From contig JAQTWX010000009.1 of NCBI GenBank assembly GCA_028689065.1, forward strand, positions 1 to 42,554: a stretch of 42,554 nt of DNA, read 5' to 3'. The notes beneath the pieces are model-generated. The model searched no databases. It was not told where the DNA came from and was given only the letters and a program-made list of their open reading frames with translations. Origin of the DNA: Candidatus Altimarinota bacterium (GTDB lineage Bacteria > Patescibacteriota > Gracilibacteria > BD1-5 > UBA2023). Made by a program: the position numbers and the translations under genes. This document shows, one piece after another, positions 1 through 42,554 of the stretch. Each line of letters begins with the position of its first letter. Positions within the stretch are counted from its first letter, which is position 1.

Positions 1-2801
1 CGACGAATAGAATCAATCGGTCCGTCTCCCAGTCCTTTTACGGCCTTGAGTCCGAAACGGATATGTTTAGGATCAATATAAGTAAAATGTTTTTTTGACT
101 CATTGACATCTGGAGGGAGGATATCGATTCCTTTGGATTTACATTCTCCGATTTCCATAGTAATGCGCTCCATATCTTCCTCATCCGATACCATAAGTGC
201 GGTCATAAATTCGGTCGGGTAGTATGCTTTCAAATATGCAGTCTGGTAGGAAATCATGGAATAACAGGCAGCATGGGATTTATTGAACGAGTAATCCGCT
301 GCAGGCATAACCATTTTCTCATAGATAAACTCACTTGTTTCCGGCTTATATCCGTTTGTTTTTTCTGCCTTTTCGATGAATTCATACTTGATTTTTTCAA
401 CAACTTCACGAATCTTTTTTCAGACTCATCGTCGGAGGACATCTGCTTCACCGAGAGAAAATCCTCCCATTGATTGTGCGAGTTGCATGAGCTGTTCCTG
501 ATATATCGCGATACCGTAGGAGACATTCAGGTACGGTCCGAGATCGCGCTCGAGCTTGGCGGTCTCGTCTTTTACTGTATCTTTCCCGTATTTTTTTTCG
601 AGAATTTCACGGAGTTCATCCATCATATAGGAAACTTTTTCGAGACCATGCTTACGAGCAATATAAACAGGAATAAATGCCATCGGTCCTGGTCGATAGA
701 GAGCTACCATCGCGATAATATCCTCGAAAGTATTGGGTTTCAGATCTTTGAGATACTTTCGCATCCCCGCAGACTCGAACTGGAATACTCCGGTCGTGTC
801 CCCCTCAGCAAATATCTTAAATACCTTCTTGTCTGCAAAACTGATTTTAAGCATATCAATCTCTGTTCCATGTGTCTCTTTGATAATCCGAAGACATCGC
901 TCGATGATGGTGAGGTTTCGAAGTCCGAGAAAGTCCATCTTTAGTAGTCATAGATCTTCGAGCGGTTTCGCACTGAATTGTGTAACAGTGGTGTTAGTAT
1001 CTTTTGGAGGATGTTGAAGTGGACAGTAATCGGTCATAGGCTTCGGTGCGATGATAACCGCACAAGCATGAACTCCGAGTTGTCGAATGGATCCCTCGAG
1101 TTTGAGAGCATTATCAATAACCATATGATATCGATCGTCCGTGTCATAGGCTTTCTTGAACTCTATCGATTCAATAAGTGCATCTTTGAGCTTAGTTCCT
1201 GGTTTGCTTGGGATTGCTGCCGCGAGTTTGTTCATCTCGGAAAAGGGGATTCCGAGAGCTTTTCCTACATCCTTCACTGCCGCACGTGCCGCCATGGTAC
1301 CGAAGGTACAAATCTGTGCAACATGATCTGCTCCGTACTTGTCCCGTACGTACTCGATAACTCGGTCTCGTCCTGTGTCTGAAAAGTCGACGTCAATATC
1401 TGGCATGGAGACACGCGATGGGTTCAAGAATCGCTCAAAGAGGAGTCCGTAGGGGAGAGGGTCTATATCCGTGATTCCAGACACATATGCGAGTACCGCT
1501 CCTGCTGCTGATCCACGTCCTGGTCCTACTGGAACACCGTTTTTCTTTGCCCAGATAATGAAGTCGGAGACGATGTTAAAATACCCGTTGAAGCCCATGA
1601 GGTCTACTACGACGAGTTCATATTCCAATCTGTCTATAATGGTCTTTTTTTCTTCTCCCCACCCTTCGATTATAGCCCGCTTCTTATCAGTATAATAGGT
1701 CTTCGCGAGTGCCTGGAGTTCAACCGCACTCATATCTGAGAGCTTCTTGTCCGATCCGGCTATATCTTTTTTATGAATAAATTCGATAACTGTTTCCACA
1801 TCGAGCCCGAAACCGTAGCGATAGTTAAGTCCCTCGATACAGATACGTCGGAGGTTCCATTCTTCTTCTTCGAGGGATTTGATATCGGAAGGAAGTTCTT
1901 TAATATATGTAGCATAAAGAGCTTTTTCCTCAACTCCGAGTTCAAAAGTTGGGATAAGGGTTTTTCCATAGGGGATATCGATATGGATTTTATCATTGAT
2001 TTCAAGAGTATTTTTTATTGCTTCTGGCACATGAGCAAAAAGCTCTGCCATTTCCTCTGGACTTCTGAGAGCGTAATTCCCCTCGATAAGTGTCGGACGA
2101 TCTGGGTCTTCGAGAGAACGACCGTCTCCAATACAATAGAAGAGGTCGCGTGCTTCCGCATCGCTTTGCTCGATATAATAAGTATTGTTCGTAGCAACTA
2201 CCTTGTATCCGTAAGTTCGCGAAAGTTTAATCAGATAATCGTTGATTTTCGGTTGATTTCCACGGTCCGGATGTTCTTGGAGTTCTAGATAGAAATCATC
2301 TTTTCCAAAGAGCCCCTCGTAGTAAGCGATACGTTCTCGAATATATTCTTCACTTTTTCCAGTGGTAATATGCTGTGGAATCTCTCCAGTAATAGATCCA
2401 GACAGTCCTATGAGATGACCACAATATTTTTCAAGTACTTCAAAGTCTATTCGAGGTCGCCCATTATACATACCTTCAAGCCATGAATCTGTCACCATAT
2501 CGATAAGGTTTTTGTATCCTTCAACATCTTTTGCAAGGAGTACGATCTCGAAAAGCTCATTATCCTTATCACGATTTGTTTTTCCTTTCTTTGAAATAGT
2601 TGCCTCGAGTCCTATGATAGGATTAATTCCTGATTCCTTTGCTTTTTTATAGAACTCAAATGCTCCATAGAGATTTCCTGCATCTGTGATGGCGAGACCA
2701 GGCATACCAAGAGTTTGAGCTTGCTTGGCAAGGGCTCATGGTTTTCCGAGTCCAGAAAGAAATGAATAATGTGTATGAGTGTGAAGATGGACGAAAGACA
2801 T
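1..2801 (-). CDS. dnaE: DNA polymerase III alpha subunit, 3' end cut by window start
   Basis: Replicative DNA polymerase catalytic subunit. About 933 residues are visible and the C-terminus lies outside the window. The start at 2801 gives an N-terminal PHP domain with HLHTHTHYSFLSG. The polymerase core shows GPGRGSAAG, MPDIDVDFSD and LLKMDFLGLRN, then YRPGPM and SHAACYSMISYQTAYLKA. Four in-frame TGA codons (22, 618, 792 and 794) break the frame under the standard code. Codon 618 falls in EDL-G-LLKMDFLG, where the family has Gly, and codons 792/794 give LRRGVGKK. Read as Gly they restore one continuous C-family polymerase. Divergent from the kinase gene at 2930. Identity is certain; only the 3' end is unseen. 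Confidence 0.97.
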
Positions 2802-2929
2802 GAAATGTTACAATTGGAAAAGTTGTATTTTTGTGCAGTATATGGAAAAATTGTAAAAACAAAAATTTCCTTGCCTTCTTTTATTTTTTCTATACTATCC
2901 AACTATCTACTTTTCATTCGAAAGAAATT

Positions 2930-3478
2930 ATGCAAAAAACAATACTCGCATTGGCAGGGGAGATGTGATGTGGAAAATGAACTCTTACGAGTTATCTGGT
3001 TTCTGAATATCATGCAGAGGTTTATCGTTTCTCAAATCCGCTCCGTGATATTATTGATCGTATGCATCGTGAGAAGAGTCGGGATACTATGCAACAACTT
3101 TCGACTGCTCTCCGACAGGTTTTCGGAGATGATATTCTCTCGGAAATTATCCTCGCAGATATTGGACAGAGTAATTCATCTTTTATTATCATTGATGGAG
3201 TACGTCGAGAGAGTGATATAAAATATCTTCGTAATCTTGAAGGATTTTGTCTCGTGTATATCGATGCAAATTTGGAGACTCGATATACACGAATCACATT
3301 TCGTGGGGAAAATAGTTCTGATACCACTAAAACTATTGAGGAATTCATGAAGGAAACAGAAGCGGAGCCAGAGGTGAGAATACGAGACCTAAAAGAAATA
3401 TCCGATGCTGTTATTGAAAATAATGGGACAATTGAAGAACTTGAAAAGGCGTTTGAAAAGTTAAATATTAGAAAATAA
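2930..3478 (+). CDS. P-loop nucleotide kinase (dNMP kinase / CoaE-like)
   Basis: A 182-residue P-loop kinase-fold protein. The N-terminus MQKTILALAGEMGCGKGTL is a Walker A motif of the GxxGxGKGT type used by nucleoside monophosphate and dephospho-CoA kinases. Two of its glycines (codons 13 and 17, TGA at 2966 and 2978) are encoded by TGA, so under the standard code the P-loop would be cut away and only the fragment starting at 3062 would be called. A later SFIIIDGVRRESDIKYLR stretch resembles the strand-plus-DG(I/V)R motif of these kinases. A C-terminal EELEKAFEKL helix ends the protein. The substrate cannot be told: dNMP, UMP/CMP and dephospho-CoA are all possible. It starts 128 bp from the divergent dnaE start. 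Confidence 0.75.
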
Positions 3479-3547
3479 TTCTTTGTATTTTTCTTTGAAG
3501 ATATTAAACTTAAATCTTAAGTATTTTATTTTCCTACTATTCTTTTT

Positions 3548-5410
3548 ATGTATACACAGAGTAAAAATATATCTAAAGCAACCAAATTCTCTGGTTTTAC
3601 TCTTGTTGAACTCATCGTAGTAATAACCATCCTTGTTATACTTGGAACTATTGCCTTTACGCAACTCGGGGGTTTTTCAAGTAATGCTCGTGATTCTGAT
3701 AGGATTACTACTATTGCAAATATAGAGAAATGACTCAATATCCTCGAACTTAAAACTAGTAAATATCCTCTCCCAGAAAACATAGTAGGAACTGGAACTA
3801 TTAATGGAAGTGTCTATTCGTTTGTTTGAGATATAGGAGAATCTGTCTCTCGTCTCCTTAAGATGAGTACTGTTACCAAAGATCCTCTTACTCAAACTAA
3901 TTACACCTACGGAACTAATGCTAATAAAACACAGTACCAAATTGCTACCACTCTAGAAAATGCTATAGCGTATAATACCTCTCCTATTATTCAAGCTGTT
4001 TATGCTGATACTCTCTATCAGGCTCGAGTGAATGGGAATTATCCAGGATATATCAAGTTCCAAAGTGGTTCAGAAACTTATATAGCCAATATTCCATCTC
4101 TTCTTTTTAATAATACTGGTAGTATCGAGCTTCTTTCAACTACGAATACTTATTTTATAGTAAACAAACAACAGAATCTTCCTTATAAGATAGATGATAA
4201 AACTCAAATACAAAACAAAACCCCTACAGAAATTATTCAATTCATCACCAATAACACCAATGCTACGCTTACTGGAGTAAATATCACGAGTATAACAACT
4301 AGTGCTGGTGTATCAGAATTATTCACTGGGGCAATACTTGATAGTTTCTGATGAGATATATCTATAGTAGAGAAAGTGATTTTAGGAAATGTTTTAATAA
4401 CATCTGTAACAGATGCAGTATGTGGAACAGCAAGTACGACATACTCTTATGGAACAACAACATATGGAACAGATACATTCTGTAGTATATGAAATGCAAC
4501 TCCAACAACCCCCACTTTTCCTATGGCATGAAATAGTACAAATTGGACTTGTAATTCTCCTGATTGATGAGCAAATACTCAATGTACCGCAACACAATCA
4601 CCTGCAACTTGTACACCAGGAACTCAGTCATTTAATTACACTGGTTCGGATCAAACCTTCACGATTCCTGCTGGATGTACTCAGATTACCGTAAAGGCAT
4701 GGGGAGCAGGTGGTGGTGGTGGAGCAACCTGATATGGTAATCCAGCAGGAAATGGAGGTGCTGGATGATATGCATCTTGATCTATAAATGTTACACCAGA
4801 TTCTACGATAATTGTTATAGTCGGAGGAGGAGGTACTAAAGTGGATGCAAATGGGTATGCTGGTGGTGGTGGTGGACTATCTGGAATCTTTAGTACCTCG
4901 AAAACTCAGGGGAATGCTCTTGTTATAGCTGGTGGTGGAGGAGGAGCTGGTATTAGTGGAAATGGAGGTGCATGATGAGGTACTACAGGACTCTCAGGAG
5001 GTGGAAATTATGGAGGAGGATGAACTCAATCAACTGGTGGTGCTGGTGGAGGCTGAACATATGGTGGACAGGCCGGAAGTGCACTTCAAGGTGGTACGAA
5101 CCAATTTTCTGGTACATGGAGTGTGGCGGCATACGGTGGTGGATGACAGGGTACATATGGACCTGCTCATTACGATTTCTGATGATGAGGTGGAGGATAT
5201 TGGTGAGGGGGAAGTGGTGGTGGAAATGGTTCAACAACCGATGTTGGAGGCGGAGGTGGATCTGGTTATTCCCCATATGGAGGAACTCTAGCGTGATCAA
5301 GTGTTACACCGCCAAATATAAGTGATCCTGATTATCCATCTGGAATTGGGATCGGATGAGCTGGAAATGGTGGAAATGGTGGAAATGGTTTTGTAAAAAT
5401 TACTTGGTAA
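3548..5410 (+). CDS. Modular prepilin with Cys-containing linker and Gly-rich C-terminal domain
   Basis: A 620-residue secreted type IV pilin-like protein. A class III leader ends at residues 15-16 (SG) before FTLVELIVVITILVILG, with Glu at mature position 5. The pilin core (to about 150) carries SARDS-like NARDS and DPLTQTNYTYG, both shared with the other three prepilins here. Residues about 270-365 form a Thr/Asn-rich linker with six cysteines. From about 370 the protein reads FTIPAGCTQITVKAWGAGG and then a long GGGG/GGNG domain like the Gly-rich domains of phage and bacterial adhesins. It contains 22 in-frame TGA codons, including a TGA triplet at 5180-5188; nearly all fit Gly-rich context. 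It ends in TAA and is followed by a perfect terminator. Role inferred: pilus-tip or surface adhesin. Confidence 0.88.
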
Positions 5411-5433
5411 TTTTTACAAGCTTTGATATTCTA

Positions 5434-5470
5434 AATAATCCTTATCAGTTTTGATAAGGATTATTTTTAT
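5434..5470 (+). terminator. Rho-independent terminator after Gly-rich prepilin
   Basis: A 14-bp perfect stem (5434-5447 with 5452-5465), GTTT loop, followed by TTTAT. It closes the prepilin transcript. Confidence 0.9.
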
Positions 5471-5732
5471 ATTTTTTATTTTCTCTTGTGTATATTTATC
5501 TCGATTAAATCATCATTCCTATGATGTTTTGTATAGATTATATTTTATTTTAAATCATGGCACTATATTAGTATCTTTTTATAATTTTAATCTATTTTTC
5601 AGAATAAATTATCTCTCTAAAATAGACGAATATTTTTCCTTTATAATAAATTTGACTCTTAGACTCTTTTCTATACAATACCCGTACTTTTTTAGTCCAG
5701 TACTACTTTTTATTCTCTATTTATTCTACTCC
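5471..5732. other. AT-rich intergenic stretch upstream of rpsT
   Basis: The gap between the prepilin stop (5410) and rpsT (5733) is 322 bp; beyond the terminator nothing codes convincingly. An open frame continuous with rpsT runs back to 5451, but it is low-complexity Phe/Ile/Leu/Tyr-rich and is best read as untranslated leader and promoter DNA. I see no clear -35/-10 pair. Confidence 0.5.
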
Positions 5733-6002
5733 ATGCCAAATACTTCATCGGCAAAGAAGGCTCTCAAACAAAGCCAAACTAAAGCATCTAGAAATCGTCG
5801 TTTCAACGCTCTTTACAAAGAAACTCTTAAGGCTTTTCAGAAAGCTATTGCAACTGGTTCTTCAGATGCTGCAGAAATTCTCTCTAAGCTTTACTCTCGT
5901 GTTGATACTCTTGTAAAGAAAAACATTCTCCACATCAATAACGGTTCGAGAAAAAAATCTCGTTTCGCTAAGATGCTTAAATCCATATCCACTAAGGCAT
6001 AA
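5733..6002 (+). CDS. rpsT: 30S ribosomal protein S20
   Basis: An 89-residue basic protein of normal S20 length. It starts MPNTSSAKKALKQSQ and continues with ASRNRRFNALYKETLKAF and HINNGSRKKSRFAKML, matching the S20 helical bundle (KRxRxxxxR near the start, ...NxAARKKSRL near the end). S20 binds 16S rRNA early in 30S assembly. The start at 5733 was chosen because the upstream in-frame extension is not S20-like. It overlaps nothing and sits 3 bp before infC, so the two are co-transcribed. No TGA codons. Confidence 0.95.
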   Translation: MPNTSSAKKALKQSQTKASRNRRFNALYKETLKAFQKAIATGSSDAAEILSKLYSRVDTLVKKNILHINNGSRKKSRFAKMLKSISTKA

Positions 6003-6005
6003 TCG

Positions 6006-6512
6006 ATGGCTCCAAAAGCAAAACGCACCAATGAAAGTATCCGAGCCGATAAGGTTCAAGTTATCGCTGAATCCGGAGAACAACTTGGTATCATGTCTCT
6101 CTCTGAGGCAATCAATAAGGCAAGCGCTCTCGATATGGATATCGTCGAGATAGGAATGCAAGATGGTGTTGTTCTTACAAAGATGATGGATTATGGAAAG
6201 TTTTTGTTTAAACAACAAAAATCTCAAAATAAATCTCATTCGAAGAAAACGGAAGTTAAGACTATCAAGCTCACCTATAAGATAGGAGATCATGATTTGG
6301 AGATACGAAAAAATCAGGCAGTGAAGTTTGCAGCCGCAGGACATCCATTAAAGGTTATACTTTCCCTTCGAGGACGAGAAAATCACTATGAAACACTTGC
6401 AATGGATAAAGTTAATGAATTCGTTACTTCTCTCGCAGATGTTTACAAAGCTGATGGAAAGGTAATGAAAGCAGGAAATAATTTTTCCATCCTCCTTCAT
6501 GTAAAAAAATAA
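6006..6512 (+). CDS. infC: Translation initiation factor IF-3
   Basis: A 168-residue IF-3. The N-domain begins TNESIRADKVQVI and gives LGIMSLSEAINKASALDMDIVEIG. After the linker lysines, the C-domain has KTIKLTYKIGDHDLEIRKNQAVKF, then GHPLKVILSLRGRE. IF-3 binds the 30S platform and monitors initiator tRNA and start-codon pairing. It lies 3 bp after rpsT and before rpmI-rplT, the usual infC-rpmI-rplT order. No TGA codons. Confidence 0.96.
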   Translation: MAPKAKRTNESIRADKVQVIAESGEQLGIMSLSEAINKASALDMDIVEIGMQDGVVLTKMMDYGKFLFKQQKSQNKSHSKKTEVKTIKLTYKIGDHDLEIRKNQAVKFAAAGHPLKVILSLRGRENHYETLAMDKVNEFVTSLADVYKADGKVMKAGNNFSILLHVKK

Positions 6513-6545
6513 GAAATATTTAATTTTTAATATAATTTCATTTTT

Positions 6546-6743
6546 ATGAAAGCAAAAACTCACTCAGGAGCAAAAAAACGTGTAAAAGTTACTGGAACTG
6601 GAAAGTTCGTATTTGCTCACTCTTGTAAACGACATCTTCTTTCTGATAAAAGCAAGAAAGCAAAAGGACGAGATAAATACGGTCTCGTTGCTCATGCAAC
6701 AAATAAGCTCGCTGCACAGCGATGTCTTCCTTATGGAGTGTAA
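6546..6743 (+). CDS. rpmI: 50S ribosomal protein L35
   Basis: A 65-residue L35 with the typical [20 protein letters not shown] start and the [13 protein letters not shown] block. It sits 33 bp after infC. A TATAAT-like hexamer at 6531-6536 lies nine bases before the ATG with no purine-rich ribosome-binding site between; in such AT-rich DNA this may be chance or may give a near-leaderless transcript. No TGA codons. Confidence 0.96.
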
Positions 6744-6821
6744 TAGAAATTGAGAAATAATAGTTCTCTCAAATATTCTCGCTCAATAAATTAATCACTA
6801 ATAACTAACCTCTAAATATAT

Positions 6822-7166
6822 ATGGTACGCGTAAAACGTGGTCTACAGACTAAGAAACGACACAATAATCTCATCGCTCGTGCAAAAGGATTCCGCATGA
6901 TGAATGGGAATGTATTCTCTCGAGCAAAGAATGCTCTTATGAAAGCAGGAACCAATGCTTACATTGGACGACGACTCAAGAAACGAGATTTCCGAGGTCT
7001 CTGGACTATTCGTATTAATAATGCAGTTCGAGCACTTGGACTTAATTACTCAACTTTTATTAATCTTCTTTATAAGAAGAACGTAAAAATTGACCGAAAG
7101 GCTCTTTCAAATCTTGCTATCAGTCATCCAGCTGTATTCGCAAAAATCGTTGAATTCGTAAAATAA
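6822..7166 (+). CDS. rplT: 50S ribosomal protein L20
   Basis: A 114-residue L20 starting MVRVKRGLQTKKRHNNLIARAKGFR, with the universally conserved GRRLKKRDFRGLWTIRINNA. It binds 23S rRNA early in 50S assembly and is known in other bacteria to control its own operon. The CGA codons in the RRLKKRDFRG block fall on invariant arginines, which shows that CGA is still Arg in this organism. A terminator follows 4 bp after the stop. No TGA codons. Confidence 0.96.
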   Translation: MVRVKRGLQTKKRHNNLIARAKGFRMMNGNVFSRAKNALMKAGTNAYIGRRLKKRDFRGLWTIRINNAVRALGLNYSTFINLLYKKNVKIDRKALSNLAISHPAVFAKIVEFVK

Positions 7167-7170
7167 AAGA

Positions 7171-7197
7171 AAGCCCCGCCGTGAAGGTGGGGTTTTT
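7171..7197 (+). terminator. Terminator after rplT
   Basis: A GC-rich hairpin, CCCCGCC / GGTGGGG with a GTGAA loop, followed by five T. It closes the rpsT-infC-rpmI-rplT unit. Confidence 0.9.
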
Positions 7198-7215
7198 GTT
7201 TAACTTCTCTCTTAA

Positions 7216-7464
7216 ATGTTTTCTCATATTCTCATTGCTCTCGTCAGGCTCTATCAGCGATTTCTTTCCCCCGATCACTCTATCTGGGCTCGGGCAATGA
7301 ATCGACCACCGTATTGCAAACATATCCCGAGTTGCAGTGATTATATGGTGGAATCTATCGAGAAAAGGGGAGTGGTATGAGGGATTCTGAAGGGAATCTG
7401 GAGGATTCTCCGATGCAATCCATGGAGCAAAGGTGGATATGACCCTGTAGAAAAGAAAAGATAA
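7216..7464 (+). CDS. yidD: Membrane protein insertion efficiency factor YidD
   Basis: An 82-residue YidD homologue, visible only when TGA is read as Gly (codon 55, 7378-7380). It shows the family pattern: [11 protein letters not shown] at the start, [20 protein letters not shown] in the middle, and [22 protein letters not shown] at the end, with conserved Cys residues. YidD is a small amphipathic membrane-associated protein that helps YidC/Sec insert membrane proteins. It is usually next to rnpA-yidC; here it stands alone between two terminators. A standard-code gene caller would miss it. Confidence 0.93.
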
Positions 7465-7466
7465 TA

Positions 7467-7492
7467 AAAACCCCGTTTGAAGCGGGGTTTTA
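7467..7492. terminator. Bidirectional terminator between yidD and small membrane gene
   Basis: CCCCG / CGGGG stem with a TTTGAAG loop, flanked by an A run on one side and a T run on the other. It can serve yidD (+) and the convergent gene at 7501 (-). Confidence 0.82.
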
Positions 7493-7500
7493 TAAAAAGA

Positions 7501-7674
7501 TTACTTTCAGTGATGAAGAAATGGTAATAACCCTGATACTCCTCGGGTATTAATGACAAGGACTACTACCAGCAGTACTGCAATGAGAAAACCGATAATC
7601 ATCGACAGTGTGACTTCAGAAGAATCTTTTCTGTTCCGATGATTGTTTTTTTGTGATATCTCAGTAGTTACCAT
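7501..7674 (-). CDS. Small single-pass membrane protein, unknown
   Basis: A 57-residue open frame starting MVTTEISQKNNHRN, with a polar N-terminus, one strongly hydrophobic segment (about residues 25-43, MIIGFLIAVLLVVVLVI) and a short polar tail. The penultimate sense codon is TGA (Gly) before AAG and TAA. It is convergent with yidD and shares its terminator, which supports it being a real transcript. I do not recognise the family. Confidence 0.6.
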
Positions 7675-7871
7675 ATAACATTCCCCTTTTTTTCAAAAAA
7701 AAAGTTAATCAATGAGCCTTTCATCCGATTCAAACAGTCATTTGTCGAATTGGATTGAAAATTTCGAGTGTATATTACGTAAATATAAATAATGTCAAAT
7801 GATTCGTTTTCCAATCCTATTTTATTTTTTGTCATTTTTGTAATTTCCATATACTTACTCCCATATTTTTC

Positions 7872-8483
7872 ATGTCATTTATTATGCTTTCTTTTCTTAT
7901 CTCGCAGGATATTGCTCTCTTGAATTATCTTCGTTCTTTTATAGATCCAAATTCAGCACTTCAGGTGAAGATTATTCATATAGGATCAGATATCGAAGTG
8001 GCCCTTGTTATGTTGGTACTAATTGGTCTCTGGCTTTATGGTGTATATAAGAAGAATAATCAATTCAAGATAGATGCTCTTATGATGCTTTACTCAATCG
8101 GTCTCGCATTTTTGATTTATATTATCCTTAATCTTGGGCTTCCACTTCGTCCTCGCCCAGAGACGGTTTCCTCGATTCGTCCACTCGTAGATCATCTTCC
8201 TGATAATTCTTTTCCTTCGGGACATGGGATATTCGCCGGAGCTTCTATATTTGCAGCATTTCTCTATACTCGACGATGTATTGCAGGAATACTTCTTATA
8301 TCGGGTATTTTTATGCTTCTTTCGAGAATTCTTGCAGGGATTCATTATCCCGGAGATATTTTTATTGGTTCTATTATAGGAGCTATTGGTGCATATATAA
8401 TCTATATTCTTCGCAATAAGAAATTTATGACAGAATATTTGCTCGTATATCCAGTAAAAATTGCGAAGTTTTTTAAACTTTAA
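7872..8483 (+). CDS. PAP2-family membrane phosphatase (undecaprenyl-PP phosphatase-like)
   Basis: A 203-residue multi-pass protein with the three phosphatase motifs of the PAP2 superfamily in order: LPLRPRPE (KxxxxxxRP-like), SFPSGHG, and SRILAGIHYPGD. The catalytic His residues are in the second and third motifs. About five or six hydrophobic segments surround them. Bacterial members of this size usually dephosphorylate undecaprenyl pyrophosphate (BcrC type) or phosphatidylglycerol phosphate; the sequence alone does not decide. It is followed 10 bp later by a DedA gene, also a lipid-linked membrane function, so the two are likely co-transcribed. No TGA codons. Confidence 0.85.
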   Translation: MSFIMLSFLISQDIALLNYLRSFIDPNSALQVKIIHIGSDIEVALVMLVLIGLWLYGVYKKNNQFKIDALMMLYSIGLAFLIYIILNLGLPLRPRPETVSSIRPLVDHLPDNSFPSGHGIFAGASIFAAFLYTRRCIAGILLISGIFMLLSRILAGIHYPGDIFIGSIIGAIGAYIIYILRNKKFMTEYLLVYPVKIAKFFKL

Positions 8484-8493
8484 TATATACTTT

Positions 8494-9090
8494 ATGTTTC
8501 ATCAGATTTTTGAATCTATACTCGCTTTTTTCGGAGGACTCTCCTATACTTCCGTATTTTTTCTTATGACCTTGGAATCGAGTATCTTTCCAGTACCATC
8601 AGAAGCGGTCATGATACCGGCGGGGTATCTCGCTGCAACAGGAAAGCTTGATCTCTGGCTTTTACTTGCTGCAGGAACGCTCGGAAGTATGTTTGGGGCT
8701 ATTCTCAACTACTATATTCTTGGTCAGTGGATAGGGAAAACATTTCTGGAAAAGTATGGGAAATATTTGCTTATTAATCATAAAAAATATTTGGAGGCGG
8801 AATCTCTTTTTCTCAAAAATGATCGACTTTATACATTTCTCGGGCGATTCATCCCTGTAATTCGTCATCTTATCTCTATTCCTGCTGGGATGTTTCGTAT
8901 GAATTTTCCAGTATTCCTTTTCTTAACGTGACTTGGAGCTGGTATTTGGTGTTTAATTCTTCTCCTTGTCGGATATTTTTTCGGGGAAGAAGTTGTGGAA
9001 ATAGCTTCGGTATATACAAAAGAAGTGAGTATTATTGTTGTTATCGGGCTTCTTTTATGGGGAATATGGTTTCTCCGAAAGAAGAAATAA
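8494..9090 (+). CDS. DedA-family membrane protein
   Basis: A 198-residue DedA (SNARE-associated / VTT domain) protein. Signature segments are ESSIFPVPSEAVMIPAGYLA near the N-terminus and the F-x-GRFIPVIRHLISIPAGMFRM block in the middle. These match the E-x-x-x-P-x-P-x-E and G-R-F-x-P-x-x-R-x-x-x-x-x-x-A-G motifs of the family. DedA proteins are thought to flip undecaprenyl phosphate or other lipid carriers, which fits the adjacent PAP2 phosphatase. TGA at 8929-8931 (in LTGLGAG) is read as Gly; otherwise the last transmembrane segments would be lost. Confidence 0.92.
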
Positions 9091-9275
9091 TTTTAGAACA
9101 TTATAAAATATGAACTTTGTATTCAAATCTTACGTTTCCTCCGCTCATCGTACAAGTTTCGTACGATTCACTCCGGTACGCGATTTTCATACAAATTTTA
9201 TTATTTTCTAGATGCACTAAAAGATGATAAATACATTATTTATACCTTCATTTATTTCCATAACTCTGTTGTATT

Positions 9276-9590
9276 ATGCCCCTCGAAATAACTTCCGTGG
9301 AATTTAAAAAGAAATTCCTTGTCGATTCTTCACTGCTTGAGCTTATCGATGTCCGTGAGCCTTCTGAATTTCAGGAGATTCATGTTATAGGATCAAAGCT
9401 TATCCCAATGGGAGAGATTGAAAGACGATTCAAAGAGATTGACTGGTCGAAAGAAGTTATATTTATTTGTCGGAGCGGAGGACGGAGTTGATATGTAGCT
9501 GATGCTTTTGAAAATGCTGGATATACTGGAAAGAGTCTTGCTGGAGGGATTCAGATTCTTGCTATGAATTGTCGAGAATGTTTAGAATAA
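9276..9590 (+). CDS. Single-domain rhodanese
   Basis: A 104-residue rhodanese-like protein. It has LLELIDVREPSEFQEIHV near the start, the active-site loop CRSGGRS, and the closing LAGGIQILAMN. The catalytic Cys is followed by CxxGxR geometry; both arginines are encoded by CGG, which shows CGG is still Arg here. The codon after CRSGGRS (9489-9491) is TGA = Gly. The C-terminus ends NCRECLE, giving an extra C-x-x-C pair. Role: persulfide sulfur transfer. The 185 bp before it hold no convincing gene. Confidence 0.93.
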
Positions 9591-9622
9591 AAAAAGATAG
9601 AATATGTAAGTAAATTAAGAAA

Positions 9623-9660
9623 AATAAAACCCGTTCAAGTTTTCTTGAACGGGTTTTATT
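9623..9660. terminator. Bidirectional terminator between rhodanese and rpoC
   Basis: A perfect 17-bp stem (9623-9639 with 9644-9660), TTTT loop, AT-rich at both ends, between two convergent genes. Confidence 0.93.
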
Positions 9661-9679
9661 ATAGAGGTTTTTTCTAGAA

Positions 9680-12600
9680 TTATACAGCAGGCATATATTC
9701 TTCGTCAGCACCTTTTGGTTCATAAGCATGATGGCTAATATATTCATCTGCCACTTCAGCTCCGAAGTATTCTCCTACATCTCGATTATTTTCAAAGTAA
9801 GAGAGTGTTGGAATGAGACGTCCAATAATAACGTTTTCTTTAAGTCCTTCCAACTTGTCAATCTTTCGTGCAGTAGAAGCATCCACAAGGACACGTACTG
9901 TTTCTTGGAATGACGCAGCTGAGAGCCAAGAGTCTGTGAAGAGGGAAATCTTCGTAAGACCGAGAAGAAGTTGAGTACCGATAGCTTGTTTCTGACCAGT
10001 AGCTACCATAGCATCATTTTCTTTCTTGAACTTGATGATATCTACGATATCACCAGGGAAGAATGAAGAATCTCCGGCATTGGTTATTTTTACCTTTGAG
10101 AACATCTGTCGGATGATAAGCTCAATATGCTTAGAGTTAACTGTCTGTCCTTGAGAAGAGTAGATTCCCTTAATATCTCCGACGATATAGAGTTGGGTTT
10201 TGAGAGGTCCAGCAATTTCCATCAAGTGATGAATATTGATATGACCTTCTGTAAGTTTGTCTCCAATCTTTACGATATCACCTTCTCGTACGAGGAGATT
10301 TCGTCCAGATTCTACTGTATATTCACGAGTTTGTGGTTGTTCATCTCGAATATAAATGATTCCATCCTCAATTTTTACTACCACTCCTTCTTGCTCCGCA
10401 GTAACTTTAACTTTTGATTCTTTTGATTTAGCAAGAATTTGTTTTTCAGTTACTTTATCCCCCTTCTTTATTTGTACAGCATAACTGTCATCTGGAAGGT
10501 AGTATTCTTTAGTAATAAGTTCGTGAGCCTGGATAGTTACTACTACATTCTTTCCTTCATGTTGAATAAGAGCAACCTCTCCATCAAGTTCAGAAATAGC
10601 AGATTCATATTTTGGATTTCGTGCCTCGAAGAGTTCTTCGACACGAGTAAGACCGGCAGTGATATCTCCACCAGCGGTCGCAACTCCTCCGGAGTGGAAT
10701 GTACGCATGGTAAGCTGAGTTCCTGGTTCTCCGATAGACTGAGCAGCGATAATACCGATTGGCGTACCAAATTCTGCAAGATCATTGTGAGCAAGATCGA
10801 GACCGTAACATTTTTGACATACTCCTTCTTCTGTTTCACAAGTGAGAATAGAACGAACACATACGGATTCTACTCCTGCATCGACAATTTGTTTGATGAG
10901 TTCTTTATCGATAGCGGTTCCAGCTGCTGCTAGAATAGTTTTTCCTACAACAATGTCTTTTGCAAGAAATTTTGCATAGATTCGTTCCTCAAATGATTCA
11001 CCGAAGATAGATTTTGAAGTTGCCTTTTCAATCTCTTCGTAATGGTGTGTTCCACAGTCTGCACTTCGGATGAGGATATTTTGAGCAGCATCAACGAGAC
11101 GTCGAGTGAGGTATCCAGATTGAGCGGTTTTAAGCGCTGTATCCGCCTTACCCTTACGTCCTCCGTGTGTCGCGATAAAGTATTCGAGTGTAGAGAATCC
11201 TTCCTTCAAGTTGGACTTGATTGGAAGCTCGATAGTTTTACCAGATGGTGAAGCAACGAGACCTTTCATACCACAGAGCTGAGTAAGATTACCCCAGTTA
11301 CCTCGGGCTCCAGAATCAATCATGTTGTAGATAGGATTTTCTGCCTTGAAGAATGGCTTCATGACTTTTTCGATTTCTCCCTTAACTTTACTCCAAACCT
11401 TTACGGATTGTTCGTAACGTTCTTTTTCTGTAAGGAATCCATTCCAGAATCGTTTTTGAATTTCTTTAATCTTTTCTTCTCCATCCTTGATGAAGTTATG
11501 CTTTGTTTCTGGGATAATCATATCATCTTTGGAGATGGTAAGACCAGAAATTGTCGCATATTTAAACCCGATATTTTTAATCTCATTAGAGAAGAATGCA
11601 GTCTCTTCCGATCCGAAGATGAGGAAGCTTTTTGCGAGGAGTTTCTTGAGAACGCTCTTAGAAAGAGTGTCATTTACATATCCAAGTTCCGCTGGGATAA
11701 TCTCATTGAAGAGGAATCGCCCGTACGTTGTTGTAATAATTTCTCCATTAACACGAAGTTTGATAGGTGTATGAAGAGTGATAGCTTTGTTATCGTATGC
11801 ATGAGTTGCATCCTCTCCAGAGTTAAATGCATAAGTTGCTTCTCCTGGTGCGATACGAGTGAGATAATAACATCCGAGAATCATATCTTTTTCCGGCATA
11901 ACGATTGGTTCACCGTTTGATGGATTCAACATGTTCTTTGATGTAATCATGAGCTCACGAGCCTCTGTTTGTGCTTCTTCTGTTAATGGAAGATGAACTG
12001 CCATCTGATCTCCGTCGAAATCCGCATTGAAGGCAGTACAACAAAGAGGATGAAGTTGAATAGCTTTTCCTTCGATGAGAACTGGTTTAAATGCTTGAAT
12101 ACCGAGTCGGTGAAGAGTTGGTGCACGATTAAGGAGAACGTATTTTCCTTCAATTACACTATCGAGAGCATCCCAAACTTCTTTTCCTTTCTCTTCAATA
12201 ATTTTTTCTGCATGTTTTACATTATACGCTATTTCTTGAGATATAAGTTTCCCTATAACAAAAGGACGGAAGAGTATAAGTGCAAGAGTTTTTGGAAGTC
12301 CACACTCATTCATTTTGAGTTTTGGTCCTACAACGATTACAGAACGTCCAGAGTAGTCAACTCGTTTTCCGAGGAGATTCTGACGGAAACGCCCTTGTTT
12401 TCCTTTGAGAACATCTGCAAGAGATTTGAGTTTCTTTTTTGTTGCACTTGTGTATCCTGGTCGGTTACTTCGAACATCTCCAGAGATGAGCATATCAACA
12501 GCTTCCTGAAGCATACGTTTCTCATTTTTGAGGATAACCTCAGGAGCTCCAAGTTCTACGAGTTTTCGAAGACGATTGTTTCGATTAATAACACGTCGGT

Positions 12601-13690
12601 ATAAGTCGTTCAAATCACTAGATGCATAACGTCCTCCATCAAGTTGGATCATTGGTCGGAGATCCGGTGGAAGAATTTGAAGCGCATCAAGTATGAAATG
12701 TTCTGGTTTTTGATTTGATTTAAAGAGACTGGAAGCAAGTTTCAGTTTCTGAAGAATCTTTTTCTGCTTGGATTTCGGAGCAACTCTTAGTTCTTTTTGA
12801 TGGTCAGAAATAAATTTCTTTATATCGATTCTCTGAAGAAGAGTTTTAATATGTTCTGCACCAGTTCCACCCTTGAATACATGAGGAAATTTATCGTACA
12901 TAATTCGATAATCGAATTCTCCGATAACAGTTGATTCTTTGAGTCCTTTGAGAAGGTCTTTCATCTTATTGTATTCTTCATCGAGGTGATCGAGCTGAGC
13001 TGTGAGTGCTGTTTCCATTTCTGTGAAAGCTTTTTTGGAAATCTCTTTCGCTTCAAGCTGAAGTTTTGCTTCATTAATATCTTGCTGGATATGTTTTTGA
13101 AGTTCCACTTTAGAAGTTTTATAAGCAACATCAAGTTCCTTGAGACTCTCTTCTTTTTTATCCTCGTATACGTCAGTAATAATATAAGAAGCAAAGTATA
13201 CAACTTGTTCGAGTTTCTTTACGGAGATATCAAGAAGAAGACCGATACGAGATGGAACGGATTTGAGGTACCAGATATGAGCTACTGGAGCAGCAAGCTC
13301 GATATGTCCAGTACGTTGACGACGTACTTGACTCGTAGTTACTTCAACACCACAACGTTCACATACTACACCTTTATATCGAATACGTTTGTATTTTCCA
13401 CAAGCACATTCAAAATTCTTGCGAGGTCCAAATATTTGTTCACAGAAGAGACCAGCACGTTCTGGTCGTTGTGTTCGGTAGTTGATAGTTTCTGAAATAA
13501 GAACTTCTCCATAAGAGAGAGAGCGAATTTCTTCCTTAGAAGAAAGCCCGATACTAATTCCGGCAAGATTATCAAGAGTTTTCCCTTGAGTAATATCTCG
13601 TTTTCCGGCAAATTTCTCAATCTGAGAGTAATCGGTAATTTTATCATTGAGAAAATTCTCGAAATTTTTATCTTTGAAATCTGGAATCAT
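9680..13690 (-). CDS. rpoC: RNA polymerase beta' subunit
   Basis: A 1,336-residue beta' subunit. The N-terminal zinc finger is [20 protein letters not shown]. The catalytic Mg site is [15 protein letters not shown]. The second zinc site spans CGTHHYEE to [13 protein letters not shown], and the trigger-loop region follows [28 protein letters not shown]. Length is normal. There is no TGA in over 4 kb, in contrast to neighbouring genes. It follows rpoB after an unusually long 218-bp gap and ends at a convergent terminator. Confidence 0.98.
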
Positions 13691-13908
13691 AAGGAGTCAA
13701 AGTGAGGAAATAAATGTTAACCACTCCCGAACCTCCCCTTATTTAGAGGAGGGATGAAAAGGAAGTTATAATCTTATGTTTTCTTTTGAGAAAAGGAAAC
13801 GGGGTTAATTATTTAGCACCTCCCATACGAGGAGAAAGAGATCCAGAATACCATTATTATGATATTCGCTCTTTGTTGGTAACATGCCAGCGAGAAATGT
13901 AAATATTT
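13691..13908. other. rpoB-rpoC intergenic region with weak hairpin
   Basis: A 218-bp non-coding gap in the rpoBC operon. At about 13732-13752 there is an imperfect hairpin (CCTCCCC ... GAGGAGG, one mismatch, seven-base loop) on the rpoC side. It has no long T run on the minus strand, so it looks more like a processing or stability element than a terminator. No Shine-Dalgarno is seen before rpoC. Confidence 0.4.
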
Positions 13909-16900
13909 TTATTCAGCTTCATCTTCGATTTTTACTGGAGCATCATTATCTATTTTTTCTTCAATCGTTGGTATATCTACATCTATATCATATTGTCCTT
14001 CTAGTTTTTCAAGTTCGCTGTAACGTTCGAGCATAATTGTCTCTAGTTTTTCAAGTTCTCCTTTTTCAAGAAGTTCGATATTAAGATTCAATGCTTGAAG
14101 TTCTCGAAGAAGTACATTGAATGACTCTGGGATGTTTGGTCGACGAATGCGTTTTCCTTTGACAATTGCTTCGTAGGATTGCGCACGTCCATTGATATCA
14201 TCAGATTTGATTGTGAGCATTTCTTGAAGAATATTAGCAGCACCATATCATTCAAGTGCCCATACCTCCATCTCTCCGAGACGTTGTCCTCCGTTCTGGG
14301 CTTTACCTCCGAGTGGTTGTTGTGTTACCATAGAATATGGACCAACACTTCGAGCGTGGATTTTATCTTCAACAAGATGGTGAAGTTTCAACATATATTT
14401 CGTTCCTACCATTGTTTTTTCTTTAAATGGTTCTCCGGTTTTTCCATCGAAGAGTTGAACTTTTCCATCTCGAGGGATTCCTGCTTGTTCCATGAGATCT
14501 CCAATTTTATCAACAGAAATACCATTGAGAATTGGTGTTGCAACGGTAATTCCGAGTTTTTTTGCTGCAGCACCGAGATGAGTTTCGAGAATCTGTCCGA
14601 TATTCATACGAGAAATAACCCCGAGCGGATTCAATATGATATCTACTGGTGTTCCATCTTCCATAAATGGCATGTCTTCTGGAGGTACGATTCGAGAAAC
14701 GATACCCTTATTACCATGACGTCCTGCCATCTTATCACCGACTTCCATCTTACGAGTTTGAGCAACATATACTTTGATTTGTTCAAATACTCCTGTTGGG
14801 AGATTATCACCATTTTCACGACGAAGGATATGAGTCTTGATAACTTTTCCTCCTGATCCAGCAGGGATTACAAGAGAAGAATCTTTAACATCTTTAGATT
14901 TGTCTCCGAAAATTGCTCGAAGAAGACGTTCCTCAGGAGAGAGTTCGATTTCTCCTTTCGGAGTTACTTTTCCGACAAGAATGTCACCACTCATTACATA
15001 GGCACCGATTCGAACAATACCGTTTTCATCGAGGTCCTTAAGTTTATTGGTTGCAACATTTGGGATATCATTTGTTGTTTGTTCAGGCCCGAGTTTTGTT
15101 TCACGAACATCGAGAACATATTCATTGATATGAACAGAAGTGAAGTAATCATTCTCCATAATACGAGCATTAATAATGATCGCATCCTCGAAGTTATATC
15201 CTTCCCATGGCATATAAGCAACAGTCAAGTTCTTTCCAATCGCAAGTTCTCCATTCTGAATAGATTGTCCATCAGCAAGAATCGTTCCTTTGGTAATTTT
15301 TTGTCCACTTGAAACCTTTGCTTTTTGATGAATAAGCATATCATGATTGCTTCGTTCAAAAGTTTGAAGTTCATAAAGAGCTTTCTTTCCACTCTTATAG
15401 AGCACAGAAATATGTTTTGCATCAACTCCGATAACTTCTCCATCTTCTTCTGCTTGTACAACATATCCAGATTTTTCACCAATGAGTCGTTCCATTCCAG
15501 TTCCGACTACTGGAGCTTCTGCTTGTACGAGTGGAACGGCTTGTCGCATCATGTTTGTTCCCATTTCGGCACGAGTCGCATCATCATGTTCAAGGAACGG
15601 AATAAGCGCTGTTGATTCACTCATGATTTGTTTTGGAGAAACATCGATATGAGTAATCTCACGAACATACTCAGTTGTTGCTTCAGAGTTTTTACGAGCA
15701 GAGATTCGAGTTTCTATAAAATTTCCAAATTCATCTACTACTGAGTTTGCTTCCGCAATAACAAGCTTTCGTTCTTGGTATGCATCAACGTATTCGTAAT
15801 CAGTTGTGAGGAATCCTCGAACTTCAAGAGTCTTTCCTGTATATTGTTCCTTAATTTTCTTGGCATCAGCTTCGGTAATGAGAGTTTTTTCAGCAAGGAT
15901 TACTTTTCCTTTTGCGTCTACAACATCATCAAGAGTGATTCGGTTTACTGCTGATTTTCCGTCATTTGCTACTTCATGTTGAATCTTTCGAAACGGAGTA
16001 GTAATAAAACCATACTTATCAACTCGGGCATAGCTCGAGAAGTGAAGTACGAGACCGATATTTGGTCCTTCTGGTGTTGCAATAGGACAGATTCGTCCGT
16101 ATTGGGTTGGATGTACGTCACGTACTTCGAACGATGCTCGTTCTCGAGTAAGACCTCCGACTCCGAGAGCGGTAACACGACGTTTATGAGCAAGTTCAGA
16201 GATAGGGTTTGACTGATCCATGAACTGAGAAAGTTGAGAAGTTCCGAAGAATTCCTTCATAACTGCCGTTAAAGGACGAGAGTTGATGAATGTTCCAGCA
16301 GTCGCATCAGCAAGTTCCACGATGGTCATACGATCTTTTGCAATTTTTTCCATTCGAGCAAGACCAACTTTTACCTTATCATACACAAGTTCTCCGACAG
16401 AACGAACTCGACGATTTTCAAGATGATCAATATCATCCCATTCGTATCCTGGAAGTTCTTCATTGAGAGAGAGAAGATATCGAAGTCCTGAAACAAGATC
16501 TTCCTTGGAGAGAAATCGTCCATTTTCATCCTCGTATTTTGTTGCGATTCCGAGTTTTCGTTCGATTTTAAGTCGAGCTACTTCTCCAAGATCGAATTTT
16601 TTTGTATCAAAGAATGTTGTTTTGAAAAGTTCTTCTACTCGCTCATCGGTTCCGAGATCTCCTGGACGAAGAAGCTTATAGATAGCATAGAGAGCTTCCA
16701 TACGAGTCTTTGTTTTATCTTTTTCAAGAGTTGGACCAACGTATTTAGAAATAAATTCTTTATTGTCTCCGAAAGCTGCAATAATTTCTGCATCAGATTC
16801 GAGACCAAAAGCACGAAGAATTACAGATATAGCAATCTTTCGTTTCTTATCAATTTTTACATTGATAGCTCCTTTCTTTTCGATTTCGATTTCAAACCAA

Positions 16901-17442
16901 CTTCCTTTTTGTGGAATTACTTTCATAGCGAAAGCTCCAGGATTCTTGGAATCTGGAGTAAAAAATATACCAGTTGATCGGATAATCTGATTAATAATAA
17001 CACGCTCGATTCCGTTTACGATAAAAGTTCCTTGTTCTGTCATCATAGGAACTCCTCCCATATATATATCTTGTTCTTTAATTTCCCCAGATTCTTTATT
17101 AAGCATCTCAAGACGAGCTTTCATGGGTGCTTCATAATTAAGATTTTTTCTCTTACAGTCATCTACAGAGAATTTTGGTTCCTCGATAGTGAGTCCTTTA
17201 TAATAGATATCAATTTTCTCTCCTGAAAAGTCCTGAATAGGAAAGACTTCTTCAAAAGCTTTATTGAGTTTGTTATTAAGAAAATCATGGTAACTATCAA
17301 GTTGAACTTCGATAAGTTCTGGAAGTTCGAGGATAGATCGATCATCCGTAAAAAAATACCGTCCACTTATCTCATAGAGTGCTCCAAGATTTTCTGGAGA
17401 TTTCTGAGTAGTAGAGGTAATAGATCCTTGTTTTTTTGCCAT
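13909..17442 (-). CDS. rpoB: RNA polymerase beta subunit
   Basis: A 1,177-residue beta subunit. Landmarks are the rifampicin-region block [19 protein letters not shown], then [52 protein letters not shown] and the C-terminal [21 protein letters not shown]. The Gly after WALE is a TGA (14248-14250, codon 1065). Under the standard code rpoB would end there and lose the last 113 residues that clamp against beta', including KSDDINGR. It starts [10 protein letters not shown] and is transcribed from a promoter near 17615-17642. An attenuator-like hairpin lies in the leader. Confidence 0.98.
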
Positions 17443-17549
17443 AAATAGATAGTTTTTTATAGAGAACTAAAAGAGATTTTTACGAAAAGCAGTAATCAAG
17501 AAAAACACAAGGAGTACTACTTTGGAAAGTTCAGGATTTTCACAAAGTG

Positions 17550-17580
17550 ATTATACGCAAAAAACTGCCCCCATCGGCAG
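17550..17580 (-). promoter_or_regulatory. Possible attenuator and proximal -10 in rpoB leader
   Basis: On the minus strand, CTGCC-GATGGG-GGCAG followed by six T (17559-17580) looks like a short intrinsic terminator about 120 bases before rpoB and 35-50 bases after the distal promoter. It is followed at once by GCGTATAAT (-10 at 17550-17555) without a good -35. Together they could attenuate, or restart, rpoBC transcription. The stem is only 5 bp, so the call is tentative. Confidence 0.45.
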
Positions 17581-17614
17581 AAGAACACAGTCGAGACGGG
17601 TGCATACGCGTGGT

Positions 17615-17642
17615 ATTATAGTGGGAAGGTGAAAAAAAGCAA
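17615..17642 (-). promoter_or_regulatory. rpoBC promoter
   Basis: TTGCTT (-35, 17637-17642) and TATAAT (-10, 17615-17620) with a 16-bp spacer on the minus strand. It gives a leader of about 165 bases before the rpoB ATG. Confidence 0.75.
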
Positions 17643-17653
17643 AAGAATTTATA

Positions 17654-19246
17654 TTAAAACCCGGCTATTTTTGCTTGTTGCTTAATTTCTTTATCTGAGA
17701 GAGTGCGATTATAGATTTTAATCTCATCTATATTTCATAAAAATCAATTAACTTCGAATTTATTAGAAGTAGAATTATATCTTCAATTTATGGAGAACTG
17801 GGATTTTTTATATCATGGCTCGAATGTTCTATCTAGTGCATTTTGAGATATACTCTCGCAATGTCACTGTATTCAGTTAATATATTGACACATTGTTTTG
17901 TTACCATAATCATAAACAGTGGTTAGTAAATAAGCAGCTGTTTTATCAAAAATATTAAATAATCGGTAAGATACTACATCATTCGATATATTTCACTCTT
18001 CTGTATTTAATAGATTTCCATCAGTAGTACAAACATCATCGGGCCATACAATTTGTCCATTATTATCTCAGCATCATGTATATTTTCCGTTTAAATAAGT
18101 AGCAGTTTTAGGAGTATCATTTTGATGATATATAGAGGAAAAAAATGAATAAGGGTTATTGAGATTATTACTTAATCTCATTCATTGTAAGGTGTGTCTT
18201 TTTAAGGAATCTCAGGAATCAATATTATTGTCATTATTTCTTAAGATACTTACAAGAAAACTATCGAATGTATAATCAGGAACATCCCTGTTATAATAAA
18301 TAGAACTCTGAAAAGTAAATCATCGAGTATTTGTATTAGAATAAATATCTGTTGGCATTGCCAATATATTTTTTCCATCAATAGTGGAATTATTTTCCAC
18401 AGTAAAGAAAGCGTATTTATATATACCTGTTCAAAATAGTGTAGTTCCAGTATCTGTATAAACTCCAGTAGCAAGAGTGGTGTTGTTTTGTCTTCAGTAT
18501 AAATCATATCAGTTTCCACTTAAATCTTTTAAAAAAACTACATTATTGGTTCCAGAGTATGTTGTTTGATAATAACTCTCCATATCCCAATATCCTACTA
18601 AAGAAGAATCCAAATCCTTTAAACTCATATCTTTCTTCTTTGTACATGTTCCAGAATTAGAACTAAATGTATTCACACTACTATTCTCCATAATAAAACA
18701 AACATCCGGAGAGAAAATTCCCCCAGAATTACTATTTACCGTTTCAGTAATAGGAAAGAGTGATGGAAGAGAAGGATCAAAACTATAGTTTCCAGAAAGC
18801 TTACTATATTTTACTCCTGTATCAGCATACACAGTTTCTATTCCTGGAATACCGATATGATACGAAAGGGGATTTTCAAAATCTATCCCAATTTGATAAT
18901 ACAATCCATTTTCAAATATAGAATAATTATAAGCCTCTTTTGTTACAGGATCACTAAAATCTCCTGACATCCGAGAAATAGATTTACTATCCGCTTTTCC
19001 TACTTGTATACTAACTATTCCTCCAGTATAACTCACTGCACCAGATGGTATAGGAGCATTTCCATGAGCTACTATAGCAAGCTCTATCGACTGAGTAATA
19101 TTACTCATATCCGATACTCTTCTACTATCTCTGGCACTACTCGCAAACCCATTCATCTGTACAAATCCTATAGTTCCAAGAATAGAAAGAATAGTTATGA
19201 CCACGATGAGTTCGACGAGGGTAAATCATTTCAATTTATTATTCAT
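17654..19246 (-). CDS. Modular prepilin fused to LamG-like domain
   Basis: A 530-residue secreted prepilin. The leader MNNKLKG ends in a Gly encoded by TGA (19226-19228), the essential -1 residue of prepilin peptidase sites; then comes FTLVELIVVITILSILG. The pilin core shows SARDSRRVSDMSNI and DPVTKEAYNY, shared with the other prepilins. Residues about 216-530 form a LamG/concanavalin-like jelly-roll, from LVGYWDMES and LKDLSGNGYDL to GNIDEIKIYNRTLSDKEI, the usual ending of that family. There are 16 TGA codons, most in the LamG part. It ends in TAA. Likely role: sugar or host-surface binding by a pilus-tip protein (inference). Standard-code calling breaks it into fragments. Confidence 0.88.
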
Positions 19247-19420
19247 CTCGTGATGATTTCTTATTTTCATATGGACAAGGTTGAAGAAATACGAATTTAA
19301 ACAAACCTATTATCATTTTTTTTTCTATAAATCAAATTTTGTTTTTCTGAGCGATATAATCTTTTTGCCTTCCTTCTGAAAATTCTTATACTTCTTTTAT
19401 TAACCTTTAATTATCTATCT

Positions 19421-19798
19421 ATGCTTTTCTTCACTGAATCACTTTCTGAAACCGAGAAAATTGACCGTATCTATACTATGCTCCGTGCAGAGCGACGAGC
19501 TCGATTTTTCGCTCGTATTCTAAAAATCTCTCTTCTTGGGATAATTATTTTTGGATATTATTATTTAACACTTCCTGCCAATGAAGATATTCGCAAAAAT
19601 ATAACCGAAACCGTGCAAATAAGAATAACGGAGTTTATCTCTCCGATGGTGAGCTGAATGGTACAAAGTTTGACTCAGGATATGTGAATTCCGACTGCTA
19701 CAATCAATAAAAAGAATATCCCAGCTGGTTCTACAGATCTTCCGGCAGGTATTACGCCAGAAATGATAAAACTTTATCTTAATGCGATAAAAAAATAA
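19421..19798 (+). CDS. Single-pass membrane protein, unknown
   Basis: A 125-residue protein with a charged N-terminal helix (ETEKIDRIYTMLRAERRAR), one transmembrane segment at about residues 32-48 (LKISLLGIIIFGYYYL) and an outside or periplasmic tail ending PAGITPEMIKLYLNAIKK. Two TGA codons (after MVS and after TQDM) read as Gly extend it to a TAA immediately before a terminator, which supports the long reading. I do not recognise the family. Confidence 0.72.
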
Positions 19799-19827
19799 TA
19801 AAATCCCGACTCGAGTCGGGATTTTAT
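19798..19827. terminator. Bidirectional terminator (perfect palindrome)
   Basis: A near-continuous palindrome, AAAATCCCGACTC / GAGTCGGGATTTT, between convergent genes at 19421 (+) and 21497 (-). Confidence 0.88.
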
Positions 19828-19835
19828 TTCAGGTT

Positions 19836-21497
19836 TTATTTTTTCTTGTTCCATTCTAGTATAGAAGCAGTTCCATTTTTTACACTTTCCGCAATTTTTT
19901 CAGGGGGAAGAATCTGAGCAACTACTTTGCTTCCAAAACCAGTGAATTTCTTCTGAAGACTACTATAATATTCTGTATATGCTCCGATATTCGTAATCCA
20001 AATATATCAAAATATCGTGAGTATGACAGTACTCCAGAGACGTACTCAAAGATTATATTGAATTCCTGCCGAGAAAGTATAGTCGTCTATGAAATACATC
20101 TTGAGATATATTCCAGTAAGTATAACTCCAGGAATATAAACAAGAGGAGGAAGGAGGAGATATCCGAGTCCGACAAAAAGTACAAAGAGCATTACAAGAG
20201 AGAATCCAATCTTAAATTTCTCTATCATACGATTCTTATTATTGAAATTGATATATACCTCGAGTTCATTCAAGAATCGACTGAGCGGTATGTATTCATT
20301 TTCATATGAATTCGCAAAAAGAAAGAGGAGAATATACGAGAATTTATAAAACTCTTTTTTGTCGAGTGTCATAGCTCCTGCTACAAGCTTGAGAATTACT
20401 GGCAAGAGGATGGGAGAGACGATACTTCATTCTAGTTCCAAAATAAGACTTTTACAATTGAGAATATGTTTGAAATATTCTTGATTTTTTGTCTTGCTCA
20501 TTTCCTCGTCTTTTTCAGTACCAATCGTATCTATAGTAAGTTCTTCCATTCCTTTGAGCCGAAGCCAATCACGTTTTGTAAGAAATTGATCTCTTTTATT
20601 GTTTTTATCGTCCCGTATAAAAGGAAGACTTGTATCGAAAAAAATATATTGAATATCAGAGTAATGGAGATCGGCAATATTTTTGAAAGCAAATGTCCGA
20701 AGTTCTTCTCTGTCTTGAATAGAGAGATTAAAGTTCTCAAATATATTTTCCATATTCTCACGAAAAGATTCTTTTTCGTAAGGGAAATGAGGAATAAGAT
20801 CGGTTATTGCACTTTTGGCATGGATAATACGTTCTCCACAGATTGTATGAATGCTTCGTTGTTCGAAATTTGAGTCCACGCGACAAAGAAGGTTTTGTTT
20901 TTCCCACCGTTTCTCGATATTTTTATTTTCCCGGTAGATTTCTATGATTATTTGAATAAGTGTTTTTACAGCAATAAAATCATCATTACTCATCATATTT
21001 TTGTCGAACCTCTTAAGAAGTTCCGTCTTATTGATAATATACTCTCGAACAATTCCATCATCACCTTTTTTTGTATAGGTAACCGTATCGAATTTATCAC
21101 TACAATAGTGAATATCTCGCAAAAATGGATAAGCAAGTTCCATCCAAACATGATGATATTTGGAGTCATGATATAGTTCATTGATAAAACTATCATTATC
21201 AAATGATGAGAAGCTCTGTGAAATAAAATTTGCAAGAGAGTTTATGAAGAAAGCAAATTTTTCACGGATTTCATTCGCTTTGAATATGAGATCGAGAGGA
21301 TTTCTTGAGAGAGTAAGACGTTTGATATCTCGATATACTTCATCGATACTAAGAGAATATTCTCCGAAAGAGAGCATTTTATCTTGCTCTCTGTTTTTTT
21401 GCATACTCGTAGAGATTGTTGATGCTTGATTTTCTGGGATATCGGAAGTATTTGTTTTTCCCCAATCAGGAGGAGTGGTATTGAGAAGAGTTCCCAT
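19836..21497 (-). CDS. Large membrane-anchored protein, unknown
   Basis: A 553-residue protein assembled by reading three TGA codons as Gly (20427, 20046 and one in TIFGYIW). The first ~370 residues are soluble, charged and Asn/Lys/Asp-rich (for example SFGEYSLSIDEVYRDIKRL). The C-terminal third has about three hydrophobic segments, including IGFSLVMLFVLFVGLGYLLL, VYIPGVILTGIYL and LWSTVILTIFGYIWI, and ends in a lysine-rich tail. No known motif recognised. It ends in TAA close to a shared terminator. Confidence 0.75.
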
Positions 21498-21688
21498 ATA
21501 TTTTTGTTTTTATTGATATTTACAAATAGTGTATCATATTTCTTTTTATAAAACCAAATCAAAACACATTGACATAATTTAAAAGTTATTTATAAGTTTT
21601 ATTATAGAATATTTTTGGATAAAGAATAAACTTGCAAAAATTATAAAAATAACTATCATAACGCCCTTATATTTTAACTTTTTGGATT

Positions 21689-22228
21689 ATGAAAAAATGA
21701 AATATGTTTTTGCTTGGTGCTGGCTATCTTGCAGGACTTCTCGTAGCCTTGAAGTTCAATAAGAAATCTCCAAAAGAACTAGAAAAAGATTTTGCTCCAG
21801 CAGAAGATCGATGTAATACTATTGGAAAAAACCTTCTCGAAATTCACAAAAACCTTCTCGAAATGGCACAGGAAACTTTATTTTCTCCGGAAAATAAAAA
21901 ACGAATTGAAGAGTATAGGGAACTTCTTCTGAAAGAACTGGAATCATTCCAACAGGAAGCGGAAGTAAAGCTCGAAGAATGGAAGAAAAAGGGATTCGAA
22001 AAGAAAGACGAGATAGAAGCCGAGCTTCTCAATCTTTATAACCGAAGAATGGAAGTTCTTGAGGAAGTGAAACAAAAAGGACTCAGTCTTCTTGATGAAA
22101 CTCGTGAAGAAGGTGTTGATATTATGGAAGAAGGAAAAAAAGTAGCTGCTCGAGTATTCGATGAAGCGAAAAAGCAACTCGATATAATTCATGCTGATAT
22201 AAAAAAACAACTTAATAAAAAGAAATAA
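21689..22228 (+). CDS. YtxH-like membrane-anchored coiled-coil protein
   Basis: A 179-residue protein. It begins MKKGNMFLLGAGYLAGLLVAL, a short anchor with Gly4 encoded by TGA; the start at 21689 was chosen because it adds the basic residues before the hydrophobic segment. The rest is highly charged, Glu/Lys-rich helix with likely coiled coil (KRIEEYRELLLKELESFQQE). The layout resembles YtxH / envelope-stress proteins, but that family assignment is by architecture only. It sits 34 bp before grpE and is probably co-transcribed with it. Confidence 0.7.
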
Positions 22229-22262
22229 ATTCCATTAATTATTTAAGTAAATATCATACATT

Positions 22263-22823
22263 ATGACTCAAAAAGACATGACAAATACTGATGAAACTCT
22301 CGATCTCGAAACGGAACTCCAACAGGAGATAGATACGGCTACCGAAGCGGAAACGGAGCTCGAAACCGATCTAGAAAATGGACAAATCTATCAAGCAGAG
22401 GAAGAACTCGAGAAGCTTCGAGGATCCCTCTCTCGCGCTCAGGCGGATTATGCTAATCTCCTCAAGCGAGTCGAGCGAGACAAGGTTGATATGACCACTT
22501 TCATCACTGCTAATGTCGTAAAAAAGTTCCTCCCAACCGTTGATAATCTCGAACGAGCTCTAGCATCGGTTCCAGTGGATATTGCTGAACAGAAGTGGAC
22601 AGAAGGGATTTGAGCTACACTTCAAGGACTTTTGAAACAACTTGAAACTATAGGAGTAAAGTCTTTTGAATCTATCGGACAGGAAGTTGATTCCGAGCGA
22701 CATGAAGTTATGAGTCAAGCTTCTGGAAAAGAAGGGATTATCCTCACAGAATTTGAAAAAGGGTACAGTCTTCATGACCGAGTCATTCGTCATGCGAAAG
22801 TTATCGTTGGAAGTGGAGAATAA
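22263..22823 (+). CDS. grpE: Nucleotide exchange factor GrpE
   Basis: A 186-residue GrpE. It has an acidic N-terminus, a long coiled-coil helix (QADYANLLKRVERDK), then NVVKKFLPTVDNLERAL and a C-terminal beta domain with VDSERHEVMSQ and EKGYSLHDRVIRHAKVIV, close to the family VDPxxHEAV and GYxLxDRVIRPAxV. It releases ADP from DnaK. TGA at 22611-22613 (EGI-G-ATLQG) reads as Gly; a standard call would split the gene between its coiled coil and its DnaK-contacting domain. No dnaK or dnaJ is in the window. Confidence 0.94.
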
Positions 22824-22832
22824 AAGAATGAA

Positions 22833-22870
22833 AAATAAATCCCCCGTTCGTTTGAACGGGGGATTTATTT
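22833..22870. terminator. Bidirectional terminator after grpE
   Basis: A perfect 17-bp stem (22833-22849 with 22854-22870), GTTT loop, AT-rich outer ends. It lies between grpE (+) and the convergent coiled-coil gene (-). Confidence 0.92.
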
Positions 22871-22872
22871 TG

Positions 22873-23484
22873 TTATACTTTAGAATCTCCTTTCTCTAGA
22901 TTTCCTGGAGGTCCGAAAGCACTTGTTGATTGTATAGATTCTTTTGCTTCCTCTTGGGCGGCTTTTTGTTCTTTGTTTCCGAGTTTTTCTGCTGCGAGTT
23001 TCTGGGCTTGTAGTTTTTGAGTAGTGATTTCTTTGATATTTTTTAGAAGCTCTCTTTGAAATTCTCAATTCTTTTGTTCATTTTTCTTTTCACTTTTCTC
23101 CATTCTTTCATTATTATAGAGTGCGATTTTGGCATCCATTGCTTCTTTTGTTCCTTTGATTCCTCAAATTTTTGCCTGAAATTTTTCAAAAGCAAATTTC
23201 ATTGCTTTTGTCTTTTCTTCGGGAGTAGATTCTCTTGGAATATTTTGTATTTCAACCTCAAGTTCTTCTTGTGCTTGATTGAATTTATCGTTGTATTCAA
23301 TATTATTTTTTTCATCTGGAGAAAAGTCTTTTTTTACAACATCGACTTCTTTTGTTGCCATAAGTTGTATACTCTCAGCAAGACTATTGTCTTTTTTTTC
23401 GAGCTCCGTATTGAGTTTAGCATCGGTGTTCTTGTCTTGTGTTTCTTGTTTTTCAAGAAGGTCTTTTTTTACTTCTGGACTCAT
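22873..23484 (-). CDS. Charged coiled-coil protein, unknown
   Basis: A 203-residue soluble protein, almost wholly Lys/Glu/Gln/Asp-rich helix (MSPEVKKDLLEKQETQDKN at the start, QKLQAQKLAAEKLGNKEQK later), with a short Gly/Pro tail (SAFGPPGNLEKGDSKV). No signal peptide or membrane segment. Two TGA codons (after QAKI and after EQKN) read as Gly. No family recognised. It overlaps the grpE terminator at its 3' end by design of the shared hairpin. Confidence 0.68.
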
Positions 23485-23551
23485 AAGATAGATAGTAAGA
23501 AATTAATATACTATCATCCTATCATACCTCTCGTAAAAAAGCAAAAAAGCG

Positions 23552-24937
23552 TTATTTCTTCAAAGATTTTCGTATTATATCAATAAGGAGTGTGGTATCA
23601 AAATCCTTGAAGAGCTCGCGGTTTCCGTCTATGTTGAAGGTCGGGAGCCAAAAGGAAGTCTTGTGCATATGAGCAATAACTTGTCCATTCGGTGGAATTT
23701 CTGAGACCGTACTATACCAGTTGTTTTGTCCTTTGGTTATTTTTCTATGGAGGTTTCCGGTGAATCCAGACCAGACATTCGGTTGAGCAAAGGTGTTTAT
23801 GAAACAGCTGTTCGTAAGCGATTTCACCATATTGATTCCTCCACCATCGATTCCAAGAACAAAGGAAAAATGAGCGATATGCTTTGTAAAGTCTCCTAGA
23901 GAGTATGTATTCTTCTCGAGAATAACATTAGAAGGGAAGGATTCTTGTATGAACTTCTCGTAGAGCATATTCGTATGGTCATCGAGAACCGTGATGGTTT
24001 CATCCGGGAAGGCTTCGGATACCTCATGAATAACTCTTTTCCATGTTTCGATTGGGAGATTTCGAAATTCCTTTACTCCAACAAAGAGACATATTCCGGA
24101 TCTTTTTATCTCTTGACTGTAGTCATAGAAAGTCCCGATGTTCCGGTATACGAAATCTTGGAAAGAAAGGGAACTGGTTTTCTCATTTTTATTCTCCACA
24201 AGCTGTGGAACTCAACCATCCTGCTCTGTATGGTTGGGATTCGGACAAGTCCTCGCTTGTTCCGAAAAAAAATGAGAAAACCATTTTTTAGGAGGAGTCT
24301 CTTGTGCAAATATCTTCGTTATAATCTCTATATAACTCTCGATCAGATTCACATTGGAATAATGAACATAGGAATGAGAAAGTGCGATATCGAGGATATG
24401 TGACCCCCAAAATATATTCGGTCCGGCAACCAGAGGATTATGGAGCTCTTTGTATTTGAGAATTGTATTGAAATCGCCGCCTCCCATATCGAGAAAAAGA
24501 GATGATTCGTCCCGCTCATTCCCGTGATTCCATCGGAATAAGAGGGTTCTATACAGAAACCGTATATGTTTTAGTATCATCCGAGAAAGTTTTGATTCAT
24601 AGTCATCGATATTTTTCTGTTCTTCGATAACACGAACATTATTTTCTATATCTTCGAGGTCTTGGAGGAGAAAATGATTATATTTGGAAGTAAGTATAAC
24701 AATCTCGGCAGTACATCCGTTTGCTTGAAGCCACTCGATAAGGAGTTTGATAAAAGGTTTTGAGATAATCGCATCACCGATACGATCGGAACGATTGAGA
24801 TAAAAAGTCTTCAATTTCTTGAGATCAACACGCTTCGGTTTTTTCACGGATATTATGCACTCCCCAAGAAATACTCCGAAACGACTCGCGATTCTGAGGA
24901 GGATGAGGTGGATATTTTTGGAAATTAATTTAAACAT
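23552..24937 (-). CDS. GT9-like glycosyltransferase (heptosyltransferase fold)
   Basis: A 461-residue GT-B glycosyltransferase resembling GT9 ADP-heptose transferases. The N-terminal domain has LNRSDRIGDAIISKPFIKLL, the GT9 R-x-D-x-x-GD motif. The C-terminal domain has ICLFVGVKEFRNLPIETWKRVI and VLGIDGGGINMVKSL, like the GT9 nucleotide-sugar site (D-[ST]-G-x-x-H there; here D-G-G-G, with no His). TGA at 24212-24214 is Gly (QDG-G-VPQ) and joins two pieces. The ATG at 24937 was preferred over upstream codons because it follows the GT4 stop by 10 bp. Target unknown; likely a surface glycan or pilin sugar. Confidence 0.78.
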
Positions 24938-24947
24938 AGAGGATTGA

Positions 24948-26048
24948 TTATAAAAACTTCTCTCGTACGATTTTTTCAAAGGCTTTGAGTGAGAATTCTC
25001 AGGCACGTTCGATACAAGTGTCTTTCATAGTAAGTGCAGTTTTGAGGTCGAGTTTCTGTACGGCTTGTATGAGTTCCTCTTTGGTGGCTTCTGCTGAGAG
25101 AAGAATTCCGGTTTCTCCGTCTATGACCGTTTCGCGGATTCCTCATTCGTCGACTCCTATGACCGGAACTCCGCATGACATAGATTCGAGTGCAACCATC
25201 CCAAAGTCTTCATTTTTAGCAATGAATATAGTAGCAATAGCCCCAGCAACGTACTTTGGAAGTTCGTTGTTATCTGTGAGAATCAGAAATGTAATGTTTT
25301 TGCATCCTTTCGCCATTTCCATAATCTCGTCTTTCTGTGGATCGTTCTCGCCGTAGATGACGAGAAGTTTTTTGTCGGGCATTTCCCGGAAAGCTTCGAC
25401 AGCTCGAGAAACACGTTTTAGTGAAGATAATTTAGAAAAACTGACATAATAATCTCCTTTTTCTTCTGTTGGCACAAATACATCCGTATCCACACTCGGA
25501 TGGATAATCTGACTTTCTCGACCGAGATAGTGTTGGATGGCGGTTTGGAGATTGGTCGAGTTTGTGTAGATTTCATCGACTTGTTCGAGCTCTTTTCGGT
25601 ACATCTGTTCGAAAATAGTTCGAATAAGGATGTAAATAGGCTTTAGAAAGAATGGAACTTTCTGGTAATAAAACTCCCGTTGGTCGAAAAGATAGCGGGG
25701 AATAGAGTGTGCATAGTAAATCTTTCTCGCATCTTTTCGGACATTACGGATGGCAGAAAGGGAATCATTACTGAAAATGACAGTATCGTATTCTCGAAGG
25801 AATTTGGTATGAAATAGGACTCGGTATTTTAGGTATATCTGACGGAACCCTCCAGCGTACTTATCCTCGCCAAATTCGATATTTTTCCCGGTAAATCCCA
25901 TAGATTTTGGTTCGAGTCCATTTGTACTAAAAAAGAGTGCTGCCAAATCAGCTCCAAGTGCTCGAGCAAGCATGATATTAAAGCGTTCGGCTCAACCTCG
26001 ATATAGGAACATATCGTGAATGAGACAGATTTTGTTTTTTGGAGACAT
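24948..26048 (-). CDS. GT4-family glycosyltransferase
   Basis: A 366-residue GT-B enzyme of the GT4 (glycosyl transferases group 1) type. The N-terminus IHDMFLYRGGAERF is the acceptor-side GG-AE motif. The C-domain has YYVSFSKLSSLKRVSRAVEAF and the donor-binding EDFGMVALESMSCGVPVIG...EGGIRETV (EX7E). Three TGA codons are Gly: codon 19 in YRGGAERF, one giving the first G of EGGIRE, and one near the end. Two lie in conserved glycine positions. It overlaps no gene and runs directly into the GT9-like gene, so the pair likely acts on one glycan. Confidence 0.9.
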
Positions 26049-26112
26049 AGAAACAGAAAAAAGTATTTCACGACAGTATATTCAAATACGAGAAAACTCA
26101 AACCAAATCAAA

Positions 26113-26138
26113 AAAAACCTCACCGAGGTGAGGTTTTT
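26113..26138. terminator. Terminator between simple pilin and glycosyltransferases
   Basis: An 11-bp perfect stem, AAAAACCTCAC / GTGAGGTTTTT with a CGAG loop. On the minus strand it ends the pilin transcript before the GT4 gene. Confidence 0.88.
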
Positions 26139-26165
26139 GCAAAATCAGAGAAAAGGTTATGTTGA

Positions 26166-26915
26166 TTAGTAAGGAAGAACAGTTCCTTTATTAGTAACAA
26201 CATTTGTCCCATTATTTGAAATAAGACCATCAGATTCAACAACATTAAGTGCAAATGCACCTGTTGCAGTAAGAGTAGTGCTATCAAGAGTAATTCTTGT
26301 AAGGTCTGCAGATATACTAGTTATAGAACCAGTATGAGTACCGTCAGTAAGAACATCTCCTACTTTAAATACTCCGAAACCAGATTCAAGAGTAATAATA
26401 GAGTTTAATACTGTTCCACTTGCTGTATCTGCTGCAGTACGAGCTCGGTATGTTCCCATTACAAGGGCAGTATTTGTTTCTTCAAGAGTAGCAGCGAGTT
26501 GGTAAGCAGTACCTGCAAGACTAGTTGCTCCCATTTTATAAGCTACTGCCTTGATTGGATCTTTGAATTTAGCACTATCAATACCAAGAACAGTGTAATT
26601 AACATCCCCCGCAGTATATTCAGCACCAGGTGTAACACCAGTACCAGCAATAGAAAGTGTATTGAGCTGATTAGCAGCTCCACTAGAAACCATATTTATA
26701 TATGACATTCCGCTCTTTGCTTGGCTAGTCATAATTTGTGTATTAATCTGATTAAGATCAGAAGTTCGTTGTGAATCTCGAGCACTTGCTGACATACCTC
26801 CGAGATTAAGGAAGGCGATAGTACCAAGAATTACGAGAATCGTAATAACAACAATAAGTTCGACAAGTGTAAACCCTTTAACGTTCATAGACGTCTGTGT
26901 TTTCTGTGTAACCAT
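26166..26915 (-). CDS. Type IV pilin, probable major subunit
   Basis: A 249-residue prepilin without any extra domain. The leader MVTQKTQTSMNVKG is followed by FTLVELIVVITILVILG, with Glu5 present. The core shows SASARDSQRTSDLNQINTQI and DPIKAVAYKMG, then TAYQLAATLEE, shared with the three modular prepilins. It has no TGA, a strong promoter, an ~80-base leader and its own terminator, all fitting the highly expressed main pilin. The start at 26915 gives a normal leader; an upstream in-frame extension to 27026 lies within the promoter and leader and is rejected. The two glycosyltransferases downstream may act on it (inference). Confidence 0.9.
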   Translation of the reverse strand: MVTQKTQTSMNVKGFTLVELIVVITILVILGTIAFLNLGGMSASARDSQRTSDLNQINTQIMTSQAKSGMSYINMVSSGAANQLNTLSIAGTGVTPGAEYTAGDVNYTVLGIDSAKFKDPIKAVAYKMGATSLAGTAYQLAATLEETNTALVMGTYRARTAADTASGTVLNSIITLESGFGVFKVGDVLTDGTHTGSITSISADLTRITLDSTTLTATGAFALNVVESDGLISNNGTNVVTNKGTVLPY

Positions 26916-26957
26916 AATATAAAAAAGGAAAATAAATAAAATATAAACCCCATTGAA

Positions 26958-27060
26958 TATAAAAGCTTTTTTATGAGGTGTTCTAAAAGCTAAAGATATT
27001 AGAACACATTTTTTATAAAAAGTCAAATATTCTACAACTTTCTATAAAAAAGCTTTTATA
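26958..27060. repeat. 17-bp inverted repeat flanking the pilin promoter
   Basis: TATAAAAGCTTTTTTAT at 26958-26974 and its exact reverse complement at 27044-27060, 69 bp apart. One arm lies in the leader and the other upstream of -35. Each arm holds the palindrome AAAAGCTTTT. It could be a pair of operator sites or a leader structure. Confidence 0.7.
26998..27026 (-). promoter_or_regulatory. Promoter of the simple pilin
   Basis: TTGACT (-35, 27021-27026), 17-bp spacer ending TGTGT, TCTAAT (-10, 26998-27003), minus strand. The best -35/-10 match seen in the window. Confidence 0.85.
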
Positions 27061-27112
27061 AGAATAAATATATGGGTTATTTTATAAAAATCAAAAGATT
27101 ATTTATTATAAA

Positions 27113-27139
27113 AAAATCAGACCCTTGTGGTCTGATTTT
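27113..27139 (-). terminator. Terminator of tRNA-Gln
   Basis: An 11-bp stem AAAATCAGACC / GGTCTGATTTT; on the minus strand a T run follows, 12 bases past the tRNA 3' end. Confidence 0.88.
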
Positions 27140-27150
27140 ATATGATATAT

Positions 27151-27224
27151 TGGTTGGGAATGAGGGATTCGAACCCCCGATGCCGGATTCAGAGTCCGGA
27201 GCCTTACCACTTGGCGAATTCCCA
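27151..27224 (-). tRNA. trnQ: tRNA-Gln (anticodon CTG)
   Basis: A 74-base cloverleaf with encoded CCA. The acceptor TGGGAAT pairs with ATTCCCA. The D-arm is GCCAAGTGGTAAGGC. The anticodon stem CCGGA/TCCGG encloses CTCTGAA, with CTG at 27190-27192. The T-loop is TTCGAAT. The U1-A72-type start is typical of tRNA-Gln. It reads CAG. Confidence 0.95.
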
Positions 27225-27244
27225 GTAGAATATGATTTTCGTGA

Positions 27245-27333
27245 AACTTTAAAGGTTCTTACCCTACGGGCTTCTCACTTCCGAATACCGGACTGCCGAG
27301 TCCTATGCTTACCACTTGGCGAATTCTAGAGTA
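27245..27333 (-). pseudogene. Degenerate tRNA-Gln-like copy
   Basis: Directly upstream of tRNA-Gln and in the same transcript. It repeats the tRNA-Gln 5' part exactly over 19 bases (GAATTCGCCAAGTGGTAAG: acceptor end, D-arm). It then diverges: the anticodon arm becomes GGACT-CGGC-AGTCC with a four-base loop, and no T-arm or matching acceptor 3' half is found. It lies just after the transcription start. Best read as a decayed tandem duplicate; a regulatory tRNA mimic is possible. Confidence 0.6.
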
Positions 27334-27349
27334 AAATGGTACGGCGGGG

Positions 27350-27378
27350 ATTATATGAAAAAAAAGGGGATACGCAAA
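27350..27378 (-). promoter_or_regulatory. Promoter of the tRNA-Gln transcript
   Basis: TTGCGT (-35, 27373-27378), 17-bp spacer with a T run, TATAAT (-10, 27350-27355), minus strand. Confidence 0.8.
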
Positions 27379-27416
27379 TTTTTTTCTTCTCTATAATTTT
27401 ATCTGTTTTTCCCGAT

Positions 27417-27958
27417 TAAAGCGGATATAAAATACTCTCTACAGAAAGATTGACGACTTGGTGCTAGAAGAAAGTGTGCCAAAGAGAGGGAAATTACTTT
27501 TGTTTTTTCTCAGTTTCATCGATACTCGAAAACTGTAATTTGTCGCTTGTTCTCTGGTATAGGATCCGTTTCTTTTATATTGTGTTGAGCACAAAATTCC
27601 TTGTATGCAAAAGATAGTTGATCTGCTAGTTGTGAATACTTATCTTTTTGTGAGCACTCATCTTTATGAAGAATTTTTCTTATATTGTTCGGAGTTTTTT
27701 CCTTGATAACTTCTATTTCTTCTGCCGAAGGAGAGATTTTTTTTGTACATGCTTCATAGAGAGCTTTTATTTGTTCTTCTTGAAGAGAAGAATATTGTTT
27801 TTTTAGAAAAGAGAGAGATATATAGAATAATATGTTCCTATACCAGTATCCGCCATTTTATTTATCGCCTCATCTTCTTGTTCTAAAAGATTTCTTGCTT
27901 CCTGTATGAGATTTTCTGTCATCCATTCCGTATTGTCTTTTGGAGTATGTATTGACAT
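27417..27958 (-). pseudogene. Frameshifted gene for a ~180-residue unknown protein
   Basis: Two open segments in different frames join into one protein-like sequence. The first (27958-27803) reads MSIHTPKDNTEWMTENLIQEA to MADTGIGTYYSIYLSLF and hits TAA. The second, one frame back, reads LKKQYSSLQEEQIKALYEA to CREYFISA and ends in TAA at 27417-27419. It holds two TGA=Gly codons in YRGNGEK. The break lies at a TATATATCTCTCTCTTTTC repeat (about 27806-27828). Gain of one CT unit or loss of one base would explain it; so would a ribosomal -1 shift. The composite is helical and charged, with no known domain. It could be a phase-variable gene, a recent pseudogene or an assembly error. Confidence 0.55.
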
Positions 27959-28092
27959 AGAAAATAATTTTAGACATATAAATTTCATAAATACTAGCAT
28001 AGAGTTATGGAAATTGCAAAAAATAACAAGTATTTCTCGTTTTGACCTTTTTTATGTATTTCATATACTCTCTCTATTCTTTTCTTTTTCAT

Positions 28093-29217
28093 ATGAATTT
28101 TTCATCACTTCCATTCATTGATTTCTACGTATCGGTCATAGATAACTATGGCGATATGGGTTTTGCTGTAAATCTAGCTCTTTCCCTCCATAAAAAGTAC
28201 CCGGATTTCCGTATTCGGTTTTTTTCAGATGACTCTGCTCTATTTCAGAAGTTTTTTAGAAAAGGTGTTCCAGAATGGATGGAGTATAGATTACTTGAGG
28301 AATTGGAGAAAGAAAATCCCATAACTCCGGCGAATCTTATCTGTAATTTCTTTGACCGTCCTCTTCCGAAAATGTATCTTGCACGATTTCCGTATGAGAA
28401 AACGATTATATCATTCTCATATTTCCTTCTTCATACAGGACTCGAATCACTCCATAAAACAACATATGTACTCGAAAGTGGGCATGATAGAGTTATTCAT
28501 TTCGTCCCATCGCTTTTACATGGTGGGGGAGGGGTGATTATAAATCCAGAGATTGAGAGGAAGAAAGAGGAAATTCTGAAGATATCGAGAATAGAAGCTC
28601 GGTCGAAGTTTCTTGAGAAGATTTCCTTAAAAATCCAAGGAGATTTCTGATTATGACTGAAATGACAAAATAATATCTGTGAAAAAAAATGGGTTTCTGT
28701 TTTTGTGTATCCAGAAACGATGGAAAGTATTTTGGAAGGGATAGATTATACTCAGGAAGATGCAGTATTTTTTGTTTTCTGAAATGATTTTTTATTAACA
28801 AATGGTGGACATGAGAAAATAGTCTGGATGCCGTTTCTCTCTCTCGCGGATTACGGAGTATTTCAGTCACTCTGTGATGCAAATGTTGTCCGAGGGGAGA
28901 ATAGTCTTTGTCAGAGTCTTATTTCCTGAAAACCGACACTCTGGGATATCTACAAGGAGTCCAATGGGGCTCACTGGGAGAAAATCGAGGACTATCTTGT
29001 GTTTCTCAAGAAACAGTTTCCTGAAGCTCGTTGGGAAGAATACAACAATATCATGCGAATATTTAATGGACAAAAGGGGAAAGAATTGGTTTTTTCGGCA
29101 TTTCTGGATTTTTTATTTTGGCACAATGAATATGAAGAGGCTTTTTGAGAGATTTCTGAGTATGTGAAAGAGGAATGTGATTTAATTCGGAAACTGGAAG
29201 AAATTTTGGAAAAATAA
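28093..29217 (+). CDS. earP: EF-P arginine rhamnosyltransferase EarP
   Basis: A 374-residue EarP (DUF2331), the usual family length. The N-terminus YVSVIDNYGDMGFAVNLALSL carries the two catalytic-site aspartates (D17, D21). The C-domain has MPFLSLADYGVFQSLCDANVV followed by RGENSL (Glu269), then KPTLWDIY, matching the family's PFLxQxDYDxLLWxCDxNFVRGEDSF and FVWxIYPQ. EarP moves rhamnose from dTDP-rhamnose to Arg32 of EF-P. Six TGA codons are Gly; three cluster at 28648-28670 and would otherwise halve the gene. It is convergent with efp, its substrate gene. The ATG at 28093 fits the family start better than the upstream one at 28042. Confidence 0.92.
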
Positions 29218-29246
29218 AAATCCTTCTCAAATCGAGAAGGATTTTT
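29216..29246. terminator. Bidirectional terminator between earP and efp
   Basis: A 13-bp stem (29216-29228 with 29234-29246), AAATC loop, T run after; it overlaps the earP stop codon. Confidence 0.9.
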
Positions 29247-29259
29247 ATTTTCTGAGCGA

Positions 29260-29823
29260 CTATTTTGCTCGTTCTTGGTATTCACCAGTTTCTGTATTTA
29301 CCATGATATCTTCTCCAGCATCAACAAATCCTGGGATTTTGATAGCGTATCCAGTGTTGGTCACAGCATCTTTAGTGATTTTTCCATCAGCAGTATTTCC
29401 TTTCACACTTGGATCACATTCTGTAATAGTAAGTCGAACAGTGAGTGGAAGGAGGATTCCTACGAATTTCCCTTCATATTGTTGTACGTCTACTCGGAGT
29501 CCTTCTGTAAGGAACCATTTCATATCACCAATATTTTCTTCAGAGAGTTCGATTTGTTCGTATGTTTCCTGATTCATAAAGGCATACATTCCTCCTGATT
29601 CATAGAGAAATTCGAATTTAGAACGATCAAGAGTTACATCATCGAATTTATCTTCCCCATCAAATACTCGGTCTACAGAATTCCCTTGAAGGAGATTTTT
29701 GAGACGCATTTTAATGTTTGTCGCACCACGACCAGCACGGTGCATTTCGTATTTTACTACGAGCATAAGGTCATTTCCGATTTTAAGTACCGTACCTGGA
29801 CGAGACTGCATAGCTGTTTTCAT
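29260..29823 (-). CDS. efp: Elongation factor P
   Basis: A 187-residue EF-P of normal length. Domain I starts MKTAMQSRPGTVLKIGNDLML, and the loop that reaches the P-site tRNA reads YEMHRAGRGATNIKMRLKNLL, placing arginine at position 32 where lysine-type EF-Ps have Lys34. Domains II-III follow, with GNTADGKITKDAVTNTG and IKIPGFVDAGEDIMVNTETGEY. It relieves stalling at polyproline. Arg32 is the residue that EarP rhamnosylates, and earP is the neighbouring gene. It ends in TAG, one of only two TAG stops seen. No TGA codons. Confidence 0.97.
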   Translation of the reverse strand: MKTAMQSRPGTVLKIGNDLMLVVKYEMHRAGRGATNIKMRLKNLLQGNSVDRVFDGEDKFDDVTLDRSKFEFLYESGGMYAFMNQETYEQIELSEENIGDMKWFLTEGLRVDVQQYEGKFVGILLPLTVRLTITECDPSVKGNTADGKITKDAVTNTGYAIKIPGFVDAGEDIMVNTETGEYQERAK

Positions 29824-29853
29824 TGAGAAAAAGTTGAAAAATTAAACGTGGAG

Positions 29854-29880
29854 ATTATATAGATTTTTTCTAAAAAGCAA
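29854..29880 (-). promoter_or_regulatory. Probable efp promoter
   Basis: TTGCTT (29875-29880) and TATAAT (29854-29859), 15-bp spacer, minus strand; the spacer is slightly short. Confidence 0.5.
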
Positions 29881-29902
29881 TGCGAAATGTTTTTTATTAA
29901 AA

Positions 29903-29940
29903 AATAACTTCCATTCTTTCCGGAAAAAATGGAAGTTATT
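29903..29940 (-). terminator. Terminator downstream of small ORF at 29954
   Basis: A 13-bp perfect stem AATAACTTCCATT / AATGGAAGTTATT with a 12-base loop, and a T run on the minus strand. Confidence 0.75.
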
Positions 29941-29953
29941 GTATGAAATAGAA

Positions 29954-30085
29954 TTATAAATTGAGAATTTGTTGAATCGCCTTACTTGTTCTTTCGGCTT
30001 GTTCTAGTTCTTGATGCTCATCAATAAGAGCAAACATCTCTCCAAGCCCGGGAGTTTTTTCTATATGTTTTCCGTGTGATCTCAT
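29954..30085 (-). CDS. Small protein of 43 residues, unknown
   Basis: A short frame from MRSHGKHIEKTPGLGEMFALI to ERTSKAIQQILNL, ending in TAA just before a good terminator and 88 bases after the RlmL-like gene. The helical, soluble composition and its own terminator support expression, but length alone cannot prove it. No family recognised. Confidence 0.45.
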   Translation of the reverse strand: MRSHGKHIEKTPGLGEMFALIDEHQELEQAERTSKAIQQILNL

Positions 30086-30173
30086 GTTTTTAAAGAATTT
30101 AGAAAATAAAAATAGTTTTTTTTGCGCGCGAGGACAGGATAGACTATTTCAGATTCTTTTTCAAATGAAAATT

Positions 30174-31289
30174 TTACTTTTTTTCAAACTTTTTGGAGTA
30201 AAAATAGCAGAGTTCGTTTCCATTATAGAGTTTGCGATTTTTCCAAGTATCTAGGCGAGTATGTTTCCCAAAATCATAGGAAGTAATAATTCCACCAAAG
30301 AGAGAAGAGTTCTTTGTAAATACTATGGAAATATCTTTATACAGGAGATCGAGATCATAGTCCTGAAGGCGGATTCCGTACGGAGGATTCGAAACAAGCG
30401 AACCTGAAATATACTCAGAAACATATTCCTTGAAATCTTTTTCTGAAAAGCTCACCGTATCGGAAACTCCTGCTCGTTTGGCATTATCTGTGGCAATTCG
30501 TACTGCTTCAGGGTCGGTATCGCTTCCAGTGATAGTATATTTTCTATCAGTCATGATTTTCGCTTTTGCGTTTTCTTTTGCTTGTTTGAAATAGTTCGAA
30601 TCGTACCAAGGAAAATATTCTCCTGCGAAGCTTCGCGCCATTCCTGGAGCGATATTTCGTGCAATCATTGCCGCCTCGATAGCAATGGTTCCAGAACCAC
30701 AGAATGGGTCAAGAAATGGTTCCTTGTACCGCCATCCAGAGAGCATGACAAGTGCGGCTGCAAGTGTTTCCTTGATAGGAGCCTCGAGTGCCTCCGTTCT
30801 ATATCCACGTTTATGGAGGGGTTCTCCGGAAGTGTCGAGAAGGAAAAGAGTGTTATTTTCTCGGATGAGTGCAAAAATATGAATCCCTTTTACTGTATCG
30901 TTCTCTCGGAGAATACTTTCGCGGTCACCAGTAATCTTGGTGACAATCGCTTTCTTGATAGTTTTTTGAATTGCGGGAATACTTTCGAGTTCAGATTTAA
31001 CCGAAACTGCATCCACGATAATCGGAGCATCCTTCGGAATGTATTTCCGCCAATCAATCGCACTGGTTGTATCGAAAAGCTCGTCGAAAGAACGGGTTCT
31101 TTTCTCGGCAAGTACCGCGTACACGCGATTTCCGGTACGAATCCAGACATTGAGCTCCGCCATAAGACTATCCGGTCCCGAGCAGAGGATTCCTCGGTCA
31201 GAGACAATAAGATTGGTTCCGCCGATTTTCTCGATTTCTCGTTTGAGAACAGACTCGACCCCAGGGGTACAAGTAATGAAGAATTGCAT
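30174..31289 (-). CDS. THUMP-domain RNA methyltransferase (RlmL/Trm14-like)
   Basis: A 371-residue class I methyltransferase with an N-terminal THUMP region. It begins MQFFITCTPGVESVLKREIEKIGG and has HKRGYRTEALEAPIKETLAAAL. The SAM site is LDPFCGSGTIAIEAAMIARNIAPG, and the catalytic motif is SNPPYG (motif IV NPPY), which methylates guanine N2. Relatives are RlmL (23S rRNA m2G2445) and Trm14/TrmN (tRNA m2G6). The length fits the single-methyltransferase type without the RlmK half. No TGA codons. Confidence 0.9.
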   Translation of the reverse strand: MQFFITCTPGVESVLKREIEKIGGTNLIVSDRGILCSGPDSLMAELNVWIRTGNRVYAVLAEKRTRSFDELFDTTSAIDWRKYIPKDAPIIVDAVSVKSELESIPAIQKTIKKAIVTKITGDRESILRENDTVKGIHIFALIRENNTLFLLDTSGEPLHKRGYRTEALEAPIKETLAAALVMLSGWRYKEPFLDPFCGSGTIAIEAAMIARNIAPGMARSFAGEYFPWYDSNYFKQAKENAKAKIMTDRKYTITGSDTDPEAVRIATDNAKRAGVSDTVSFSEKDFKEYVSEYISGSLVSNPPYGIRLQDYDLDLLYKDISIVFTKNSSLFGGIITSYDFGKHTRLDTWKNRKLYNGNELCYFYSKKFEKK

Positions 31290-31359
31290 AGAAGAGTTTT
31301 TTAGTGGATAGTTTTCAGAGAAAGAGTATATATTTTCATTCCTAAAAACAAAAAGAAAA

Positions 31360-31393
31360 AATAAAAAGCATTCCTTGAGGAATGCTTTTTATT
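31360..31393 (-). terminator. Terminator after prepilin-TIM barrel gene
   Basis: A 15-bp perfect stem (31360-31374 with 31379-31393), loop TTGA, T run on the minus strand, directly abutting the TAG stop. Confidence 0.92.
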
Positions 31394-33034
31394 CTATGGA
31401 TTATAATTTTGAATAATTGGTTCCGCGAGCTTATTAATAGGAGTATAAGGAGAGGAATCATCGGCAACTACGAAAACAGAAAGTCCTTTGAACCAATCTT
31501 TTCATGAGAAAGTCTCTATATATCCCTGAAAGCCATTTGCCTGAGCCAACTGTGATTCCACTGAAGAAACAGTGGGATTCCATGGGGCATTGAGAGCATT
31601 TTCTCTGCTTGGAATTCCGAGTTCCCCGAAAAATACAGGCTTATGCCATGTGTCGTAAAAATTCTTCACTTCCTTGTATACGTTTTGACCTCGTCCCCAT
31701 GTGGCCGTGGATAAAAGAGCATCTTTGATATTCTGCACAGTAGGAACAAGAGGCGCCCCTGTGGCCGTGAGCTCGAAATACGCGGCAATTGCTATAATAT
31801 CCGGTGCGGCAAAGAGGGGATTGGTAAGTTTTGTATTATAGGCAGCAGTGGTGGATCATACTCCTATATCCCATGTCGCGTCATACCACCAATTGGTTCT
31901 ATATATCACCTTTCATTGGTATCATAATCCTTTCACGTAATTTACGGTATTAATCCAATCATTAGCATTTGCAGTTGTCTCCATTTGGACAAAATTTGAA
32001 GCAATGTAGATTCCGTACGTATGATATGGGATTGCTATAGTATTAACCAAATCACTGAGCACAACCTCCTTCCAATTCGAGAAGAAGGCAGTTGTATCGG
32101 CAGGTGCCCAACTTGTTTCAGAAGCATTTCAGTTATTGATAACTGGATACGGTTCCAGTAAAACGGACACTCCTATATTATTTAGCTCTTTTATTAGTGC
32201 AATGGCATTTGCTTTGCTTGTTGCATTAATGGTAAAAGTCGAGCTTGTGACACTTGGTATAGTTATCTGTACTGGGACATTTACGGTATTTAACCTTAAT
32301 TTCTTTACATCACTGATAGTTTTAGTTGGAGTAAAGCTTGGTTGATTCTCGAGAAAGATATTCAAGTTTCCGGATTTTATTCCAAGACTCTTGAAATTAT
32401 TTTTTTCGAAAAGAATGCTCTCACTATATATGCCCATTCATGTTCCCGATAAAACAGTATTCTTCCCAGGAAATAACATCTTGTAATATGTTCCGCTATT
32501 GGTTGTAAGTATATCTATACTGCTTCATGTAACGGGAGAATTATCCGTCAAGGTCAGTATTCAGACGTTATCACCGAGAGTTTGCATGTATCTATTCGCA
32601 TAATTTCCAGCATAGACTTTATCTACGAAACTGAGATAGGAAGCATCTTCCAGATATGTTCAAATCTGGTATTTTGATTGATTACTATTGGTTGTATATA
32701 TATAATATTCTTTATCCAAAGGATCCTTTCAACCCTCTGAGGAAAGCCCTATTATGTTGGTGATGGGACTCGATAAATATCACTGATATCGAGTAATGAC
32801 TCACGAAGCAGAAATGGCAGTAGGATTATCTGGTATGGGAAGTGTGCTATGTTTGATAAAATACAATTGAAATGCATTATTTATATCTGAAATATTGGTC
32901 AAACGAACACTATCTCTCGCTGAGTTTATATACCCTTGTATTGAAATGAATCCTATGGTTCCAAGTATTGATAAAATTGTAATGACCACGATAAGTTCTA
33001 CTAAAGTAAATCATCGATATTTTTTATTTTTCAT
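31394..33034 (-). CDS. Modular prepilin fused to GH113-like TIM barrel
   Basis: A 546-residue fusion. The leader MKNKKYRG ends in a Gly encoded by TGA (33011-33013), followed by FTLVELIVVITILSILG. The pilin core has SARDSVRLTNISDINNAF and DPLDKEYYIY, as in the other prepilins. From about residue 215 a TIM-barrel-like region resembles glycoside hydrolase family 113: LGIKSGNLNIFLE, KLRLNTVNVPVQITI, LNNIGVSVLLEPYPV, KVIYRTNWWYDATWD and the nucleophile-type motif KPVFFGELGIPSRENAL (Glu471). At the expected acid/base Glu there seems to be Asn347 (YIASNFVQME), so activity is uncertain. Thirteen TGA codons. It ends in TAG. Confidence 0.83.
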
Positions 33035-33134
33035 AATATTACTTCTATTCATAAAAAAAGAGAAAATAAATAAGAATATCATCCTTAAAAAAGATAACAT
33101 TCTTATTTTCACAAGTCAATATTTTACAAAATAT

Positions 33135-33722
33135 TTATCCATTAAACTTTGGAGCGTATACTTCTTTGTAACGCTGTTCGCATTCTTTGATAATCTTCAC
33201 CGCTTCCTCGACTCCGTAGAACCCGACAACTTCTCCGGTTCCTGGTTTTTTGAGGTGCTTGTAGTATTCCCAGTAGTGAGAGGTTTCTTTTTGCCAGTGG
33301 GTTCCGAGCTGTTCATAACTCGTGATATGATCCTGACGTTTGTCATCCGCGAGAACCGCGATGACTTTGTCATCTACTTCCCCTCCGTCCACAAACTTCA
33401 TGATTCCGATAATTCGAGCTTCTACGAGAGAACCTGGTACGAGTGGCTCATCAACATTGACGATCTCGATATCGAGAGGGTCTCCGTCCTCGTCCCAAGT
33501 ACAAGGTATAGCCCCATAGGTGAATGGATACATCATAGAAGAATATCCCACTCGGTCGAGCTTGAGTTGCCCGGATTCAGTAATGATTTCGTACTTGTTT
33601 CGAGAAGAAGAATTGACTTCCACGATAGAATTAAGACGAAGTTCTGACTCGTCTGCAAAAGCAGGAAGTATATGAAGGAGATTGAGCATATATTTGCTCG
33701 GTGCGTGGTCGATATTTGCCAT
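33135..33722 (-). CDS. ppa: Inorganic pyrophosphatase, family I
   Basis: A 195-residue soluble pyrophosphatase. It has IVEVNSSSRNKYE (the E-x-x-x-x-S-x-x-K-Y-E block), YPFTYGAIP, and the metal-binding signature DEDGDPLDIEIV, then DDKVIAVLADD and HYWEYYKHLKKPG. It hydrolyses PPi to drive biosynthesis. The start at 33722 lies 34 bases from a -10 element. No TGA codons. Confidence 0.97.
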   Translation of the reverse strand: MANIDHAPSKYMLNLLHILPAFADESELRLNSIVEVNSSSRNKYEIITESGQLKLDRVGYSSMMYPFTYGAIPCTWDEDGDPLDIEIVNVDEPLVPGSLVEARIIGIMKFVDGGEVDDKVIAVLADDKRQDHITSYEQLGTHWQKETSHYWEYYKHLKKPGTGEVVGFYGVEEAVKIIKECEQRYKEVYAPKFNG

Positions 33723-33755
33723 GGTTTTGGGAGTTAAAAGTTTTAAAGTGGGGGA

Positions 33756-33783
33756 ATAATATGGAGAAATCGAGAAAAATCAA
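33756..33783 (-). promoter_or_regulatory. ppa promoter
   Basis: TTGATT (33778-33783) and TATTAT (33756-33761), 16-bp spacer, minus strand, divergent from the tRNA-Cys promoter. Confidence 0.6.
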
Positions 33784-33790
33784 AAATTTG

Positions 33791-33818
33791 TTGCAATTCC
33801 CATAACTTTTTCTATAAT
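33791..33818 (+). promoter_or_regulatory. tRNA-Cys promoter
   Basis: TTGCAA (33791-33796), 16-bp spacer, TATAAT (33813-33818), about 58 bases before the tRNA. Confidence 0.8.
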
Positions 33819-33875
33819 GCACGGGCTTTCTTTCAAAAACACCTGTTTTTAAAAGAAATACAGATATTGCTTTTT

Positions 33876-33953
33876 GGCACCATGGCAGAGTGGTCAATTG
33901 CAAGGGCCTGCAAAGCTCTACAGTCATCGGTTCAAATCCGATTGGTGCCTCCA
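33876..33953 (+). tRNA. trnC: tRNA-Cys (anticodon GCA)
   Basis: A cloverleaf with GGCACCA / TGGTGCC acceptor, anticodon loop CTGCAAA (GCA), T-loop TTCAAAT, discriminator U73 (a tRNA-Cys identity base) and encoded CCA. Confidence 0.95.
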
Positions 33954-34026
33954 AAAGAATTAAAATAATAAGACTTCAGTTCGTTTTCAACTGGAGTCTT
34001 ATTCTTATATTTTCATTGTAAAATAC

Positions 34027-34452
34027 ATGATTGCAAACTCGGAAAGATATGCACGAAAATCCAAAGAGTCCGCACTGAAAACAATTCGTTCAACGGTGAT
34101 GTTTCAGTGAAAATACAAAGAAGAACTCCAAAAGACTATGGATATATTAGAAAAAGCTATAGAAGATGAATCCTGAAAACAGTATATCGTGGATTCTATT
34201 CTCGGAGGGAATAATAATCTGAAAGTGCGGATAGATGATCAAGAACAAGGAGTGGAGAGAATCGTGAATTGTAAGTTCCGACATCATCATACCGATGAGC
34301 GATACGGAAATATCCATATCGATCTTGTTACCACCGGACTCGGGATAAAATCCACCACCCATGAAGTTGGTAAATTTAATATCATGAATAGGGAAGTGAT
34401 TGTGGAAAAAGTTTTAAAAGACATGCTTGCTTGTGTAAAGAAAGAATGTTAA
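34027..34452 (+). CDS. Hypothetical protein, 141 residues
   Basis: Read through two TGA codons (after MFQ and after EDES) the frame runs from MIANSERYARKSKESALKT to DMLACVKKEC and TAA. The N-terminal third is helical and charged. The rest is mixed, with CKFRHHHTDERYGNIHIDL. No signal peptide and no family recognised. A strong terminator follows at once. The standard code would keep only the piece from 34189. Confidence 0.7.
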
Positions 34453-34464
34453 TCGAGAAAATCA

Positions 34465-34498
34465 AAAAATATCATCCGCTCAAGCGGATGATATTTTT
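34465..34498 (+). terminator. Terminator after hypothetical gene
   Basis: A 15-bp perfect stem (34465-34479 with 34484-34498), TCAA loop, T-rich end. Confidence 0.92.
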
Positions 34499-34856
34499 TG
34501 ACTGAATTTTATAAATCAAGTTTTATCTTGAATCAATGGAATATTTAAGTTTCATTTAAGATACGAGTCCATGATGGTAGTATCATCCTTTTTACTTGCT
34601 TTTATTTAAAAAAGGATACACTATGTAAATCATAAGATAAAAAAATCTTGTGTCAAATATCATACAAAACCATATCCAAAAACAAAAATTAAAACAAAAA
34701 TCAAAAACCAAAATAAAATGTTTTTTGATTTTTTTTGAATATTTTTTAATAGATAAGTTCGCATTTCAGAATATTCCTCTTGGGAAAATATCTCTGAATC
34801 GAACACCTTGTGTATAACAACATTGATGGTCCATTTTGCATTATAACTTTTATTCT
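34499..34856. other. AT-rich upstream region of the giant gene
   Basis: 358 bp without a gene. It holds an A-rich tract (about 34675-34720), a T-rich tract (34722-34751) and a small inverted repeat ATCCTTTTT / AAAAAGGAT near 34587-34616. A TATAAC hexamer at 34842-34847 lies nine bases before the giant gene's ATG, without a clear -35. Probably regulatory DNA. Confidence 0.45.
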
Positions 34857-37800
34857 ATGTATACTATTCAGAGAATTCGAAAGATTATTGCTTCTTTCCT
34901 TATCTTATTTCTCCTTGTTGATACAAATGTATCATTTGCACTCATGTTCGATACGGCGAACGTCGTATCGGGTGGTATGTCTCAAGTTCCTTTGAGTGAA
35001 CAAAAGATTCACGATATCTCCTCATATCTTTTTCAAAATAGAAGTCCCATCACTACTTCGACTCTTTTCGAGGCGAGTGGAAGTCAGTTCGTAGAACTTG
35101 ATTCTAAGAAACCACCACTCTATAATCTCACATCTTCGGGAGCCATTCCTTATGATTTTTCTTATGGAAAGAGCCTTTATGATGCGAATATCGCGATAGT
35201 TGATCTTCCGACAACCAATAGTGGGCGATATACCTATGAAGCACCATACTATTGTGATCTTCTTATATCTTCGCTTGCGAAGTTTACAAAGATTGGGAAT
35301 AATGTCTGTCTCTCAAATTATACGGATTTCAACACTGCCTATATGGCAAATAATGAACGAACCTATGTTTCGGTCATTAAAACCGATGAGATAAAAACAG
35401 CGAATTTGAGCCACTTCGGGATTCTTATATTTCCAGATATTATCCTCGGGAAACATTCGGATATCCTCGACAGCTTCGGAAGCAGGGGGATTGATAATAT
35501 CAAGACTTTCGTCCGAAATGGGGGAGTGGTTTATTTTTCATCAAAGAGTCTCATTCTCTCCGATAAGATGCAGTTGACCAATAAAGTGGTCGATGAGAAT
35601 ATGCTCGTAAAACATCATGAAAATCAAGGAGAAATTGTCTTTGCTTCCGGAACAGATTTCACGAGTCAAGTACTCAACACCGGCCTTTATGAAGGGAAAA
35701 ATTATTCAGCTCTCTCAGGAAGTGGATACTACGATTATCTCGTAGGGTCATATTTTCTTCATACTAATTCTGACCCGGCAGTTGTTCCTGTTCGGTACTT
35801 CAATATTGCTCACGATGCGAATTATTATTTTCAAGATCTGATAACCCTAGAAGATGCTCCACTTGATGCTGCGAATAATATTTCTGCTTTTTATAAACCC
35901 TATGAGAAAGGACTTGTAGTATATAATGGAGGAAATAGTCTTTTTTCTCCACAATCAGGAAGTCATAATCTTTTCATCAATCATACGCTTAATAGTATTC
36001 TCCTCTCGTTTATGCGAGATCTTTACGTGTCAGCAAAGGTAGTTCAAAAATCAAATCCAGATATACAAGAAAATCTTGTTCCTGCACTGGAACGTAATAT
36101 TATTCTTCAGTATTCTCTTGATGTAAAAAATGTTTATAATATTGCTTCAACCAATCTTCAGGCAGTTATCGATATCGCTCCAGGAGGACTTATTATCGAT
36201 GGAAGTATCCCAGGTGAGTGTCAGGTGAGTTCAGGAAGTGGTCAGATTATTTGTACCCGGAGCAGTCTCGATGCAGGAACTAGCTGGAATATAACATTTG
36301 GACTCCGTGTGGATGAGCCAACTTTCACACAAGCAGGAACCAATATCGAAGTAACTCGAACACATCTTTATTATACTGATTCTCGTGGTATAGCCGTGGA
36401 TCAGAATCTCTCTAAACAGACTATCGATGCGGTAGAATCAGCGAATCTCCGAGCCGCGCTCAATATTGATCCAGCAGGATATTATCCACTCAAAGGAGAG
36501 GGGGTATATATTGATCAAGTACTTAATACCGAGAATAAAGGGACAACAGAAGCAACCAATGTTCGATACAGCGTAAATGTTCCACTTATCTCTCCACTCT
36601 TTGATGAAAATGATCAGAATATGCTTATCTCTCGTCTCATTTTTGCGAAAGATTATCATAATATGCTCGTAAATCCTGCAACGAAGACGAATGTTTATCC
36701 GATGCAAAATACGGGAACATGTACCGTAACTATTCCGTATGCTGCTGATCGATGTAAAGATTATGTTATTCCGAAACTTTTTCCAACTTCTTCAGTTCTT
36801 GTTGATAACTATGATGAGCCAGTTCTTCGTGCGAAAACTGATATGACTGATGCTTGGGCGAATATCACTCAAGGAGTTTTGAATCCTGATCTCGGAGGAA
36901 ATATCCTCAAACAGACTTTCCTTCCTGATGCGAACTCTATTTTCATGCATGCAGCTCCTCGTCGGATGGTATACCAATATCCGACCAAAAAAGAACTTCT
37001 CTTCGCTCGACAGGATATCTATTTTTATAATAATCCTGCCTATCCGCTCCCTCATGGAGCAACTGGATACAATCAGTTTATTTCCATCGAAAAGAATATA
37101 AATTGTACGAAGATTCCTGGGGTATATGGATATCCAAATGGAATTATTGCTGGAGAATATCCGAATTCACTCGACTGTAATCCGACTGGAGCGGGAGTTT
37201 CTTGGGTAAATAACAAGATTTCTTGGGATAATCTTCCAGCAGGTATGGAGCAATCCAGTTGGCTCTATCCGATATCTCCAGAGAACAATATCACGTCTGC
37301 AAGTGACCTTGCAGGATTCGATGCAAACGGAAATTATATCGGACAACAGAATGATTCAGGAACAACGAGCCAGATCTATCCTATTAAGTATATTCAGGGA
37401 AGTTACGGGACTTTCTATCTTCCAGAACGATCAACTCCGAAAGGAGGGTATATCGAGTTCGATCTCCCGAGTGGAGTGACTGCGAGCAAAGCATATATTC
37501 TTGCTGATCATATTGCTGTAACCAATACAGAAATAGTCGGACAAACGGTTCGAGCCTACTTTTATCGTGGAAAACTTCCCAATGAACAGTCACTCAAATC
37601 CATCATCGGTGTGGGACTTATGGGAGTAAATAGTGATATGTTAAATATTCCAGTAAAAGTATATTCTCTTAAGTATGACCTCGCAGGGAATCCTGTTAAT
37701 AAGTACGATCTTGAGACAACAATTACAACGAATTTTTCTAAGTATTCATTTCTCGAACTTCCAGCAGTAAAACTTGCTTTTGATCTTCCGCGTCGTAAAC

Positions 37801-40800
37801 GTATTCAGGAAGCAAGTATAATTTCACTCGGACTCACAGAAGGACAGGTGAATGTTCTTTTTACTCGACCAGAGTATTATAGTGCCTCGCTTGTATTTGT
37901 AAAAAACACGCTCGGAGAACTTACAACACTTATGACTCAAGCAGGTCTCACTCAGACCCAACAAGATGCTCTTTCCGCGATGTTTGTTGCAACTCCGACC
38001 GAGAGTTATGTTCGAAAATTTGAAAACCTTCAACCATTTGTTCGATTCGGAACATATATTCAAGAACTTGCGTTCCACCGTACTGTCTGGGGAACTGCCG
38101 AAGATCATCCGATTAGTGATCCAGGAATTATGGCAGACCATCCGATGTTTGCAAGTGTTGGAAATGTTGGTATGTCACCTATTCCTTTTAAGGAATATCT
38201 GACAACTGGTAAAGCACAGATAATACCAATGGCAACCGATAATGCTCGTATTGATTATACCGATATTTTTGGTAGGGATTTTGCTGCACCGATTCGTACA
38301 ACTATCCCGGAAGCTGTACCACTTCCTCCACCACTCAAAAACTTCATAATGAATACGACGTATGAGATGTACGACCAATCTGGAAAACGGGTATATGCCT
38401 GGGACGGGGCTACCGAGCTCGAGATTCGTCAGAATATCAAGCTCTACAATAACTATCCGAAGTTTTTTGATCCGACTATTTGTGGAGATAATCCGAGTTC
38501 TCCACACTATGGAACGTGTTGGGACGGAACCGGTTCTACGCTTACTGGATACAATGGACAGACAAATTATACACTTGCAGACCATGTTATGACTCCGGTA
38601 GATTTTTACTGGACACATAATATTGATCTCTTTACGACCAAGTCTGCATACGATTCTTTTATGTCAGGACTTCAAGCACAGATGAGTGCTTCTGGAAGTA
38701 ATGTATCTTCTGGATATACTGTACAGACTCTTGTTCGTGCTGCTGATGGAGTGGGAAATATCCATCTTGCTGCAGGAGAGAAGATAGACGATAGGGTACA
38801 TAATTATTCTCCGGAAGTAGAAAAATATTATCCAGAGGGATATATCGGAAATTCCATGTGGAATCTGACGCATTTTGATTATGATGACTCAGTATTCTCT
38901 AAGGGGTATCCGTATCACATGGATAATCTTCTTCCGAATCCTTCAACAAGCATCTCTCTTCCGCATAATATTCTCGCGATACCTATTCATCGAGGAGTTT
39001 CCTATAAGATGAAGTATTTTTCTGAGGAACCAGCATACCTTCAGTATGAAACTGCAAATAATGGAAAAATAGAACATAATGTTACTCCGTATGCTTCTTG
39101 GAAATATACAGGACGTACTGGTTGGTGGGGGGAAAATCTCCAGAATAGTGATGCGACGCTTCTTGCAGGACAGGGAACTTCGAATAACATTCCATACGCT
39201 TGGAATGGGACCGATTATCTAAAATCTCCTCTCATAAATGCTTCTGATTTTTCTCAGACACAGACAAGTAATGTGTATAGTTGTCTCTTTAATCCGGGAA
39301 AACTTCGAGATGTCCCAGGGAAGTATGTTTATAAAGCGAATGTAGTACAGAACAATATTATTCCGATGATTCCATGGATTCAGAAGGAAAATGAAAATGC
39401 AAACTATCTTTCCAATTATCCTTGTAATACAAATCCGTATACAGAATCAAATCTATCAAAGGTAAATAATATCGTCGAAACAGAAAGTGCTTTCTGGCTC
39501 TATTTTGCATCGAATCTTCGAGGGGAATCAAAAGAAGGATTAAATATTATTAATCATCTCCTTCCATTTCCTGGACAATCCTATGAAGGGGATATAAAAT
39601 CTATCGAAGGAGGTCGATTTACTTACTGGAATCCAGCTCTTGGGCCAAATGCGTTTGAAGTGGTAGATAATCCTGTTTCAGTTGTTAAAACAGTAAGCTC
39701 TGATCTTTCGGTAGAAAAAGAACTCCTTCCATATACGCTCAAGAATTACAAGACCGATGCATATCTTCTCTATACTCTCAAAGATCCGGGAGAGCTTTTC
39801 ACTGATTTACAGGGACGTGAAACAGCACGTCCTTGGAAAGATGAGATATATACTGATTCTCGTGGAGATGGAAATTATTCTTCTAGCGTGTATGTTGGAG
39901 CAAATTACAATGGTTCTGCTATGAAATCACTTCTTCGACCAGGAGATAGAACGGTCGTAGGACTTGATATATATAATAATTCTGGGTATGACTGGGCAAT
40001 GATAGGAAGTGGTTCTGTTGCAAATAATAATGGACAATTCACTACCTATATTTCTGGAGGTATTGATTTTACTATTACCGGAAATCAGGCACTCAATGCT
40101 AATGATCTCCTTTCAAAAGTGGCACGAAATGTACTCAAACCTACTGCGTACAATTTTCTCACAATCAATATCCCAGCAGAGATTCAGCCGTATGTTCACG
40201 TTGCTCCTTCGGATGCGAATATCCGTACGACCGGAACCTTCTTTGACTTCGATTTCGTAAATATCACCACTATTCGTGATGGATTTAAGGGAAGTTACTA
40301 TCTCGATGTTACGGTTGATCCGACCATCCCAGATAATCTTCGATCCAAGGTATATGCGATTAGTGCTACTCTCAATCCTGATTATTTCAATCAACTTCCA
40401 TGAGTATCTGGAAAAGATCCAGTAAATTGGTCAGATGTTCCACATCTTCCTGATTTTAAATTTGCTATTGCAGATACGAGTGGAAATGCATTTTATCGAA
40501 ATGGATACTCAACAGGTATTACTCTCGATATTGCGTATAATTCTGGATTTATTCTCGATTCTGCTCAGGAAATCAATAGTGACGGACTTCTCGCATTCCG
40601 TCTCGCAGCGTGAGATGGAACTAATAAACACCGTCGTCTCCGAGAGGTATTTGAATCACTCACGAGCTCTGGATATTCTCTCCATACATTTGCTCCAACT
40701 GTTACGTCTTCTGGTTCTGAATCCGTCGCATCAATCGGACTCGATACGGGTGGTATTTATGAATTCCCCTATATTAATGCGAGTGGCTCTATTATTCCAA

Positions 40801-42554
40801 AGACTTATATTCTCGTCCACTTAAAACGAGATAGTCTCACTGATGGGGAACATCAGATTGAATCGAGTGACACGCTCGGGTTTACAAATTTTGCAGGAGT
40901 CCAGAAATCGAAAACGAATACTACTCCGCTCACAGGGTATGCTCAAGGTCCGAAGCTTGATATTTCCTATAAATCTGCTCTTATCGGAGCAACCCGTGGA
41001 GATATTCTCGATATTCAGAAACTCACTGAAGGAGAAAATACGGTTGAGGTAAAACTCTTTCTTAAGAATACTGGAACTGATATTGCTTTCAATCCGACAC
41101 TTCGAGTTCATGTAGCAACAGGAGTGACAGTTGATCCAGTGTTCACACAGAATGCACTCATCAATGGAAATGAGATTGTTATTCATAATCTTTATTCTGC
41201 ATCAGGAACTCTCGGTGCAGAAGGGGAGGCAGTAGGACCAGGGATTACGAACTATTTCCCTGTATACCTTTCTTATTCTGGAGTTTATCAAGATACTCCA
41301 CTTTCGCTCGTCAATGATGCGGCGTACGAATTTACTCCATATGATCCGATTCTTCCAGCTCTGAGTGGTAGTTACTCGACTGGATTTTCACTCGATTTCG
41401 TAAAAACAGCAGCAAGCTATATACGATCCGGAATAGATACCACTGTTCTATCTCTTTCAGGAAATACGGTCGGAATCTACTGGGATGTAAGCACGAATGC
41501 TGTTCCTGTTTCTGTAAAAGAAACCAATACAGGAAGTCAGCTTCTCGTAAAAAATCTTTCTCTTGATCCAACAAAAGCTCATCTTATAGATGCTATTTCT
41601 TACTTCCGAACAAAAACAGGAGATTTCAAGAAGATTCAAGAATTTATCATCCCTATTCCGAAGGAGGATCTTTATCTCCGAAAAAACAGTGCTACGACTA
41701 GTAACAATAATGCTCTTGTATTCTCTCTTGCAACCAATAAACTTGGACGTTATGACGGAGTATATGATGTAACTACTTCTCAGGGAGATATATTTACTGG
41801 AACAGCTGCAGTACCAAATAATGGGACGATAGCCGGAACTATTACAAATGTTGATGTTACTATCGATACGACTGTGACGGTAAATCTCTATGGTTCTGGA
41901 ACAAGCTTTCTTACTGGAACAACATTTACGGTTGCAGGGGTTCCAGTAAATATCACGAATGGAACGGCAGTTCGAAATGGAAATAATGTCACTGTTTCAT
42001 TTAAGACGAATAAACTTAAGGATACGTGTTATAAACTTGAGAGAGATACAGTTTCTATTACCCAGTATTGTCTCGCTCTCAGTGCTGGTATAACGAGTTT
42101 CTCCGATACTACTACCGATGTATTTACCGACCATCGATATACAGTTCGTCTTTATCCGATTGGACAAACAGGATCTATTCTCTCTGCAGATATCCTCTAT
42201 GTTTCTCCGGACCCAAATACCAGCTCTATTCCGGTAAAGATTCTCAGTACTCCAGAAACTCAAAATGTTATTGCTTTCCAAAAAGTAAAAGATTTTGTGG
42301 ATATTTATATGATCGAGGGAACTCCTGTTCAATATGCTGTAAAGATGCGTACAGCCACTCAAGAAAATATGATTCAGAATTCTATCGATGGAAGTGTACA
42401 GGTAAATTACGGAACTGGACAAACCATCTATGCCGGAGCTCTCTGGTCCAATATTCTCAGTAATCCTATCGTGAGTACTGGAAGTTCTGTTAATCTTCCT
42501 GGGTATACCGTATCTAAGGCTGCAGAATTTGGTAGTACTACTACCCCATTTGTT
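34857..42554 (+). CDS. Giant secreted surface protein, 3' end cut by window end
   Basis: At least 2,566 residues without a stop. It begins MYTIQRIRKIIASFLILFLLV and reaches NVSFA, a signal peptide; the ATG at 34857 gives a normal one, and the upstream start at 34836 does not. Residues up to about 380 alternate beta/alpha with GILIFPDIILG and FVRNGGVVYFSS, suggesting a flavodoxin/GATase-like fold. Later parts are Asn/Ser/Thr/Tyr-rich beta structure with conserved-repeat (DUF11-like) passages such as NIILQYSLDVKNV and NTVEVKLFLKNTGTDI. Cysteines are rare. Only two TGA codons (40401 and 40611) occur; the first 1,848 codons have none. No repeats copied exactly. Possible giant adhesin or surface-layer protein (inference). 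Confidence 0.9.

Follow-up and report, generated by a model that had tools for sequence, protein, structure and literature searches.

A divergent EarP subfamily in Gracilibacteria and predicted arginine rhamnosylation of elongation factor P

RESULTS

A convergent earP-efp gene pair

The window, by which we mean the whole 42,554-nucleotide stretch of DNA analyzed, is contig C9 of a 1.04-Mb genome that is 96% complete. Genes in the window are open only if TGA is read as glycine (translation table 25). Two of them, earP and efp, converge on a short intergenic region, and the locus has the following features.

28093..29217, + strand: earP, divergent EF-P arginine glycosyltransferase, 374 amino acids under code 25
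28141..28143, + strand: codon for EarP D17, equivalent to catalytic D13 of Pseudomonas putida EarP (family alignment)
28153..28155, + strand: codon for EarP D21, equivalent to catalytic D17 of P. putida EarP (family alignment)
28897..28899, + strand: codon for EarP E269, equivalent to catalytic E273 of P. putida EarP (family alignment)
29210..29255, both strands: hairpin between the two stop codons, likely a bidirectional terminator
29260..29823, - strand: efp, arginine-type elongation factor P, 187 amino acids, free of TGA codons
29728..29730, - strand: CGT codon for EF-P Arg32, predicted glycosylation site in HRAGRGATN

The earP frame opens with the ATG at 28093, closes with the stop codon at 29215-29217 and contains six in-frame TGA codons, which table 25 reads as glycine. 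The stop codons of earP and efp lie 42 bases apart, and one hairpin can form there on either strand, with energies of -23.5 and -22.7 kcal/mol and z values of -6.8 and -6.7. An earlier reading of the locus, made from the sequence alone, had described convergent genes with a shared terminator; the convergence is borne out. A consensus terminator scan of the intergenic region did not list this A+T-rich hairpin, and its terminator role is therefore one that we infer, the hairpin likely terminating both earP and efp. The convergent arrangement is kept in genera g1, g15, g19 and g22, which belong to two families. The two genes are not adjacent in several other genera of the order, and most outgroup loci have them in tandem.

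Elsewhere in the window, four proteins (encoded at 3548-5410, 17654-19270, 26166-27026 and 31394-33373) carry a type IV pilin N-terminal methylation motif. Their C-terminal parts are large and differ from one another, being glycine-rich, weakly sialidase-like, unassigned, and GH113-like as judged by Pfam. A giant open frame at 34836-42554 encodes a surface protein-like product of >2570 residues and continues past the contig end.

The EarP protein has the catalytic site and predicted fold of known EarPs

The window EarP matches Pfam family PF10093 with 122.6 bits (cut-off 25, E = 2.6e-35). In P. putida EarP the invariant catalytic residues are D13, D17 and E273, and alanine variants of all three are inactive (PMC5615199). 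D17, D21 and E269, which the sequence-only reading had picked out as key residues, are their exact counterparts. E269 lies in a VRGENS motif that also holds R267 (P. putida R271) and S271 (P. putida S275). The wider donor pocket is represented as well, with P. putida F191, Y193, F252, R271, S275 and Y291 corresponding to F204, Y206, F248, R267, S271 and Y287; the register at F191 and Y193 was taken from the family alignment because the phmmer pairwise alignment is out of register there. The aromatic position 258 of the P. putida enzyme is Tyr in the window EarP. In P. putida the R271A and Y291A variants do not work in vivo, and most of the turnover is lost in F191A and Y193A (PMC5615199).

An AlphaFold model of the window EarP, computed from a 28-sequence input, had a pLDDT of 88.5 and a pTM of 0.89. 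The 14 best Foldseek matches to this model were all EarP, as were the 11 best solved structures found by VIA-align, ten of them at Z = 33.0-35.5 and 5nv8 at 23.6. The first GT-B enzymes other than EarP appeared at a Z of about 19. Together with the conserved residues, these matches indicate that the predicted fold and catalytic site are those of EarP. A structural model without donor-binding residues had been named beforehand as a refutation; the catalytic triad, the aromatic cage and the equivalents of R271, S275 and Y291 are present in the model, whereas the positions of Q255, D274 and R278 are changed.

EF-P carries arginine at residue 32

The protein encoded at 29260..29823 is the only EF-P found in the genome of the window. 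Its three domains (PF08207, PF01132 and PF09285) pass the Pfam thresholds, and it scores 193.0 bits against TIGR00038, above the equivalog cut-off of 185.8. Residue 32 is arginine, encoded by CGT within HRAGRGATN, as had been claimed for a GRG loop. The residue at position -2 is Ala rather than Pro (A30-G31-R32), and EarP-dependent EF-Ps are reported to have Arg32 without Pro at -2 (PMC6544042).

The genome of the window encodes a dTDP-L-rhamnose pathway

EF-P activation in P. putida is strictly dependent on dTDP-L-rhamnose (PMC8184846). A search for rmlABCD, named beforehand as a check, located a contiguous rmlB-A-C-D cluster in the genome of the window (G000) at C1:21993-25235. All four genes exceed their equivalog cut-offs (bits/cut-off: rmlA 469/361, rmlB 413/365, rmlC 238/156 and rmlD 262/224), so this organism can make dTDP-L-rhamnose. 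Each of the four contains in-frame TGA, showing that the cluster comes from a code-25 organism and is no standard-code contaminant. It is flanked by glycosyltransferases and other genes resembling surface-glycan genes. A second rmlD lies on another contig (L144:2913-15905, G000:C13) in a cluster that encodes a His-Xaa-Ser radical-SAM system, where an HxsB maturase (497 bits) is accompanied by several other proteins resembling radical-SAM enzymes and by a small protein with a (GSH)n repeat at its end.

The earlier expectation that the pair implies a dTDP-rhamnose source thus holds for this genome, but it does not extend to all relatives. We find no rml cluster in 17 of the 31 genomes that keep EarP, and 12 of these 17 have a completeness of 90% or more. 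Among the 12 are G075 (five contigs) and G083, G124, G063 and G125, at 98-99%. In this count G105, whose cluster is cut at a contig end, was scored as positive, and G056, with RmlB alone, as negative. If gaps are independent, the chance that missing sequence alone accounts for the 12 is about 1e-17. Within the window's genus, two EarP carriers have rml genes (only C and D were found in G072) and three do not (G074, G075 and G076). Plain counts show a weak association of EarP with rml (Fisher p = 0.011), which is gone on independent pairs (median p = 0.6).

EarP and one EF-P type come and go together

A survey of 353 genomes of the class detected EarP in 31 of them, all belonging to the order of the window, so that 31 of the order's 77 genomes carry it; an order-specific profile gave the same number. 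A phylum-wide sample of 380 genomes contained EarP in no genome besides the window's own. On an RpoB tree, the distribution of EarP in the order needs 11 changes, which points to repeated gain or loss inside the order.

The EF-P tree of the order has two well supported clades, which differ in their loops: [HKR]R[AG]GRGAT[NT] in the first and QKV[MV]GRGGSI or VAMGKG-like in the second. The EarP-type loop occurs in 30 of the 30 EarP-positive genomes in which an EF-P was found but in only 2 of 42 EarP-negative ones (Fisher p = 3e-18). On the RpoB tree the association stands at 6 versus 0 independent pairs (p = 0.031). EarP and one EF-P type therefore come and go together across the order. G090 and G095 carry both EF-P types, and only the EarP-type copy adjoins earP.

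The best EF-P tree joins the EarP-type EF-Ps with proteobacterial Arg-type EF-Ps (support 100/96), as would be expected of xenologs. A tree in which all EF-Ps of the order were forced together was not rejected (AU p = 0.46, or 0.75 with the loop columns dropped), and we therefore do not claim a xenolog origin, although the best tree favors common descent of the EarP-type and proteobacterial Arg-type EF-Ps.

Several genomes depart from the simple pattern. L085 (G059) and L079 (G060), from genomes 80% and 93% complete, combine an EarP-type EF-P loop with rml genes, and even the order-specific profile detected no EarP in either. In L107 (G078) and L116 (G065) the EF-P is sister to the EarP-type clade, has a loop three residues longer (NKGRGKGYLV) and is found without EarP; the enzyme was possibly lost together with the loop change. 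Two EarP-loop EF-Ps per genome, only one of them beside earP, are present in G080, G083 and G100-G105. G073, which is 97% complete and of the same genus as the window, yielded neither EF-P nor EarP; EF-P is otherwise nearly universal. The neighborhood in G073 is rearranged, and the absence may stem from a deletion or from an assembly gap. Finally, 32 EF-Ps of the order (L105, L106, L069, L072 and 28 more) have Arg at the tip of a QKV[MV]GRGGSI-like loop. This Arg either works unmodified or is served by some other modifier.

The Gracilibacteria EarPs form a divergent subfamily

In the alignment, four P. putida positions are substituted in the window EarP: Q255 by Leu, R23 by Asn, D274 by Asn and R278 by Gln. 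In all 31 EarPs of the order a hydrophobic residue or Ser stands at the Q255 position, R23 and D274 are both lost in every one readable at these positions, and R278 is lost in all except one. Conversely, Q255, R23 and R278 are kept in all 13 other EarPs sampled, namely that of P. putida and twelve from Proteobacteria, Cetobacterium and Treponema, and D274 is kept in 12 of these 13, with Glu in the remaining one.

The window EarP scores 113.7 bits against TIGR03837, the NCBI EarP equivalog, for which the cut-off is 347. Six relatives from the order score 38-133 bits, and the EarPs of Cetobacterium (295) and Treponema (241) also lie below the cut-off. An annotation pipeline relying on the TIGR03837 cut-off would leave the clade unnamed at such scores.

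A phylogeny of EarP had been proposed as a test of transfer. In a tree whose outgroup EarPs were limited to pattern matches, all 31 EarPs of the order form one clade with 100/100 support, which a long branch separates from the rest. Among the EarPs sampled, this separate clade lends no support to a recent transfer of EarP from Proteobacteria. Apparent EarP fragments in several genomes are pieces of Pfam matches whose frames are open under code 25. All 31 EarP frames are open, some broken only at contig ends. L024 (G055) and L028 (G056), of one genus, have Asp in place of the catalytic Glu273; the P. putida E273D variant is strongly impaired (PMC5615199).

As judged from these comparisons, the Gracilibacteria EarPs are a divergent EarP subfamily: one deep clade that, by alignment, is without Q255 and the R23-D274 salt bridge, both of which are kept elsewhere among the EarPs sampled.

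DISCUSSION

In the organism of the window, Arg32 of EF-P is probably rhamnosylated through the mechanism already known and by a variant form of EarP. What we observe comprises both genes, the fold predicted for EarP, its catalytic residues, a pathway for the donor and co-inheritance with one EF-P type. By analogy with the EarPs that have been studied, RmlA, RmlB, RmlC and RmlD would make dTDP-L-rhamnose from glucose-1-phosphate, and the C-terminal domain of the GT-B enzyme EarP would bind it, while EF-P would offer its N-terminal domain as the acceptor. The guanidino group of Arg32 would be activated by D17, D21 and E269, Arg32 would receive rhamnose with inversion, and the rhamnosylated Arg32 would aid the ribosome in proline-proline bond formation. 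The reaction, the sugar and the polyproline effect are thus those expected from studied EarPs. The central prediction of the sequence-only reading, EF-P rhamnosylation in a CPR bacterium, is accordingly strengthened by the rml cluster, the EarP-like model and the co-occurrence with one EF-P type. Several findings count against the known mechanism: the losses of Q255, R23-D274 and R278, the 17 rml-negative carriers among 31, and a TIGR03837 score of 113.7 against 347.

Possible polyproline targets do exist. Nine motifs of the form PPP or PP[GDENW], one of them PPP, occur among the roughly 12,300 residues encoded in the window, and the motif-bearing frames include the DNA polymerase III alpha subunit, RpoC and RpoB (names read from the sequence). 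These motifs supply candidate targets and argue only weakly for the selection for polyproline translation that had also been suggested.

The donor of the 17 carriers without rml is unexplained by this scheme. These relatives must either take up dTDP-rhamnose, attach a different sugar or have an EarP that stands idle. The first of these readings, in which all carriers use dTDP-L-rhamnose and the rml-negative ones obtain it or a precursor from an attached host, is a tentative one that we think has a real but minority chance of being right. It concerns the relatives and is compatible with the known mechanism in the window's own genome. In its favor, uptake of host cytoplasm occurs in the related Absconditabacteria (PMC8080830), a host-dependent life with many transporters has been inferred for Gracilibacteria (PMC11452946), and some bacteria contain dTDP-Rha at millimolar concentrations (PMC5615199). 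The transport step itself is where this reading is strained. We know of no nucleotide-sugar transporter in such cells.

Alternatively, the EarPs of the clade might glycosylate Arg32 with a changed or relaxed donor, such as a UDP-hexose within the synthetic reach of all members, so that rml is not needed. The 17 rml-negative carriers, of which 12 have a completeness of 90% or more, would fit this reading, as would the loss of Q255 and of the R23-D274 pair, joined in nearly every member by that of R278, and rml-negative relatives encode GalE-, UGD- or GMD/Fcl-like sugar-nucleotide enzymes (judged by eye). Rhamnose itself makes no protein contact in the solved enzyme (PMC5615199), which with the loss of Q255 leaves room for a different donor. 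However, the aromatic cage and the equivalents of R271, S275 and Y291 are identical in rml-positive and rml-negative carriers. Moreover, rml-positive and rml-negative species of one genus have close EarPs (66% identity), so that a donor switch would need to be general or easy. We therefore regard a changed donor as unlikely. If it were true, EF-P arginine glycosylation would here be a new kind independent of the rhamnose pathway, and the rml genes of the window's genome would serve the cell surface.

It is very improbable that the pair is a relic in which EarP is inactive, or its product dispensable, and Arg32 works bare. Such a reading could draw on the GRGGSI-like EF-Ps, 30 of 32 of which sit in EarP-negative genomes (the exceptions, G090 and G095, carry EarP beside another EF-P), and on G059 and G060, which retain the EarP-type loop with no EarP detected. 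It is opposed by the joint gain and loss of EarP and the EF-P type and by the 31 open EarP frames, which keep their catalytic residues (Glu to Asp in two) at low overall identity. That EarP modifies another protein and lies near efp by accident is less credible still: the two genes are apart in several genera, but even at separate loci EarP strictly co-occurs with one EF-P loop type.

Published occurrences of EarP lie in Beta- and Gammaproteobacteria, Fusobacteria, Planctomycetes and Spirochetes (PMC5615199). In the openly accessible literature that we searched, we found no report of EarP in Gracilibacteria or CPR. Across an order of bacteria that are reduced and recoded, EarP is retained or lost jointly with one EF-P type, and the depth of the EarP clade allows one to ask how arginine modification arose. 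The rml-negative carriers pose a testable question: whether dTDP-rhamnose is needed, another sugar is placed on Arg32, or the nucleotide sugar is derived from a host.

Comparison with known EarP and EF-P systems

The closest points of reference are the EarPs of P. putida, P. aeruginosa and Neisseria meningitidis (PF10093, GT104, TIGR03837). These share with the Gracilibacteria enzymes the GT-B fold, the D-x3-D and Glu residues, the aromatic cage and R271/S275/Y291, and a partner EF-P with Arg32 is likewise common to both. The two groups differ in that identity is about 20-26%, the genes are convergent here and in tandem earP-efp order there, and many Gracilibacteria carriers are without rml. 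In P. putida EarP, Q255 binds the deoxyribose 3'-OH and the R23-D274 salt bridge joins the two domains; both are lost in the Gracilibacteria clade. On the acceptor side, the arginine-type EF-P with an SGRN loop carries its Arg at the tip of the loop and lacks Pro at -2, as here, the Gracilibacteria loop being [HKR]R[AG]GRGAT[NT] instead of SGRN. The EarPs of Fusobacteriota (Cetobacterium) and Spirochaetota (Treponema) are also non-proteobacterial and also fall below the TIGR03837 cut-off; unlike the Gracilibacteria clade, they keep R23, Q255, D274 and R278 and group with those of Proteobacteria.
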